Shown: positions 1 to 64,000 of the stretch, one piece after another
How positions within the stretch are numbered: the stretch's first letter is position 1
Layout: every line of letters starts with the position of its first letter
Assembly (NCBI RefSeq): GCF_000214375.1
Contig: NC_015578.1
Span: 2,976,001 to 3,040,000 of the forward strand
Length of the DNA: 64,000 nt
Source: Treponema primitia ZAS-2
GTDB lineage: Bacteria > Spirochaetota > Spirochaetia > Treponematales > Breznakiellaceae
Reading direction: 5' to 3'
Notes under the pieces: model-generated
What the model saw: the letters and a program-made list of their open reading frames with translations, nothing else
Databases searched by the model: none
Told to the model about the DNA's origin: nothing
Made by a program: the position numbers and the translations under genes

Positions 1-712
1 CATTACTCAGGGCGCTCGCATCGGTAAAGTAATAGAAAACCACACCGGAATTTTTTGCGGGGGCACCCCAATACCCATCCCATTTTTTAATGCTCAAAGA
101 ACTGCCCCGGTTCCAAGTATCCAGGGTGTAGGGGCCGGTCCCGTCTTCCTCAATCCTGAAATCCCTTCCGTCATCATTGACAATCCACATCACCGCGAGG
201 TGGTACAGGAACGAAATTGCAGGATTATTGAGGTGAAACACCACGGTCCTTGCATCCGGGGTATCAATACTTTTTACGTTTCTAAAGCTGGAAATCCGGG
301 CGCTCAGGGAACCGGGGGCAACAACCCGCTCCAGACTGGCTTTAACATCCGCGGAAGTAAGGAGCTTCCCGGAGTGAAACTTAACCCCATCCCGCAGTAT
401 TATGGTATAGCTCAGCCCATCCGCACTTTTCGTGTAACTGGCGGCCAGCAGATTTTCCACCTTCCCGTCATCAGTCAGCTTAAAAAGCCCCTCATACACA
501 TTTCCGCTAAGCGCCTCGTTTACGCCCTGCCCGCCCCCCTGGGTATTTGACAGGTTTGTCGGCTCATAGAGGGAACCGATATTGACAATCGTCGAGTCGG
601 GGCTTGCCCCGCTCCGGTCATTCTGCCCCTTGGCAAACCCGCTTTGGGCCGCAAAGAGGGAAAAAATCAGCAAGCCCGCAACCCAAAGGGTGGGTTTGTT
701 TTTAAGCTTCAT
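1..712 (-). CDS. ABC transporter substrate-binding protein, family 5 (partial)
   Basis: Reading the minus strand from the ATG at 712 gives an open frame that runs off the left edge, about 237 residues, so the C-terminal half is missing. It begins with a signal peptide (basic MKLKNKP, hydrophobic core, SGFA then KGQND); no lipobox cysteine is visible. The mature part has the SBP_bac_5 pattern: NEALSGNVYEGLFKL, SYTIILRDGVKFHSGK, LTSADVKASLERV and a later GTGPYTLDTW. Proteins of this family bind peptides, nickel or oligosaccharides in the periplasm and deliver them to an ABC permease; the ligand cannot be told here. A strong AAAGGAG ribosome site precedes the start. Its permease partners would lie to the left. 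Confidence 0.85.
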   Translation of the reverse strand, partial: MKLKNKPTLWVAGLLIFSLFAAQSGFAKGQNDRSGASPDSTIVNIGSLYEPTNLSNTQGGGQGVNEALSGNVYEGLFKLTDDGKVENLLAASYTKSADGLSYTIILRDGVKFHSGKLLTSADVKASLERVVAPGSLSARISSFRNVKSIDTPDARTVVFHLNNPAISFLYHLAVMWIVNDDGRDFRIEEDGTGPYTLDTWNRGSSLSIKKWDGYWGAPAKNSGVVFYYFTDASALSN

Positions 713-817
713 TTCAAACTCCTTTATATCATAGTAATAACATGTGTATTGTATATATTAATACCGAAGCTTTAATTCCGTCAAGGGGGTTTTTAGAATT
801 TTACGGAAATTGTCCTT

Positions 818-856
818 TCAGTAGGTCTCGATCCGGTTACCCGAGGGCCCCCAGTA
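818..856 (-). pseudogene. 3' remnant of an extradiol dioxygenase/glyoxalase-fold gene
   Basis: The minus strand encodes YWGPSGNRIETY followed by a stop. The catechol 2,3-dioxygenase at 8784-9710 has YFWEPSGNRIETY at its metal-binding glutamate, and most bases match over about 33 nucleotides. No longer reading frame continues upstream: the YibE/F gene ends at 873 in a different frame. The best reading is a fossil 3' tip of a related gene; chance similarity is possible over such a short length. Confidence 0.4.
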
Positions 857-872
857 AGGGGATACCCTATAC

Positions 873-2054
873 CTATTTTTCTACTGTCGTTTTGGTTTTT
901 TTCCGTTTAGGGATATACAGCAAGGTACCCATTACCGTCGTAATGGGGGCTACCAGGACAAGGCCGAAACTGCCAACTACGGTTTGGAGTATTTCTGCCG
1001 CCGTATAATTGATGTTTAAGATATTGCTGTTGGATATTCCCTGGCCCATAAAAAGCATCAACATGGCGAGATATCCCCCACTGTACGCAAGGAGGAGGGT
1101 CGTCGTCATGGTACCGATAACCGAGCGCCCGATATTGTTACCCGATAGAAATAGTTTTTTAGCGGAAATATCGGGGTTGAGGCTGACGATTTCGTTCATT
1201 GCCGCCGAAATATCCATGGAAAGATCCATTACCGCTCCTGATGCGGAAAGGACCACTCCGGCGATAAAAATACGGGTAAGGTTGAGGTTGATGAACCCTG
1301 CATAAAGCAGGGTTTCTGAGAAAGGACGTACTGCGCCGTTGATATTGAAAGGTTCGGTAAAGCAAAGGGCCATCACAGAGGTTATCGCAAGCCCGATTGT
1401 CGCACCCAGAAGGGCAACGACTCCTTTTTTATTGAGTCCCGCCACCAGGAATAAAATAGCTGCGGATAAAATAGAGACGGTTATAAAACTCAGGATGATG
1501 GGATCGATGCCCCGCAGCATGGCGGGGATCATCAGTTTCCATACCGTAAGGGCGGTAAAGAAAAAGGAAAGTATCGCTTGGAACCCGAAAAAGCCCCCGT
1601 AAAACAACAGAAAACAGGCAAAAATCACCAGGAGAATTAATTCGACCCGCAGCCGGTAATGGTCTGCCGCATTTGCCCAGGCGACAATATCTCCCTGGGT
1701 GGAAATATTCAGCAGAGTGCGATCCCCAATTTCAAATACCCGATCCAGATCCATCTTGCCCAGAAAATGATTCCCCGTGCTGAGGATTCGCCCTTTCCAA
1801 CGCCCCGCGAGCACCTCAACATCAATACGCTGGGAACCGGAGAGGACTAAACCATATTCTCTAAACTGCGAATTATCGACTGCAACAACTTTTCCTTCAA
1901 CATGTTCAACCCCTGTGGCTTGACGATTTTCAAAACCCGTGGGGATGAACAATAGAATTACACACAAAAGAAGAATACAGCATGAAAAGACAATATCCTT
2001 CTTCTGTGCATTGTGAAAGAAAAGGGAACTATAGTTTTTCTTCCCCGGTTCCAT
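873..2054 (-). CDS. YibE/F-like multipass membrane protein
   Basis: A 393-residue protein. One transmembrane helix near residues 24-40 is followed by an extracytoplasmic segment of about 90 residues (EGKVVAVDNSQFREYG onward), then about seven hydrophobic helices from residue 135 to 380. This is the layout of the YibE/F family (PF07907), integral membrane proteins of unknown biochemical role, sometimes suspected to be transporters. The conserved ASGAVMDLSMDISAAMNEI segment between helices is typical. The start lies 7 bases after the alkaline phosphatase stop, with GGAG inside the end of that gene, so the two are almost certainly cotranscribed. Confidence 0.8.
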   Translation of the reverse strand: MEPGKKNYSSLFFHNAQKKDIVFSCCILLLCVILLFIPTGFENRQATGVEHVEGKVVAVDNSQFREYGLVLSGSQRIDVEVLAGRWKGRILSTGNHFLGKMDLDRVFEIGDRTLLNISTQGDIVAWANAADHYRLRVELILLVIFACFLLFYGGFFGFQAILSFFFTALTVWKLMIPAMLRGIDPIILSFITVSILSAAILFLVAGLNKKGVVALLGATIGLAITSVMALCFTEPFNINGAVRPFSETLLYAGFINLNLTRIFIAGVVLSASGAVMDLSMDISAAMNEIVSLNPDISAKKLFLSGNNIGRSVIGTMTTTLLLAYSGGYLAMLMLFMGQGISNSNILNINYTAAEILQTVVGSFGLVLVAPITTVMGTLLYIPKRKKTKTTVEK

Positions 2055-2060
2055 AGCTTA

Positions 2061-3677
2061 TTACTCCAGCTGACCAATAGCCACGACTTTCTTGAATATA
2101 TCCGTATTGTCATAGTACCCATTGAACAGTTCATTCCCTACGCCGATAACCGAAACAGGGGTTGGAAGTCCTGTATGGGAGAAGGTAGTCCAGCTCACCC
2201 CTGATTTTTGATCAAGTATATGAACGAGGGCGGTCGTGAAAGGATCCGCCATGTACCCGTAGGAAAGGTAATAGTCATTCGTCATGGGTGAAGAGGCAGG
2301 GCGTTCCTTCGGTTCCAGCAGTGTGTATGCCAGCGCTTTTTCCAGATCCGCTGTCTCAGATTCCGTAAGGGTTTGGCCTAGTGTTATGTAAGCACTCGAA
2401 TCGCCCCCTTTGGCTGCCTGTTGAAGCCGTGCAACTTCGGTAGCATTGTACGGTCGGAGGCCGAAATATTTTTCGATCACGGGATACACATCAGCCAGCT
2501 TTTTAATATTAGGATTTTCTGCCCTGTAGGCCGGAAATATTTCTTTATTAAAAGCATCAAAGGAACATTTCTGTCCTGAAAGTTTATTTAAGAATGCATC
2601 GTAGCCGGTCCCGGCGTAGCCCAGGGTCATACCGCCGGTTTCATGGTCTCCGGTAACCACAATAAGGGTTTCGTTGGGGTGTTTCAGATAGAAGTCGTAG
2701 GCAGCCTTAACTGCCTCATCAAGGGAGATTACATCATAAATCGTGCCTGCCGCATCATTTGCGTGACAGGCCCAGTCAACCTTGCCACTTTCTACCATCA
2801 TGAAGAACCCATTGGGGTTATCCAGGACTTCGATCCCCTTGGCGACAAACTGTGAAAGCTGAATGTCCCGGTCATCCAGATCAATGGCATAAGGAACCGC
2901 TTTGTCAGAATCCAGTCTGGGGTTGATAGCTATAATCTTATCATCCCCTGCTTTGAGCCGGTTAAAGTCTTCTTTGGTGTTGAATATTTTATACCCAGCT
3001 TCTTTTAATATTTCATTAATATCCCGCTGGTCCTTTTTTGCTCCCGTGGGCTGTTTAAAACCTCCGCCGCCGAAATAGTTAAAGTTACTTTCGGCCAGCT
3101 GCAGGGATATATCGTAGTAGAAATCCCGGCTGGGAACCGAAGCGTAGAAAGACGCCGGAGTCGCGTGATCCAGAGAAACGGTAGTAACAATGCCCACTTT
3201 CAGTCCCTTATTCCTTGCCAGCTTTGCCATGGATGTATAGGGGAATGACGTTGTCGGGTCCATGCCTACCACTCCGTCCCGTGTCTTTAGTCCGGTAGCA
3301 ATCGCCGTTCCCGCAGAAGAAGAATCGGTGATCAGGGAGTTACTGGAATAGGTGCTGCTGAACCCCTGTCCGGGGAAGCCGCTCATCAACATACGTTCAA
3401 TCGCAGGAGTAAAATCGGTAACCCCATTACCTGCACCGAATGTACCACCTTCCCGGGCAACCGCATTCTCATAATTCCGGGTGTTTTTCTGACTGGCCAA
3501 GTACATCTCCGTGGTGGTTCTTTGGGGAATTGATGTTCCATCCCCAATAAACACAAAGATATACTTTGCTTTGCCCTTTAAATTCCCCTGTTGCTCCGAC
3601 TTTTGACTCCCACCGCCGGCAAATACCAGGGTGAATGCAGTCAGAAACAGTACGAAAACCGATGCGACTTTTTTCAT
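2061..3677 (-). CDS. Secreted alkaline phosphatase (PhoA family)
   Basis: A 538-residue phosphomonoesterase. Signal peptide at residues 1-20 (MKKVASVFVLFLTAFTLVFA), so it acts outside the cytoplasm. Family motifs are intact: FVFIGDGTS (metal-binding Asp), DSSSAGTAIATG (the serine that is phosphorylated), ESGKVDWACHAND and VTGDHETGG (zinc ligands). It is somewhat longer than E. coli PhoA. It releases inorganic phosphate from organic phosphates. It heads a two-gene operon with the YibE/F protein. A good ribosome site (GGAG) precedes the ATG; no obvious Pho box was recognised. Confidence 0.92.
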   Translation of the reverse strand: MKKVASVFVLFLTAFTLVFAGGGSQKSEQQGNLKGKAKYIFVFIGDGTSIPQRTTTEMYLASQKNTRNYENAVAREGGTFGAGNGVTDFTPAIERMLMSGFPGQGFSSTYSSNSLITDSSSAGTAIATGLKTRDGVVGMDPTTSFPYTSMAKLARNKGLKVGIVTTVSLDHATPASFYASVPSRDFYYDISLQLAESNFNYFGGGGFKQPTGAKKDQRDINEILKEAGYKIFNTKEDFNRLKAGDDKIIAINPRLDSDKAVPYAIDLDDRDIQLSQFVAKGIEVLDNPNGFFMMVESGKVDWACHANDAAGTIYDVISLDEAVKAAYDFYLKHPNETLIVVTGDHETGGMTLGYAGTGYDAFLNKLSGQKCSFDAFNKEIFPAYRAENPNIKKLADVYPVIEKYFGLRPYNATEVARLQQAAKGGDSSAYITLGQTLTESETADLEKALAYTLLEPKERPASSPMTNDYYLSYGYMADPFTTALVHILDQKSGVSWTTFSHTGLPTPVSVIGVGNELFNGYYDNTDIFKKVVAIGQLE

Positions 3678-3715
3678 AGTCCTCTCCTTTGCAAAAATAC
3701 TTTGCAGCTAATATA

Positions 3716-3738
3716 AATTGGCTGAAAAACAGCCAATT
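3716..3738 (-). terminator. Hairpin between the GH3 and phosphatase genes
   Basis: AATTGGCTG-AAAAA-CAGCCAATT forms a perfect 9-bp stem. On the minus strand it is followed by a T/A-rich stretch without a clean U-run, so it is at best a weak terminator for the GH3 gene. A second small hairpin, GATCCC-tatgc-GGGATC, lies at 3750-3766. Confidence 0.5.
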
Positions 3739-3772
3739 CTTAATACTCAGATCCCTATGCGGGATCAGGGAT

Positions 3773-5995
3773 TCACTTGGGACCGTATTTTACGGTTCGC
3801 CAATCTGATATTACCCCGTGCCAGTTAGACCCAAAGGCGAAATCATAGGTATTACCGCATTCATCCTTGTATGGCTTCATATCCCGGGGAACATCCTCAA
3901 ACTGAGCTTCCACGGTTTCCATATCCAGGGGCATTTGAAAAGGGAGCAGTGCAGAGGGTTCTGCCGTTCCACTGAGAATATCCAGAAGAACTTGAGCCCG
4001 TACCCCAAAGTGCAAAATAAGGGCATCGCAAGCTGTCTCAAATTCACTGACTATAAAAGGGTTTTTAGCATTAGCAACAACGATTACCGGCTTTCCGGGC
4101 ATTAATTTTCTTGTGTCAAGAATCATATCAAGATCGCTTTCGTTTTCAGTTGTAGTTGTTTTATTGTAATAGGAACGATCCTCACCGGCGATACTTTCTT
4201 TACGTGCTGATTTTGCAGTATATGGACGGTACTGAAGGCTTATGGGCAAATAGCCTTTCTCTTTACTATAGGGAAGGCTTTTTGGGGATCCAATAAAACA
4301 GATTGCCCCATCGGCATTTTCAGGATTATCGGTCACTTCAAAAAAATTTTCCAGCAGAGTTCGGCTAATGGGGGAGACATCCCGGGCTTCAATGGACCGC
4401 CCGAACCAGTCGGTACTTTTTCCGAGATGCCGTATAGGGATATAGACCTTTGTTTTCTTTGCCAGGGGCAGGACATTTCCTTTATTTTTCAGGAGAACAA
4501 CGCTTTTTACCTGAGCCTCATAGCCAAGCCTTACAAAGTCCGCTCTTCCCGCAATTTTGCGTGATTCTTCGGTGTCAAGATAGGGGTTTTCAAAAAGCCC
4601 GGTACGGAAAATATTACGCAGAAGCCTGGCCGCAGAAAGCTCAAACCGTTCCCGCATATAGTGCTCGCCCTTTTCCTTTACACCCATCTCATAAGCATCC
4701 AGTACGGGTTTAATATCGTTGTTGCCTCCGAATTGATCTACCCCTGCCATGAGAATCTTATAGTGCCGTTCTGCAATCGAAAGGGTTTCTACTCCCCAGC
4801 ATTTTCCGCCTAATACTTTATCAAGATCCCCAAAGTCACTGGTAATAAGCCAGTCAGTGCATATCACACCATCGAAGCCGTATTTTTGCCGTAATAAATC
4901 GGTAATAATATATTTATTGTAGGAATTCCCAACGTTTTCGCCGTACCGGGTATCAATGCCATAGGAAATGGTGTAATAGGGCATAACTGCCGAAGCCGAG
5001 GAGGTTTTCCCGTCCAGCTTAAATGCGCCATTAATAAAAGGCTTTAATTGTTCTTCCAGATTGTTCCCGGGATACACCGCATATTTACCGAATCCGTAAT
5101 GGGCATCCCTGCCGCCCTCCCCGCTTCCTCCTCCGGGCCAGTGTTTTGCCATGGCATTTACGCTGTCAAATCCCCAGCCGCCTTCTATCTCCTGTACTCC
5201 TTCGGAAGTTTGAAAACCATCACAATAGGCCCGGGCCATATCCACAGCAAGATCTGTTACTTCCCCAAAAGTACCGGTGAAGCGGTTCCAGCGCGGGTCC
5301 GAGGAAAGATCTATCTGGGGAGAAAGGGCCGTGGTGATACCCATGGCGCGGTATTCCTTTGAAGCAATTAGGCCGAATTGTTTTACTACATTCGGGTCAA
5401 AGGTGGCTGCAAGCCCGATGTGATCCGGCCATATAGAAATATCACCCCCCGCACCCATATTGAATTCCGCTGTAACCGACGGTGTATGCCGGGGATCGGA
5501 ACTGATGTTTACCGGAATTCCCAAGCCCAGGGATTCGACGAAAGCCTGGGCTTGGTTGCTCCATTTTGCCGCTGTTACTGCATCGTCCGCCATCGCCATA
5601 AGGACATGACGCAGCTTATCGTCTTTAAGGAATTTTTTCTGTCCCTCCGTGAGATCATACACATGCTGCCGGGTATCCTGAGCATTCTGCCCGGGGTACA
5701 TCATTTCGGACAAGAGACTATTCCGGGCAATTGCCTGATGGGAGCTATAGAGCATCAATCCTGCGATTTCTTCTATAGAAAGCCTTTTTACCAGGTCTTT
5801 TATCCGTTCTGAAAAGGGCAAGCGCCAATCCTCGTAAGGGTCAAGTTTTCCGTTGCCATTGAGGTCCTTGAAGGCAAATCCATCCTGTTCAAGGATACGA
5901 TCTTTATTATCAGTTTGTATTCCTAAAGTGGCTCCGCCTTTGTTAACAATGAGCACATAGCCATCTTTTTGAATCATCTCCCATTTCTTTTCCAT
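3773..5995 (-). CDS. Glycoside hydrolase family 3 (beta-glucosidase/beta-xylosidase type)
   Basis: A 740-residue retaining exo-glycosidase. The N-terminus carries DLNGNGKLDPYEDW (residues 44-57), the EF-hand-like stretch common in GH3 enzymes of gut bacteria. The TIM-barrel domain contains KHWPGGGSGEGG (substrate-binding Lys-His) and GVICTDWL near residue 380, whose Asp is the family nucleophile. The alpha/beta sandwich domain begins near SVVLLKNKGNVLPL. No signal peptide is seen, so it probably acts on imported oligosaccharides. Substrate is inferred only: the next gene upstream is an AraC regulator fused to a GH39 (xylosidase) domain, which suggests xylosides or mixed beta-glycosides. Confidence 0.9.
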   Translation of the reverse strand: MEKKWEMIQKDGYVLIVNKGGATLGIQTDNKDRILEQDGFAFKDLNGNGKLDPYEDWRLPFSERIKDLVKRLSIEEIAGLMLYSSHQAIARNSLLSEMMYPGQNAQDTRQHVYDLTEGQKKFLKDDKLRHVLMAMADDAVTAAKWSNQAQAFVESLGLGIPVNISSDPRHTPSVTAEFNMGAGGDISIWPDHIGLAATFDPNVVKQFGLIASKEYRAMGITTALSPQIDLSSDPRWNRFTGTFGEVTDLAVDMARAYCDGFQTSEGVQEIEGGWGFDSVNAMAKHWPGGGSGEGGRDAHYGFGKYAVYPGNNLEEQLKPFINGAFKLDGKTSSASAVMPYYTISYGIDTRYGENVGNSYNKYIITDLLRQKYGFDGVICTDWLITSDFGDLDKVLGGKCWGVETLSIAERHYKILMAGVDQFGGNNDIKPVLDAYEMGVKEKGEHYMRERFELSAARLLRNIFRTGLFENPYLDTEESRKIAGRADFVRLGYEAQVKSVVLLKNKGNVLPLAKKTKVYIPIRHLGKSTDWFGRSIEARDVSPISRTLLENFFEVTDNPENADGAICFIGSPKSLPYSKEKGYLPISLQYRPYTAKSARKESIAGEDRSYYNKTTTTENESDLDMILDTRKLMPGKPVIVVANAKNPFIVSEFETACDALILHFGVRAQVLLDILSGTAEPSALLPFQMPLDMETVEAQFEDVPRDMKPYKDECGNTYDFAFGSNWHGVISDWRTVKYGPK

Positions 5996-6093
5996 AAAAT
6001 ATACTCCCGAAAATCTTTACAATTTTACCATGAAGAGTTTCGGTTTTCTATCCAATTCTGGATATTTTTATAGGCATATTTTGCGGACTAGGG

Positions 6094-8595
6094 CTATTCC
6101 ACTGTTTTTTTGAGAATGATCATCTTAATGCCCTGAGGCGGTACGATAACCTGGGTTGTAAAAGATCCTGTCAGAGAAATTGATTTTACCGTTGTATGAG
6201 GATGGGCCATGGATCGCAAATATTCTGTATCATACGAAGAAAGCTCCTGGGGAAAACCCATATCAGCAAAGATATCAAAGGCGCTTCCGTGGGTCCGGTC
6301 CAGGGTATATTCCCGTGCCGTATACTTTCCCGAGAGTCCCTGTACGGTAAAGGCAAACAGTGCAGGAGATTTTTTTTCAAAAACCTCGTAACGGGTAGTA
6401 AAACTGAGCAGTGAATGGTCCCCTTCGGTAAAAAATTGATCGTAGTACACATAGCGGAAGATCAGGATGGCAATACCGTCGTCTTTCTTGGTGATAACAT
6501 ATTCATCACCCCTGGCGAGAATAGCTCCCCGCACATGGTGCAGAAACCATAAGGCCCACCAGGAAGGCTTGCGGATTCCCTCGGCAGTAACCAGCCCAAA
6601 ACCGCCGCCGAAGGCAGGGATGAGTATTTCGTCTTCCTCGAAAATATCCGATAGGGTCCAGAAAGCTATTCCGTTCAGACGATCATGGTTGCACAGGTAG
6701 TTATACAGCAGGTGACACGCAGCAAACATGGTATCCAAAAGGTAATTACCATGTTCGGCTGAAATATTAAATTCAGTTATAAATATTTTGTTTACCCGCT
6801 TATTAAGACGGGCTATTTTTTCTGTATAGGTGGTAACACAATCGGTAAAATGATTCCTGTCCCCTATTCGTGATAAAGCATGGCGGCGATGGTTAGTGGA
6901 ATTCCAATTGCTCTCCCCATAAATATGAAAGGTAAAGCAATCAAGGGGCAAATTATTAGCATTGAGAAATTCAACAAATGTGTCCAGCCATTTATCGTAC
7001 CCCGGCATTGGCTGAATAATGGAGGGCCCCGCTATCTTAAGGGCATGGTCCGCCCTGAGAAAGGCTTCCGCAGTGGCTTTATAAAAGGCAAAATATTCTT
7101 CCTGGGAAGAGACGCACAAAAAATCCGGCTCATTCCATATTTCAAAATACCAGCGCCGCACCTCCTCCCTGCCGTACCGGTCGATGCAATGATTCGCAAA
7201 AGCCGTGATGAGGGCCGCCCATTCGCTTAAATCCCGGGGTAAGGAAATATTGCCCCGGTACCGGAAAATGGTTTTCTCACCGCTTTTAAAAGCATTGGGC
7301 ATAAAGGTTAGATCCACCATAGGGCATACGCCGGTTTCCGTAAGAAAATCGAATACCCGGTCGATATAGGTCCAACAGAACTGTATCTTGCCTTCTTTGT
7401 CCCGATTTACTACCCGCATCTCTTCGCCGAAAATCCCGTGGAACCTCAGGTGCCTTATCCCCAGCTCCTTTGCGGCTTCCCGGATTTGATTCTGCAAATC
7501 AGAGCGCAGACAATCGTAGGCTCTTCCTACAGAGCCAAGGTCTTCCCAATTGGGGAAAAGCTCCCCCTCCACGGCCTTTCCGGCGTCCACAATGATGTTG
7601 TTTTCCAGTATTAATTCCACGCTTGATAAGGCAGCACTTGGAGATGGCACAGCGAGATATTCCTGTAGTTGGGAAAGCACCTGAAGCGAATCAAAATTCA
7701 TATAGGCGTAGGAATCTGAATTTTCAAAGGGGGCGAATGAAACCTGCTGATGCCGGTATTCTCCCGGGGTAATACCGTGGAAATCTTTAAATACCTTATT
7801 AAAAGCCTTTACGCTGGTAAATCCGCAGCCCAGAGCAATATCGCTGATGAGCATTTCCTTTTGGGAAAGCATGTTGGTAGCGTTATAAAGCCGTATCTGG
7901 TTGAGATATTCCAGAAAAGAGATACCCACATTGTCCTTAAAAAAATGGGAAAAATAATAGACGCTTAACCCTGCTCGATCGGCCAGAGTATTCAGGGTTA
8001 TCCGTTCCGCATAGTTTTTTTGTATATACTTAAGGAGGCTGTGAATACGTCCGTATTCTTTATTCCGTTTATCATCAGGGGCGATTAGCTGATTTTTGGA
8101 AGGGACGCTGCGGATAATCAGGGCCATCAGGGTATTGAGCAGTCCCTCTATAACCAGTTGATAGCCATTTTCGTTTTTACGATATTCCTCCAGTATGGAA
8201 GCGAAAAGATACCGAAGTCTGCTTAGAAAATTGGCTATTTCTTCTTTTTGATTTTCACCGGCGTAATTACGGAGCATTTCTCTGGGCCAGAGGATATAAC
8301 AGTTTTCCAGCGCAGGGTAATGTTTGACACAAAAGGCCGGATCTATCTGTAAAACCGCAACAATAGTATCTTCGCTGCCCGCAGTGCTGTGGATCTCATT
8401 GGCATTAATAAAAAATAAATCGTCCTGCACCAGTTCATACCGCTGCCCTCCTACGGTAAGCTGTATATGCCCTTTAAGGACCAATATTATTTCAATTTCA
8501 GTATGCCAATGGAGCCGAAAACGACTACCACCGTGAATCAGAATATGGACACTGAGCCCTTGTTTATAATGGACAATCTCGTAATTTGTATCCAT
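6094..8595 (-). CDS. AraC-type regulator fused to a GH39 glycosidase domain
   Basis: An 833-residue fusion. Residues about 15-90 form a cupin sensor (HWHTEIEIILVLKG); about 190-290 form the double helix-turn-helix of AraC proteins (YAERITLNTLADRAG, SDIALGCGFTSVKAFNKVF, GITPGEYR). The C-terminal 500 residues match GH39 beta-xylosidases and keep both catalytic glutamates: FEIWNEPDF (acid/base) and KIFITEFNIS (nucleophile). A single cytoplasmic polypeptide therefore has a transcription factor and an apparently intact sugar hydrolase; the hydrolase fold may serve as the sugar sensor or still cleave substrate. It lies upstream of the GH3 gene in the same direction and probably controls it. Confidence 0.87.
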   Translation of the reverse strand: MDTNYEIVHYKQGLSVHILIHGGSRFRLHWHTEIEIILVLKGHIQLTVGGQRYELVQDDLFFINANEIHSTAGSEDTIVAVLQIDPAFCVKHYPALENCYILWPREMLRNYAGENQKEEIANFLSRLRYLFASILEEYRKNENGYQLVIEGLLNTLMALIIRSVPSKNQLIAPDDKRNKEYGRIHSLLKYIQKNYAERITLNTLADRAGLSVYYFSHFFKDNVGISFLEYLNQIRLYNATNMLSQKEMLISDIALGCGFTSVKAFNKVFKDFHGITPGEYRHQQVSFAPFENSDSYAYMNFDSLQVLSQLQEYLAVPSPSAALSSVELILENNIIVDAGKAVEGELFPNWEDLGSVGRAYDCLRSDLQNQIREAAKELGIRHLRFHGIFGEEMRVVNRDKEGKIQFCWTYIDRVFDFLTETGVCPMVDLTFMPNAFKSGEKTIFRYRGNISLPRDLSEWAALITAFANHCIDRYGREEVRRWYFEIWNEPDFLCVSSQEEYFAFYKATAEAFLRADHALKIAGPSIIQPMPGYDKWLDTFVEFLNANNLPLDCFTFHIYGESNWNSTNHRRHALSRIGDRNHFTDCVTTYTEKIARLNKRVNKIFITEFNISAEHGNYLLDTMFAACHLLYNYLCNHDRLNGIAFWTLSDIFEEDEILIPAFGGGFGLVTAEGIRKPSWWALWFLHHVRGAILARGDEYVITKKDDGIAILIFRYVYYDQFFTEGDHSLLSFTTRYEVFEKKSPALFAFTVQGLSGKYTAREYTLDRTHGSAFDIFADMGFPQELSSYDTEYLRSMAHPHTTVKSISLTGSFTTQVIVPPQGIKMIILKKTVE

Positions 8596-8722
8596 AACGG
8601 CTTAGTATAAAGCCTCTTTCAGATATACGCAAGTAAAAATGAATTTTGCCCCATTCTTTTTTTTATGGGCAATTTTTGCTTTTTTCCGGGGCATTTCTTT
8701 CGCCCCATAAATTATGTAATGT

Positions 8723-8757
8723 CAAAAAAAAGTCCCCACCGGACACCCGGCAGGGAC
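8723..8757 (-). terminator. Terminator of the meta-cleavage operon
   Basis: AGTCCC at 8731 pairs with GGGACT ending at 8757, with an inner CCGG/CCGG pairing. On the minus strand the stem is followed by a run of eight T. It lies just past the catechol dioxygenase stop codon at 8784. Confidence 0.85.
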
Positions 8758-8783
8758 TCTCTTTTACATAAGGACGCGCAGGA

Positions 8784-9710
8784 TTAGGTAACCACTTCCA
8801 GGAAGCTGGGTATCATTTCCCCGGAGAAGTAGAAAAGACCCCTACCGAGCTGGTCCGCGTCCCATACCCGCTGGGGATTGTCCGGGTATGCGGTGTAGCC
8901 GCCGCAATAGGTCTCGATGCGGTTGCCCGAGGGTTCCCAGAAGTAGATGGTGGTGCCCCGGGTGATGGCGTGCCGGGTGGGGCCTATGTCCAGTTTCAGG
9001 TGGTTGATGGCGATAAGGTCCGCGGCGTTGAGAACGTCCTGCCAGGTTTCCAGGAAGAAGGCGAAGTGATGCATCTTGCCGGGCTTGGGGTATTCCACAA
9101 AGGCCAGATCGTGGGCTTTGTTGGAGCCGGTGATCCAGGCGGCGAGCCGCTTCCCGTCCGGGGTATTACAAACTTCGGGGACGTACATGTCGAAGACTTC
9201 TTTCATGAACCGTTCCGCTTCATCAATGCCGGGTCCGTAGAGGAGGAAGTGATCCAGCCTAGTGGCCCTCATGCCCCGGGGCTGCTCGTGCCAAATGTCG
9301 GGGTTCTTGATCGGGGGGAATTTCTTGGCCAGTTCCACCTCCGCATAAACCTGGAGCTGGTGGCCCGTACAGATGGTAAAGGCATAGCGTTTGCCAAAAC
9401 CGGGCTGCTCGTCGTTGGCCTTGAGTTCTGTCACCTTATAGCCGAATTTTTCGGTCTTTACCTTGATTTCCTCCAGGGCCTTGACATCCGCTACCTTAAA
9501 GGCCACGTAATCCAAGCCGGCTTCAGAGGCCTTGCGGAGCACCACGCTGTGATGATCAAATTCATCGTAGCATTTCAGCATTACCCGGCCATCGCTGGTC
9601 CGTCCGACTTCATCCAATCCGACAACGTTCTTGTAGCAATCCAGGGTCTTATCCAAATCCAGCACCCGCAGCTGAATGAGACCTGGTCGAAGCGTTGATT
9701 TAAATCCCAT
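8784..9710 (-). CDS. xylE: Catechol 2,3-dioxygenase (extradiol, meta-cleaving)
   Basis: A 308-residue enzyme, the normal length for XylE/DmpB. It opens catechol with O2 to 2-hydroxymuconic semialdehyde using Fe(II). Two glyoxalase-fold halves are visible. The iron ligands are present: His in RLDHFLLYGPG, His in KMHHFAFF and Glu in PSGNRIETY. A GGAGG ribosome site supports the start. It is the last gene of a tight six-gene operon whose other members process its product. The need for O2 is striking in a genome otherwise built for fermentation; the same pathway has been reported for Treponema primitia. Confidence 0.95.
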   Translation of the reverse strand: MGFKSTLRPGLIQLRVLDLDKTLDCYKNVVGLDEVGRTSDGRVMLKCYDEFDHHSVVLRKASEAGLDYVAFKVADVKALEEIKVKTEKFGYKVTELKANDEQPGFGKRYAFTICTGHQLQVYAEVELAKKFPPIKNPDIWHEQPRGMRATRLDHFLLYGPGIDEAERFMKEVFDMYVPEVCNTPDGKRLAAWITGSNKAHDLAFVEYPKPGKMHHFAFFLETWQDVLNAADLIAINHLKLDIGPTRHAITRGTTIYFWEPSGNRIETYCGGYTAYPDNPQRVWDADQLGRGLFYFSGEMIPSFLEVVT

Positions 9711-9737
9711 ACTGAACCTCCATGAGTTAATATTTGT

Positions 9738-10022
9738 CTACACCCGGGCGATGGTTAAATCGCTGCGGGGTTGAACACAACACAAAAGAACTATTCCCTC
9801 TTTCCTATCATCCTCAGTTACGTGGGCGACGCTCATGTTCTTAAAAGCCTCCCACTCCCCGGAACTGATCCGCATCCTGCAAGCGCCGCAGCCGCCACCG
9901 GCGCACCCGTAAGTCACCGGCCCTGTGCGGGCCCGGATCATGGCGGCAAAAACCGACTCATCTTCCTTGCAGGGGAAATCCTTCCCCAGTTCCGGTACCC
10001 TGACCTGCCAGATCTGCCCCAT
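9738..10022 (-). CDS. xylT: 2Fe-2S ferredoxin, XylT-like
   Basis: A 94-residue plant-type/chloroplast-type ferredoxin. The cluster cysteines lie in YGCAGGGCGACRMR and the final LCCVQP. XylT proteins re-reduce the active-site iron of catechol 2,3-dioxygenase after oxidative or substrate inactivation. Its place directly before xylE fits that role. Retaining it implies that the dioxygenase really meets oxygen. Confidence 0.9.
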   Translation of the reverse strand: MGQIWQVRVPELGKDFPCKEDESVFAAMIRARTGPVTYGCAGGGCGACRMRISSGEWEAFKNMSVAHVTEDDRKEGIVLLCCVQPRSDLTIARV

Positions 10023-10039
10023 AAAAAGCTCCGTTACCC

Positions 10040-11047
10040 TTACTTTTTCTGGGACAACTGATAGGCCACATCCACGATCATGTCTTCCTGGCCGCCCACC
10101 ATGCGGCGTTTCCCCAGCTCCACCAGGATATCCCGGGGGGCTATGCCGTACTTTTCCGCAGCTTTTCTGGTATGGAGGAGGAAGCTGGAGTAAACCCCAG
10201 CGTACCCCAACATGAGAGAATCGGTGCGTATCACCTGGGGCCGCAGCATTATAGGCTCCACCACATTCTCCGCCAGATCCATGAGCTCGTAACAGTGTAC
10301 CCCGGTTTCGTAGCCCAGCCGTTCCATCACCGCGCAGAAAACCTCGCCCTGGGTATTCCCGGCGCCAGCGCCCAGGCCCCGGCAGGTAACGTCAATGTAC
10401 GAGGCCCCTTCTTCCACCGCCGCCAGGGAATTGGCTACCGCTAGGCCCAGGTTGTTGTGGGAGTGGAAGCCCACAGGGATACTGATCGCCGCTTTAAGCG
10501 CCCCTATCCGGGCGCGGACATCCTTGGGGACCATGTAGCCCGAAGAATCCGCCAGGTTGATGTAATCTGCCCCGGCGTCCACAAATATCTTCGCCTGTTC
10601 AACGATGGTCTCAGGAGAGGCCATGTGGGTCATCATCAAAAAACCCACGGTGAACATCCCCGCCTGCTTTGCCCAGGCGATATGCTGGACCGCAATATCC
10701 GCCTCAGTCACATGGGTGGCAACCCGGACCGCATTGGCCCCCCGCTCCCGGGCTTCCTTCAGGTCTTCGATGGTTCCTATGCCCGGCAGGAGCAGGACCC
10801 CCAGCTTGGCTTTCTTCACCACTTTTCCTGCGGCTTCTATCAAATCCAGTTCCGAAACCTTGGAAAAGCCGTAATTAATGGAGGAGCCGGCAATGCCGTC
10901 CCCGTGGCTTATCTCAATAAGCTCAATCCCCGCCTTATCCAGCCCCGCTGCCACAGCTGCCGCCTGTTCCGCAGTAAAGGAGTGGCTCACCGCATGGCTG
11001 CCGTCCCGCAGGGTGGTATCTACTATGTTAATTTTACTGTTAGCCAT
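10040..11047 (-). CDS. dmpG: 4-hydroxy-2-oxovalerate aldolase
   Basis: A 335-residue DmpG/MhpE/XylK-type aldolase of the DRE-TIM metallolyase group. It starts with VDTTLRDGSHAVSHSF and has GFHSHNNLGLAVANS (metal-binding His-x-His). It splits 4-hydroxy-2-oxovalerate into pyruvate and acetaldehyde. The partner acetaldehyde dehydrogenase gene ends 2 bases upstream; in this family the two form a complex that channels acetaldehyde. Confidence 0.95.
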   Translation of the reverse strand: MANSKINIVDTTLRDGSHAVSHSFTAEQAAAVAAGLDKAGIELIEISHGDGIAGSSINYGFSKVSELDLIEAAGKVVKKAKLGVLLLPGIGTIEDLKEARERGANAVRVATHVTEADIAVQHIAWAKQAGMFTVGFLMMTHMASPETIVEQAKIFVDAGADYINLADSSGYMVPKDVRARIGALKAAISIPVGFHSHNNLGLAVANSLAAVEEGASYIDVTCRGLGAGAGNTQGEVFCAVMERLGYETGVHCYELMDLAENVVEPIMLRPQVIRTDSLMLGYAGVYSSFLLHTRKAAEKYGIAPRDILVELGKRRMVGGQEDMIVDVAYQLSQKK

Positions 11048-11048
11048 A

Positions 11049-11915
11049 CTACTTTACCCCCAGCATTTTTACCGCCAGTTTTTCCGCCACCGCCACTGCG
11101 GCCTGGTTGATAATGTCCAGGTTCCCCGAATAGGGGGGGAGGAAGTCCCCGGCGCCCTGGACCTCCACTATTACGGTGACCTTATTGCCTTCGATCACCG
11201 GGGGAAGCCGCAGCCGGTATCCCGGCACATAACTCTGCACTTCCCGGACAATATCGTTCACCGATTCGGTGATCCGCTTTTCGTCGGGGTTTTTCACCAG
11301 GGCATAGACCGTATTGGTCATCAGCAGGGGCGGGTCCGCAGGGTTCAGCACAATGATAGCTTTACTGCGATCCGCTCCGCCTACCACCCGTAGGGCCTTG
11401 GAGGTGGTTTCGGTAAATTCGTCGATGTTCGCCCTGGTGCCGGGACCTGCGCTTTTGGAGGAAATACAGGAAACGATCTCCACGTACTCTGCGTCAGCCG
11501 CCCGGTTAATAGCATGGGCGATGGGCACCGTGGCCTGGCCGCCGCAGGTGACCATGTTGAAGTCCACCTCGTCGGTGAGTTTGTCCAGGTTCACACAGGG
11601 CACCACATAGGGGCCCACAGCGGCGGGGGTCATGTCAATGGCGATCTTCCCGGCGGCCTTGAGAATAGCTGAATTGTGGATATGGGCTTTGGCGCTGGTG
11701 GCATCGAAAACAAATTTAATCTCCGGGTCCTCCGCCACGGCGTCCACACCCTTGATGGAGGTCTTAAAGCCCAGGCCCGCAGCCCGCTTAATGCCCTCGG
11801 ATTCCACGATGCCGGTCATCATGTGCATTTGCAGGTGTTTGCTCTTTATAACCTTATACATCAAATCGCTGCCGATATTACCCGGCCCGATGATTCCAAC
11901 CTTTATTTTTTCCAT
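11049..11915 (-). CDS. dmpF: Acylating acetaldehyde dehydrogenase
   Basis: About 288 residues, DmpF/MhpF/XylQ type. The Rossmann motif [13 protein letters not shown] is at the N-terminus and the catalytic-cysteine region [11 protein letters not shown] is present. It oxidises acetaldehyde to acetyl-CoA with NAD and CoA, completing the meta pathway with the aldolase. A TTG codon at 11921 would add two residues, but the ATG at 11915 is better placed behind the AGGGG ribosome site. Confidence 0.95.
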
Positions 11916-11985
11916 TACCAATCACCCCTTTATTGCAATACACCTTGTATATTTCAATCAGAAGCAAACCTAAAGGGTTTGCATA

Positions 11986-12768
11986 CTACACAAACCGCGC
12001 TTCCACCGTTCCCAGGGTAGAAAATTCCGCCCTGAAACTATCGCCTTTGACAGCCACCGGCGCGGCGGAGAAGGCCCCAGAGAGGATCACTTCCCCGGCT
12101 TTCAGGGTTACCCCGTAGGTCCAGAGGCGGTTCGCCAGCCAGGCCACGGAAATGCAGGGGTCACCCAGGACCGCCGCGCCCGTGCCCTCCCCTACCAGCT
12201 CGCCCTGGTTTTTGAAGAGCTTCATGCTTACCTTGGGGAGGTCCACTTCGCTGAGTTTAAACTTCCTGCTGCTCAGGACATAGCGCCCGGATGAGGCATT
12301 GTCAGCAATAGTGTCAGGGAGCTTGATCTTCCAGTCCGCGATACGGCTGTCCACGATTTCAAAGGAGGCCACCACATAGTCTGTGGCTTTAAGCACATCA
12401 TCCCTGGTCACTTTGCCCCCCGCAAGGTCCGCCTTGAGGATGAAGGCTATCTCCCCTTCAATCTTGGGCTGGAGCAGGGCCCCAGTGTTTATGTTACCGT
12501 CCTTACAGTCCATGGCTGCATAGAGGTGGCCGTAGTCGGGTTCATTGACAGCGAACTGTTTCTGGATGCCTTCGGAGGTGAGGCCGATTTTTTTGCCAGA
12601 GATAGTGTGCCCCAGAGCCAGGACCTTTTTCACATTTTCCAACTGTATGTGATAGGCGTCATCAACAGTGATACCCGCATCCTGATTTGTCAGAGGGGCT
12701 ATGGACTTACGGTTCCGTTCCGCGTCAAAAAGCTGGGCCGCATAGGCGGCGATTTTTCCGGCTTCCAT
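11986..12768 (-). CDS. dmpE: 2-oxopent-4-enoate (2-hydroxypentadienoate) hydratase
   Basis: A 260-residue member of the DmpE/XylJ/MhpD hydratase/decarboxylase family. Recognisable segments are GKKIGLTSEGIQKQF, EGEIAFIL and the acidic metal site ASFEIVDSRI. It adds water to 2-hydroxypenta-2,4-dienoate, giving 4-hydroxy-2-oxovalerate for the aldolase. XylH/XylI-type decarboxylase and tautomerase genes are absent, so only the hydrolytic branch is encoded. Confidence 0.93.
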   Translation of the reverse strand: MEAGKIAAYAAQLFDAERNRKSIAPLTNQDAGITVDDAYHIQLENVKKVLALGHTISGKKIGLTSEGIQKQFAVNEPDYGHLYAAMDCKDGNINTGALLQPKIEGEIAFILKADLAGGKVTRDDVLKATDYVVASFEIVDSRIADWKIKLPDTIADNASSGRYVLSSRKFKLSEVDLPKVSMKLFKNQGELVGEGTGAAVLGDPCISVAWLANRLWTYGVTLKAGEVILSGAFSAAPVAVKGDSFRAEFSTLGTVEARFV

Positions 12769-12771
12769 GGC

Positions 12772-13596
12772 TTAAGCCTTGAAGAAGGGACGGATCAGGT
12801 CTGCGAATTCCTTGGTACGCTCTATCTGAGTCCAGTGGCCGCACTTGCCGAACACATGGAGCTGGGCGTTGTCAATTAATTGGAGCAGCTTGTAGGAATT
12901 GTCCAGGGGGATAACCCGGTCTTCCCGGCCATGAACGATCAGGGTCTGGTGGGGGATATTGCGGATAAACTGCTGGTTTCCCGCCATGGCCTCCACCCCC
13001 TTTTGCCGGGGCTCGGGAAACAGGGCGTGGAAGCTCTCCTGGAAACCCGGCTGAATGCTGGATTCGTAGCGGGTCTTGATCAGTTCCTTGGTAGCAAAGC
13101 TGTGGTTATAGGTAAAGATTTCCAGCAGCTCCTCCATGTGCTCCACCGAAGGCTCGTAGCCCCAAACCTGGTCCAGGCCGTAGGTAATGGGGAAGCTCAC
13201 CCCCATGGCGCCCATGAGGACCAGCTTGTTTACCCGCTGGGGATACTTGATAGCCAGGGAAAGGGCCAGGGCGCCCCCGAAAGAATTGCCCACCAGGTTG
13301 GTTTTTTCGATTTTAAGGGCGTCCAGAAGGTCGATGGTCTGCTCGACCCAGCCGTTCATGGTTTCCACCCGGCCCGGAAGGCGCTCGGTAAAGCCAAAAC
13401 CGGAAAGATCCGGGGCAATAATCCGGAAATCGTCCTTTAGTAAGGGGAAAAGCTTCCCCCAGTTTGCCCAGGCGGTAACCCCAGGGCCCGAGCCGTGGAG
13501 CAGGGTTACCGGAAAGCCCTGGCCCAGATCGTGGTAATTAGTTTTGAATGAACCTGTTTGGATATTATTCGCAATTTCGGGTCTTTGTTCAGCCAT
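12772..13596 (-). CDS. dmpD: 2-hydroxymuconic semialdehyde hydrolase
   Basis: A 274-residue alpha/beta hydrolase of the XylF/DmpD type. The oxyanion segment LLHGSGPGVTAWANW, nucleophile GNSFGGALAL, the Asp in HGREDRVIP and the His in GKCGHWTQIE complete the triad. It hydrolyses the ring-fission product to 2-hydroxypentadienoate and formate. It is the first gene of the operon, 3 bases before the hydratase, with a clear AAGGAG ribosome site. Confidence 0.93.
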   Translation of the reverse strand: MAEQRPEIANNIQTGSFKTNYHDLGQGFPVTLLHGSGPGVTAWANWGKLFPLLKDDFRIIAPDLSGFGFTERLPGRVETMNGWVEQTIDLLDALKIEKTNLVGNSFGGALALSLAIKYPQRVNKLVLMGAMGVSFPITYGLDQVWGYEPSVEHMEELLEIFTYNHSFATKELIKTRYESSIQPGFQESFHALFPEPRQKGVEAMAGNQQFIRNIPHQTLIVHGREDRVIPLDNSYKLLQLIDNAQLHVFGKCGHWTQIERTKEFADLIRPFFKA

Positions 13597-13627
13597 AGTG
13601 AATCTCCTTATTTATTTTTTACCATTG

Positions 13628-13679
13628 TCCCTCCCGCGAGGGATAAGAGTATTCTGTATCCACTTTCTCCGCTTGTCAA
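13628..13679 (-). promoter_or_regulatory. Promoter and leader hairpin of the meta-cleavage operon
   Basis: On the minus strand TTGACA (13674-13679) is followed after 17 bases by CAGAAT (13651-13656), a reasonable sigma-70 type promoter with a weak -10 box. Between it and the start codon lies TCCCTC-ccgc-GAGGGA (13628-13643), a perfect 6-bp inverted repeat that could be an operator or leader hairpin. The AT-rich rest of the gap, 13680-13985, holds nothing further that I can support. Confidence 0.55.
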
Positions 13680-14001
13680 GTAAAATATATGATAAAAATG
13701 ATAAAAATACCGCGATGATTAGTAAAATAATCATGTATTAATTATTGAAATTATGGCTTAAAAAACACAAAATTATGAAATTTATACAAATTCCCTCGCA
13801 ATGCAAGTAGATTCTAATTTTTTGGTATTGAATAACTTTCATTGAAAGGATATTCTGTAGACTATCTTTTGCCAGAAAGTATTTCCATGGAACAGGATCT
13901 GGTATGAGAAGAATTGTATATTCCCTGTATTTCACGTCGTTTGATCGGCGAGAAAGAGCCGCTCCCTGTGGAGAGGTTCATATAATTAAAGGAGACTTTT
14001 T

Positions 14002-14499
14002 ATGAAAAAGCTTCAGAATTTAGGAATGCTGGCCTGTGTGTTGGCATTTACTTTGGTCCTCCCGGGTTGCGTTTCCAGCTTGAAGGATACATACACCGGT
14101 ACGGCATGGAACATAGGCGTTCCGGCGGCAAAGGATGTTAAAATTCTTGGGATAGTCCGCTATGAAACCATTGTTGATCGTGGGAATGGCGAGAAGATTA
14201 CCTACGATGCGTTGCTGAGAGAAGCCGAAAAATTGGGTGGAGACGGTATAGTCAACATCATGATTGATGTAAAGCGCGAAAGCTCAAAATTATTTACTTT
14301 TATATTCAGTTCTAAAGATACTTGGTATGGTTCTGCTTTGGCGATTAAATATTCTGATGAAAATTTGACCGAGACCACTGTAAGCAAGGAAAACGGCACA
14401 ACAACAAGCACGCCAAAAAGCTCGAATCAATCAGGGATGAACCCTGATGAAGGGGGAGAGGCTGGTGATCAGGGGAAGAAATTTCTCGGTATATTCTAG
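14002..14499 (+). CDS. Small lipoprotein of unknown function
   Basis: A 165-residue exported lipoprotein: signal sequence followed by the lipobox LPGC near residue 23. The mature part contains DALLREAEKLGGDGIVNIMIDVKR, a pattern seen in many spirochaete lipoproteins and faintly like YbjQ/TRL-type domains; no function can be assigned. The C-terminus is rich in Thr, Ser, Asn and Gly (residues about 130-155). It has an AAAGGAG ribosome site and its own terminator, so it appears to be a single-gene unit. Confidence 0.8.
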   Translation: MKKLQNLGMLACVLAFTLVLPGCVSSLKDTYTGTAWNIGVPAAKDVKILGIVRYETIVDRGNGEKITYDALLREAEKLGGDGIVNIMIDVKRESSKLFTFIFSSKDTWYGSALAIKYSDENLTETTVSKENGTTTSTPKSSNQSGMNPDEGGEAGDQGKKFLGIF

Positions 14500-14549
14500 T
14501 TTTTAGAGATCACCAATAAAACAAAGATGCCCATCCCAATGGGCAATCG

Positions 14550-14579
14550 CCGTCTTCCGTTTGGGAGACGGTTTTTTTT
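14550..14579 (+). terminator. Terminator after the small lipoprotein
   Basis: CCGTCTTCC-GTTT-GGGAGACGG forms a 9-bp stem (one G-U) followed by eight T. A small hairpin, GCCCAT-ccca-ATGGGC, precedes it at 14529-14544. Confidence 0.9.
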
Positions 14580-14587
14580 ACCGCCTT

Positions 14588-15319
14588 TTACAGGGATCCG
14601 CTCCAAAGGGCATCTTCTTCAAATTCGTCACTTTCCTGGATTCGTTTAATGGTAACTTCTATATGTTCTTCCATGATCGACTCGGTTTTGGCCTTATCCC
14701 CTTTTTTCAGGGCATCAATCAGGGCCCGGTGGTAGGTCAGACCGTCCCGGCGACCCAACTGCCGGACTATATCCTCCATGGCCACCGAAAGCATCTCGGT
14801 TATCAGTCCATATACCTTAATAATGATAGGATTCCTGGTTATTTCGGCGATACGGTAATGAAAAGCCAGGTCTGCCTCGCTAAAAGTCTTAAGATCCTCC
14901 ACCGTATCCATCATAATTTGATAAATTCCCTCCAGGGAGGCTATATCTTCGGGGGTTACCCGTTCCTGGGCCATTCCTGCGGAGCCTTTTTCGATGATCT
15001 TCCGGTATTCCAGGATGGTTATGAGGTCCTGATTCCTCTGGATCTGCATAACCGGATGAAAGGTATCCACCCCCTCTATTGAAGAAAAATTCTTTACAAA
15101 GGTACCGCCCCCCTGTTTTGTTTCCACCAGCCCCAGAATTTCCAACTGCTGTAAGGCCCCTCGGACGGTTACCCGACTTACCCCAAACAGGGCGCAGAGT
15201 GCGTGCTCCGCGGGAAGCTTTTCCCCCTCTTTCCATACCCCCCGCAAAAGCTGCTCTTTGAGCTTGATATATACTTGGGTACGGAGTGATTCAGTTTTAA
15301 GCTTCTCAATATTGTACAT
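14588..15319 (-). CDS. GntR-family regulator, FadR/FCD subgroup
   Basis: About 243 residues from the ATG at 15319, which has an AGGA ribosome site; a longer frame from a TTG at 15370 is less likely. The winged helix lies at residues 5-75 (LPAEHALCALFGVSRVTVRGALQQLE, then GGGTFV) and the all-helical FCD effector domain follows, with metal/ligand residues around DLAFHYRIAEITRNP. Such regulators usually sense sugar acids or carboxylates. It is divergent from the TRAP/sugar-acid operon and is its probable regulator. Confidence 0.9.
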   Translation of the reverse strand: MYNIEKLKTESLRTQVYIKLKEQLLRGVWKEGEKLPAEHALCALFGVSRVTVRGALQQLEILGLVETKQGGGTFVKNFSSIEGVDTFHPVMQIQRNQDLITILEYRKIIEKGSAGMAQERVTPEDIASLEGIYQIMMDTVEDLKTFSEADLAFHYRIAEITRNPIIIKVYGLITEMLSVAMEDIVRQLGRRDGLTYHRALIDALKKGDKAKTESIMEEHIEVTIKRIQESDEFEEDALWSGSL

Positions 15320-15415
15320 ATTTATCCTATAAATCTTTCTCTGTAATCGAGGCCCTACCTTAGATTTCAATCTTTATATAAAAATCCAAAAGTGTCTATA
15401 AAACTAAAAAAAAAG

Positions 15416-15453
15416 TTGACAAGCGTCAATAGTCATGTGATAATAACATATCA
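15416..15453 (+). promoter_or_regulatory. Promoter and candidate operator of the TRAP/sugar-acid operon
   Basis: TTGACA (15416-15421), a 17-base spacer and GATAAT (15439-15444) form a good sigma-70 type promoter. TGATA-N6-TATCA (15438-15453) overlaps the -10 box and is a plausible site for the divergent GntR regulator. The ribosome site CAGGAG lies before the ATG at 15478. Confidence 0.7.
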
Positions 15454-15477
15454 TACAACTTTTACCAGGAGATTTTT

Positions 15478-16296
15478 ATGAAATTAAGCATATTGCCGGT
15501 TTCATTTTTTGCAAAAATAAACGCCGGGGAAATTTCCATTGCCGAATGGGCCGCCCATGCCCAGAAGCTGGGGGTGGATGGATACGACATCAGTATCATG
15601 TTTATACCCAATCATACCGCCACCCTTATCAACCGTTTAAAGGAAGAAAGCAAAAATGCAGGGATTACCATACAGCCCTTCATGGTATGTACCTACCCCG
15701 ATTTTACCAATCCCGATGCCCTGGAGCGGGACCGACAAATCGACTACCTCAAACGGGATATTGCCCTGGTATCGGACCTGGGTTTCCAGTATATGCGAAT
15801 TACCGCAGGGATGAACCACCCCGGCCTGGGAATAGAAGAGGGGGCCAAACGATGCGTGGACTGTTTTTCCAAGGTTACCGATACAGCCCAAAAATACGGG
15901 GTCAAACTGGTATTTGAGAATCATTCCAAACCCGGCGCCTGGCCTTTGATCGACTTTTCCTTCAATCCCGAAGCCTTCCTTGCGGTGGCCGAAAAAATAC
16001 AGGACCTGCCTGTGGGCATCAATTTTGACACCGCCAATGCCGTAGCCTGCGGGGCAAATGCGGTTGAGCTTTTGCAGAAGGTAATTAAAAAAGTATGGAC
16101 CGTCCATCTGAACGATACTTCCACAGTCGGCAAATGGACACCCATTCAGATTGGCCAGGGACTGGTGGACTATGACGGAATATTTAAAGTGCTAAAAGAC
16201 AATAAGTTTGACGGCTGGGTAGCCATCGAAGAGGCCAGTGGAAACGGCTGGAAGGGAATTGATGATGCCGTGGCCTTTGCCCGTAAGTATGTGTGA
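15478..16296 (+). CDS. Sugar phosphate isomerase/epimerase-like TIM-barrel protein
   Basis: A 272-residue member of the xylose-isomerase-like/AP-endonuclease-2 superfamily. Metal-site residues fit the pattern: VFENHS (Glu, His), GINFDTANAV (Asp), VHLNDTS (His, Asp) and WVAIEEAS (Glu). Relatives are ketose epimerases, inosose dehydratases and hydroxypyruvate isomerases. As the first gene of an operon with a TRAP transporter, split transketolase and a tartronate-semialdehyde-type reductase, it probably isomerises an imported sugar acid or ketose. Confidence 0.85.
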   Translation: MKLSILPVSFFAKINAGEISIAEWAAHAQKLGVDGYDISIMFIPNHTATLINRLKEESKNAGITIQPFMVCTYPDFTNPDALERDRQIDYLKRDIALVSDLGFQYMRITAGMNHPGLGIEEGAKRCVDCFSKVTDTAQKYGVKLVFENHSKPGAWPLIDFSFNPEAFLAVAEKIQDLPVGINFDTANAVACGANAVELLQKVIKKVWTVHLNDTSTVGKWTPIQIGQGLVDYDGIFKVLKDNKFDGWVAIEEASGNGWKGIDDAVAFARKYV

Positions 16297-16380
16297 TTTC
16301 CCGGCGTATATGGGCAGTGGGAAGCAATGTGTAATAATTTCCGTCGTATAACGGGAATAATTTTATATGGAGGAATTGAA

Positions 16381-17397
16381 ATGAAAAGTATATGGAAAAA
16401 AACTATCGTTCTTGTATCTCTTTTATCCCTTGCGTTTTTTATGAGCACCTGTTCAAAAAAGGAGGCGCCATCCACTTCAGCCCGGCCTACCTATGTTTTT
16501 AAAGTCGCCACTGCCGGTCAGCCCGGGGACAGTCTTGATTCAAGCCTGAAACTATTCCTCAAGCTGGTGAACGAACGGACCAACGGTGCGGTCACCGGGG
16601 AAGTATATGCCGCCTCACAACTGGGAAATCACCGGGATTATATCGACGGGCTGCAGATGGGGAGCCTTCAGGTAGCGGAGATAACAGCCGCCGTACTGTC
16701 CACGGTGGCGCCCAAGTTCTCTATTTTTGATCTGCCCTATATTTCAAGGTCCCCCCAGGCACTTTACGATATTCTTGATGGTGAAGCCGGGGATATCCTG
16801 ACCAAGCATATTATGGACGTAGCCCAGATTCGCACCATCGGCTGGATGGTCAGAACTCCCCGGCATGTCTACAGCGCCAAGGGTCCCATTAACACCGTAG
16901 CCGATTTCAGAAACCTCAAGATCCGTACCATGGAAAGTGCGCCCATGCTGAAGGCCATGACCCTTTTCAATGCCAAAGCCACCCCCATCCCTACTGCTGA
17001 GCGCTATATGGCCCTTCAGACCGGTGTAGTTGAAGCTGCGGAAAACAATGTTGCGGAAATTTACAACTGCAAGGAATTTGAAGTTACCAAGTACCTTTCC
17101 AAGACCGCCCACCTGGTGACCCCGAATATTATTTGCATCGGGACCAAGTTCTTGGAGAGCCTGCCTGCAGACTATCAGCAGATCATTATTGAAGCCGGCC
17201 GGGAGGCAGGTGCTTTCGGTACCCAGTTTGAAATCAACGGCGAAAAGGATTTTGAGGAAAAACTGGTCAGCGAAGGCAAGATGATTGTTAATGAAGTTCC
17301 GGATAAGAGCAGCTTCACCGGTGTCCTTGCGCCGCTCTATGCAGAATATACGCCCACCATCGGCCAGGATCTTATAACGCTGTTCCAGAAACAGTAA
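16381..17397 (+). CDS. dctP: TRAP transporter substrate-binding lipoprotein (DctP)
   Basis: A 338-residue binding protein starting at the ATG 16381, 8 bases after GGAGGA; an earlier in-frame start at 16327 would spoil the signal peptide. The signal sequence ends in MSTC, so it is a lipoprotein. The DctP motif region is clear: YIDGLQMGSLQVAE, FDLPYISR, RTPRHVYSAKGP, RTMESAPMLKAM and the carboxylate-binding Arg in LKIRTMES. It captures an organic or sugar acid for the DctQ/DctM permease encoded next. Confidence 0.93.
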   Translation: MKSIWKKTIVLVSLLSLAFFMSTCSKKEAPSTSARPTYVFKVATAGQPGDSLDSSLKLFLKLVNERTNGAVTGEVYAASQLGNHRDYIDGLQMGSLQVAEITAAVLSTVAPKFSIFDLPYISRSPQALYDILDGEAGDILTKHIMDVAQIRTIGWMVRTPRHVYSAKGPINTVADFRNLKIRTMESAPMLKAMTLFNAKATPIPTAERYMALQTGVVEAAENNVAEIYNCKEFEVTKYLSKTAHLVTPNIICIGTKFLESLPADYQQIIIEAGREAGAFGTQFEINGEKDFEEKLVSEGKMIVNEVPDKSSFTGVLAPLYAEYTPTIGQDLITLFQKQ

Positions 17398-17506
17398 TTC
17401 TGGTTCCGTTATAGTACGGATTGGGATGTGCGGAAATCAGGGCAAGGCCATAGGCTTTGCCCTCCTTATTGGACATCCTGACTTTGTTTCACTAGGAGGC
17501 ATTTTT

Positions 17507-18028
17507 TTGGAAAAGCTTATCCATATCATTTTTGATGTTATTATCGGATTCATTATCAAAATAATCGGGGCAGTTATGATTACTGCGGTACTGCTGCAGA
17601 TCGCCTTCCGGTATCTCCCCTTTTCCGGAATGACTTGGACAGAGGAACTAGGGCGTCTGACCTTCGTCTGGTTCTGCCTGCTTTCCACAGCGGTTACTTT
17701 TGTTAAGGGTCAGCATCTTGCCATTGACTATTTCTATCTGAAATGGAATAAAACGGTTCAGACTATTATGACCTATGTCTCCTGGCTTTTGATCCTTACG
17801 TTTTCAGGGGTGGTTTCCTTTCAAGGTTTTAAATTGCTGGAAATGGTCGGCAAGCAGCGTTCCCCCGTCCTTCGGCTCTCTTTTTTCTGGTTTTATCTTT
17901 CGGTCCCCGTGGGGTGTGGTTTAATTGTACTGTTTACCGTTCTGACTATTATTGACAACCTTTTCCTTAAGGGGAAAATTACCAGATCTGTTTCGGCGGA
18001 CGAGACAGGAACGCAAGCTATCAATTAG
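17507..18028 (+). CDS. dctQ: TRAP transporter small permease (DctQ)
   Basis: About 173 residues with four transmembrane helices and the family signature FSGMTWTEELGRLTFVWFCLLS. The start is taken as TTG at 17507 because AGGAGG ends 7 bases before it; a longer frame from 17426 would add a non-hydrophobic leader without a ribosome site. It joins DctM to form the sodium-driven membrane unit. Confidence 0.9.
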   Translation: MEKLIHIIFDVIIGFIIKIIGAVMITAVLLQIAFRYLPFSGMTWTEELGRLTFVWFCLLSTAVTFVKGQHLAIDYFYLKWNKTVQTIMTYVSWLLILTFSGVVSFQGFKLLEMVGKQRSPVLRLSFFWFYLSVPVGCGLIVLFTVLTIIDNLFLKGKITRSVSADETGTQAIN

Positions 18029-18040
18029 GAGTGTTTTACC

Positions 18041-19342
18041 ATGATAACTAATATCCTGCTTCTTACCCTTGTGGTATTTGCCATGTTAGTGGTGATGATC
18101 GTCATCAAAGTTCCTATTTCTTTCGCCCTTGGTATTGCCACACTGGGGGGAGTTGTCCTGGTGAGTAATTTGCCCCTCATGGTAATTGCTCAGCGGATGT
18201 TTGTCGGTCTTGATTCCTTTACACTCCTGGCTATACCCCTGTTCATGCTTACCGGTCAGATCATGGCTATGGGCGGAGTTACCAGAGACTTAATGAACCT
18301 GTCCATGGTTTTTGTCGGATGGATGCGGGGTGGGCTTGCCTATGTAAACATTGTGGCCAGTATGATATTCGCAGGTATCACCGGTACCGCCTCTTCTGAT
18401 ACCGCCTCCTTGGGGGGAATTCTCATCCCCACGATGATAGAACGTAAATTTGACAAGGACTTTACTGTAGCAGTAACCGCCACATCCTCCACCATCGGCA
18501 TCATGATACCCCCGAGCATACCCATGGTACTCTATGCCATAGCATCCGGTACTTCCATCGGTCAGCTCTTTCTGGGAGGCGTTGTCCCGGGTATTATTGT
18601 CGGATTCGGGCTCATGTCGGTAAGCGCAGTTATTTCCAAAAAACGCAATTATCCGGCGGAAAAACGGTACCCTTTTAAAGAAAGCGTTAAGATCTGTGTC
18701 CGCAGCCTTCCTGCGCTGGGAACCGTGGTTATCATCATTGGCGGAATTATCAGCGGGTTCTTTACACCCACCGAAGCTGCGGGAGTTGCCTGTTTTTACA
18801 CGACCATGTTAGGTCTCTTCTATTACAAAGAACTGAAAGTTAAACAGATACCCAATCTGATTTACCAGGGGGCAATGACCGTAGGCCTGGTAGCACTGAT
18901 GATCGCTTCTGCAAGTGCCCTTGGCTGGTTCTTTACCTCCCAGGGTGTTCCCCGGGCCATTGCAAACGGCCTGATGGCTGCCACCCAGAGTAAAGTCATC
19001 ATCCTCCTCTTGATCAACGCAGTTCTGCTTTTTGTGGGCTGCTGGATGGACCTTGCCCCGGCGGTTACTCTCTTTACCCCCATCCTGCTTCCTGTGGCGG
19101 TGGCGGTCGGCGTGGACCCCGTGCACTTTGGTATCATCATGGTGGTAAACCTCGCCATTGGCCTATTTACGCCCCCCGTAGGAGTCTGTCTGTTCATATC
19201 CTGCGGTATCGCGAAGATCGCCATAACCGATGTGCTTAAGGCATTTATACCCTTTTTCCTGGTTATGATGATTATTCTGATGTTGATCACCTTTGTTCCC
19301 CAGATTTCTCTGTTTCTTCCCAGCCTGTTGATGAGGAATTAA
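18041..19342 (+). CDS. dctM: TRAP transporter large permease (DctM)
   Basis: A 433-residue protein of about 12 hydrophobic segments with family motifs: LLAIPLFMLTGQIMAMGG, GITGTASSDTASLGGILIP, TIGIMIPPSIPMVLYA and FTPTEAAGVACFY. It is the transport channel of the tripartite system. It starts 12 bases after dctQ with a TAGGAG ribosome site. Confidence 0.95.
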   Translation: MITNILLLTLVVFAMLVVMIVIKVPISFALGIATLGGVVLVSNLPLMVIAQRMFVGLDSFTLLAIPLFMLTGQIMAMGGVTRDLMNLSMVFVGWMRGGLAYVNIVASMIFAGITGTASSDTASLGGILIPTMIERKFDKDFTVAVTATSSTIGIMIPPSIPMVLYAIASGTSIGQLFLGGVVPGIIVGFGLMSVSAVISKKRNYPAEKRYPFKESVKICVRSLPALGTVVIIIGGIISGFFTPTEAAGVACFYTTMLGLFYYKELKVKQIPNLIYQGAMTVGLVALMIASASALGWFFTSQGVPRAIANGLMAATQSKVIILLLINAVLLFVGCWMDLAPAVTLFTPILLPVAVAVGVDPVHFGIIMVVNLAIGLFTPPVGVCLFISCGIAKIAITDVLKAFIPFFLVMMIILMLITFVPQISLFLPSLLMRN

Positions 19343-19368
19343 TTAAGATCGATAAAAGGAGTATTACT

Positions 19369-20586
19369 ATGTCTGAAACACCCCGTGAACGGGTACGAAA
19401 AACCATTAACCACCAGGAACCTGAAGTTCCGGCTATTGATTTTTGCTCCACCACATCAAGTGGAATAAGTATCTTTGCCTACCTTGATCTTAAGGAACAT
19501 CTGGGCATGGATCCCGGGGAGGACCCCGTATTGTTTGATATCTTTCTGTGTCTGGCAGATCCTTCCCCGGCAATGCTCGACCATTTTGGTGGCGATATCC
19601 TACAGCTTAAACGGTATGCCCCAAATTTTGGGATCAAACTGGCGGACTGGAAAAAGTGGAAACTGCATAACGGAAAAAACGTTCTGGTTCCCGGGGGGTT
19701 CAATCCAAAACCCGATAGCAAGGGTGGGTTGATTATTGAAAATGCTAAAGGTATCGGCGTTGCCAGGATGCCGGAAAATGGATTCTATTTTGACCTCATC
19801 CACTTCCCTTATAAGAATATAGAGGATGAGGATGAGATCGATACCCTTGAACTACAGGGCGTCTCGGATGAAGAAATTGATTATCTGGCCAAGGAAAGCA
19901 AACGGCTCTATGAAGAAACCGATAAGGCCGTTGTATTCCCCTTCGGCGGGCGTCTGGTAGAGGCGGGACTGTTCGGCTGGGGTTTCGAAGAATTCCTGGT
20001 GCAGCTCATGTCCAATCCTGAAATGATACACCGGTATTTTGAACGGCTCACGGATATTTATATTAATGATATTGACCGCATCCTGTCCAAGTGCAACGAT
20101 TATATCGACATTTTCCGTTTTGTGGATGATTTGGGGACCCAGATATCCCTGATGATGTCCCTGGACACCTACCGGGATGTGGTCAAACCGTATCACAAAC
20201 GGATGTTTCAGTTCATCAAGCAAAAGTACCCCAAGCAAAAAATTGCCACCCATTGCTGCGGCTCAATCTTCCCGATAATTCCGGATCTGATTGATGCGGG
20301 AGTAGATATTCTGAACCCAGTACAGATCTCTGCAAAAAATATGGACCCGGTACAGTTAAAAAAGGAATACGGCAAAGACATTGTATTTTGGGGCGGAGCG
20401 GCAAATATGCAGTTCACGGTCCCCAACGGAACCTTGGAGGAAATCCGAAAAGAAACCGAGTATCTTACCAAGGTTTTTATGAAAGACGGCGGATTTATAT
20501 TTAATCCTGTACATAACATTCAAGCAAATGTAAGTCCGGAAAAAATAAGCGCCATTTATGATGTGGCCCTTCAGTATCGGCGGTAA
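19369..20586 (+). CDS. Uroporphyrinogen decarboxylase-like protein
   Basis: A 405-residue URO-D superfamily protein. It has the family opening ETPRERVRKTINHQEPEVPAID, the zinc-type HCCGS segment and the late GAANMQFTVPNGTLEEI and FNPVHNIQANVSPE. True heme-pathway HemE is about 350 residues and sits in heme operons. This longer type occurs in sugar-acid or methyltransferase contexts and its reaction is unknown. It is in the middle of the TRAP operon, 26 bases after dctM. Confidence 0.85.
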   Translation: MSETPRERVRKTINHQEPEVPAIDFCSTTSSGISIFAYLDLKEHLGMDPGEDPVLFDIFLCLADPSPAMLDHFGGDILQLKRYAPNFGIKLADWKKWKLHNGKNVLVPGGFNPKPDSKGGLIIENAKGIGVARMPENGFYFDLIHFPYKNIEDEDEIDTLELQGVSDEEIDYLAKESKRLYEETDKAVVFPFGGRLVEAGLFGWGFEEFLVQLMSNPEMIHRYFERLTDIYINDIDRILSKCNDYIDIFRFVDDLGTQISLMMSLDTYRDVVKPYHKRMFQFIKQKYPKQKIATHCCGSIFPIIPDLIDAGVDILNPVQISAKNMDPVQLKKEYGKDIVFWGGAANMQFTVPNGTLEEIRKETEYLTKVFMKDGGFIFNPVHNIQANVSPEKISAIYDVALQYRR

Positions 20587-20636
20587 ATGAAAGTAATAAT
20601 ACTAATTGTAACAATAGAACGCATCAAGGAGTTTTT

Positions 20637-21473
20637 ATGTTAAAACCGGAAGAAAAAAAGGATCTCCAAAAAATAGCCCTTCAGCTGCGCTATGATTTGG
20701 TTGAAATGATCGGCATTGGCGCTGCGGGCCATTTGGGTGGATCATGCTCATTGGCGGAGACAATAGCGTTGCTATATTTCCACAAGATGAATTTCAGCGC
20801 AGATCGCCTGAAGGACCCGAACCGGGACCGGCTGGTGCTTTCCAAGGGCCATGCGGCGCTTATTCAATACGCAGCGCTCTGCGAAGCCCGCTGTTTTCCC
20901 CGGGAAGAGCTGAAACGGGTAAAGACCCTGGGGGGGCTGCTCCAGGGGCATCCGGACATGTCAATTCCCGGCCTGGAAGCTGTAACCGGCTCCCTGGGGC
21001 AGGGTCTATCCATTTCCCTGGGAATTGCCCTGGCATTACGGCTTAACAAAAGCCCCGCCCGGGTATACACCATCATGGGTGACGGGGAACAGTCCGAAGG
21101 GCAGCTTTGGGAAGCGGCCATGGCGGTGGCAAATTTCAAGCTTGATAATTTGACTGCTTTTATTGACTATAACCAGGTTCAGGCCACCGGCCCCACCAAG
21201 GATGTATTCAATATTCCTGAGCTTGATAAAAAATGGAGCGCCTTCGGGTGGAACGTTATTAACGCTAAGGGACACGATGTTGAAAATATTTTGGAGGCCG
21301 TGGAAAAGGCAGAAACCCTTAAGGGAAAACCTTCGGTCATAATCCTTGAAACCATTAAGGGCAAGGGCTTCTCCTTTGCAGAGGGAAACCCTGCGTATCA
21401 CAACGGAACCTTCACAGAAGAAACCTACAAACAGGCGCTCAAAGAACTGGACGCAGTAAAGGCAGGATTATAA
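20637..21473 (+). CDS. Transketolase, N-terminal subunit
   Basis: A 278-residue thiamine-diphosphate-binding half: GAAGHLGGSCS at the start, SKGHAALIQYA and the cofactor motif GDGEQSEGQLWEAA. It forms a complete enzyme with the next gene. Such split transketolases are common in operons for pentose or sugar-acid use, where they move two-carbon units between sugar phosphates. Confidence 0.93.
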   Translation: MLKPEEKKDLQKIALQLRYDLVEMIGIGAAGHLGGSCSLAETIALLYFHKMNFSADRLKDPNRDRLVLSKGHAALIQYAALCEARCFPREELKRVKTLGGLLQGHPDMSIPGLEAVTGSLGQGLSISLGIALALRLNKSPARVYTIMGDGEQSEGQLWEAAMAVANFKLDNLTAFIDYNQVQATGPTKDVFNIPELDKKWSAFGWNVINAKGHDVENILEAVEKAETLKGKPSVIILETIKGKGFSFAEGNPAYHNGTFTEETYKQALKELDAVKAGL

Positions 21474-21475
21474 TT

Positions 21476-22411
21476 ATGGAAAAACAAAGCCTCCGAAAAG
21501 CTTACGGCGATGCCCTGGTTGAATTGGGCAAACAGAATTCCGACATTGTGGTATTGGAAGCGGATTTAGGGAAATCAACCATGTCCTATGTTTTCAAAGA
21601 ATCCTTTCCTGACCGTTACTTTGAAATGGGAATCGCGGAACAAAATATGGCTTCCACTTCTGCGGGACTTGCCTTAACCGGTAAAATCCCCTTCTACAGC
21701 ACCTTTGCTGTTTTTGCCGCCGGGCGGGCCTATGATCAGATACGCTGTTCCATTGCCATTCCAAAGGCAAATGTAAGGATCTGCGGATCAAGCTGTGGGC
21801 TTTCCGATTTTGGTGACGGAAAAACCCACCAGTCCGTAGAAGACGGAAATATTATCAAAACCCTGCCCCATATGATAGTTCTTAACCCCTGCGATGCGGT
21901 AGAAGTAAAAAAAATGATGGGGTTCCTGGTTTCCTATCAGGGGCCGGCCTACATCAGGATCAACCGGAACGATCTTCCGGTCTTTACTTCCCCTGATGGA
22001 GAATTTCAACTGGGCAAAATCTACCCCATCACAGAAGGCGGGGATGCGGTTATTTTTGCTACCGGCGTCATGGTTTCAAAATCTGCGGAAGCAGCGGAAC
22101 TGCTTAAGAAAGACGGGATCGGCGTTCAGGTAGTAAATGTAAGCTCCCTGAAACCGCTTCTCAAAGAGGAGCTGCTGAAATACACCGCCGGTAAAAAAGC
22201 TATTATCACCGCCGAAGAAGCAGTAAAGATCGGCGGCCTGGGGGCGGGAATCGCGTCACTGCTTATAGGGGAAGTTAATCTACCCTTTGAGCAGGTGGGT
22301 ATAAACGACGAATTTGGCACATCCGCCCACGGATACGAGGAACTGCTGGAAAAATACGGGATCTCAACAAATCACATATACAATGCGGTAAAAAAAGCAT
22401 TGGGTAAATAA
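21476..22411 (+). CDS. Transketolase, C-terminal subunit
   Basis: A 311-residue pyrimidine-binding and C-terminal half: the catalytic Glu in MGIAEQNMAS, then SCGLSDFGDGKTHQ and GGDAVIFATGVMVSKS. It starts 2 bases after the N-terminal subunit stop, so both are made together. Confidence 0.93.
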   Translation: MEKQSLRKAYGDALVELGKQNSDIVVLEADLGKSTMSYVFKESFPDRYFEMGIAEQNMASTSAGLALTGKIPFYSTFAVFAAGRAYDQIRCSIAIPKANVRICGSSCGLSDFGDGKTHQSVEDGNIIKTLPHMIVLNPCDAVEVKKMMGFLVSYQGPAYIRINRNDLPVFTSPDGEFQLGKIYPITEGGDAVIFATGVMVSKSAEAAELLKKDGIGVQVVNVSSLKPLLKEELLKYTAGKKAIITAEEAVKIGGLGAGIASLLIGEVNLPFEQVGINDEFGTSAHGYEELLEKYGISTNHIYNAVKKALGK

Positions 22412-22424
22412 GACGGAGGAAGAT

Positions 22425-23306
22425 ATGACTATAGGATTTATTGGATTAGGGATCATGGGACGGCCCATGGCGAAGAACCTTATCAAGGCGAACTATAAAC
22501 TGGTAGTATTTGATAAGTTTGCAAAATTTGACGACCTGGTAAGCCTGGGCGCAGAGGGGGGGACATCCAACAAAGATGTAGCCGCCAAAAGTGATATTAT
22601 CATAACCATGCTCCCTAATTCGCCCAATGTTAAGGAAGCTATTCTGGGAAAAGACGGGGTTCTTGAAGGAGTAAAGAACGGCGCCCTGGTGGTGGATATG
22701 AGTTCCATTGCCCCCGCGGCATCCCAGGAAGTTGGGGCCGCCCTTAAAGCCAAGGGCATTGCCTTCCTGGACGCCCCGGTTTCAGGGGGCGAACCCAAAG
22801 CGATTGACGGTACCCTGGCGATCATGGTGGGAGGCGATCAGGCTTCATTTGACAAGGCAAAACCCATCCTTGACAAACTGGGTTCCTCGGTCACCCTGAC
22901 CGGCGATATAGGCAGCGGTAATGTTACTAAGCTGGCGAATCAGATTATTGTAGCCCTCAACATTGCTGCGGTATCCGAAGCCTTTGTACTTTCCACCAAA
23001 GCCGGGGTTGATCCACAAAAAGTGTTTGAGGCGATAAAAGGCGGGCTTGCGGGCTCCACAGTTATGAACGCCAAGATACCCATGATCCTGGATGGTAACT
23101 TCAAACCCGGTTTCCGCATTGAACTGCATATCAAGGATCTGCAGAACGCCCTGGATACCGCCCACGACCTGAATGTTCCGATTCCCCTTACAGCTGGGGT
23201 CATGGAGACCCTCCAGTTCCTCAAGAACGACGGTCACGCAGCCAGCGATCACAGTGCAATAATGCGGTACTATGAACAAATGGCAAAAATTGAAGTAAGA
23301 AAATAG
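22425..23306 (+). CDS. 3-hydroxyisobutyrate/tartronate-semialdehyde reductase family
   Basis: A 293-residue beta-hydroxyacid dehydrogenase. It has the Rossmann motif GFIGLGIMGRPMAKNL, the substrate loop DAPVSGGEPKA and the catalytic Lys in KLANQ. Relatives GarR/GlxR reduce tartronate semialdehyde to glycerate with NAD(P)H; that fits a sugar-acid operon but the exact substrate is open. It is the last gene of the operon. Confidence 0.88.
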   Translation: MTIGFIGLGIMGRPMAKNLIKANYKLVVFDKFAKFDDLVSLGAEGGTSNKDVAAKSDIIITMLPNSPNVKEAILGKDGVLEGVKNGALVVDMSSIAPAASQEVGAALKAKGIAFLDAPVSGGEPKAIDGTLAIMVGGDQASFDKAKPILDKLGSSVTLTGDIGSGNVTKLANQIIVALNIAAVSEAFVLSTKAGVDPQKVFEAIKGGLAGSTVMNAKIPMILDGNFKPGFRIELHIKDLQNALDTAHDLNVPIPLTAGVMETLQFLKNDGHAASDHSAIMRYYEQMAKIEVRK

Positions 23307-23349
23307 GGATATTCACGGGTTTACAGAATAGGGTTCCCCCATCAACCAC

Positions 23350-23389
23350 GGACACACAGGGATGAGAAAAATCTTGTCCATGTGTGTCC
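23350..23389 (+). repeat. Inverted repeat after the TRAP operon
   Basis: GGACACAC (23350-23357) and GTGTGTCC (23382-23389) are exact inverted arms around 24 bases. No U-run follows, so it is not a standard terminator. Confidence 0.55.
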
Positions 23390-23443
23390 ATCATTACATC
23401 CCGAAGCTGGAAACCGGCAGGTAAAAACACTCCGTAAATTCTT

Positions 23444-23466
23444 TAGCAGGGAAAGGACTCGAACCT
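23444..23466 (-). other. tRNA 3'-end-like fragment
   Basis: Read on the minus strand, this 23-base piece has a canonical T-loop, GG-TTCGAGT-CC, followed by CCCTGCTA where the acceptor strand and discriminator would be. The rest of a cloverleaf is absent because the citXG coding region begins at 23469. It may be a tRNA remnant or half of an integration site at the left border of the glutamate-fermentation cluster. Confidence 0.35.
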
Positions 23467-23468
23467 AG

Positions 23469-24914
23469 CTAAGCGCTTTGCAGCCAATGCAGAAAAAAAC
23501 TCACCGCAAGCAGGTCCGCGCAACCTCCGGGGCTGATATTGCGGGTGATGAATTCCGCATCCAGCTTCGCCGCCTTTTCCCGCAGCGCCTCTGGTCCGGG
23601 CTTGGTGTCCAGGAAACGGGCGGCCTCCTCCTGGATGCGATGCAGGGTGGGAAGGTCGGAACGATGAACAATATTAGTGTCCTCGGTATGGGCCAGGAGA
23701 CAGAGGAAGGCGGTAATACCCGCATCATTAATGCTCAGGCCCTCAGAAAGGGCCCGCTGTAATTGGGGCAGCCCATAGATGCGCACCGTGGGGAAGCCCT
23801 GGGAAACCTCGCCGCGTATGCCCCGGAGGCCCAGTTGAGCGAAGATGGTTTCCCCGTGGGATGCCGGGACGCTGGCTATACCGCTGGTCAGGCCCGGTGC
23901 AGGTCCGATGTCCGGGCCTGTGGAGGCGGAGCGGGCAAAGTCTTCCACCAGGCCCTCAGTCATGGCGCCGCATAGTTCAAGAAGCTGTTCCGTACCGGGG
24001 TGTTCGTCATACCGATAGAGTCTGCCGAAAGCGGCGCTGAGTATGCCCAGGGAGAAGATGGCGCCCCGGTGGGTATTGGCGCCCCCGGAAGCGTCCTGCA
24101 TCAGTATCTCTGCGATTTTTCCACGAGAGCGCAGGGATTCAAAGAGCGAGCGGGGTGTTTCTTCCCGCCAGGCACTTTCAAAACCCGCCAGGGCGCATTC
24201 CCTGAAATAGGGCAGTATCGCTGAGACAGAATCAATGAAAGTAAAAATATCCATGTCCCGGTGAGCGCCGTTATTGGCCCGGTCAACCAGGCCTGGCTTG
24301 GGGGTAACGGCGACTTCATCCATCAGGGCTTTCAGGGCTGCCGCAGAAACAGTACCCTTGAGTATTTCCCGGCTATGGGTTTCCATGATTCTGATGACCG
24401 CCGTAACAAGTTCCGGCAGACCGTGGGCGCGGCTGCGGGCACAGATGAAACCGTCACCGCCGCATACCAGACAGGGCCGGGGGGCAGCGCCGGTATCGGA
24501 ACGGGAAAGTTTTCCCCCACTGGGGCTGAATACGTCTATGTCAAAGAGACGACCCAGGGTGTGCTGCTCCTCTATGCGGCAGCCTATGGCCTTGATAGTT
24601 TCCGCCGGGGCGGCGGCGCTGATATAAGCCGTATATCCCGCAGCCTCTTCCGTTGTTTCTTCATGGAGTATTACTATTCGATCCGCCCTCAAGGCAAAGG
24701 TAAAAGACCTGATTTCTTCATGAAAGCTGCGGAGAGCCAGGGGGAAGGCCTTGTATTCGCCAGGTATATTGAGGGAAAGACAGGCCAAGGCTCCGCCGTA
24801 TTGGGACAAAAGCTCTTTCTGCCGCAGGGCCCGGGTTTCCCGAAAGGCGAGCATCTCTTCCAGGGCCACCGCCAGGCAGCCCGCAAAATACCGCGCAGTA
24901 TTACTATCGGACAT
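23469..24914 (-). CDS. citXG: CitX-CitG fusion, prosthetic-group synthesis and transfer for citrate-lyase-type enzyme
   Basis: A 481-residue bifunctional protein. Residues about 1-170 resemble CitX, which attaches the phosphoribosyl-dephospho-CoA group to the acyl carrier subunit. From about residue 185 the CitG domain follows (LMDEVAVTPKPGLVDRANNG, GGANTHRGAIFSLG), which makes the triphosphoribosyl-dephospho-CoA precursor. Its client is the CitDEF complex encoded at 49.97-52.5 kb. Its position after mesaconase genes supports a role in citramalate rather than citrate cleavage. It is the last gene of its operon. Confidence 0.92.
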   Translation of the reverse strand: MSDSNTARYFAGCLAVALEEMLAFRETRALRQKELLSQYGGALACLSLNIPGEYKAFPLALRSFHEEIRSFTFALRADRIVILHEETTEEAAGYTAYISAAAPAETIKAIGCRIEEQHTLGRLFDIDVFSPSGGKLSRSDTGAAPRPCLVCGGDGFICARSRAHGLPELVTAVIRIMETHSREILKGTVSAAALKALMDEVAVTPKPGLVDRANNGAHRDMDIFTFIDSVSAILPYFRECALAGFESAWREETPRSLFESLRSRGKIAEILMQDASGGANTHRGAIFSLGILSAAFGRLYRYDEHPGTEQLLELCGAMTEGLVEDFARSASTGPDIGPAPGLTSGIASVPASHGETIFAQLGLRGIRGEVSQGFPTVRIYGLPQLQRALSEGLSINDAGITAFLCLLAHTEDTNIVHRSDLPTLHRIQEEAARFLDTKPGPEALREKAAKLDAEFITRNISPGGCADLLAVSFFLHWLQSA

Positions 24915-24951
24915 GTTTTACCTCCCCATCCCGGCACTTGACACAGGGGCC

Positions 24952-25524
24952 TTACACGAGGTCAGGAACCTTGAGGGTCTTCAGATACGCTTCCCGCCCC
25001 AACTGGTAGAGGTTGTTACCTTTACTGTCGATGATGACCACCACGGGAAAATCCTTCACCCTGAGACGGCGTATAGCTTCAGGCCCCAGGTCGTCAAAGG
25101 CGATGACTTCCGCAGCTTTAATACACTGGGCGAGCAATGCCCCTGCGCCGCCTATGGCGCCAAAATAGACCGCCCCGGCCTTTTCCATGGCGGCCACCAC
25201 TTCTGCAGAGCGCTTGCCCTTGCCAATCATGCCCCGCAGGCCCAGGTCCAGCAGCCGGGGGGCATAGGCGTCCATGCGGTAACTGGTAGTGGGGCCCGCA
25301 GAGCCTATGACATCTCCCGGGGCCGCCGGGGTGGGGCCCACATAATAGATAACTGAGTCTTCCATGGGGAACGGAAGGGGCTTTCCCTGATCCAGCAAAT
25401 CCACCAGCCGCTTGTGAGCCGCGTCCCTGGCGGTGTATAAGGCGCCGCTGAAGTATACCGTATCCCCCGGCGCCAAGGGGGCAGCCTTTTCCCTGGTCAG
25501 GGGCAATTCGATTCTGTGTTCCAT
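24952..25524 (-). CDS. Fumarase/mesaconase-type hydratase, beta subunit
   Basis: A 190-residue protein of the class I fumarase C-terminal type (TtdB/FumB): LAPGDTVYFSGALYTARDAAHKR, GPTTSYRMDAYAP and IGKGKRSAEVVAAMEK. Together with the alpha subunit it forms an iron-sulfur hydro-lyase. In the methylaspartate pathway the corresponding enzyme hydrates mesaconate to citramalate, and its neighbours make that the likely job. Its start overlaps the alpha stop by one base (TAATG). Confidence 0.9.
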   Translation of the reverse strand: MEHRIELPLTREKAAPLAPGDTVYFSGALYTARDAAHKRLVDLLDQGKPLPFPMEDSVIYYVGPTPAAPGDVIGSAGPTTSYRMDAYAPRLLDLGLRGMIGKGKRSAEVVAAMEKAGAVYFGAIGGAGALLAQCIKAAEVIAFDDLGPEAIRRLRVKDFPVVVIIDSKGNNLYQLGREAYLKTLKVPDLV

Positions 25525-26363
25525 TAGAGAACCTCCCGAACGTGGCGGGCCACATGGCAGTTGATATTCACCGCGCAGGGCAGCCCCGCAATATGGGTGG
25601 GCATGGTTTCAATCGCCACAGCAAGGGCCGTGGTGCGCCCCCCGAAACCCTGGGGCCCGATGCCCAGGGCATTGATCCGTTCCAGCAGTTTTCCCTCAAG
25701 CTCCGCATAGTAGGGGTCACTGTTAACTGTCCCCAGGGGGCGGAGCAGGGACTTCTTCGCCAGGAGCGCCGCTTTGTCAAAGGTGCCCCCTATGCCGACC
25801 CCCACCACAATGGGGGGACAGGGGTTCGGCCCGGCGGCCTCCACCACGGAAATCACAAAGTCCATCACCCCTTCGACTCCGTCCGAAGGCTTGAGCATCT
25901 TTATCTGGCTCATGTTCTCGCTGCCGAACCCCTTGGGGGCCACAGTAATAGTAACATCGTCGCCGGGAACCAGTTCCAGGTAGAGCATGGCCGGGGTGTT
26001 GTCCCCGGTGTTCACCCGGTTCAGGGGGTCCTTCACCAAGGATTTGCGGAGGTAGCCCTCATGGTAAGCCCGGCGCACCCCCTCGTCAACCGCAGCGGGG
26101 AGGTCCCCTTCTATATGAACGTCAAAGCCTATTTCCAGAAACACGCAGGCTACCCCGGTGTCCTGGCAAATGGGAACCTGATTGTCCGCGGCAAGTTCAA
26201 AGTTAGTGATAATTTTGTCCAGCACATCCTGTGCCACAGGCCAGGTTTCCCGGCCCCGGAATTCTCGGATACAACTCCGCACATCCTCACCAAGATTGCG
26301 GTTCGCTTCAATACAGAGGCGCTTCACAATATCCCTAATCTCTTGAGCCTCAATAATTCTCAT
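25524..26363 (-). CDS. Fumarase/mesaconase-type hydratase, alpha subunit
   Basis: A 279-residue class I fumarase N-terminal-type subunit that holds the 4Fe-4S cluster: PICQDTGVACVF, GFGSENMSQIKML and GPNPCPPIVVGVGIGG contain the expected cysteines. Two-subunit forms act on fumarate, tartrate or mesaconate; the glutamate mutase and methylaspartate ammonia-lyase genes upstream point to mesaconate. The cluster would make it oxygen-sensitive. Confidence 0.9.
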   Translation of the reverse strand: MRIIEAQEIRDIVKRLCIEANRNLGEDVRSCIREFRGRETWPVAQDVLDKIITNFELAADNQVPICQDTGVACVFLEIGFDVHIEGDLPAAVDEGVRRAYHEGYLRKSLVKDPLNRVNTGDNTPAMLYLELVPGDDVTITVAPKGFGSENMSQIKMLKPSDGVEGVMDFVISVVEAAGPNPCPPIVVGVGIGGTFDKAALLAKKSLLRPLGTVNSDPYYAELEGKLLERINALGIGPQGFGGRTTALAVAIETMPTHIAGLPCAVNINCHVARHVREVL

Positions 26364-26417
26364 CTCGTCCTCTCTTAAGCGGTAAATTTCTAAAAACTGA
26401 AGTTTTTAGAAATTCCC

Positions 26418-27353
26418 TTATCCAATTTTGTTCAAGTCCCCGATGCGCTGGGCTCCCTTTTCGCCTACCACCCCCACCAGGAGGAAACGGCCGCTCACGG
26501 GGTCCACAAGAAATTCCTTGTTCAGAGTAAAATTCTTGATCTCAGCGGTACTGCGCACATGCATACGGGGGCCGTGGCAGACCCAGCTTTCCTCACCTAT
26601 CCTGATGTGCATATCATCCAGAAAGGAGATGGGGATATCCCGGGCAATCATTTCGTTCACTTCCTTTTCAATCTCGTCCAGGCTTAACTTGAGTTCCGGC
26701 TTTTCAAGAAAACTGAAGATAAAGCCGTGGCGGACATCCGAGTGAAGGAAGGTTTCTGTCATACCGTGTTTGCGCATCACATATTCGCAGAGATCCTCCG
26801 CACTGTGGGTCATCTTGCGGAAGGGCTGGGACTTAAAAACGATGTCCGCAATATCCTGGGGTTCGGGCCCAAAAAGGGTGGGCCTGGTGATGATCACCTC
26901 CTCCCCCATGCCGATGAGGAGATGGGCGTTGCGGTTCAGGAAGGGGTAGATCAGATCGAAGTGCTCCACCACCACCCGCTTGCCCAGATCAACCGCGTCC
27001 AGGATAGCCTTGGCAAGCACATGCTTCTGGGTAAAGGCCGCTTCAAAGTGAATGTCCAGGTGGTAGGTGTGGGGGCTGTAAAACCCCGTGGCATCCTCCG
27101 CCACATCCAGCAATGGCAGGGGCCTGATGTTCACCCCGTCGTCGTCGTTCACCAGTTCCAGCCCGGGAAACATTCCCTTGATCACCATGCTCTTGCCGGA
27201 GCCGGCGGTTCCCACCAGGCCGATGAGCTTATCAAAGGGGCTGAGGTAATCCTGGGCAATCTGCATCCCCAGATCAGCCATCCGTTCAAAGCCCCGGGGG
27301 GCGAAAAAAACTGTATACAAATGGCTTTTTTGCAGCCGTTCCTGAAAGGGCAT
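26418..27353 (-). CDS. P-loop protein with alanyl-tRNA-synthetase second-additional-domain-like region, glutamate mutase cluster type
   Basis: About 311 residues from the ATG at 27353, chosen because AAAGGATG precedes it; a frame from 27431 lacks that and would cross a palindrome. A Walker A motif, GLVGTAGSGKS, lies near residue 70. The C-terminal third has HIRIGEESWVCHGPRMHV, resembling the tRNA_SAD (alanyl/threonyl-tRNA synthetase additional) domain. From memory, proteins of this type occur beside methylaspartate ammonia-lyase in clostridia and have no proven function. A role in regulation or enzyme maturation is only a guess. Confidence 0.75.
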   Translation of the reverse strand: MPFQERLQKSHLYTVFFAPRGFERMADLGMQIAQDYLSPFDKLIGLVGTAGSGKSMVIKGMFPGLELVNDDDGVNIRPLPLLDVAEDATGFYSPHTYHLDIHFEAAFTQKHVLAKAILDAVDLGKRVVVEHFDLIYPFLNRNAHLLIGMGEEVIITRPTLFGPEPQDIADIVFKSQPFRKMTHSAEDLCEYVMRKHGMTETFLHSDVRHGFIFSFLEKPELKLSLDEIEKEVNEMIARDIPISFLDDMHIRIGEESWVCHGPRMHVRSTAEIKNFTLNKEFLVDPVSGRFLLVGVVGEKGAQRIGDLNKIG

Positions 27354-27372
27354 GGTCACATCCTTTAGGGAA

Positions 27373-27406
27373 GTTTGTGTATAATGCAGATGCATTATAC
27401 ACAAAC
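27373..27406. promoter_or_regulatory. Perfect 34-bp palindrome between mal and the P-loop gene
   Basis: Two exact 16-base arms (GTTTGTGTATAATGCA and its complement) flank the two bases GA. It starts upstream of the P-loop gene, 5 bases beyond the mal stop codon. Each strand has TGTGTATAAT, a good extended -10 box, so it could be an internal promoter with an overlapping operator, or an RNA hairpin that alters expression of the downstream genes. No U-run follows. Confidence 0.75.
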
Positions 27407-27411
27407 GCTGT

Positions 27412-28665
27412 TTAGAAGGGATACCCCGCATTGATCAGCCCAATGATACGCTGCATCTCGTTGTAGACTATCATGTACCCCTCATCCACCCCCATACCGG
27501 GCTTCGCCAGTATTTGTACCGGCCTGGTGGCCATGGCCAGATGCACGCACACCTGGGCTGAGCGGTCAGTTTCGTTGCAGGTTCCGCCCTGGTAGGCGCC
27601 TATGCCCTTTTCCTTACAGTACAGCACCGCTTCAACAATGTTGCCAATGCCCCCAAGGTCCGGGGTTTTGATCTGTACCATGTGGCCCGCTTTGTTATCC
27701 GCGAAGTAACGGATGTCTTCCAGGGTATTGCACCATTCGTCGGCTACTATTTCTACGGGGATCTTCCGGTCATCCACTACCTTGGTCAGGCCGGCCAGGG
27801 CCAACATCTGCTTTTCCCGGTCCTCCACATCCATGGGGCCTTCGATACGGAGCTTAAAGGGCCGGGCCGCGTCGCTTAGGCGCTCCAGGTAATCCGCCAT
27901 GGCCTGGTAGTTGTTGTTGCCAAAGACCTGGCCTATGGTGCCGTATACGTCCAGGTGCAGAACCGGGGCGTAGGTTTTGTCTGAGCGGAGCGAACTGATC
28001 CGGTCCCGGAGCCAGCCCACATATTCCAGGAGCAGCTCCCCCTTTTCGCCCAGCTTAGTTTTTACATTGTTGATGAGCCCGTGGGGCAGCACCTGGGCGC
28101 CCTTGATGATCATCTTGTCCACATTGTCGTACCGGGCGTCCCCGCTCTGGGTAAAGATGGGGATCCCTTCAGGAATGACCTTGAGGCCGTATTCGGAAGC
28201 TACCACCTGGCACATGAGTTTTTTGCCCGCCTTGGCCGCCGCATCGAGCAGGGCCTGGGAAACACCGTAGCGGATAGCCGTATGGAGCCGCTTGCTGTCC
28301 ACGGTCATAAGCTCAAGTTCCTTGGCAAGGGACGTGAAGTTGTCCGCATTTTTGCCCACCAGCCAGGGGATGATGTGCTTTTCGATCACCGGGATAAAGT
28401 CCCTGGCAAGGAACAGGGGGTCCCGCCCGCCGGCGCCGGAGTACTGCACTGCGGCGCAGTCCCCGTAAGCCACCTGACCGTCTTCCAGGACCAGGATCAC
28501 CGAGATGGCTTCCCCAGCCTGGCGTATGGCCTTGAACCCCGGGGTTACCGGGTCCCCGGAATAGCTGGCGCCGTCTGCCTTGGCGCCCTTTTTAATGGCC
28601 CGCTGATCATCAAAGAAAAATCCGGTCCTTCCCGCTGAACATACTGCTTTTACAATCTTCATCAT
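27412..28665 (-). CDS. mal: Methylaspartate ammonia-lyase
   Basis: A 417-residue enolase-superfamily enzyme of standard length. Diagnostic segments are TGFFFDDQRAIKKGA, EGPMDVEDREKQM, VADEWCNTLEDIRYF and KTPDLGGIGNIVEA. It removes ammonia from 3-methylaspartate to give mesaconate, the second step of the pathway. It follows glmE by 6 bases. Two ATGs stand in tandem at the start; the second (28662) is better spaced from AGGAG. Confidence 0.96.
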   Translation of the reverse strand: MMKIVKAVCSAGRTGFFFDDQRAIKKGAKADGASYSGDPVTPGFKAIRQAGEAISVILVLEDGQVAYGDCAAVQYSGAGGRDPLFLARDFIPVIEKHIIPWLVGKNADNFTSLAKELELMTVDSKRLHTAIRYGVSQALLDAAAKAGKKLMCQVVASEYGLKVIPEGIPIFTQSGDARYDNVDKMIIKGAQVLPHGLINNVKTKLGEKGELLLEYVGWLRDRISSLRSDKTYAPVLHLDVYGTIGQVFGNNNYQAMADYLERLSDAARPFKLRIEGPMDVEDREKQMLALAGLTKVVDDRKIPVEIVADEWCNTLEDIRYFADNKAGHMVQIKTPDLGGIGNIVEAVLYCKEKGIGAYQGGTCNETDRSAQVCVHLAMATRPVQILAKPGMGVDEGYMIVYNEMQRIIGLINAGYPF

Positions 28666-28671
28666 ATACTC

Positions 28672-30120
28672 CTAGTTGGGTCTTCCCACTAACCTTCCCT
28701 TGCTGATGGCGTATACATCATCGATGACCATCTGGAAGGAAGCGTCCCGTTTTTCATACTTGGCACGGGAAGCCATTTTTTGCTTGTGAAACTCCAGGAT
28801 TTCCGGGGTCAGGGGCAGGGCACCGGGATCAAAGAGCCGAATGGCCCCGTCGTTGTCCCGGGCGGGAAGCACCTTGCCGGCATTGTAGCGGCTCGGTGCA
28901 AAGGGTACGTCCAGTACCCCCGCCTGGAAGGCCCGCACCGCCCCCTTGGCTATGTCCCCGTCACCCAGTTGGAACACCTTGTCCACGATGCACCGGGTCT
29001 CCCCGGCGATGATCACCTTTTCGTCCATTAGGGAATTGGTGTCCACGGTCTGTTCCCCCAGCATGGTGATGATCTGCTTGGTGCAGCGCAGCCCCTGGGC
29101 ATTGGCTTCCATGGTAGGTATGCCGATGGCCTCGTGGGGGGTTTTCACTATCACCTTGGTGGCGTGGGCCAGGGCTGCTACGGTGCTGCCCCAGGAAATC
29201 ACCGCAAAGGCCTTGGCCTCGTCCTGGGGGAAGCCCCCCATCCACTGGTGGAGCACCGTGGTTACCACCACGTCCCCATAGCCGTAGGCCCGCAGGTATT
29301 CATCGGTCAGGCTTTGCAGCACCTGAAGTGCCGCCACGTCCTGCAGCAGATTGCCGCACTGGCCGTAGCCCACAGTAATGTTCTTCACCCCCTGCTCCGC
29401 CGCAAGGAGGCTTTCGATAATGGCAACCCCATGGGAAATGCAGGGAGGCACCAGAGTACCGGTCAGGGGACCAAAGGGTTCCCGGTTAATGGGGATCCCC
29501 GCCTCTTCGTAAATGCCCGTAAGCCGGTCCGCATACTGCCAGTCCAGGATGGTTTTTTCCAGGTCCGCATTTTTGGCATAGGGGATATTGTAGGAAATGC
29601 CCCCCCCTTCATAGCTGGTAAAGCCCCCGGCATAGGCAATTTCCGTAAGCAGCCGGGCGTCGGGAGTACCGTGGCGCACCTGCACCGGGGTGTCCAGGGC
29701 GTCGATAATCTGCCGGCACCCGGAAACCCCGTGGTTCACCGCAGGGAAACCGTTGAGCATGGACTTGCCCTGCTTGATCGATTCCTCGATCCCCTCCTCG
29801 GCTTTCTGAAAGCGGTTCTGCCGGGTATAGCTGTCAATGGTGGTGGGCAAAAGGTCCGCTTCCCCCTGATCCTGCAGGTAGGTGAGGAGCTTGATATGTT
29901 CCCCGATAAGGGCAACCCCAGCCCTGGGCTGGATCAAGGTGGTCCCGCTTTGCTTGGCCTTGAGCAGTTTCTTTGAAAAGATCTTGTGCTCCGGGAGGCT
30001 CTTGTGGTAAGCAAAGCTCTCTTCCAGATTTACATCCTTGCCTGTGGGCCACTGCTGGAGCACCTCCTGGCGAATCTTGTAAAATTCGTCATCCGTTATC
30101 CGTTTATTTTCCAGTTCCAT
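28672..30120 (-). CDS. glmE: Glutamate mutase epsilon (E) subunit
   Basis: A 482-residue catalytic subunit of adenosylcobalamin-dependent glutamate mutase (methylaspartate mutase). Typical segments are [47 protein letters not shown] and the [10 protein letters not shown] active-site region. It binds the substrate in a TIM barrel while GlmS carries B12. It overlaps glmL by 17 bases. Confidence 0.96.
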
Positions 30121-31498
30121 ATTCCTGAATCTCCTTTCTCATGATTGAGAGAGCCGTATCCGGCCAGGCTTCCGCCAATAGCCCCATGGCTGCCAGAATA
30201 TACGATTTGTCGATATAAATATCCGCCGCCCTGGGTCTCAGGGATGCGGGTTTTGCCTTATTGTACAGGGCATGGGAGGCAATCTCCCCTGCCCGCTGGT
30301 TGTGAATGACCGCGCCCCCGGTCAGGACAAGCCGCCTGACCCCGGTAAGGTCCTTGCCGGTCTGCACAAAGACCTGGCCCATGGGGGTGTAGACCTCTTC
30401 GATAGTCCCTGCATGGCGGCTCACCGCAGTGTCCACCGCCCCCGCAGCCAGGCCAAAGTCCAGGGCCGCCCCGTCGGCGTCGGCGGGAATGAAGTCCGGG
30501 TGGGCTCCCAGGTATTCCACCCCGGCGCTCACTTTTTCAGGACTCAGCCCGGAAAGTCCGGCCAGTTCGTCGGCACCCAGGGCTTCCAGCACCCCCCCGG
30601 AACTATAGCGCATACCCAGGTCCCCTTCCACGGTACGCTTGGACTCCGGTTCAGGCAGCCCCTTCATCACCACATCCCCGGACTGGGGGCTTCCCTTGGC
30701 CACGGAATACACATCCGTGGTGGCGCCCCCCAGGTCCACGGCTACCAGTTCCCCGATACCCCGCTGCTTCTCCGTGCCCCAGGCCAGGAGTTCCATAGCC
30801 TTCTTAACCGCCGAAGGTGTGGGCATCAGGATGCCGGAAATAAGTTCCTGTTCCCGGGAAAGCCCCTTAGCCTGGATGATCCGTTTCAGAAAAAGCCGCC
30901 GTATCTCATCCTGGACAGGTTCAATGTTAAGTTTGTTCAGCTGGGGCATCACATTGGGGCAGCGGATCGTCTCCCTGCCTGTGGCGGCCAGTATCTTTTC
31001 ACATTCCCCTGCCACCGCCCGGTTCCCTGCAACTATCACCGGAAAGGGGACATCCACGGAAGCCAGAATCTTGGCGTTGTGGAGTATGCAGTCCTTGTTG
31101 CCCCCGTCCACGCCCCCGCTTAGCAGGAAAATGTCCGGTTTCAGGGCGGCAATTTCAGCGGCATCCTCATCGGTCATTTCGTAGGAAAAGACCCGAATCA
31201 CCTTGGCCCCCGCCCCCAATGAGGCAAGCCGGGACGCTTCGGCGGTCAGGGCCGGGACCAGGCCGCTGGTGACCATACGCAGCCCCCCGGCGGCGCTGCT
31301 ACAAGCGTAGCGCTTAACCCAGGTGATGGGGCCCGTCTCTTTTTGCAGTTTTTCCAAGGCTTCCGCCAGGCCCTGGCCGACATCGGACTCCACCGTGGTA
31401 TAAGCCGCAGCGGTTCCCAGGAGCCGTTCCCCCGCAAGATCCACCCCAGTCACCTTGGTATTGGTACTTCCGAAATCGATCAGCAAAACCGCTTCCAT
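30104..31498 (-). CDS. glmL: Glutamate mutase reactivating ATPase GlmL (MutL)
   Basis: A 464-residue ASKHA-fold ATPase: [16 protein letters not shown] at the N-terminus and [15 protein letters not shown] in the middle are the two phosphate-binding loops. MutL/GlmL proteins are thought to exchange damaged cobalamin in the mutase. It lies between glmS and glmE, as in clostridial clusters. Confidence 0.94.
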
Positions 31499-31503
31499 GG
31501 CCC

Positions 31504-31920
31504 TCAGCCCTCTATATGGAGATCTTCCCGCAGGGCGCTTATCGCCGTTTCCGGGGAGGTTCCAGGCCCAAAGACCCGGTCAAAGCCCATGTCTTTGAAC
31601 CGCCTTTCCACATCAGCGAAGTCCTGCTTACCAACCACGATATTCCCCCCCACATAGAGGAGTATACCCTTCAGCCCGGCCTCGTCGCACTTATCCCGAA
31701 AGCCCCGACAGTCAAGCTCCCCATGGCCGTAAAGGGAAGACACCAGGATAACATCCGCCGCCGTTTCCAGGGCAGCCTCAATGTACTCCTCCTGGGAGAC
31801 CATGACCCCCAGGTTGGTAACCTCGAAACCCGCAAGGGTAAAGGCATGGTACAGGATCTTGTTTCCCACCGCATGGACATCGGCGCCTATGACGCCTAGG
31901 ATCAATTTTTTCTTCTCCAT
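31504..31920 (-). CDS. glmS: Glutamate mutase sigma (S) subunit, B12-binding
   Basis: A 138-residue cobalamin-binding protein. The base-off motif is intact: [10 protein letters not shown] supplies the DxHxxG histidine, followed by the [11 protein letters not shown] and [10 protein letters not shown] loops. With GlmE it rearranges glutamate to 3-methylaspartate. First gene of the operon. It is unrelated to glucosamine synthase, which shares the symbol. Confidence 0.95.
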
Positions 31921-31958
31921 TGCTTATCCTCTTTAAAACTATAGCTCAATAGGACTCA

Positions 31959-32016
31959 TTGATATATATCAAACGCTTATAGTTATAGTATAGTCACCGA
32001 CCTATGCAATTGTCAA
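31959..32016 (-). promoter_or_regulatory. Promoter and operator of the glutamate mutase operon
   Basis: On the minus strand TTGACA (32011-32016), an 18-base spacer and TATACT (31987-31992) form a strong promoter. Just downstream is the 14-base perfect palindrome TTGATATATATCAA (31959-31972). The flank TATAGCTC...AGG beside it is also seen at the GntR gene and at 43.3 kb, so this is very likely a GntR-type operator placed to block elongation or initiation. Confidence 0.75.
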
Positions 32017-32197
32017 TAAAAATTCTCAGAAATTTATGGGTATATTTAGAAATTTCCGATCCCGGTTCCATTATTAGATGATATATACCAATAGCTTCAT
32101 AATTATTGAACAATTCCTCAGAACAAAAGGTATTGCCAAATGAATTGTTGTATTATTACAGTATAAGCCATTCAAACAACCAGGAGAGAACAGCGCA

Positions 32198-33643
32198 ATG
32201 ACGAAATCACAAATACCCGAATATCTGGACGGGATCCAGGGCCTGCTAAGCGGCCTTTCCGACAAAATATGGGACTATGCAGAAACTGCCTTTGAGGAAT
32301 TTCAGTCCGCGGCCCTTTTAAAGGCCACCCTTTCGGAGCACGGCTTCGGGGTTGAAGAAAAAATCGGCGGAATAGACACCGCTTTCTGCGGCATTTGGGG
32401 CGCCGGAAAGCCGGTGATAGGGATCCTTGCCGAATTTGACGCCCTGTCAGGGCTCAGCCAGAAAGCCCATACCGCCGCCCCGGAAGCCCTGATCCCCGGG
32501 GGTAACGGCCACGGCTGCGGCCACAACCTCTTCGGCGCCGCCTCCCTGGGCGCCGCCCTGGCGGTCAAAGAGTACCTTGAGGCCAACAAAATCCCCGGAA
32601 CCATCAAAGTCTACGGCTGTCCCGGGGAAGAAGGCGGCTCCGGCAAGGCCTTCATGGCCCGGGAAGGGGCTTTTAATGGCCTGGACGCCGCCTTTGCCTG
32701 GCACCCGAATGCCCTAAACGGCGTCATGGACGTGACTCTCCTGGCAAATTACCAGATCTTCTATAAATTTAAGGGAAAAGCGTCCCACGCCGCCGCCGCC
32801 CCCCACCTGGGCCGCAGCGCCCTGGACGCAGTAGAACTGATGAACGTGGGGGTAAACTACCTGCGGGAACACGTGATCCAGGAAGCCCGGATCCACTACG
32901 CAGTCACCAATACCGGCGGGTTTTCCCCCAACGTAGTCCAATCCAGCGCGGACGTACTGTACCTGATCCGGGCGCCCAAAACCCCCCAGGTGGAGGAAAT
33001 CTACCGGCGAATCAACAAGATAGCCCAGGGAGCCGCCCTGATGACCGAAACCGAAGTGGAGATTGAGTTTATCAAAGCCTCCGCCAATGTGGTGCCCAAT
33101 AAGGTCCTTTCCCAGGTCATGTACGATAATTTTTTGACCCAAACCCTGCCTGAGTATACGACGGAGGAACAGGAATTTGCCAAACGCATAGCCGGGACCT
33201 GTACCAAGCCCCGGGGCGCAGAAATAAAAGCCCTCCTGAGCCGGCCTAAGGTACAGAAAGAGTACATCGAGCTTTTGGGTGATAAAAACCTCTGCGGCAT
33301 AGTCCTGCCCTTTTCCATGGAAGACCAGCCGATCCTGATCCCCGCCTCCTCCGATGTGGGGGACGTGAGTTGGAATGTGCCCACCGCCCAGGTGGCAACG
33401 GCCTGCTATGTCCTGGGCACCCCGGAACATTCCTGGCAGCTTGTTTCCCAAGGCAGGACTTCCCTGGGCCACAAGGGTATGCTCCTGGCTGCCAAGGTGA
33501 TTGCCGCTTCCTGCGTGGACCTGTTTGAACACCCGGAGATAGCCGAAAAGGCCAAGGACGAGTTAACAGAACGCCTTGAAGGGGAAAGCTACCATAGCGC
33601 CATTCCCAAAGGCGTAAAACCCCAGGCCATAAGCAAATTGTAA
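32198..33643 (+). CDS. abgB: AbgB-like M20 amidohydrolase (p-aminobenzoyl-glutamate hydrolase B type), copy 1
   Basis: A 481-residue metallopeptidase of the M20D/AbgB group. GHGCGHN and CPGEEGGSGKAF carry metal ligands, and NYLREHVIQEARIHYAVTN with PNVVQSSADVLYLIRAP lies in the dimerisation domain. AbgB with AbgA splits p-aminobenzoyl-glutamate; alone, relatives cleave other N-acyl amino acids. It is transcribed away from the glutamate mutase operon and likely releases glutamate for it. No signal peptide, so it is cytoplasmic. A second copy lies at 53.2 kb. Confidence 0.9.
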   Translation: MTKSQIPEYLDGIQGLLSGLSDKIWDYAETAFEEFQSAALLKATLSEHGFGVEEKIGGIDTAFCGIWGAGKPVIGILAEFDALSGLSQKAHTAAPEALIPGGNGHGCGHNLFGAASLGAALAVKEYLEANKIPGTIKVYGCPGEEGGSGKAFMAREGAFNGLDAAFAWHPNALNGVMDVTLLANYQIFYKFKGKASHAAAAPHLGRSALDAVELMNVGVNYLREHVIQEARIHYAVTNTGGFSPNVVQSSADVLYLIRAPKTPQVEEIYRRINKIAQGAALMTETEVEIEFIKASANVVPNKVLSQVMYDNFLTQTLPEYTTEEQEFAKRIAGTCTKPRGAEIKALLSRPKVQKEYIELLGDKNLCGIVLPFSMEDQPILIPASSDVGDVSWNVPTAQVATACYVLGTPEHSWQLVSQGRTSLGHKGMLLAAKVIAASCVDLFEHPEIAEKAKDELTERLEGESYHSAIPKGVKPQAISKL

Positions 33644-33646
33644 AGC

Positions 33647-34636
33647 CTACAGTTTACCCTGATTTGCCCGGTAGAGGCGGTTGACCTCATCCTCCAGATA
33701 GAGGAGGGAACCCCGGTCCCCATGATAGCCGTATTGAATAGGCTTATGGCTCTGCATACAGGATCGCAGGATCAAATCCTCCTCCGGGGAGACGAAACGG
33801 GTATAGTCCGGGGGGATGATCAGGCGGTCACAGTTTTTAACCAGTTCAGAAAGACTTTCTCCCTCTTTAAAATAGGCAATTGCGATGGGATTGTTTAACT
33901 TGCAATACTGCCCACAGGCGGTGAGGATGAGCTGGGCAAAACGGCGGCTGGCGCAGGCAATGCCCAGCCTGGCATCCCCGGGAATAGCCGCAAGATCCAA
34001 GGCAGTACCCGTGGCAATGGCCATAACAAGCCGGGCCGGCTGGGCGCCGGGGGACATCTTTTGAGACAATTCCCCAAAATGGGTAGGGGTAGTTACCACT
34101 AGATCCGCCGCAGGCTCGAAACGGTTTGGCCCTCTGAGCACATCCTCCAGAAGGAATCTGGTAAGCTCCGTATGGGGCAGCCGCATGAGCTGTGCGGACA
34201 TGGCGCTGAGGGTTTCCGGGCAGCAGTCCACCGCAGCCACGGTTACAGAAGTGACCTGTTCCTCCCGTTCCCGAAGCTTTAAGTCCAGGTATATCCGCAC
34301 ATCATGGGGTGAGAAGGAAAGCTCCTGCATACGGTCCAGAAAGGTGTCAATGGCCTGCATAGCCTGAACCTTGGACCCCTCACCCTTGGTTTCCCTGGGT
34401 ATATTGACAAAGGTACCGCTGCCCCGCGCTTTTTTGATGAGCCCCAACTGTTCCATCATGTCATAGGCGTGTTTGATAGTGCCCTGGGATATCCCGGTCT
34501 CGACTGCCAAACCGCGGACCGTGGGCAGTTGGTACCCCGGGGCTATGCTTCCGGATACAATTGCACGGGTAATCTGATCCACAATCTGCTGGTAGATAGG
34601 TACATCCACTGAATCGCTGACAGATATCTGAACCAT
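33647..34636 (-). CDS. GntR-family regulator with unusual C-terminal domain
   Basis: A 329-residue protein. The N-terminal winged helix (VPIYQQIVDQITRAIVSG, TVRGLAVETGISQGTIKHAY, GSGTFVN) is clear. The C-terminal 220 residues are neither FCD nor UTRA; ADLVVTTPTHFGEL and RLVMAIATGTALDLAAI suggest an alpha/beta ligand-binding fold. It lies inside the glutamate-fermentation cluster, converges on abgB and has in its own 5' region the same AT-rich palindrome as the glmS promoter. It is the likely regulator of the cluster, and probably of itself. Confidence 0.85.
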   Translation of the reverse strand: MVQISVSDSVDVPIYQQIVDQITRAIVSGSIAPGYQLPTVRGLAVETGISQGTIKHAYDMMEQLGLIKKARGSGTFVNIPRETKGEGSKVQAMQAIDTFLDRMQELSFSPHDVRIYLDLKLREREEQVTSVTVAAVDCCPETLSAMSAQLMRLPHTELTRFLLEDVLRGPNRFEPAADLVVTTPTHFGELSQKMSPGAQPARLVMAIATGTALDLAAIPGDARLGIACASRRFAQLILTACGQYCKLNNPIAIAYFKEGESLSELVKNCDRLIIPPDYTRFVSPEEDLILRSCMQSHKPIQYGYHGDRGSLLYLEDEVNRLYRANQGKL

Positions 34637-34641
34637 AAGCG

Positions 34642-34694
34642 CCCCCGTTTCTTAGATATAACTCGCAAGGTACAATTGATATATATTAAGTTGC
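34642..34694 (-). promoter_or_regulatory. GntR 5' region with operator (copy A)
   Basis: Immediately upstream of the GntR start, this segment contains TTAATATATATCAA on the minus strand, one mismatch from the perfect palindrome at the glmS promoter. The whole 53-base segment recurs at 43283-43335 with 48 identical bases. Autoregulation is the simplest reading. Confidence 0.7.
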
Positions 34695-34833
34695 GCTATT
34701 TATCCAAAACCGTCAAGGGCTAAACTATTATAAAAAACCTCATTCCAGCCCTTTTTACGGATATTTTACTAGCAATATTATCAAAAATAACTTACAATAA
34801 TCCCATAATTTTACAAGCGTAAAAGGAGACCAT

Positions 34834-36992
34834 ATGAAAAAACGAATCATTTGGCCAGCCATACTCATGGCTGGATTATTAGTGCTTGGCTTAGCCGGTT
34901 GTACGGACAGTAACAACCCCGGCATCAGCACAAGTTTCAATGCAGATCTTGCAAGCCTTGGGGTAAGCTACATCCGCCCCCCCCCCCCCCCCGGTCCGAA
35001 TTAGGCGAAACACCAATCCAGGTAGACCTGGATCCGTCTTTTAACACCAATACCGTCAGCTATACGGTTTTTGTTCCCAACTCGGTTTCTTCAATATATG
35101 TTGATGCCGTACCGGCTGATATAAAGGCAATCGTGATCCCATCCTCGCCTAACCCGGTCGAACTGGAGCCGGGGCAGGTCAAAACCATCACCATAACGGT
35201 AAGCGCCGAAAGTGGAAATACTAAACAATATATCATCAGAGCTACCCGCCTGACGGCAACCCAAACAGACGCTACCCTGCGTACCCTGACCTACAATGGG
35301 GTGACAGTTCCGGGCTTTAGCCCCACAGGCGATACCGAGTATACGTTTACAGTACCCTATGCCACAGAATCGGTCACCCTGGCTGCGACACTGGTGAATA
35401 CAGCAGGCGAAGTGATTCTTCCCACACCTAATCCGGTTGAGCTTGTTCCGGGGGAGGAAAAGACCATTACCGTGACAGGCAAGGCAGCATCCGGAGATAC
35501 CAAAGATTATACCATCAAGGTTACCAGGCTTCATGCCAGCGCCAACCTGAGTTCCATAACAATCAATGGTGTTCAGGTGCCGGGCTTTAGCCCCACAGGC
35601 AGTAGCTATACAATTACGGTACCCTATGCCGGCAATGAAACAATCACCGTGGCAGCCACCGGCAATGCAGAAGGTTCCACCCTGGATTATTCCATCGACC
35701 CTGACAGCCCGGTTGCCTTGGTTGCGGGGGTGGAAAAGACCATTACCGTAAAGGGCAAATCCGTATCCGGTGCCATTAAGGAATATACCCTTATAGTGAC
35801 CCGGGCTTTGCCCAGTGATAATGCCAAGCTCAGCAGCCTTTCCATTAGCCCCTGGGCATTGAGCCCTCCTTTTGCCCCCGATACCCTAGAATACACCGCA
35901 TCGGTTGCCAACGGGATTACTTCCCTTACGGTTAGCGCCTCAAAGCAGGACCCCTTGGCTGCCGCGCCGACTTTACCAACGAATCCGGTTTCTCTTAATG
36001 TGGGGGCCAATACCATCCAGGTGACTGTCCATGCTGAAGATCCGGCGATCGCACAAACCTACAAAATCGTGGTGACCCGTAGGCCGGAGGATCTGAACAA
36101 CGCAAAATTAGCCACCTTGTCTGTCAATGGCGTTCCCGTGCCGGGCTTTGACCCCGATATAGGAGGCCCCTATGCGGTTAATGCCGCGTATAGGATAGAT
36201 ACAATTACCCTTGCTGCCCAGACAGAGGAAGAGAAAACGGGCGTTACCTTGAGCGGAGATACTCTTGACACAGCGCATCCCTTTGCCTCAGAAGTGTCGG
36301 AGGGTGGTACTAAAACCTTCACCGTAAACTCCGCCAAAGGTACTGGCACTAAGACCTATACGATCGTCGTAACACGGCTGCCTGCGAGTACCATCAATAC
36401 CCTGAGCAGCATAACGGTGAGCGCAGGTACTCTGACCCCAAAGTTCACCAGCACTGGTAACTTTTATTCTGTTGAAATTCCCTACTTAACCCCCAACGTT
36501 ACGGTAAACGCGGTGAAAACGAATGCGGAGGCAACAGTAGTGCTTTCTGTCAGTAATGGCCTTGCCATCACCAATGGGGTAGTTACCCTGAATGCCTCCA
36601 CACCGTATCCCTTTACGGTTACCGCAACGGTCACCCCGGAAAGCCTAGGCGCTCCCGAACGGTACTACATTGAGTTCCGGCAGCAGGGCCAGCTTAGTGT
36701 GACTATCACCCAGCCCGATGAGGTGATCGATCTGGCCACGGATATCGGAAATAATCTCTCTATTGCTGGCGGTGGTTATATCACCGTTACTGCGGATATT
36801 TCGGGTATTAGTAATTTTGAATGGTATGTGGATGGAACCAGTATTGGTCAAGGGTTTGATAATTTTAATGGTACTTATTCTGTCAATATTACTGCTGCAT
36901 CTGTTGGCGTTGGTACCCACACGGTACTGCTTCAGTTCTATAAAGACGAAATCTACTACGGTAGTGAAGTTTCCTTCAAAGTAGGGAAATAA
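34834..36992 (+). CDS. Cadherin-like-repeat surface lipoprotein, out of frame at poly-C (probable phase-variable gene)
   Basis: The ATG at 34834 has an AAAGGAG ribosome site and opens a lipoprotein signal peptide with lipobox LAGC. After about 48 codons the frame enters a run of 16 C (34977-34992), reads five prolines and stops at 35002-35004. The rest of the gene is in another frame, open to 36992. Adding one C or losing two C joins them into a 719-residue protein. The body holds about six domains of roughly 95 residues with the NGVxVPGFSP...YTITVTR pattern of cadherin-like beta-sandwich repeats, then a distinct C-terminal domain. As sequenced the gene is OFF. A homopolymer sequencing error is the main alternative. 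It is followed by two more lipoproteins. Confidence 0.85.
34977..34992 (+). repeat. Poly-C tract of 16 (contingency tract)
   Basis: Sixteen consecutive C inside the coding region, directly after the signal peptide and first short segment of the lipoprotein gene. Such tracts change length by slippage and switch translation on and off. Confidence 0.9.
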
Positions 36993-37000
36993 GGAAGGTT

Positions 37001-39493
37001 ATGATGAAAAAACACTTTGGTACAATAAGCGGCAACACGATTGCCCTTGCCGGTCTTTTCCTTGCGGCTATCCTGGGATTTGGGGCTTGCGCAAATCCCC
37101 TCAGTTCCTCCCCCGGGGGCGCCAAGCCCTCCGGCGTTAGCGGCGTGGAGATCAAAATAGCAAACGGGACTGAACGGACCCTGAGTCCCGATAATAAGTC
37201 CTTTACGAGTTATGATGTATATTTTTCCGATCGCAGCAACCCTGACTTCAAGGAAACCTATACCGGAACAACGGTCACCAAGAACCTGAGCCCCGGTACT
37301 TGGGACATCTATGTCTTAGCGTATGTAGGTAAAGTGCAATCCGCTTTTGGGTCTACATCATCGGTACCTGTATTTAATGGGCAATCAACAGGGGTAACCA
37401 TACAACTCAGTCCCATTAGTCCCTTTACCAGTCCCGGTGATAGGGGCTCATTTACCTATTCGGTGCAGTTTGATAAGCAGGGTGTGCAGGATTATCCCAT
37501 CCCCGGCGCTACACTCTCGCTTAGCCCGCTCTCCGGCATAAACAGCGCTTCCAAGAACTTGCTTAATGAGCCCAGCGGAACCATCCCCCTTGCCCCGGGA
37601 TTTTACCGGCTGTTAATACAGGTGGCGAACAACTATGGCATGGCTTCCCGGTCTGAAGTGGTACATATCTACGCCGGAAAGGATACTGCGGCGCTACCCA
37701 TCAGCTTTAGCCCTGAGGATTTTGGCCCCTTTGTCACTATTAATGGAACGGTAGAATTAGGCGGTCGAGATGATATTGTTGGCGGAAATATAGAATTGTA
37801 CGCAGATCTCACCTTCCCGTTTATCTCCAGCGCACGGGCGTCTATTGATCCAAAAACAGGCAACTGGACTGCCCGGATCAAGCCCTATGTTTCATCGACT
37901 CTCCTCTATCCACGGCTCTCTCTGCAATTTACCGATGGATCTTCCATTTCTACGGAAGATCCATCTGGCTTTGATGCATACAATTTCGGTGCCGATATCA
38001 TAGATGCTGGGTCAATAACTGTCCCGGATATCCATAAATATACCCTTAGAGGCGCCATCGACTTGTCCGAAATTGCGGACGCCGACATTACTCTTCCCAG
38101 TACTGTGTTGGTGTATATCCAACGGTCAGGCGTTATCCTTAATTATGCTTATCTCCCTTCCGCTAGGAACGGCAACTGGGAACTCGCCATTGCCTCCAAA
38201 GAGGATCTTTCAAGCACTGAAGTATCAATTGTCCTTTTGCTGAGTTCGGGTATTGTTTCCACAACTGAATACAGGACAGCCAAAATTACTGGCCCTGTAA
38301 CAACAGGTTTGAACTTTAAACCCAAGGTTATCACAGAGGACGGGACACCGAAGCTGACGATAGGCAGTAGTGGGCAGAGTACGTTCATCTTCAAGCCGGC
38401 TGGCAGTGGTTCCTATTCCCTGGGTGTTATTCCTGTTATAGACGGGGACGCTGCAACTTTGACCGGGATAGCCCCTAGCCCTGCAACAAATCTTGGTCGT
38501 TATATCCTAAGCGCAGGAACACTTTACTCAATTACGGTTAGCGGAACTGCTAATAGTAATTACACCATCGCGCTTGATGGGCAGCAGCTTAGAAGCAATG
38601 CGGATCTGAGTGACCTCGAAGTAGTAGGCGATGTAGACGGCCTCCTGACCCTCAACCCGGGATTCAGCGCCGGTATCACAGATTATGAAGTTTCGTATAC
38701 GCTTACATCCTATCATATCTTCGTAAACGCCACAGCGGATGATAGTAATGCACTACGCCTTTATATCACGAACAATGGCAGCTCTTACTCATACTCATCG
38801 GGCGAATCAATTTCGCTGTCGCCGGGAACCAATATCATTAAGGTAGAGGTTATCACGGAGGCTGGAAGGCTTAAGCCTTACACCATCACGGTAACCAGGC
38901 AACTGATGAGCCCAACCCCGACAGCCGACATAACCAGCGTCGCAAATGCCCCCGATTTGGGATATGTTTCCTTCTTCCTGACCAATAACCCTGTATACAC
39001 TAAAACCACCTGGAAGGTGTATGATGCGCCTACCGGAAACACGGAAAAACCGGGTGTAACTGCGGTAAACCTCGACTCTACGTTGTTCCTTATCGATGAG
39101 GCGTCTGTCACAGATTCGGTAACTTACTATGTTAGCGCCACCGAAGAAGGCGGTTTGGAAAGCGTCGGGCGTCTGGCACTCACCGTTTCCAACCCCGGGG
39201 AAATTAGCTCCCTTAGCTTTAATGGCGACATCGAGATTAGTTACGAGGGATCCTCTAGCCCCATTATAATCTCCCAGTCCGGTTCCGGTTATCTATCTAC
39301 AATTGACTTAAGTGTCTCCGGCGACTATGAAAGCTTTAGTTGGCGAGTGGACAACGTGAGTAACATTGCAGTCACTAACAGTATCACTCTGGATGCGACG
39401 GCTTATGAGACCCGAAACCATTTTGTTACCTTCAAGGGTGTCAAAGATGGCATACCCTATGCAAAGGAACTACCTTTCACGGTAGTTGAATAA
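37001..39493 (+). CDS. Large surface lipoprotein of unknown function
   Basis: An 830-residue lipoprotein. Signal peptide with lipobox GFGAC near residue 30, followed by NPLSSSPGGAKPSG. It is nearly all beta-strand in character and Ser/Thr/Gly-rich. One cadherin-like domain is visible at about 525-625 (LSDLEVVGD to YTITVTRQ), and the C-terminal domain (IDLSVSGDYESFSWRVDN) resembles the last domain of the preceding protein. It starts 8 bases after that gene. Probably a surface or periplasmic adhesin-like protein; the ligand is unknown. Confidence 0.85.
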   Translation: MMKKHFGTISGNTIALAGLFLAAILGFGACANPLSSSPGGAKPSGVSGVEIKIANGTERTLSPDNKSFTSYDVYFSDRSNPDFKETYTGTTVTKNLSPGTWDIYVLAYVGKVQSAFGSTSSVPVFNGQSTGVTIQLSPISPFTSPGDRGSFTYSVQFDKQGVQDYPIPGATLSLSPLSGINSASKNLLNEPSGTIPLAPGFYRLLIQVANNYGMASRSEVVHIYAGKDTAALPISFSPEDFGPFVTINGTVELGGRDDIVGGNIELYADLTFPFISSARASIDPKTGNWTARIKPYVSSTLLYPRLSLQFTDGSSISTEDPSGFDAYNFGADIIDAGSITVPDIHKYTLRGAIDLSEIADADITLPSTVLVYIQRSGVILNYAYLPSARNGNWELAIASKEDLSSTEVSIVLLLSSGIVSTTEYRTAKITGPVTTGLNFKPKVITEDGTPKLTIGSSGQSTFIFKPAGSGSYSLGVIPVIDGDAATLTGIAPSPATNLGRYILSAGTLYSITVSGTANSNYTIALDGQQLRSNADLSDLEVVGDVDGLLTLNPGFSAGITDYEVSYTLTSYHIFVNATADDSNALRLYITNNGSSYSYSSGESISLSPGTNIIKVEVITEAGRLKPYTITVTRQLMSPTPTADITSVANAPDLGYVSFFLTNNPVYTKTTWKVYDAPTGNTEKPGVTAVNLDSTLFLIDEASVTDSVTYYVSATEEGGLESVGRLALTVSNPGEISSLSFNGDIEISYEGSSSPIIISQSGSGYLSTIDLSVSGDYESFSWRVDNVSNIAVTNSITLDATAYETRNHFVTFKGVKDGIPYAKELPFTVVE

Positions 39494-39504
39494 GGAGGAA
39501 TAGC

Positions 39505-41775
39505 ATGAAACTATTTGGCAATAAACAACGGGCCTTAAGCCCGATAACTTGCGCAGCAGGCATAGTTCTTTTGGCAGGACTACTCGCCCTTACAGGATGC
39601 GCCAATCCCCTGAACTCCCCGGCCGACAACACCGTCGGGCAGGGCCTGGGCCTGGTTACCATCACCATCGGCGAAACCGGGGCGAGGAACCTATATCCGA
39701 ATCCGACTGGGTTTACCAATTATGAATTAAGTTTTGCACCCATTTCAGGACCAGCATTCTATGGCGCAATCCCGGCTTCGGTAGCAAAATCGGACAGTAG
39801 TTTTCCACCGATTTCGCTTATTCCCGGCACATGGACAATTACCGCCAAGGCTTATAACGGATCGACCCAGGTCGCCGAAACCGCTGTGGAGGTGACCGTT
39901 GTGGCGGGCGAACTTGTAACGAAGAATATCATCCTTAAGCCCATCACAGGGGCGGGGGCGGGGACCTTCGATTATGAAGTCACCAACGCGGATGACGTAG
40001 ATTTTGATGATGGCAGCGAATTAACGCTTAGCGATCTGAGTGGGAACCCAATATATACATATAATCTATCATCAGTTCAGTCAGGCACCGACTCGGTTCC
40101 TGCGGGTATTTACGACCTGAGCATAGTGATAAAAAAGGATGGGGGAATTACGGGCACTACTGAAGTGGTATTCATCTACCCCGGCCTAACCACTGTAGCG
40201 CATTTTATCTTTGGCAATGGTGAAATATACTCCGGAACCACCAGTAATCCGGCATTTGTAGCCACCAGTCTTTCAAAGACTGAAGTAGTACAGCCAAGCA
40301 TTACTTTCGAATTGAAAAATGATACCGAGTTAACTGGTGCCACCTGGAAAGTATACGATGCGGAAGACGACGGTGATGATATAACGGATACTGTAGTCCC
40401 AACAATTGAGTCCTCAAACAAACTTACCTTGACCGCTGTTTCGAATAATATTACGGCGGGTGACTATTGGGTTACAGCACAAGCACCCGGCAAGTTTGAA
40501 AGTGCTACGCGGGTAAAACTCACGGTGGAGCCCAACCCGCTCCAAAACGAAACTTTCACCGTTGTTGATGGCATCGGCGACCCTGGATTGAACAACATTT
40601 ATCTGGAAGGAGGTTTTGTTAAGATCGGCGATGATGATGGCGGATTTATTGACCATAATCCCGATACTGATCCCGCCTATAAACCCTTGGCGGTATTCCT
40701 AGGCCTGACCGGGGTAGAGCCCGACGATCAGATAGTTTTTGACGAGTACGGTAAAATTTTAAAGCTCACCAAAGTTGACATAACTTACGACATAACGTTC
40801 GCTGTTGATGACAAATATCTACCTGCCATTGCAGACGTGTTAACACTTACCGGCAATGCAAGTAAATCTTTCGAAGTCACCGGAGACGCTTTGACTGGCA
40901 AGACGGTTATACTTGACAGTACTTCAAGCCCCACGTATAATTTTTATGGAGTTTCGGTATTACCGTACGATACTAACGACGTAACGATATCCGCAGAGGA
41001 CGATGATACCGACGGAAAGGTGGTCACCCTACTTGATGGGGGATCTGCTGATGCCACGGTGTCGGTCTTAGATGAAGCTGTAGACAAGCTTGTTCTCGGC
41101 ACTAATGCTCCAAGCGCTATCTCCAACGAGAAATCCGGCTTGGTAATTGACGTAGGCACTAATGCCGGCATAACAATCACCGCCACGCAACCCACCACGG
41201 TGGTGACCGACAAGCTTGCCACTGGTACGGTTACCGTGGATGGTTATAGTACTGCTGCGATTACTATTGATGGCGTGTCGATAACCCCGGTTGGTTACAC
41301 AGACGCAATTGTTACCAAAACGGATTATTACACGTTAGAGCTTGACGCAGGCGATACCACCGCTACGGTGGCTATCGAATACGACAGTGCCATAACTGAA
41401 CTTACCCTTGTTGATACCAATCTCGAGGCTATCTCCAACGCCAACACGGCCACGGTAATCAATGTGGGTTCAATAAGCGGCGTAGAAATCACCGCCGCGG
41501 TTGATACCACGGTGGTAACCACCGAGCTTAGCGACAGCAATACAGTGGTCCTTATAGGAGACAAAACCTTTACGCTGTTGGTACTAGACGATGGTGGTTA
41601 TGAGGACGATCCCACTCCCGGAACAGTGACTGGGAGTACTAACGGCTATGTGTATACTTATCTTAACGATAATGGTAATGAAAACACTGAATTTGCTCCT
41701 ATCGACGATGATAGTTTTAGCCTGACCAGTGATTCCGGGACCGTTACGGTGACAGTCTCCGATATCACTCCCTAA
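39505..41775 (+). CDS. Large surface lipoprotein with internal repeats
   Basis: A 756-residue lipoprotein: signal peptide with lipobox LTGC followed by ANPLNSPADN, nearly the same mature start as the previous protein (ANPL). A stretch common to both is GATWKVYDA / TTWKVYDA. The C-terminal third has repeated units (LVLGTNAPSAISNEKSGLVI; LTLVDTNLEAISNANTATVI) rich in Thr, Val and Asp. It starts 11 bases after its neighbour and ends before a strong terminator, closing a three-gene operon of exported proteins. Function unknown. Confidence 0.85.
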   Translation: MKLFGNKQRALSPITCAAGIVLLAGLLALTGCANPLNSPADNTVGQGLGLVTITIGETGARNLYPNPTGFTNYELSFAPISGPAFYGAIPASVAKSDSSFPPISLIPGTWTITAKAYNGSTQVAETAVEVTVVAGELVTKNIILKPITGAGAGTFDYEVTNADDVDFDDGSELTLSDLSGNPIYTYNLSSVQSGTDSVPAGIYDLSIVIKKDGGITGTTEVVFIYPGLTTVAHFIFGNGEIYSGTTSNPAFVATSLSKTEVVQPSITFELKNDTELTGATWKVYDAEDDGDDITDTVVPTIESSNKLTLTAVSNNITAGDYWVTAQAPGKFESATRVKLTVEPNPLQNETFTVVDGIGDPGLNNIYLEGGFVKIGDDDGGFIDHNPDTDPAYKPLAVFLGLTGVEPDDQIVFDEYGKILKLTKVDITYDITFAVDDKYLPAIADVLTLTGNASKSFEVTGDALTGKTVILDSTSSPTYNFYGVSVLPYDTNDVTISAEDDDTDGKVVTLLDGGSADATVSVLDEAVDKLVLGTNAPSAISNEKSGLVIDVGTNAGITITATQPTTVVTDKLATGTVTVDGYSTAAITIDGVSITPVGYTDAIVTKTDYYTLELDAGDTTATVAIEYDSAITELTLVDTNLEAISNANTATVINVGSISGVEITAAVDTTVVTTELSDSNTVVLIGDKTFTLLVLDDGGYEDDPTPGTVTGSTNGYVYTYLNDNGNENTEFAPIDDDSFSLTSDSGTVTVTVSDITP

Positions 41776-41823
41776 CCTGTGCCGCCCGGCGCACCATAGC
41801 CGGGCAATGAAAGCTTAGACTTA

Positions 41824-41858
41824 GCCGCATCCGCCAATCGACGGATGCGGCTTTTTTT
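41824..41858 (+). terminator. Terminator of the lipoprotein operon
   Basis: GCCGCATCCG and CGGATGCGGC form a perfect 10-bp stem around an 8-base loop, followed by seven T. Confidence 0.95.
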
Positions 41859-41866
41859 GAAAAAGG

Positions 41867-41945
41867 AAAAAGGTGACTGTCACCTTTTTGGGGAAACGGA
41901 AAAAACGGAGTCCGAAAAGGTCCGAAAAGGTGACTGTCACCTTTT
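41867..41945. repeat. Pair of GGTGACTGTCACC palindromes
   Basis: AAAAGGTGAC-T-GTCACCTTTT occurs twice, at 41867-41889 (23 bases with one more A/T on each side) and 41925-41945 (21 bases), each a perfect palindrome around a central T. Between them TCCGAAAAGG is repeated in tandem at 41911-41930. The form resembles REP-type elements. The rest of the gap to 42214 shows nothing I can support. Confidence 0.8.
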
Positions 41946-42214
41946 GCCAATGGTAAGTAACCGTCAAAACAACCGCTTCTACGAATAAGCAGTATCGGCG
42001 CCGTTCCTCAAGCAACCGCCCTTTTTTTATTTTAAAAATGGAATAAGATGGGTGGTCCTCCAATCTTTTCCCATTCTCCTTCGAGTCCGGAACTTGCTTC
42101 GTGTTGTGGTTCAAGTGTAACCGTCAATAGGTCTACCAAATTTCAAATATTTTTCCAATTCATTAAAGCAAATTTTCTCCTTATCCCCCTAACCCCTCTA
42201 TAAGGAGAATTTTT

Positions 42215-43232
42215 ATGAACAACAAAGAATCCGACACCTTCACTGAAATCCCCGCTGACAAAAAGCGGGTGCAGCTCAAAGCGGAAGACGATCTCCTGGA
42301 TATCTCCCAGGACCCGATCTTCAAAGCCGTGCTTACCCAGGACACACCCGCCTCCCGAAACGCCCTCCGCTTCCTCGTTTCCGCCGCCATCGGGCAGCCG
42401 GTCACTATCATTTCCGTTTCTACCAACGAACCCCCGGTCAGGGGAATCCGGGACCGGCAGCTCCGGTACGACATTTCCGTCAAATTTAACGACGGCAGCC
42501 TGGGGGACATCGAAATGACCGTGTACCCTGATGTCTATGAACATTTCAGGCAGGAATACTACCTCGCCCGGCTTTTTACTACCCAGGATATCAAAGGTAC
42601 CGAGCTCGGCTATAGTAATTTGAAGCCCACCTGGCAGATATCCCTTCTGGGGGAAAACATCCATGCGGACAATGCCCTGGTTCACCAGTTCCGGTACTAT
42701 GACAAGGAAAATAACTTGCCATTCCGGGGGCTGACCTCTATAATTGATTGGAAGGTGGGGTGGAACCCCGCCAGTACAATAAATTTCCTATCCAACGAAG
42801 AACCCGGGAGCTTGCTCCAGGGTTCTTCATGTGGAACTGCCAAAGGCGGAACAGTTCCTGGAAAAGCCGGTCTCAGAGATGGCGCCTATAGAGCGCTGGG
42901 CAGTATTTTTCCGGTATAGCCAGGAAAGCGAGCGGCGGGGTTTGATCAATGAAATACTGGACCAGGAGGAAGGGATACAAATGGCGACGGAAGAACTCTT
43001 ATTGATAAGCGAGGACGAAAACAGGCGGTTTCAGCTTGAACATGAGCTTAAGAATTTCCTGGATATAAAGTGCGGGATGGTAGACGCCAGATGGGAAGGG
43101 TATAAACAGGCTAAAGAAGAAGATGCAGGAATAATCCAGGAGAAGGATGCGGCGATCCAGGAGCGGGATACTGCGCTTCAGGAGAAGGATCGGGAAATAG
43201 CGGAACTCAGGGCAAAGCTCGGCAGGCCGTAA
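42215..43232 (+). pseudogene. PD-(D/E)XK nuclease family transposase/Rpn-like protein, interrupted
   Basis: The start has an AAGGAG site. The N-terminal part (DISQDPIFKAVLTQDTPASR, LRYDISVKFNDGSLGDIEMT) is the PDDEXK_2 domain common in spirochaetes, with Asp and Glu of the D...ExT/K core. At 42746 the frame is broken by 85 extra bases. Removing exactly 42746-42830 rejoins the two frames (TSII then VELPKAEQFLEKP). The C-terminal part ends in a coiled coil of repeated QEKDxxIQERD units. As it stands, the first frame stops at 42919 and the second begins at a GTG at 42831. Probably inactive, unless the insert is bypassed. Confidence 0.8.
42746..42830 (+). mobile_element. 85-bp structured insertion in the PD-(D/E)XK gene
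   Basis: Two hairpins fill the insert: GGTGGGG-tggaa-CCCCGCC (42754-42772, one mismatch) and a long stem at 42797-42828 with arms GAAGAACCC/GGGTTCTTC and inner GGAGC-tt-GCTCC. Its removal restores the reading frame exactly. It has no coding capacity. No clear target duplication is visible. Confidence 0.65.
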
Positions 43233-43282
43233 CTTATTCGTGAGTCTGGTTTAATACCCCGTGGCTTGCCGCGGCTATGCCC

Positions 43283-43335
43283 CCCCCGTTTCAAAGATAT
43301 AGCTCGCAAGGTACAATTAATATATATTAAATTGC
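43283..43335 (-). promoter_or_regulatory. Orphan copy B of the GntR 5' region/operator
   Basis: Forty-eight of 53 bases match the segment just upstream of the GntR gene (34642-34694), including the CTCGCAAGGTACAATT block and the palindrome TTAATATATATTAA. The two known operator loci drive minus-strand genes to their left. Here the left side ends in the plus-strand PD-(D/E)XK fragment, so no matching gene remains. It lies 90 bases before the helicase start. Confidence 0.75.
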
Positions 43336-43424
43336 AGGTTAAATTTCCGGAATTTGAGGAAAATGGGTAATAATTTACCGATGTTGACTCATAGAATTTT
43401 TTTTGATAGAATTTTGATACATAT

Positions 43425-46400
43425 ATGAAAACTATCGATAATTTAGAGATTAAATTAATAGACAAACTCCTTGGAGAGATAAAACAGGAGACAAAAATTT
43501 CCATAGTTGCGTCATGCTTCTCCATATATGCGTTTGAAGTTCTTAAAAAGCAGTTCGATACTATTGCTGAACTGCGTTTTATTTTTTCTTCTCCCGCGTT
43601 TACTGCATCACCTCCGGATTCAGATACCCAACAGCTCATGAGAGAAAAAGACCTGGCAGGAACTGAATTTGAATTTGGCCTTAGAAATAAACTGACCCAG
43701 GCGGCTATCGCGAAGGAATGTTCAGAGTGGATAAAAAACAAAGTGAAATTTTATTCAAATACAACCAGAGAAAATATGCCTGGATTTATGGTTTTTGAAA
43801 ATGGCGAATCTTCCTCCTCCTATACACCAATTCAAAATTTTACAACAGTAGATTTGGGATATCAAAAAGGTAATGACGCTTATACCCTGATAACGCATGC
43901 TGAGGCGCCCCAAAGTATACGCTTTTTACAGCAGTTTGATAAATTATGGAAAGATTCAAAAAAAACGAAAGATGTGACTGATCAGGTATTAGCTGCTCTT
44001 AAAACTTTATACTGTCAAAATTCGCCTCAGTTTGTTTATTATATTACGCTGTATAATATTTTTAAAGATTACCTGGAAGAATTATCCACTACCGAATTGC
44101 CCAATGAAAAAACAGGTTTTAAAAACAGTGCCATTTGGAGTAAATTGTATGATTTTCAGCGTGAAGCTGCGATTTCAATAATACAAAAACTCGAGCGCTA
44201 TAATGGCTGTATTTTGGCAGACAGTGTAGGCCTTGGCAAAACCTTTACAGCACTGGGAGTCATAAAATATTATGAAAGTCTCAATAAATCCGTTTTGGTT
44301 CTATGTCCAAAAAAACTGCATAATAACTGGAAAACCTTCAATACTAATAATGTTAATAACCCGGTATTCAGGGATCATTTGCGATATGATATTCTTTTTC
44401 ATACTGACCTTTTACGCGAAAGAGGAGAATCGGCTACAGGAATTGATTTAAGTTCCTATAATTGGGCCAACAACGATCTTATCGTTATTGATGAATCGCA
44501 TAATTTCAGGAATGGCGGAACATTAAATTTAAAAGATCCTAAAGAGAACCGTTATGATCGGCTGTTAAACAAGGTTATTAAAGGAGGAGTAAAGACAAAG
44601 GTTTTAATGCTTTCGGCGACACCGGTTAATAATAAATTTCAGGACTTGAACAATCAATTAAAGCTTGCTTTTGAAGGCCAAACTGAAGATATCAACACAA
44701 AATTGGAGTTTACGCATAATCAAGGGATTGATTATATTTTTAAACAGGCGCAAAGCGTTTTTGATAACTGGAGCAAGCGTCCCCCTGAAGAAAAAACAAC
44801 CGAAAGTCTGCTCCGGGCGCTCGATTTTAATTTTTTCAATTTATTGGACAGCGTTACTATCGCTCGATCACGAAAACATATTGAAAATTACTACAATTCA
44901 AAGGCCATAGGATTATTTCCCACTCGCAATCGGCCAATTGCTCACCACCCTGCCCTTACAAACGAAAAAAATATGATCAGCTACTATGAAATATATGATT
45001 TCCTGGAAAAATTAACGCTCAGTGTTTATATGCCATCAAATTTCCTTTCTTTAGATAAAATAACTAAATATCAGGAAGGAGCAGAGTATAAAAATAGATT
45101 GACTCTGGTTGGGCGTGAACTAGGCATACTCCAATTAATGAACATTAATTTGCTAAAACGTCTGGAGAGTTCCGTACAATCATTCTTTATTTCATTAACT
45201 CATCTCAAAGAATTGATCAACAACATGCTTAAAAAAATAGATGCTTTTGAAAAAACAAAATCGGGAGCTGACGTTTTCCTGGAAGACTTGCCTTTTCAAA
45301 CTAATGAACTTGATGAGGATGATGAGAACTCTGATTATTTTACCGTCGGTAAAAAGATTAAATTTTCACTTGAGGATATTGATTTAAAAAAATGGAAAAA
45401 TGCCCTGGGCGAAGATTTAATAATTTTACAAGCCTTATTAAATAAGATTTCTGTTATTACACCGAAACAAGATAATAAATTACAAACTTTATTGCAGGTA
45501 ATAGACGATAAATTTACAAACCCGATAAATAATGATAATAAAAAAATATTAATATTCTCTGCTTTTGCAGACACGGCGGAGTATCTTTTTCATCATATAG
45601 GAAATTATATTGAAGAAAAATATCATTTGCACGCAGCAATGGTTTCTGGTTCAAAAACACTGACAACAATACCAAAAATCAATGCAGATTTTAACAGCGT
45701 GCTCTCTTATTTTTCCCCACGTGCTAAAACCAAAGATATTGAGGATCCAAAATTAAGAGAAGAAGCTTTACAGAAATTTTTAAAATATCCAATTGATGTC
45801 CTTATCGGAACGGACTGTATCTCCGAAGGGCAGAACCTTCAGGATTGCGATTATTGCATTAATTATGATATACATTGGAATCCCGTAAGAATTATTCAAC
45901 GGTTTGGACGTATAGACCGTATTGGCAGTAATAATAATTGTATACAGCTAGTAAGCTTCTGGCCTGATTTGGATTTAGATGAATATATTAATTTGAAAGA
46001 ACGCGTAGAAAGCAAAATGAAAGCTGTTATTATTGCCAGTACTGGTACTTTAGAAGATAATCCTATTGAAGAAGAAAAAGGCGATCTTGAATACCGAAAG
46101 GCGCAGCTTGAACGTCTGCAAAAAGAAGTAATTGATATTGAGGACATGCAAACCGGTATTTCTATTATGGACTTAGGGCTCAATGAATTTCGTCTTGAAA
46201 TTCAGGAGTATTTTTCACATCATCGTGATATTGAGAAATTTCCCAATGGTCTTTTTGCTGTATTGGAACCTGATGAAGAACTAAAGCAAGGCGCTATTTT
46301 TATTTTAAAATACAAAGGCAAAAATATAGACAAACAAAACCGCCTTCATCCTTATTTTATTATATATATATCTGAAAATGGCGAGATTATTCATGATTAT

Positions 46401-46697
46401 TTATCATCGCCAAAAACATTAAATTTATTAAAAAAAATCTGCCAAAGCTCCTTCTCTTCACAGTCAACACCATGTACCGACTTTAGTCCAATTTCAAATG
46501 ATATTTTCGATATGTCACAATATTATTTACTGCTGGAAAAAGCAATATCATCTGTTATTGATACCAAGGCTGCTAAAAGCGATGTTAAAAGTTTGTTCAA
46601 TAAAGGCAAAACAACCTTTTTAGATACAAAAAATATCAATATAAAAGACTTTGAAATAATAAGTTACTTTATTATCAAAGGGAGAAGTTATGATTAA
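43425..46697 (+). CDS. SNF2-type helicase with N-terminal PLD-like region
   Basis: A 1090-residue protein, very AT-rich compared with its neighbours. Residues about 1-190 resemble the phospholipase-D-like region found at the front of some defence-associated helicases, but no HKD motif was found. The SNF2 motor follows: DSVGLGKTFTALG (Walker A, near 268), VIDESHNFRN (near 355), LMLSATPVNN (near 396), then IGTDCISEGQNLQDCDYCINYD and QRFGRIDRIGS (motifs V and VI, near 800-830). It would pump along or remodel nucleic acid using ATP. Its stop overlaps the next gene by 8 bases, so the two proteins are coupled. A defence role is inferred from architecture. Confidence 0.88.
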   Translation: MKTIDNLEIKLIDKLLGEIKQETKISIVASCFSIYAFEVLKKQFDTIAELRFIFSSPAFTASPPDSDTQQLMREKDLAGTEFEFGLRNKLTQAAIAKECSEWIKNKVKFYSNTTRENMPGFMVFENGESSSSYTPIQNFTTVDLGYQKGNDAYTLITHAEAPQSIRFLQQFDKLWKDSKKTKDVTDQVLAALKTLYCQNSPQFVYYITLYNIFKDYLEELSTTELPNEKTGFKNSAIWSKLYDFQREAAISIIQKLERYNGCILADSVGLGKTFTALGVIKYYESLNKSVLVLCPKKLHNNWKTFNTNNVNNPVFRDHLRYDILFHTDLLRERGESATGIDLSSYNWANNDLIVIDESHNFRNGGTLNLKDPKENRYDRLLNKVIKGGVKTKVLMLSATPVNNKFQDLNNQLKLAFEGQTEDINTKLEFTHNQGIDYIFKQAQSVFDNWSKRPPEEKTTESLLRALDFNFFNLLDSVTIARSRKHIENYYNSKAIGLFPTRNRPIAHHPALTNEKNMISYYEIYDFLEKLTLSVYMPSNFLSLDKITKYQEGAEYKNRLTLVGRELGILQLMNINLLKRLESSVQSFFISLTHLKELINNMLKKIDAFEKTKSGADVFLEDLPFQTNELDEDDENSDYFTVGKKIKFSLEDIDLKKWKNALGEDLIILQALLNKISVITPKQDNKLQTLLQVIDDKFTNPINNDNKKILIFSAFADTAEYLFHHIGNYIEEKYHLHAAMVSGSKTLTTIPKINADFNSVLSYFSPRAKTKDIEDPKLREEALQKFLKYPIDVLIGTDCISEGQNLQDCDYCINYDIHWNPVRIIQRFGRIDRIGSNNNCIQLVSFWPDLDLDEYINLKERVESKMKAVIIASTGTLEDNPIEEEKGDLEYRKAQLERLQKEVIDIEDMQTGISIMDLGLNEFRLEIQEYFSHHRDIEKFPNGLFAVLEPDEELKQGAIFILKYKGKNIDKQNRLHPYFIIYISENGEIIHDYLSSPKTLNLLKKICQSSFSSQSTPCTDFSPISNDIFDMSQYYLLLEKAISSVIDTKAAKSDVKSLFNKGKTTFLDTKNINIKDFEIISYFIIKGRSYD

Positions 46698-48843
46698 TTA
46701 TTTTAATTTAAACAAAGAATGTATTGTAAACGAGGAATCACCAAAAGATGAAATTATTACAAATATTAAGGATAATAATTATAAATTCGATAAATTAAAA
46801 ATAGACAGATTTAATGCCCTTGTTAAAACGATAAAGACCCTTGCCGTGTTAAATAGCGAAAATACCAACATTGAAGCCTTAAGTACATCTGAATTTGATT
46901 ATTCTGAGATTATAATACTTGAAATTGAATTAAATTATTATTCAGAAGTCAACGATTTTTTTCTGTTTGCCAATTTACTGGGCCGACATATGCCCAAACT
47001 GCTTGTTCTTTTGATTAAGTATGAAAATCGATATAAGATTATTGTTAATAAAGTACGCGAGAATAAAAAGAATAATCTTTTAACGGTAGTAGACGACATA
47101 CTCATTACGTATTGGATTTATCCGGACTCGCCTTCCGAAATATCAAAAGATATTATTTCTAAATTAAATATTAATAAATATCAAGCTGCTAATCTTTTTG
47201 AATTATATAAATCCCTTAATAATAATCTAAGACAATTCAAATGCAGGCACATGACTCTTTATTCAAACGATTTTTCTTATGTATTATCAAATATATTCAA
47301 ATTAAACACAGAAGATTGTGAATATTTAATTGAGTGTATTAAAACAAAATGTTTGCATGAGGTTTCAAGGCCTCCTTTGTCAAAAAAATATAGGGATATA
47401 TATAGTTCTCAAAATAACAGAAATACCATTGCGCGTATTTTCTATGACTATGAAGACGTTTGGTATATTCTTAATTATCATCCAGAGCTCAAAAACATTA
47501 TGCGTCGTATGGAAATAAATAATATGAGGGATCTTCTGGATTTTTCATATGAAAGAAGAAGAGAGAATCAACAACAGAAAACCCCATGGTGGTCATATAG
47601 CAATGATTCTGTAAATAACATAGAGGAAAAAGAGATAAGAGAGGTAAGCAAAAATACAATTAATCATATAATTAATTTAGATAAATCTTTAATAGAAGAG
47701 GCAATAGCTTTCGAAACAGGTATAGGCATAGGGCAAAATACTAATAAAGCGATTGAAAAATATCTTGATGCATTCGAATTAGGAATTAGAATTATTGACC
47801 ATATTATAAATACAGATACAATGGTTAAATTAGCTCAAAATATTTCAGTGAAATATAAGAATAAAAAAATCGAATCATTTGAATTATTGATTAAAGCATC
47901 TGAAAATGGGAATGCTAAAGCCATGTTATACCTTGGCCGGTATTATCTTGAAAGCGAGACAAAAGATTATGCTAAGGCAATTGAATACTTTATGAAGGCA
48001 ATTGCGCTGGGAGACGATAATGCCATAATTGAGCTGGCAAAATTATGCAAAGAAAATATTGATATTATTGAATACATTAACGATATAAAAATACTAATGA
48101 AAACAGCTGGTAAATTTGAAGATGGTATAAAATTAAATAAGGATTATGAAATTGCCTTTAAACTGTTCGAAAAGGCTGCAAATCTTGATGATGGAGAAGC
48201 GCAATACTCAGTGGGACGTTTTTATGAAAAAGGAATGTTTGTTTCAAAAGATATACAAGAAGCATTAAATTGGTATACAAAGGCATCAGAAAAACAAATC
48301 CCTTACGCCTTAGAAAAGATCGCATATTTTTTACAACATGGAGTGGCGGGCGAAAAGGATATTCAAAAAGCTAACCATTATTACAAGAAAGCGGCGCAAG
48401 GTTTTCAAAAAATGGCCGATCGGAATGATTCCAAGGCACAATATTTATTGGGTCAATTATATAAATACGGGATTGGCGTCAAAAAAGATATTCCTCTATT
48501 TTTGGAATGGAATGAAAAATCAACAGCAACTGGCTATAAGAAAGCTCAATATGAATATGGATATTCCTATGAACTGAAGGGAAATATTCCAATGGCTTTT
48601 GGTTGGTATAAAAAGTCAGCGGAACAGAATTATTCGAAAGCCCAATACAAATTAGGTCTTTATTATGAAGATCAGGATGAAATGGATGAAGCATTTAAAT
48701 GGTACTTAAAAGCCGCAGAAAATGGTCATATTGAATCCATGGAATCTTTAGCATTTTGTTATGAGAAGGGAGAAGGAATTGACAAAGATTTAGAAAAGGC
48801 TAAAGAGTGGTATTCGAAAGCAAAAAATATGAAAAAATATTGA
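46690..48843 (+). CDS. DUF4391-like N-terminus fused to Sel1 repeats
   Basis: A 717-residue AT-rich protein. Residues about 1-150 (IIILEIELNYYSEVNDFF, MPKLLVLLIKYENRYKIIV) resemble DUF4391, a small protein usually found after helicases of this kind in type III-like restriction loci. Residues about 150-390 are unrecognised. From about 395 to the end there are some seven to eight Sel1-type repeats (AKAMLYLGRYYLE, GEAQYSVGRFYEKGMFV, SKAQYKLGLYYEDQDEM), which make a helical protein-binding solenoid. No enzymatic motif was seen. The usual methylase and nuclease partners are absent. Probably the sensor or adaptor partner of the helicase; function unproven. Confidence 0.75.
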   Translation: MINYFNLNKECIVNEESPKDEIITNIKDNNYKFDKLKIDRFNALVKTIKTLAVLNSENTNIEALSTSEFDYSEIIILEIELNYYSEVNDFFLFANLLGRHMPKLLVLLIKYENRYKIIVNKVRENKKNNLLTVVDDILITYWIYPDSPSEISKDIISKLNINKYQAANLFELYKSLNNNLRQFKCRHMTLYSNDFSYVLSNIFKLNTEDCEYLIECIKTKCLHEVSRPPLSKKYRDIYSSQNNRNTIARIFYDYEDVWYILNYHPELKNIMRRMEINNMRDLLDFSYERRRENQQQKTPWWSYSNDSVNNIEEKEIREVSKNTINHIINLDKSLIEEAIAFETGIGIGQNTNKAIEKYLDAFELGIRIIDHIINTDTMVKLAQNISVKYKNKKIESFELLIKASENGNAKAMLYLGRYYLESETKDYAKAIEYFMKAIALGDDNAIIELAKLCKENIDIIEYINDIKILMKTAGKFEDGIKLNKDYEIAFKLFEKAANLDDGEAQYSVGRFYEKGMFVSKDIQEALNWYTKASEKQIPYALEKIAYFLQHGVAGEKDIQKANHYYKKAAQGFQKMADRNDSKAQYLLGQLYKYGIGVKKDIPLFLEWNEKSTATGYKKAQYEYGYSYELKGNIPMAFGWYKKSAEQNYSKAQYKLGLYYEDQDEMDEAFKWYLKAAENGHIESMESLAFCYEKGEGIDKDLEKAKEWYSKAKNMKKY

Positions 48844-48881
48844 TGCAATAATACTGTTTAAGAAAGAAATTGATACAATAT

Positions 48882-49970
48882 TTATTCAGGATTATATCGC
48901 AGATACTCCCAGGTGGTATCCGGGACCATATCCCGCACCAGATCCCAGTCGCCCTTTACTATCCCTTCCCGTACCGCAGAAGCGCTCACCACCCGGCCGC
49001 CCCGGCTAATCCGGTCCAATTCGACAAGCTCTATCCCCGCCTGGGGCAGCCGTTCACGCAAAGCCTGGTTGTACAGCTCAGTGCTGAGGCTCAGTGGTTC
49101 TGTTCCCACATAGCGGCGGCGCACACCCAGGGCCGGGGCGATAAGGGCGGCGAACACTGCTGCGTCCAGGGCGCCCTGGGCGGAAGCAAGATCAGCATTC
49201 CGGGTAAAGTACGCAGGAAAAGTGAGGGAGGAGATCACATACTCACCGCCCGGAATGACCCGGACGTTTTTCAGGTCCCCTGTACCTGCTTCCATGAGAT
49301 GCAGCCGGTCCTTGAAGGGGAACAGGGATCGGTCCTCTTCCACCGCCAGGACCCAGACCCAGGGGTTCTCCCGGCTTGCCTGTTCGATAAGCCAGCGGTG
49401 CCCCAGGGTAAAGGGATTGCAATTCATTACCAGGCAGGAGGCGCCCTGTTTACCCGCGGACGGGAACTCCGCACAGCCCTGCTCGCCCGCCGCCGGAAGC
49501 TCCGCGCCCTGTTTACCTGCAACCGTACACTCTTGTTTACCCGCCGTAAACGGGACTTCCGCCGCCAGTGCGCGGAAGTGTGCCATACGTTCTGCCGAAC
49601 CGGGGCGGCCAAATTCCAAAAAAACTGCGTAGGGTGATGCATCGGCCACTTTTTGTAAGCCCAGGCCGGAAAGCAGGGGGGCCATGGAAGGTTTGGTGAT
49701 GACCCGAAGGTAGTGTATGCCCCGTGCGGCAGCCAGCTTGATGAGGGCAGTTACTAAAACTGCGGAAAGGCCCTCTCTCTGGCGGCTCTTGTCAATGGCA
49801 AGGCACTGGATCATATTGCCCTTGAGAAAGCCGCAGCCCAGGAGCGCGCCATTTTCATACAGCCCCAGGTTATCGTCGGTGTCCTCCGGCAGGGTCAGAT
49901 CGAAGGAGGCAAGCAGTTTTTCCAGCACAGGGTCAGTGCCGGGATTTCTGATTTTCTGTAAATCCGTCAT
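48882..49970 (-). CDS. citC: Citrate lyase ligase type (citramalate lyase activating) enzyme
   Basis: About 362 residues from the ATG at 49970, which overlaps the citF stop (ATGA); a longer frame from 50054 is unlikely. The N-terminus is an acetyltransferase-like domain (DKSRQREGLSAVLVTALI). The C-terminus is a nucleotidyltransferase with CNPFTLGHRWLIEQAS. It acetylates the thiol of the acyl-carrier prosthetic group with acetate and ATP, switching the lyase on. Between the domains is an odd linker with four AGKQ/AGEQ-type repeats. Last gene of its operon. Confidence 0.92.
   Translation of the reverse strand: MTDLQKIRNPGTDPVLEKLLASFDLTLPEDTDDNLGLYENGALLGCGFLKGNMIQCLAIDKSRQREGLSAVLVTALIKLAAARGIHYLRVITKPSMAPLLSGLGLQKVADASPYAVFLEFGRPGSAERMAHFRALAAEVPFTAGKQECTVAGKQGAELPAAGEQGCAEFPSAGKQGASCLVMNCNPFTLGHRWLIEQASRENPWVWVLAVEEDRSLFPFKDRLHLMEAGTGDLKNVRVIPGGEYVISSLTFPAYFTRNADLASAQGALDAAVFAALIAPALGVRRRYVGTEPLSLSTELYNQALRERLPQAGIELVELDRISRGGRVVSASAVREGIVKGDWDLVRDMVPDTTWEYLRYNPE
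49441..49553 (-). repeat. In-frame repeat in the citC linker
   Basis: The minus strand encodes a succession TAGKQECTV, AGKQGAELPA, AGEQGCAEFPS, AGKQGASC. The DNA units, beginning with CCCTGTTTACC-like blocks on the plus strand, differ in length but keep the frame. It lies exactly between the two CitC domains. Confidence 0.65.
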
Positions 49971-51376
49971 GCCTCTTTCACTTGGTATATTTCGTCGATC
50001 AGGGAGCCGTCGCGGTACAGGACTTTGCCCACCACCCGGCTTCCCCGCTCGCACTTTTCAGGGACCCCGTTCAGGTCCTCGGCGATTTTGCGCAGTTCCC
50101 CCATTTCTTTCAGGGGTATGCCCACCCGGGCAAGTTCCTTCCGGAGATCATCCCGCAGGGGATTCACCGCCGCGCCGTACTGGGTAACCAGGACATCAAT
50201 GGTCTTGCCCGGGGTAGTGGTGGTAAGCACCTTATCTACCACAATTGAAAGCCGGGCCCTGCTTAAGGGGGCGATGACCATGGCCAGTTTTGCCCCTGCC
50301 GCAACATCGCTGTGGCCACCGGAACCGCCTATGATATAGCCATTAGAATCGGTGTGAACATTAACGTTAAAATTCACGTCGATTTCCGTGGCTCCCAAAA
50401 CAACCACATCAAGGTTTTGGGACGCAGAACTTTTTGCCCCCGGGCTTGCATAATGGCTTGCGCTGATCTCCACGTGCCGGGGATTGTTCCGCAGGGATTC
50501 TACGGCCTTCAAATCGAAGCATTGCACATCCATGATGGTCTGAAAACACCCCGCTTCCAGCATATCCACCAGGTACCCCGTGGTTCCCCCCAGGGCAAAA
50601 CTTCCCTTGATACCCTCTCGTGTCATAATATCCTGTACGCTTTGCCCTACCGCCAGGGAAGCGCCACCCGCGCCGGTCTGGAAAGAGAAGCCGTCCTTCA
50701 AAAGCCCGGATGCGCGAATAACCCTGGCGCTCAAGTCCGCGATGCGGAGGGCCAGAGGGTCCCGGGTCATGCGGGTAGTCCCGGACACGATGCCCTCGGG
50801 GTCGCCGATGGCATCCACCTTTACTACATAATCAACGTAAGTTTCACTAATCGAATAATCGCCCAGAGGATACTCCACCAGGTTGTCGGTGATCGCCACC
50901 ACTTTTTTTGCGTGCATGGCATCCGCAAAGGCGTAGCCCAGGGACCCGCAAGCGGACTTCCCCACTCTGCCGGTACAGTTTCCCTGATTGTCCGCAGTGG
51001 GGGCGGCGATAAAGGCCACGTCGATGGGAGTCACCCCGGTCTCAATAGCGCCGGGCCTGCCGCCGTGGGTGCGGAAGATCACCGGCTTCGCCAGGATACC
51101 TTCGCTGACCGCCTTTCCTATGACGGGGCTCATGTAATTGGTTTCCAGTTCCGTAACCACCCCGTTTTTTATATGTGCGAGCAAAGGCTCCTGGCTGTCA
51201 AAGAGGGAACTTGCGTTTACTGTAAGATCACGAATTCCCATTTTGGCAATCAGGGCCAGGGTCATGTTCAGCACAAAGTCCCCGTTCCGCAAATGATGGT
51301 GGAAGGATATCCGCATGCCGTCTTTCAAGCCGGCGGCGCGTATGGCCTCTTCCAGGGATGCTACAAGTTTACTCAT
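49967..51376 (-). CDS. citF: Citrate/citramalate lyase alpha subunit (CoA transferase)
   Basis: About 470 residues from the ATG at 51376 (AAAGGG 8 bases before it, and the citE stop overlapping by 8 bases). Class I CoA-transferase-like fold: SFHHHLRNGDFVLNMTL, RTHGGRPGAIETG, VGKSACGSLGYAFADA and GGTTGYLVDMLEAG. It exchanges the acetyl group on the acyl carrier for the substrate. Homologous subunits serve citrate and citramalate lyase; genes for methylaspartate degradation point to citramalate here. Confidence 0.92.
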   Translation of the reverse strand: MSKLVASLEEAIRAAGLKDGMRISFHHHLRNGDFVLNMTLALIAKMGIRDLTVNASSLFDSQEPLLAHIKNGVVTELETNYMSPVIGKAVSEGILAKPVIFRTHGGRPGAIETGVTPIDVAFIAAPTADNQGNCTGRVGKSACGSLGYAFADAMHAKKVVAITDNLVEYPLGDYSISETYVDYVVKVDAIGDPEGIVSGTTRMTRDPLALRIADLSARVIRASGLLKDGFSFQTGAGGASLAVGQSVQDIMTREGIKGSFALGGTTGYLVDMLEAGCFQTIMDVQCFDLKAVESLRNNPRHVEISASHYASPGAKSSASQNLDVVVLGATEIDVNFNVNVHTDSNGYIIGGSGGHSDVAAGAKLAMVIAPLSRARLSIVVDKVLTTTTPGKTIDVLVTQYGAAVNPLRDDLRKELARVGIPLKEMGELRKIAEDLNGVPEKCERGSRVVGKVLYRDGSLIDEIYQVKEA

Positions 51377-52244
51377 GATCATTTCCCTTTCCCAATTCCC
51401 TGGCAGTTTCAAGAATAATCCGAGCCCGCTCAACAATGGGTGCGTCGATCATCTTTCCATCCAGGGAGATAGCGCCCTTACCCTGTTCTTTAGCAGAAGC
51501 AATGGCGTCGAACACCCGGTGTGCGTAGGTAATTTCCCTGTCAGTGGGGCTGAAAGCCTCGTTGACCAGGTCCACGTGTCGGGGGGAAATCACCGCCTTG
51601 CCGGTAAAGCCCAGGGATCGTGCTAAAAGGGCGTCCTGCCTGAGGCCTTCCATATCGTTAACATCAGTAAAAGGGGTATCAAAAACATCGACCCCCGCAG
51701 CCCGTGCAGCGCAGACGATACGTCCCCGGGCATAGGCAATTTCAGCGCCCTCCCTGGTCCTGGGCGCCCGGAGGTCCGCTGTCAGGTCTTCGGCCCCCAA
51801 AAGCAGGGCCGACACCCGTTTATTGGCAGAGGCGATGGCGAAGGAATTTTCCAGTCCCAGGGCAGTTTCTATCAAAGGCAACAGTTTTACTATTTTTGTA
51901 ATCCCCGCTTTAGCTTCCACTTCCTCTATTTTTTTTGTCAAAGTAAAAATATCTTCTGCGCAGCCCACTTTGGCGGGCAGGATCATATCCGGCCCCAGGG
52001 GAACCACAGCCTCCAGATCCTTTTCCCAATATTTTGTATCCAGAGCATTGATACGGATAATGATCTCACATTTATCAAACTTGAGGGCGCCCAGGGCATG
52101 GGAAACCAGAATACGTGCAGCGTCTTTATCATCAGGAGAAACCGCGTCTTCCAGATCAAAGATAATCCCATCCGCCCCCAGGACACTACCATTTATCAAA
52201 AGGTTAGGATTATTGCCAGGCAGAAAAAGTACGCTCCGTCTCAC
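51369..52244 (-). CDS. citE: Citrate/citramalate lyase beta subunit
   Basis: A 291-residue HpcH/HpaI-type aldolase with GTG start. RRSVLFLPGNNPNL, FDLEDAVSPDDKDAAR (Mg2+-binding acids) and LLPLIETALGLEN are family marks. It cleaves the acyl-carrier thioester to a 2-oxoacid: pyruvate if the substrate is citramalate, oxaloacetate if citrate. It follows citD without a gap. Confidence 0.94.
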   Translation of the reverse strand: MRRSVLFLPGNNPNLLINGSVLGADGIIFDLEDAVSPDDKDAARILVSHALGALKFDKCEIIIRINALDTKYWEKDLEAVVPLGPDMILPAKVGCAEDIFTLTKKIEEVEAKAGITKIVKLLPLIETALGLENSFAIASANKRVSALLLGAEDLTADLRAPRTREGAEIAYARGRIVCAARAAGVDVFDTPFTDVNDMEGLRQDALLARSLGFTGKAVISPRHVDLVNEAFSPTDREITYAHRVFDAIASAKEQGKGAISLDGKMIDAPIVERARIILETARELGKGNDHE

Positions 52245-52511
52245 TCAGTTTTCCTCCCCGGCCCGCAGCAAGGCTGTTTCAAGCCGGGCCTGGATCACGC
52301 AGTCCATGGCTCCCTGGTCATGGGCGCGGATATGCACATCCTCTATGCCGAGGCCCCGGACCACCCCGAGCATGGTCTTTTTGATACTTTCCCCAAACTG
52401 CCGTATCACCGGAGAACTCAAATCAATTTCAACACCCTTTCCCGGGAGGACCTCTATATATATGTCGCTGGATTCTAGGGTCCCAGAGACTGCATTTTTT
52501 ATAACTTGCAT
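52245..52511 (-). CDS. citD: Citrate/citramalate lyase acyl carrier (gamma) subunit
   Basis: An 88-residue carrier protein. The N-terminal GTLESSDIYIEVLPG contains the serine to which the CitXG product is attached. A GGGAG ribosome site precedes the ATG. A 700-base repeat island separates it from abgB upstream. Confidence 0.93.
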   Translation of the reverse strand: MQVIKNAVSGTLESSDIYIEVLPGKGVEIDLSSPVIRQFGESIKKTMLGVVRGLGIEDVHIRAHDQGAMDCVIQARLETALLRAGEEN

Positions 52512-52562
52512 AGCTTATCTCCCTGATATTACTATAGAAGATTAACACTTTTTTACCAAATC

Positions 52563-52683
52563 GGCGGCGGGGGTGGGAGAGGCCCTGGGGACTAACCTGT
52601 AGAGTCTGCCTACGGAGCCCGGTAGGTCTCCTCCGGCAGGGAATTCCAGAGACGCCCCCAGGGCCTCTCCCACCCCCGCCGCC
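52563..52683 (+). repeat. Palindromic structured element, left copy
   Basis: Perfect 28-bp terminal inverted repeats (52563-52590 and 52656-52683) enclose 65 bases. The inside begins CTAACCTGTAGAGTCTGCC and ends GGCAGGGAATTCCAGAGACG; CTGCC/GGCAG and GGAG/CTCC can pair to make inner stems. The same two boxes occur in the right copy. The outer stem is G-rich on one strand. Confidence 0.85.
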
Positions 52684-52730
52684 GCCTGTTTTCAAGTTTT
52701 GATGCTAGTCTGTTAATATGGCGAAATGCC

Positions 52731-52996
52731 AGTTTTAACAAAATAATACTGCTTACTTTTAACCAGGCAGCTATCGCCGCTACCGCCACATCTTTCAAAA
52801 CCACGTTACTATTCTGCCAAACATATAGCAAATAACCAGTCTTAACAAAACAATATCGCTCACCTTCAATCAAGCGCCAAGAACCGCTTCCCAGCGCTAC
52901 CGCCACATCTTTCAAACCGCGATACTATTCTGCCAAACATATAGCAAATAACCAATCTTACCAAAACAATATCGCTCACCTTCAATCAAGCGCCAA
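52731..52996 (+). repeat. 116-bp tandem repeats between the two palindromic elements
   Basis: About two and a third copies of a unit of 116 bases: the second starts near 52839 and the third near 52955. The blocks ACTATTCTGCCAAACATATA and CAATATCGCTCACCTTCAAT are exact between copies; the first copy is more diverged. An open frame of about 100 codons on the minus strand is a by-product of the repeats, and I do not call it a gene. Confidence 0.85.
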
Positions 52997-53066
52997 ACAT
53001 CTTTCCCCACCGCCACAAAGCTTCCCAAAGTGCCCTATTGCCCAAGGCCCCTCAGCAAACCAAGGC

Positions 53067-53193
53067 GGCGGAGGGGGGGGAAGCCCTCGGGGGGGCGTCT
53101 CTGGAATTCCCTGCCGTAGCAGACCCGCGAAGCGGGGCTGACGGAGGCAGACTCTACAGGTTAGCCCCCCCGAGGGCTTCCCCCCCCTCCGCC
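53067..53193 (-). repeat. Palindromic structured element, right copy
   Basis: Inverted orientation relative to the left copy. Perfect 29-bp terminal repeats (53067-53095 and 53165-53193) enclose 69 bases. The inner boxes match the left copy, but the outer stem sequence is different while still perfectly complementary. The centre holds CCCGC-ttc-GCGGG. It ends 17 bases beyond the abgB copy 2 stop codon. Confidence 0.85.
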
Positions 53194-53210
53194 AGCATTC
53201 GTTTAGATGC

Positions 53211-54647
53211 TCACGCCTCGGGCATTACCTCCGCCGGTATAGGACAGTGATACTCCTCACCCCCCAGACGGCGCTTAAATTCCGCCTTCGCATCCTCGAT
53301 CATCTTGGGATTCTCCAAAAGGTCCAGGGCGGTCAGGGCAATAATCTTTCCCGCCTGATCGAGCCCCTTGTGAACCATGCTGGACTGCCCGGTGGACACA
53401 ACCTGCCAGGAATGGGACACCGTGCCGTGGGGATAACAGGCGGTGGTGAACTGTGCCGTGGGGGCGTGCCAGCTTGCATCACCCACATCGGAAGATGCGG
53501 GTATGGCCTTATCGGTGAAGGCATAGGGGGCTATGTCGTCAATCAGGGGCTTGGCGGCTATTTTGGCCAGGTCTTCAGGACTCCTGTCAAAGAAGGTCCG
53601 GGCGGCTTTGGCCGGAATGCCCTTTTTGGAAGATTCATCCAGGCTGTCCACCAGGGTTTTGGCAAAGGCGATCTCCTCTTTAGTATAATTGTTCGGTCCC
53701 AGCCATTGCATGTTCGAGTACAATGCTTTGCTCAAGACTTCGTTGACAAGGACATTGGCGCAGGCGCTGTCCCAGCGTATGTTCATGGTGGTGCCCGTCA
53801 TCAGGGCTGCGCCTTTGGCTATGTCTACTACCCGCTCGTAGATTTCCTGCACCTGGGATTGCCGGGGCGCACGGATAAAGTAGAGCAGTTCTGCAGAGGC
53901 TTGCACCACATTGGGAGCGCCGCCGCCGACATCGGTGTAGGCATAGTGGATACGGGCTTCCTGGATGACATGTTCGCGGAGGTAATTCACCCCCACGTTC
54001 ATCAGTTCTGCTGCGTCCAGGGCGCTCCTGCCCTGATCGGGACTCATGGCTGCATGGGCGCTCCGTCCCTTAAAGCTGAAAAATATTTGATAATTAGCCA
54101 GGGTACTTACCCCCATGAGGGCGTTTTCCATCATGGGATGCCATGTCAGGACCGAATCGAGGCCGTTAAAAGCGCCGGCCCGGGCCAGATAGGCCTTGCC
54201 TGAACCGCTTTCCTCGGCGGGACAGCCGTAGTATTTGATGGTACCGGCCAGCCCCTTCTCCTTCATATAATCCTTGATCCCCACCGCAGCCGCAGCCGCG
54301 CCGGCACCCAGGGCGGCATGACCACAGCCATGGCCCGGGGTGCCGGGCTTAAGGGACTTTTTTTCAGCAATCCCCGCAACCTGGTCCATACCGGCCAGGG
54401 CATCGTATTCGCCCAGGATGCCGATAACCGGGTTTCCCTTGCCATAAGTGGCGATAAACGCATGGGCCATCCCGGCGACTCCCCGCTCTATGGCGAAGCC
54501 TTCCTTCTCAAAAACCTCGCAGAGGGCGTCGGCAGACTGTTTGAGGCTGAAACGGATCTCCGCAAATTCCCAGATGCGATCGTTCAATTTGGCGAAAATT
54601 TCCTTTTTCCCGTCTATTAACTCAACAAGCCTTTTTTTATCACCCAT
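53211..54647 (-). CDS. abgB: AbgB-like M20 amidohydrolase, copy 2
   Basis: About 478 residues from the ATG at 54647, 1 base after the preceding membrane-protein stop; a frame from 54764 would overlap that gene. It shares GHGCGHAALG, CPAEESGSGKAYLARAGAFNG and the long identical NVGVNYLREHVIQEARIHYA with copy 1. It hydrolyses N-acyl-glutamate compounds such as p-aminobenzoyl-glutamate by family analogy. Its operon also encodes two membrane proteins and a gamma-glutamyl hydrolase, a plausible uptake-and-release set for bound glutamate. Confidence 0.9.
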   Translation of the reverse strand: MGDKKRLVELIDGKKEIFAKLNDRIWEFAEIRFSLKQSADALCEVFEKEGFAIERGVAGMAHAFIATYGKGNPVIGILGEYDALAGMDQVAGIAEKKSLKPGTPGHGCGHAALGAGAAAAAVGIKDYMKEKGLAGTIKYYGCPAEESGSGKAYLARAGAFNGLDSVLTWHPMMENALMGVSTLANYQIFFSFKGRSAHAAMSPDQGRSALDAAELMNVGVNYLREHVIQEARIHYAYTDVGGGAPNVVQASAELLYFIRAPRQSQVQEIYERVVDIAKGAALMTGTTMNIRWDSACANVLVNEVLSKALYSNMQWLGPNNYTKEEIAFAKTLVDSLDESSKKGIPAKAARTFFDRSPEDLAKIAAKPLIDDIAPYAFTDKAIPASSDVGDASWHAPTAQFTTACYPHGTVSHSWQVVSTGQSSMVHKGLDQAGKIIALTALDLLENPKMIEDAKAEFKRRLGGEEYHCPIPAEVMPEA

Positions 54648-54648
54648 A

Positions 54649-55413
54649 TTATTTTCCTTCCCCGGGCAAGAGTACCTGGATCTGCCCCTTATTGTATAGC
54701 AGCTTGGTACCAAAATAGGCAATAGGCAGCAGGGCCAGCATGAGGAAGCCCTGGTAGAACGCAAGCAGCATGGGCTGTTTTATAACATACACAACAATAA
54801 TATTAACCGCAGCAACAACAATGACCGGGAGTATCATCCCTTTTAAGCGACCCTTAGTCCTGATGCCGCCCCCAATATTACTGCCGATGGAGCCAATGGC
54901 AAGGGAGCCGAACAGAGCAGGCACGATATACCCCGAGGCAAGCTTTACCACCGGAAGGGTCAGCACCGGCCGCAGGGGCAGGATCAGGAGGACACCCAGG
55001 AAGATAACTATAATGGTAACAAAACTGGAAACGCTCACCGCAATGGAAGTAACGATGTCCGCTTCCTCAGTGCCGCTTTCCACATCCAGAAGCTGGAGGG
55101 CCGTATTGGCCACCGGCAGCTTGAGGTTCATGATGTTCCCGGTGATCTGGGCCAGGTAAATGGAACTGCCGAATATGGGGGTATAGGCGATAACCTCGGA
55201 AATAGCCCCGGGAACGAAGAGCGCCAAAAGCCCGACAGAAGCGGTAAGAATTTTAACCAGGCCGGGCATGGCGTTAAAATATATCCCCGCGATAACGGGC
55301 ATACCGATCATAATGGCAATAGCGATAACCGCACCGAAACGGCCCAGGCGGTGCATGGAATCAATATGGGCTTTGCTTTCGGCATCAATGCCAAGAGTTT
55401 TTTTATCACTCAT
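54649..55413 (-). CDS. Conserved membrane protein, putative transporter subunit
   Basis: A 254-residue protein with six to seven hydrophobic segments and a conserved-looking FGSLAIGSIGSNIGGGIRTKG loop. I do not recognise a named transport family. It starts 10 bases after the other membrane gene and ends 1 base before abgB copy 2. By context the pair may import N-acyl glutamates or short glutamyl peptides, replacing AbgT. Confidence 0.75.
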   Translation of the reverse strand: MSDKKTLGIDAESKAHIDSMHRLGRFGAVIAIAIMIGMPVIAGIYFNAMPGLVKILTASVGLLALFVPGAISEVIAYTPIFGSSIYLAQITGNIMNLKLPVANTALQLLDVESGTEEADIVTSIAVSVSSFVTIIVIFLGVLLILPLRPVLTLPVVKLASGYIVPALFGSLAIGSIGSNIGGGIRTKGRLKGMILPVIVVAAVNIIVVYVIKQPMLLAFYQGFLMLALLPIAYFGTKLLYNKGQIQVLLPGEGK

Positions 55414-55423
55414 TCTATTCTCC

Positions 55424-56149
55424 TTATTTCAAAAGTCCGAACCAGAGGACTGAAGACGCCATGGCCAAAAGGAGGCTGATGGCAAGGGTGAATCCCCGCA
55501 GCCAGCCGGCTTTACACTTGTCAGCAACAACATTCAAAATGACGGTTATCAAGCCGCTGCTTACCAGGGTCAACAGTTTTACAATACCTGTCTTGCTGTA
55601 ATCAAGGAACATGGGCACCACAAATACTACCAGGATCACCAGGAAGAAAACGCTGCTTCCCAGGGCGCCCCAGCGCTTGTCCCCGACTTTAAGCTTCATG
55701 GTCCCCGCCTGTATCGATTTTGATGCAAAGGGGGAAAAGAAGAGCCCACCTATGATACCGATGGACATGACAAACATCACCAGTACAAAATCCTCCGCGG
55801 TGGCGAGGCTTAATTTGGTCATATCAAGCCCCGCAGCTTTGACCGCTGAATCGGCGGCCATGGTTTCATAGGTCACCGACCCTACCACCGAAAGCCGCCA
55901 CCAGGGCCAGGGTACGCCTAGGATGGGAACCAGGGCAAAGAACCCGATCACAATGGCCAGGGAAGGGATAATCGTGGCTGAAACAGCGGATTTAACCACA
56001 GTCATCAGTTTTTCCCTGGGGTAGCCCTTTGCTATGGCCCGCTTCCAGGATTTCCGCATGGATACTACCGCAAGGCACGCCACGAAAAGGATGCCAATGC
56101 CCACCATCAGGTAGATAAGCCAATGGCCTGCAACATCATAAAAACTCAT
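55424..56149 (-). CDS. DUF5058-like membrane protein, putative transporter subunit
   Basis: A 241-residue protein with about six hydrophobic segments: YLMVGIGILFVACLAVVSMRKSW at the start, SAVSATIIPSLAIVIGFFALVPILGVPWPWWRLSVVGSVTYE in the first half (one continuous conserved-looking block) and VMSIGIIGGLFF later. The pattern matches my memory of DUF5058 proteins, which accompany amidohydrolases. Function unknown; paired with the 254-residue membrane protein. Confidence 0.7.
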   Translation of the reverse strand: MSFYDVAGHWLIYLMVGIGILFVACLAVVSMRKSWKRAIAKGYPREKLMTVVKSAVSATIIPSLAIVIGFFALVPILGVPWPWWRLSVVGSVTYETMAADSAVKAAGLDMTKLSLATAEDFVLVMFVMSIGIIGGLFFSPFASKSIQAGTMKLKVGDKRWGALGSSVFFLVILVVFVVPMFLDYSKTGIVKLLTLVSSGLITVILNVVADKCKAGWLRGFTLAISLLLAMASSVLWFGLLK

Positions 56150-56196
56150 AAAACCCTCCTGAAAAAATATTGTTATTAAAGAATTTGCTTAAAACG

Positions 56197-56973
56197 CTAG
56201 GCGCTTTTGCCGCACTCTTCAATAAAATTGCTGAAAATTTTTCTGCTTGGCCTGTCGGCGCCGCAGCGTTTCAGTGCAAGCATCTCCGGGTGCCACTGAA
56301 AAAAGAGTTCGAAGCGGCCTTCGTCGCTTCCCTCCAGGGCTTCAACCAGGCCGTCGGTCGACCGGGCGGCAACCTGCAAGCCCCTGCCGATTTCCTTCAC
56401 CGTCTGGTGATGGTAGGAATTGACCTTCAGGGTTTCCTCCCCGGTTATGCCATACAGCATGCTGCCTTTTTCCAAAATCACCTCGTGGGCGCGGGAACTC
56501 AGTTCCGCCGCGGGATCAACTCCGTGGGCGATGGTAGCGCAGCTGTATTTCAAGTCCTGATACAGGGACCCGCCTTTCAATATATTAAAAAGCTGAAGCC
56601 CCCGGCAAACCCCAAGTATCGGAATGTTGGTATCCTTCAAAACTTTTTCCCCCAACTCCATTTCCAGGGCATCCATTTCCGGAGACAGGGCCCAAATTTC
56701 CCCCTCCGGGTCCGGCGCCTCGTGGTAATAGGCAGGGTCAATATCCGTGCCCCCGGGAAACAGTATGCCGTCCAAAAAGGGGATAAACTCCAGGGCAAGG
56801 TGGGGATCCTGATAAATGGGAATGATGATCGGCAGGCCACCGGCATCGGTGATGGCCTCAATATAGGCATTGGACAGAATCTGCCAAGTATCGTTCTTCA
56901 GCCCCTGGTGGGCAAAGACCCCCAGGTCGCTCTTGGTAGAATAGCGCGAAACAATGCCGATTCGCGGTTTCAT
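56197..56973 (-). CDS. Class I glutamine-amidotransferase-like gamma-glutamyl hydrolase (peptidase C26)
   Basis: A 258-residue PuuD-type hydrolase. The triad is visible: Cys in ILGVCRGLQLFN, His and Glu in FFQWHPEM; HHQTVKEIG is also typical. It cleaves gamma-glutamyl bonds, as in gamma-glutamyl-GABA or polyglutamylated compounds, releasing glutamate. It is the first gene of the operon that leads through abgB to the lyase genes. Confidence 0.9.
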   Translation of the reverse strand: MKPRIGIVSRYSTKSDLGVFAHQGLKNDTWQILSNAYIEAITDAGGLPIIIPIYQDPHLALEFIPFLDGILFPGGTDIDPAYYHEAPDPEGEIWALSPEMDALEMELGEKVLKDTNIPILGVCRGLQLFNILKGGSLYQDLKYSCATIAHGVDPAAELSSRAHEVILEKGSMLYGITGEETLKVNSYHHQTVKEIGRGLQVAARSTDGLVEALEGSDEGRFELFFQWHPEMLALKRCGADRPSRKIFSNFIEECGKSA

Positions 56974-57045
56974 AAAAGCTTCTCCTGTTGATTGGATGAT
57001 ACCCTGACTACTAGGGACAGGGTTTGTCGTATAACTCTTATTACT

Positions 57046-57075
57046 ATTTTAGTCAGTGATTCTCCTATTTGTCAA
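57046..57075 (-). promoter_or_regulatory. Promoter of the C26-abgB-cit operon
   Basis: On the minus strand TTGACA (57070-57075), 18 bases, TAAAAT (57046-57051). Downstream of it lies a small inverted repeat, ACCCTG...CAGGGT, at 57001-57023. Confidence 0.65.
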
Positions 57076-57110
57076 CTTTTTTCGTTAAAACCTTATACTA
57101 TTTTTTTTTG

Positions 57111-57139
57111 TTATATATCATTAGGTAATTGATATATAA
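57111..57139. promoter_or_regulatory. Candidate GntR operator upstream of the C26-abgB-cit operon
   Basis: TTATATATCA (57111-57120) and TGATATATAA (57130-57139) are exact 10-base inverted arms with a 9-base spacer. The TGATATATA half matches the palindrome at the glmS promoter. It lies upstream of the -35 box, so it could act in activation or looping. The rest of the gap to 57298 shows nothing further. Confidence 0.55.
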
Positions 57140-57298
57140 CATATAAATCAATTAATTTCAAACGAAAGGTAAAAGAAGCTTTTTCGAAGGCAAAGAGGAA
57201 TCCGGAAATCTATTTGAAATGACAAAATTTGAAGTAATGTAAAAAAGACGCCTAGCCCTCTGCAACCATCCGCAGCTTTTCGGGTCTAAAATTTTAAC

Positions 57299-57358
57299 TT
57301 GACATTTTCTGTCAAACTGTTATTATATTAATAATGACAAAAAAGCTTTTTTTGTCAT
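57299..57358 (+). promoter_or_regulatory. fab operon promoter and TGACAAAA-N7-TTTTGTCA operator
   Basis: TTGACA (57299-57304) and TATTAT (57321-57326) with a 16-base spacer form the promoter. The -35 box is part of TTGACA-ttttc-TGTCAA (57299-57315). Right after the -10 box lies TGACAAAA-N7-TTTTGTCA (57335-57357). The same palindrome in the same position is found at the fabV promoter near 63.9 kb, which indicates a common repressor. Confidence 0.75.
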
Positions 57359-57372
57359 GGAAAGGGCTCATT

Positions 57373-58398
57373 ATGGCATTCGAAATAATCGCGACAGGAA
57401 AGGCTGTACCCCCGAACAGGGTTAGCAATGATGATTTGGCAAAGCGGATCGACACCAATGACGAGTGGATACGATCCCATTCCGGGATTGGGGCAAGGCA
57501 TATTGCGGAGGAAACCACCGCCTGCAGCGATTTGGCCCTGGAGGCAGCGCGGCAGGCCCTGGCTATGGGGGCAGAAAAAGCCGGGGAAACCCCGGAAGCG
57601 TTCGTCCAAAGCCTGGACCTGATAGTTCTGGGTACCGTAACCCCGGATTATTACGGGCTCCCTGCTACGGCTTGCGTTGTTCAGGATAAGATCGGCGCCC
57701 GGAACGCCGCAGCCCTGGACCTTAACGCCGGATGTTCCGGCTTTATCTACGGCCTGGAGCTTGCTACGGGCTTCCTGGGGCTGAATCCTTCCCGGAAACG
57801 GGCCTTGGTGATCGGTTCCGACGTGCTGACCAGGGTGACAAACTGGAACGACCGAAGCACCTGCGTCCTCTTTGGAGACGGCGCCGGGGCGGTTCTGCTG
57901 GAACAGACCAGCGCCCCTTCCAAGGGGCCGGGAAAACGGGGTCTGCTGCGGAGTACCCTGGGGGCGGATGGCTCCGGAATGGAAAGCATCATTGTCCGCA
58001 GAGGGGGGTCCCGCAGCCCCTTTAAGACCGGTGAAACCGTGGAATCCCACCCGGCCATTGAGATGGACGGAAGGGCGGTCTATAATTTCGCCGTAAAGGC
58101 AGTAACCGCTACCATCGAAAAACTCCTCGCCGAGGAGGGTATCTCCGTAGACCAGGTAGACCGCATAGTACCTCACCAGGCAAATGCCCGGATAGTCCAG
58201 GCAGCAGCGAAACGGCTGGGCATACCGGAGGAAAAGTTTTTCCTTAACATAGAAGAATATGCCAATACCTCGGCTGCATCGATCCCCATCGCCCTGGACG
58301 AACTGAACCGGGGCGGGAAGATCAAGAAAGGGGATTTGATAATGACCATAGGTTTTGGCTCAGGATTAACCTTTGGAGGAAATTTGATAGTATGGTAA
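57373..58398 (+). CDS. fabH: 3-oxoacyl-ACP synthase III (FabH)
   Basis: About 341 residues from the ATG at 57373, behind AAAGGG; an earlier frame start at 57334 lies inside the operator. Catalytic Cys in DLNAGCSGF, His in IVPHQANAR and Asn in EEYANTSAAS are all present. It condenses acetyl-CoA with malonyl-ACP to begin each fatty acid. First gene of a five-gene type II fatty-acid operon; overlaps fabD by 7 bases. Confidence 0.96.
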   Translation: MAFEIIATGKAVPPNRVSNDDLAKRIDTNDEWIRSHSGIGARHIAEETTACSDLALEAARQALAMGAEKAGETPEAFVQSLDLIVLGTVTPDYYGLPATACVVQDKIGARNAAALDLNAGCSGFIYGLELATGFLGLNPSRKRALVIGSDVLTRVTNWNDRSTCVLFGDGAGAVLLEQTSAPSKGPGKRGLLRSTLGADGSGMESIIVRRGGSRSPFKTGETVESHPAIEMDGRAVYNFAVKAVTATIEKLLAEEGISVDQVDRIVPHQANARIVQAAAKRLGIPEEKFFLNIEEYANTSAASIPIALDELNRGGKIKKGDLIMTIGFGSGLTFGGNLIVW

Positions 58399-59366
58399 AC
58401 AAGGATACTAAAACAGCATTTCTGTTTCCCGGCCAGGGCGCCCAATACCCGGGTATGGCCCTGGATTTTCTCGCCGTTTCCAAAGAAGCAAAGGCGCTTT
58501 TTGCCCAGGCCTCAGACGCCATGGGCCGGGACATGGAAGCCCTGCTCAGGGATTCGGACGCGGATACCCTGAAACGCTCCGACATAGCCCAGCCCACGGT
58601 AACCTTAGCCAACCTGTGCGCCGCCGCGTTTCTGGGCGAAAAGGGAATTGCTCCAAAGGCCGCCGCAGGGCACAGCCTGGGGGAATACGCCGCCCTGGTC
58701 AGCGCTAAAGTGATCAGTGCCGCAGACTGCCTGAAACTGGTAAGCGCCCGGGGTAGGGCCATGCAGGAGACGGTGGAGCATATCGCCGAAAAAAGCGGGG
58801 GCGGCGAAGATTCCGCCCCGGGCATGGCGGCGATCCTCGGCCTGGCGCCGGAACAGGTGGAGGCCCTGGTAAGGGACTGGACCGCTGCAGGCCTTGAGGG
58901 GCTCTATGCAGCGAACATCAATTCGCCCCGGCAAGTGGTGGTGGCCGGAACCGCGGCGGCTCTGGCTGTTGCCCAGGAAAAGTTCAAGGAAGCCGGGGCC
59001 AAACGGGTGCTGCGCCTCCAGGTAGCGGGCCCCTTCCACTCCCCCCTCATGGCTGAGGCGGCGGATAAATTCGGCCCTGCTCTGGAATCGGTACAGTTTC
59101 TTGACCCCGCCATCCCCCTGTTCTCCAATGTTTCGGGCAAGGCGGTTTCCTCAGGCGCGGAAGCCCGGGACCTGGCCTTAAAGCAGATCACATCCCCGGT
59201 GCGGTGGATCGCCGAAGAGAGCGCCATCGCCGGCCTGGGGCTTGATCTGCTCCTGGAAACCGGGCCCGGAAAGGCTCTCCAGGGCTTATGGAAGGATTCG
59301 GGGAGTTCCCTACCCTGCTGCGCGGCCGGCAGGGTTGAAGATATTGAACAGCTATTTACTAATTAG
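58392..59366 (+). CDS. fabD: Malonyl-CoA:ACP transacylase (FabD)
   Basis: A 324-residue acyltransferase. FLFPGQGAQYPGM at the N-terminus, nucleophile serine in AGHSLGEYAALV and histidine in VAGPFHSPLM. It loads malonate on to acyl carrier protein for FabH and FabF. Start codon lies within the fabH end. Confidence 0.96.
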   Translation: MVNKDTKTAFLFPGQGAQYPGMALDFLAVSKEAKALFAQASDAMGRDMEALLRDSDADTLKRSDIAQPTVTLANLCAAAFLGEKGIAPKAAAGHSLGEYAALVSAKVISAADCLKLVSARGRAMQETVEHIAEKSGGGEDSAPGMAAILGLAPEQVEALVRDWTAAGLEGLYAANINSPRQVVVAGTAAALAVAQEKFKEAGAKRVLRLQVAGPFHSPLMAEAADKFGPALESVQFLDPAIPLFSNVSGKAVSSGAEARDLALKQITSPVRWIAEESAIAGLGLDLLLETGPGKALQGLWKDSGSSLPCCAAGRVEDIEQLFTN

Positions 59367-59389
59367 ATATATTCATATCAGGAGTTAAT

Positions 59390-60124
59390 ATGAGGCTTGA
59401 AGGAAAGAAAGCCCTGGTCACCGGGGCATCCCGGGGCATAGGCCGGGCCATCACGGATCGTTTCCTCGCAGAAGGGGCGGAAGTCTGGGGCCTGGGAACT
59501 CGGGAACCCGGGGATTTGCAGGACCGTATCGCCGCATCCGGGGGAAAGCTCCACTGGATCAGCGCGGATCTGGGAAAAGTCCAAGAAGTTGAAGCCATTG
59601 TGGAGGGGGAACTGAAAAAAGCCGGGGGATTCGACATACTGGTGAACAACGCGGGAATCACCAAGGACAACCTTTCCTTCCGCATGAGCCTTGAGGACTT
59701 CCAGAAAGTCCTGGACGTGAACCTCACCGCCACTTTCATTATCGCCCGTACCGTAGGACGGGATATGATACGCCGCAGAAGCGGCTCTATAATCAACATG
59801 GCCAGCGTGGTGGGCATACACGGAAACGGCGGCCAGGCAAACTACGCCGCCAGCAAAGCCGGGGTCATCGGGGTTACCAAGAGCCTGGCCCGGGAAACTG
59901 CCAGCCGGGGGGTGCGGGTCAATGCCATAGCCCCGGGATTCATTGCTTCGGACATGACCGATGCAGTAAGCGAGGAAGCGAAGGGAAAAATGATCGATCA
60001 GATACCCCTGAAGCGCATTGGCCAGCCTGATGATGTGGCGGAGGCGGTACTGTTCCTGGCCTCGGATGCTTCAGCCTACATAACCGGACAGGTTATCGCC
60101 GTTGACGGCGGCATGTTTATATAG
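59390..60124 (+). CDS. fabG: 3-oxoacyl-ACP reductase (FabG)
   Basis: A 244-residue short-chain dehydrogenase: cofactor motif TGASRGIGRAI, LVNNAGITKDNL, and catalytic Tyr-Lys in NYAASKAGVIG. It reduces 3-oxoacyl-ACP with NADPH. An AGGAG site precedes it. Confidence 0.96.
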   Translation: MRLEGKKALVTGASRGIGRAITDRFLAEGAEVWGLGTREPGDLQDRIAASGGKLHWISADLGKVQEVEAIVEGELKKAGGFDILVNNAGITKDNLSFRMSLEDFQKVLDVNLTATFIIARTVGRDMIRRRSGSIINMASVVGIHGNGGQANYAASKAGVIGVTKSLARETASRGVRVNAIAPGFIASDMTDAVSEEAKGKMIDQIPLKRIGQPDDVAEAVLFLASDASAYITGQVIAVDGGMFI

Positions 60125-60137
60125 TGGAGGACTTCTA

Positions 60138-61403
60138 ATGAAACGCAAGGTAGTTGTAACCGGCATGGGCGTAATTTCCCCCATCGGAAATTCGGTCGAA
60201 GAATTCAAGCAATCCCTCATAGCGGGAAAAAGCGGGATAGGCAAAATTACCCAATTTGACACCACAGGCTTTGATGTAACCATCGCCGGGGAGGTCAAGG
60301 ATTTTGAACCCTCCCTGTGGATAGAGAAAAAGGAAGGGCGCAAAATGGCCCGGTTCACCCAGTTTGCGGTAGCCGCAGCAGCCCAGGCCCTGAAACAGGC
60401 GGATCTTCTGGAGAACGCCGAAGATGGCCGCCAGCGCATCAAGGGTGATCCCCACAAAGCCGGGATAGTCCTGGGCAACGGCATCGGGGGCTTTGAGATT
60501 ATCACCGAAGCCTTCCACAAACTCTTTGATAACGGCCCCAAGCGCATGCCGCCCCTGACAGTACCCATGATGATCGGCAACGAAGCTGCGGGGAACCTTT
60601 CCATGGTCTACGGCCTCAAGGGCCCCGCCTATACCCAGGTTACCGCCTGTGCTTCCGGCGCCGACGCCCTGGGCCAGGCCCTGGACCTGGTCCGCTCAGG
60701 CCGCTGCGATGTGGTCATCACCGGTGGTACCGAAGCCTGTATAACCGCCTTTGCCATCGGCGGTTTCCAGATGCTCAAGGCCCTGTCCTCCAAACGCTGC
60801 GACACCCCGGAAAAAGCGTCCCGCCCCTTTGATGTGGACAGGGACGGCTTCGTCCTGGGCGAAGGTGCGGGCATCCTGGTCCTGGAAAGCGAAGAACACG
60901 CCAAAGCCCGGGGCGCCAGTATCATTGTGGAGTTTGCCGGTTACGGCGCCAGCGCCGATGCTTATCACATCACCTCACCGGATCCCTCAGGCGAAGGGGG
61001 AGGCACTGCCATGAAGTTTGCCCTGGAAGACGCGGGGGTCAAGCCTGAGGAAGTGCAGTATTACAACGCCCACGGAACCTCCACGGAAATCAATGACCGC
61101 ACAGAAACTAAGATGATCAAATACGCCTTCGGGGATCATGCAAAAAAACTAAAAGTGTCCAGCACTAAAAGCATGACCGGCCACTGTGTCGCCGGGGGCG
61201 GCGGCTTTGAAGCCATTGCCTGCATACTCGCCATCCGGGACGGCTTCTTTCCCCCCACCATCAACCTGGAAAACCCCGACCCTGACTGCGATTTGGACTA
61301 TGTACCCAACAAGGTCCAGTACGGCACGGTAAACGTCGCCGCCTCAGGCAACCTGGGATTCGGCGGGCACAACGGGGTGGTGGTGTTCAAGAAATACGGG
61401 TGA
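60138..61403 (+). CDS. fabF: 3-oxoacyl-ACP synthase II (FabF)
   Basis: A 421-residue elongating condensing enzyme, start at 60138 after GTGGAGG. Catalytic Cys in TACASGADALG, His in YNAHGTSTEIND and in KSMTGHCVAGGG. A separate acpP gene is not in this operon. Confidence 0.96.
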   Translation: MKRKVVVTGMGVISPIGNSVEEFKQSLIAGKSGIGKITQFDTTGFDVTIAGEVKDFEPSLWIEKKEGRKMARFTQFAVAAAAQALKQADLLENAEDGRQRIKGDPHKAGIVLGNGIGGFEIITEAFHKLFDNGPKRMPPLTVPMMIGNEAAGNLSMVYGLKGPAYTQVTACASGADALGQALDLVRSGRCDVVITGGTEACITAFAIGGFQMLKALSSKRCDTPEKASRPFDVDRDGFVLGEGAGILVLESEEHAKARGASIIVEFAGYGASADAYHITSPDPSGEGGGTAMKFALEDAGVKPEEVQYYNAHGTSTEINDRTETKMIKYAFGDHAKKLKVSSTKSMTGHCVAGGGGFEAIACILAIRDGFFPPTINLENPDPDCDLDYVPNKVQYGTVNVAASGNLGFGGHNGVVVFKKYG

Positions 61404-61421
61404 TAAAACGAGGAGTACGAA

Positions 61422-61841
61422 ATGAGTGAAATAGAAGAGCTGCTGCCCCACCGGACACCATTTTTGTTTGTGGATGCAATAGATACGGCGGACAAGGACA
61501 GAATCGTTGCGCGGCATATCTTTACGGAAAAGGAATTCTTCTTTGCCGGGCATTTTCCCGAATACCCGGTGGTTCCCGGGGTGATCCTGATAGAGACCAT
61601 GGCCCAGTCAGGCGGGGCCGGCCTCCGCAAGCTGGGCATATTGCCGGGCAACGCCCTGTTCTTTCTGGCCACCGTGGACAAGGTAAAGTTCCGCCGCCAG
61701 GTGCGGCCCGGGGAGGAGCTCCGTTCGGAAATCACAAACCTCCGGGTTTCGCCCAAGATGGTCAAGCAGTCCGGGAAAGCCTATGTGGGGGACGAATTAG
61801 CCGCAGAAGCGGAGTGGATGTGCCTGGTTAGCAGCGGCTAA
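61422..61841 (+). CDS. fabZ: 3-hydroxyacyl-ACP dehydratase (FabZ)
   Basis: A 139-residue hot-dog-fold dehydratase. FFFAGHFPEYPVVPGVILIE carries the catalytic His and the second-subunit Glu. It removes water from 3-hydroxyacyl-ACP; the enoyl product would be reduced by FabV, whose gene begins at 63971. Last gene of the operon. Confidence 0.95.
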   Translation: MSEIEELLPHRTPFLFVDAIDTADKDRIVARHIFTEKEFFFAGHFPEYPVVPGVILIETMAQSGGAGLRKLGILPGNALFFLATVDKVKFRRQVRPGEELRSEITNLRVSPKMVKQSGKAYVGDELAAEAEWMCLVSSG

Positions 61842-61867
61842 AATAGCTAAAATAGCTAAAATAGCAG

Positions 61868-61977
61868 TTGACAATCTAGGGAAAATGTAGTATGTTTATA
61901 GTGCCACCGGAGGAGGCGGCATTGTAGCCTCCTTCGCCGATCCCAGTTTCGTTTAGGCGAGGCTGGGAGATTTTTTT
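61868..61977 (+). ncRNA. Candidate small RNA (promoter, two hairpins, terminator)
   Basis: TTGACA (61868-61873), a 17-base spacer and TATGTT (61891-61896) look like a promoter. The transcript from about 61903 would fold GGAGGC (61912-61917) with GCCTCC (61927-61932) and end with TCCCAG (61941-61946) pairing CTGGGA (61963-61968) before seven T. TTCGCC (61933-61938) can instead pair with GGCGAG (61956-61961), excluding the terminator stem. No open frame is present. It may be only the fabZ terminator region. Confidence 0.45.
61941..61977 (+). terminator. Terminator after the fab operon/small RNA
   Basis: TCCCAG and CTGGGA stem with a 16-base loop, then GA and seven T. It faces the convergent gene at 61976-62542. 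Confidence 0.75.
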
Positions 61978-62542
61978 ATGTACCGATTAAAGCCCGCAAT
62001 TCTTCATATGCCCATGTATATAACTCACCTGTGGTCTCGAAATAACAGATAAAAAACCCTGGATCAAGGCGGTTTTTTAGTTCCCCAGCTATTTTTGCTT
62101 TAACACTTCCGGTTGAAAGGTGGGAAAAAAGGCGTATAAATACCGAATGGCCTTGCACATCGGGGCAGCGCCGTGTGAGAGCGGCTCCCTGTTTGTAGCC
62201 TTTCTTAAATTCAAAGCCTAAGGTCTGCCGTGTACCAGATACGGCTTTTAGCTCAACGATCTGGCCGTCGATGATGGTATCGGCAGAGAGTACACCCAGG
62301 GCATCGGCATCCTCCTGTTCGGGAAGGAAGTAAACGGCGCTTCCCCGGCTGGTCAATATGCGTACTTGATCGATTTCCCAGGCTAATTTTGCACTTTCCC
62401 GTGAAGAAGCTGCTATGCGGGATTTGGCTACCCAGATATGCGGCTCTTTCTGTACCCACTCCTCACCCGAGAAGAGGGTAGAAGCAAGGGCAAGGGACTT
62501 TTCGGCGTTGATCCTGCGCCGTTCCGGGGAAATATACTCCAT
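61976..62542 (-). CDS. PD-(D/E)XK-like protein of unknown function
   Basis: A 188-residue protein. The segment LSADTIIDGQIVELKAVSG has the D...ExK spacing of restriction-type or toxin nuclease cores, similar to the C-terminal region of some phage head and contact-dependent toxin proteins. No signal peptide or membrane segment. It is divergent from an adenine methylase with a 108-base gap, so a restriction role is possible; an orphan phage-derived or toxin nuclease is the alternative. Confidence 0.65.
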   Translation of the reverse strand: MEYISPERRRINAEKSLALASTLFSGEEWVQKEPHIWVAKSRIAASSRESAKLAWEIDQVRILTSRGSAVYFLPEQEDADALGVLSADTIIDGQIVELKAVSGTRQTLGFEFKKGYKQGAALTRRCPDVQGHSVFIRLFSHLSTGSVKAKIAGELKNRLDPGFFICYFETTGELYTWAYEELRALIGT

Positions 62543-62612
62543 AAAAGTATCATAAGCGGAAAAAAGAGGAAGGAAAAGGGTAGGCCCACCATAAGCATAA
62601 AAATATATACAC

Positions 62613-62641
62613 TTGAACGATTTTTTGAGATCAAGTATAAT
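62613..62641 (+). promoter_or_regulatory. Promoter of the adenine methylase, possibly leaderless
   Basis: TTGAAC (62613-62618), 17 bases, TATAAT (62636-62641). The methylase ATG is at 62651, only 9 bases beyond the -10 box, and no ribosome site precedes it, so transcription would begin within a few bases of the start codon. Confidence 0.65.
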
Positions 62642-62650
62642 TTTGTTTTA

Positions 62651-63790
62651 ATGGGTGGGCAATTAGACTTAGTTGATATAAAGATTCAAGAAGGTTTACG
62701 CGAAAAAGAGCCCTACCTAACCCAGCAACTGATTACTTATATTGGCAACAAACGGGCATTATTGGATTTCATTGGAACCGGGGTAAACCGGGTCCAAGCC
62801 AGGCTGCAGAAACAAAAATTAGCTATTTTTGATGTTTTTAGCGGCTCCGGTATCGTATCCCGTTATTTTAAGCAATTTTCAAAACTGTTAGTCGTAAATG
62901 ATTTAGAAAAATATACAAAGATTATCAATACCTGTTACTTGTCAAATGAAGATGAGATAGATGTAGGAAAACTAAAAAATTACTATAACGAAATCGTTTT
63001 TGAAGCATCCAACACTATCAAGAAGGGCATAATAGCGGAATTATATGCGCCCCAGGATGACACAAACATTAAACCTGACGAAAGGGTATTTTATACCGTT
63101 AGGAATGCAATGTATATTGATACGGTACGGCAATTGATTGAAAAAATACCCAGGCCGGAACAGGCTTATTTTCTCGCACCATTATTATCAGAGGCATCGA
63201 TTCATGCCAATACTTCAGGAGTATTTAAGGGGTTTTATAAAAACAAAGAAACCGGAATCGGCCAGTTTGGCGGGAAAAACCAGGATGCGTTATTTCGCAT
63301 AACCGGGAATATAAAATTACCCTTCCCGATTTTTAGCAACTTCAATTCGGATGTACTCATCTACAATGGCGATTCAAATAAAATTATTGCGGAAGCGCCT
63401 GAAGTAGACCTGGCATATTTAGATCCCCCATACAATCAGCATCCCTATGGCTCCAATTATTTTATGCTTAATTTGATTCTTGATTATAAGTACCCTGAAA
63501 GCACAAGCAAGATATCAGGGATACCGGATAATTGGGCCAGATCGAATTATAACAAAGGAAATTATGCATGCCAGGTATTAACAGAATTAGTAACAAATAT
63601 TAAGGCGAAGTTTATTCTTATTTCATTTAACTCGGAGGGATTTATAAGCCTTGAGCAAATGACGAATATTTTAACCAGGATAGGCCGCGTTGAGATTTTG
63701 GAGACAAAATATAATACCTTTAGGGGCAGCAGGAATCTCGGTAAGCGGGAAATACATGTTAAGGAGTATTTGTATTTGCTGGAGAAATAA
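62651..63790 (+). CDS. DNA adenine methylase (D12/Dam class)
   Basis: About 379 residues from the ATG at 62651; the open frame extends to 62438 but that part is antisense to the neighbouring gene. YLTQQLITYIGNKRALLDFI and IFDVFSGSGIVSRYFK bind S-adenosylmethionine, and DLAYLDPPYNQHPYGSNYF is the DPPY catalytic motif of N6-adenine methylases. It is longer than Dam (about 280), which fits a restriction-system methylase with its own target domain. Recognition sequence unknown. Confidence 0.9.
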   Translation: MGGQLDLVDIKIQEGLREKEPYLTQQLITYIGNKRALLDFIGTGVNRVQARLQKQKLAIFDVFSGSGIVSRYFKQFSKLLVVNDLEKYTKIINTCYLSNEDEIDVGKLKNYYNEIVFEASNTIKKGIIAELYAPQDDTNIKPDERVFYTVRNAMYIDTVRQLIEKIPRPEQAYFLAPLLSEASIHANTSGVFKGFYKNKETGIGQFGGKNQDALFRITGNIKLPFPIFSNFNSDVLIYNGDSNKIIAEAPEVDLAYLDPPYNQHPYGSNYFMLNLILDYKYPESTSKISGIPDNWARSNYNKGNYACQVLTELVTNIKAKFILISFNSEGFISLEQMTNILTRIGRVEILETKYNTFRGSRNLGKREIHVKEYLYLLEK

Positions 63791-63866
63791 GTGGGGCAAC
63801 TTGCAACGCAATTCACCGCGCATAAAGACGAGGTCCATGATTTCGATGTGTTTTTTATCCCCAATC

Positions 63867-63956
63867 ATGACAAATTCACCAATTTTGTCATAATACCCCT
63901 TGACTTATTCCCGGAATTTGCTAATATTAATTATGACAAAATATCATTTTTTGTCA
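63867..63956 (+). promoter_or_regulatory. fabV promoter with two TGACAAA...TTTGTCA palindromes
   Basis: TTGACT (63900-63905), 16 bases, TAATAT (63922-63927). TGACAAAA-N7-TTTTGTCA (63934-63956) follows the -10 box exactly as at fabH, and a second palindrome, ATGACAAATT...AATTTTGTCAT (63867-63891), lies upstream of the -35 box. AAGGAG precedes the ATG. Confidence 0.75.
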
Positions 63957-63970
63957 CGCAAGGAGAAAAT

Positions 63971-64000
63971 ATGGTCATCAAACCCCTTATCAGGGACAAT
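63971..64000 (+). CDS. fabV: Enoyl-ACP/trans-2-enoyl-CoA reductase FabV (first codons only)
   Basis: Only MVIKPLIRDN is inside the window. FabV/TER proteins start with MIVKPMVRNN (Treponema denticola, from memory) or MIIKPKIRG, a close match. The operator shared with the fab operon and the lack of another enoyl reductase here support the call. The rest of the gene lies to the right. Confidence 0.65.
   Translation, partial: MVIKPLIRDN

Follow-up and report, generated by a model that had tools for sequence, protein, structure and literature searches.

A tract of 16 C residues (C16) in the genome of Treponema primitia ZAS-2, a termite-gut acetogen, is probably a translational simple-sequence contingency switch located within the gene that heads an operon for surface lipoproteins. 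This interpretation of the sequence was judged the best of those considered and is strengthened by a genome- and family-wide excess of long poly-C tracts before or within surface-protein genes, the presence in one genome of near-identical loci with differing tract lengths and the detection in another species of an ortholog without the tract. The putative poly-C network around this locus is a more interesting result than the locus itself. The C16 tract lies in a 64-kb stretch of DNA (the window; genome positions 2976001 to 3040000), whose numbering is used here except where genome positions are specified; the genome is a single contig of 4,059,867 bp.

The C16 tract (34977 to 34992, + strand) starts 143 nt after an ATG at 34834, upstream of which a ribosome-binding site, AAGGAGA, was recognized (34823 to 34829, + strand). 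The N terminus specified from this ATG is MKKRIIWPAILMAGLLVLGLAGC, inside which lies the lipobox LAGC. As assembled, the ORF (34834 to 35004, + strand) encodes a signal peptide with this lipobox, the first strand of domain 1 and a poly-Pro stretch, and translation is ended after 56 aa by a TAG at 35002 to 35004. The lipoprotein body, which has five cadherin-like PF12733 domains, occupies another frame (34995 to 36992, + strand) that is open for 665 codons up to a TAA at 36990 to 36992. A recount of the tract agreed with the sequence-only reading, in which sixteen C residues had been placed between the start, ribosome site and lipoprotein signal and a body in another frame. The same reading had assigned a 719-residue product both to the gain of one C and to the loss of two. 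Tabulation of tract lengths from 12 to 20 gave 719 aa for the gain (C17) but 718 aa for the loss (C14), with 720 aa for C20, and all of the remaining lengths gave products of 55 to 70 aa. The tract thus has the arrangement of a translational contingency locus, being situated in an ORF where its length sets whether a full-length or a truncated product is specified. No other run of C or G in the window exceeded 8 nt, and the chance expectation for a run of 16 on both strands of 4.06 Mb was ∼0.002 under a simple model; a tract of this length is beyond chance and slippage prone. The 665 open codons, the five PF12733 domains and the lipobox are those of an otherwise intact gene with a product predicted to be exposed. 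No solved structure matching the body was found in a sequence search.

The gene was found to lead a three-lipoprotein operon, as had been claimed. The second lipoprotein gene (830 aa; 37001 to 39493, + strand) starts after a gap of 8 nt and the third (756 aa; 39505 to 41775, + strand) after a gap of 11 nt. Each of these has its own ribosome site, the N-terminal part of the third protein is related to the second, and a terminator-like hairpin with a T run lies 3′ of the operon (41823 to 41852, + strand). Upstream of the operon is a divergent gene for a GntR-family regulator (33647 to 34636, − strand), and a further terminator-like hairpin, AAGGGCT-25 nt-AGCCCTT plus a T run, was detected between the divergent genes (34715 to 34756, + strand). 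This hairpin has a 7-bp stem, a 25-nt loop and a score close to the control threshold and could be due to chance or be the remnant of an attenuator. Elsewhere in the window (43425 to 48843), a gene for an SNF2/ResIII-type helicase is followed by one for a DUF4391 plus Sel1-repeat protein, and the pair looks like a candidate defence module.

An ortholog of the body was detected in Spirochaetia bacterium MS502-93 (L113 and L217). This 691-aa lipoprotein exhibited 35% identity to the body across the whole length, up to the last residue, and a matching N terminus (NADLASL.VS). The operon was also syntenic, with an 841-aa CAN-type lipoprotein encoded 11 nt after the ortholog, as in ZAS-2, and a fragmentary version of this gene pair was present in a genome of the same genus (G002). 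No poly-C tract was present within the MS502-93 gene, and alignment of the two proteins detected 17 extra residues in ZAS-2, YIRPPPPPRSELGETPI, exactly at the tract; the tract therefore occupies a loop inserted into the first domain. These comparisons bear on whether the locus is an ordinary pseudogene in which a single C expansion broke a gene that is now decaying. The frame is indeed broken as assembled, but no second lesion was seen in the 665 codons, homology extends to the ortholog's last residue, and neither the operon nor its ribosome site or signal peptide shows damage, making decay very improbable. In the MS502-93 operon, a C13 run was found 160 nt upstream of the ortholog's ATG (L113). 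The three frames after this run reach stops at +1, +93 and +161 nt, and the 161-nt frame crosses a terminator-like stem of 15 bp and its T run before ending at a stop that overlaps the ortholog's start codon as ATGA. With a C13 run in the leader of one operon and a C16 tract inside the gene of the other, poly-C accompanies this operon in both species, albeit at different positions.

For the preferred switch, replication slippage would alter the number of C residues, and lengths of 3n+2 (14, 17 or 20) would bring the lipoprotein signal and the cadherin-like body into one frame, giving a protein of about 719 aa, while at other lengths translation would end within about 55 to 70 codons. Prolines gained or lost between ON lengths should be tolerated because the poly-Pro loop is absent from the ortholog. 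In OFF cells, the ∼2 kb of untranslated message may, through polarity, lower the levels of the second and third lipoproteins; the sequence-only reading had also suggested an effect on these, but it goes beyond the evidence, as both genes have their own ribosome sites. The occurrence of slippage in living cells of the population, its reversibility, the surface exposure of the protein and the polarity effect are all features that we infer.

The length distribution of homopolymers in the ZAS-2 genome was then compared with that of related genomes. There were 22 C or G runs of 9 nt, 4 of 10 nt and 1 of 11 nt, and beyond these came 14 poly-C runs of 12 to 61 nt, among them the C16 tract. Given this distribution, the C12 to C61 runs are a separate population and not the tail of a random distribution. 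Only 6 poly-A runs of at least 10 nt were detected in the whole genome, and there were none of at least 12 nt. Across 35 related genomes of the termite-gut family, there were 658 C runs of 12 nt or more (C12+; median, 11 per genome) and 34 A runs of this length. The 23 genomes from other families of the order had 35 C12+ runs (median, 1; P = 3e-7 versus the 35 genomes of the family). The excess over A12+ runs and over the other families indicated that the C16 tract belongs to a C-specific population. Extreme loads of C12+ runs were observed in some termite-gut relatives, with 135 in the 2.5 Mb of G016, 72 in G019 and 55 in G028.

The ZAS-2 tracts, gathered by a pattern search and regional sequence retrieval, were associated with surface-protein genes. 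Most of the long tracts precede lipoprotein or outer-membrane genes encoding List_Bact, InlB-B, Big_2, BspA-LRR or OmpA domains, and the majority of tracts other than C16 lie in 5′ leaders and not inside the main ORF. The sequence-only reading had suggested a search for similar tracts in related lipoprotein genes. Such tracts were found before many surface-protein genes, but paralogous cadherin-like lipoprotein operons of the same genome, which also have further lipoproteins after them (L111; genome positions 979000 to 995000), carried no poly-C tract. Another in-ORF tract within the cadherin-like protein family was not found in 200 family genomes. Two alike loci, L034 (C20) and L036 (C17), have poly-C ∼300 nt before genes of ∼165 aa; a YNCLYSKEL-like motif follows the tract in these loci rather than preceding it, and the L034 gene product had no Pfam match.

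Two of the ZAS-2 runs were of extreme length. An open frame of 395 codons has a C61 run at its 3′ end (L035; genome positions 279759 to 279819), and a C40 run is present at L054 (genome positions 2822045 to 2822084). Both are probably artefacts of gap closing or assembly or else extreme slippage tracts, and they suggest that tract lengths were poorly controlled in this assembly. The doubtful lengths of these runs, together with the error-prone nature of long homopolymers in every sequencing method, raise the prospect that an assembly or cloning error affected the C16 tract, which is real in either case, such that the consensus is in truth C14 or C17, the gene was ON in the sequenced culture and its switched-off state is an artefact. 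We regard this as unlikely, though well worth weighing; the error would alter the recorded state only. A run of 14 to 17 C greatly exceeds the length at which tracts in other bacteria are known to be slippage prone, and tracts of this type are also present in relatives whose genomes were assembled independently. The earlier statement that the tract switches the gene off refers to one assembled length, C16, which is out of frame as assembled but whose consensus is perhaps one base wrong. The recorded OFF state is uncertain, a one-base assembly error being a real possibility that touches this state only, and even with 14 or 17 C as its consensus the tract should be hypermutable.

Comparisons between loci provided examples of differing tract lengths. 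Within one genome, L039 has C16 and L099 has C8 between near-identical flanks; L158 (C21) and L164 (C18) form a similar pair within one genome, with L215 (C15) close in similarity. For L150 (C22) and L191 (C20), only the downstream flank was common. Tract lengths modulo 3 were evenly spread over 90 loci (34/26/30). The differing lengths at near-identical loci are left unexplained by decoding slippage, whereby slipping of RNA polymerase or ribosomes on the C run would yield some full-length protein whatever the tract length, making the tract a constitutive dampener and not a switch. A series of identical proline codons can in principle be slippery, but tracts of 12 to 21 are not required for such an effect, and this mechanism was considered improbable.

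Many of the ZAS-2 tracts follow a motif reading NSLY(C/Y/S)NEL. In sequences picked by DNA similarity alone, mismatches to the consensus at codon positions 1, 2 and 3 numbered 27, 22 and 49, and this concentration at third positions indicated that the motif is coding. Control of promoter spacing or strength, as described for the tpr genes and tp0126 of Treponema pallidum, is a mechanism known in a related pathogen (PMC7864442), and several other ZAS-2 tracts follow a TATAAT-like sequence. The C16 tract begins 143 nt downstream of its ATG, however, and promoter control of this locus is extremely improbable. For the other tracts, a promoter reading was rejected, the TATAAT-like sequence being part of the NSLY(C/Y/S)NEL coding motif. 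After the tract, an element, CCGATAGGTTTACTAGGATATA, was found in 11 copies in ZAS-2 and 7 copies in G017 when up to 3 mismatches were allowed; the reversed pattern, used as a control, was absent from both genomes. One frame of the element reads PIGLLGY, and the other two usually stop at +2 and +18. A 5′ cassette comprising an NSLYxNEL-like leader, poly-C and this element was observed before lipoprotein or outer-membrane genes at L039, L042, L048, L055, L058 and L060 and also at L099, L126, L128, L147 and others. At L165 (G034), a C45 tract lies in the leader MTRNSLYHIDL, in frame to a stop that overlaps the lipoprotein start as GTGA.

The features of leader-type tracts were quantified in a discovery set consisting of the ZAS-2 genome, its genus and close loci. 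A frame gate, defined as two frames that stop in the first 30 nt and a third that stays open for at least 75 nt, was present for 39 of 90 tracts versus 12 to 14% in three controls (P below 1e-11) and for 29 of 73 tracts without copies of the CCGATAGGTTTACTAGGATATA element (P = 2e-8), and overlap of the leader stop with the start codon as ATGA was detected in 10 of 33 cases versus 10.4% (P = 0.0014); these small P values overstate the case, since the controls include operon-internal genes, the thresholds were chosen while viewing the discovery set and many of the loci share ancestry. A terminator-like hairpin between the tract and the main start was present in 9 of 31 cases versus 3.9%. An independent set was drawn from more distant genera (G006, G015, G016 and G019). 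The ATGA overlap was the only leader feature to replicate in this set (6 of 22 versus 7.1%; P = 0.004). Neither the frame gate (13 of 82 versus 10 to 13%) nor the terminators (4 of 22 versus 11%) differed significantly, and the leader pattern of the ZAS-2 genus was not clearly seen in the portion of G016 examined. The combined gate and terminator pattern is supported for the ZAS-2 genus and close relatives only.

Known phase-variable systems resemble different parts of this picture. Intragenic homopolymer contingency genes have been described in Neisseria (PMC5953494), Helicobacter canadensis (PMC2823697) and, for sortase-dependent pili, Bifidobacterium breve (PMC9187656). The ZAS-2 locus has in common with these genes a long homopolymer in the 5′ part of an ORF, a surface protein and modulo 3 gating; it differs in belonging to a termite-gut spirochete, in encoding a cadherin-like-repeat lipoprotein and in having its poly-Pro within a loop of the mature product. 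In Streptococcus gallolyticus pil1, the opening of a terminator by the ribosome depends on slippage within the gene for a leader peptide (PMC3894217). Leader-type loci, including that of the MS502-93 ortholog, look like pil1 in that the frame of a leader ORF would set whether translation reaches a terminator before a surface operon. The pil1 system has GCAGA repeats at a single locus, whereas the leader-type loci have poly-C, are many and often have a leader stop overlapping the start codon. The ZAS-2 locus is not of the pil1 type, as its tract is in the main ORF and there is no long C run upstream. The poly-G tracts of Treponema pallidum tprE/G/J/L and tp0126 lie in promoters and are about 7 to 11 nt long (PMC7864442). 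As with the ZAS-2 tracts, the homopolymer consists of the same base pair, the genes are for envelope proteins and the organism is a related spirochete, but the termite tracts are in ORFs or translated leaders and reach 12 to 23 nt or more, and C16 is neither in nor just upstream of a promoter. A variable homopolymer in the mRNA leader of an envelope-related gene is also found in Helicobacter pylori tlpB/hp0102, where a poly-G leader is targeted by the sRNA RepG (PMC8295292); control there is graded and exerted by the sRNA, while that proposed for the termite leaders is by reading frame. A search of literature with few subscription journals among its sources yielded no account of phase variation for Treponema primitia or other termite treponemes. 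The ZAS-2 locus appears to be a known kind of switch and the poly-C leader network appears to be undescribed.

We tentatively propose, as a plausible reading that falls somewhat short of probable, that termite-gut treponemes possess a genome-wide phase-variation network in which, with a leader that is conserved in part, an NSLYxNEL leader ORF, long poly-C, often the CCGATAGGTTTACTAGGATATA element, a terminator and a surface gene follow one another, with pil1-type attenuation and translational coupling at many loci. The leader ORF with NSLYxNEL would run into the tract, after which the open frame would read PIGLLGY, cross the terminator and end on, or fuse to, the surface-protein gene, and the other two frames would stop early. 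The ZAS-2 operon would be the in-gene case of this network and the ortholog's operon the leader form.

If true, mutualistic spirochetes of insect guts would have homopolymer slippage as a main strategy for generating cell-surface heterogeneity, in a setting to which the usual explanation, evasion of adaptive immunity, is inapplicable. Roles in attachment, phage escape or competition would become testable, and the tracts, 14 of them in a single cultured isolate and hundreds in the family, would supply a predictive list. Furthermore, for many of the "pseudogenes" and short ORFs in termite-gut spirochete genomes, the recorded sequence may be a snapshot of a variable gene at a single length.
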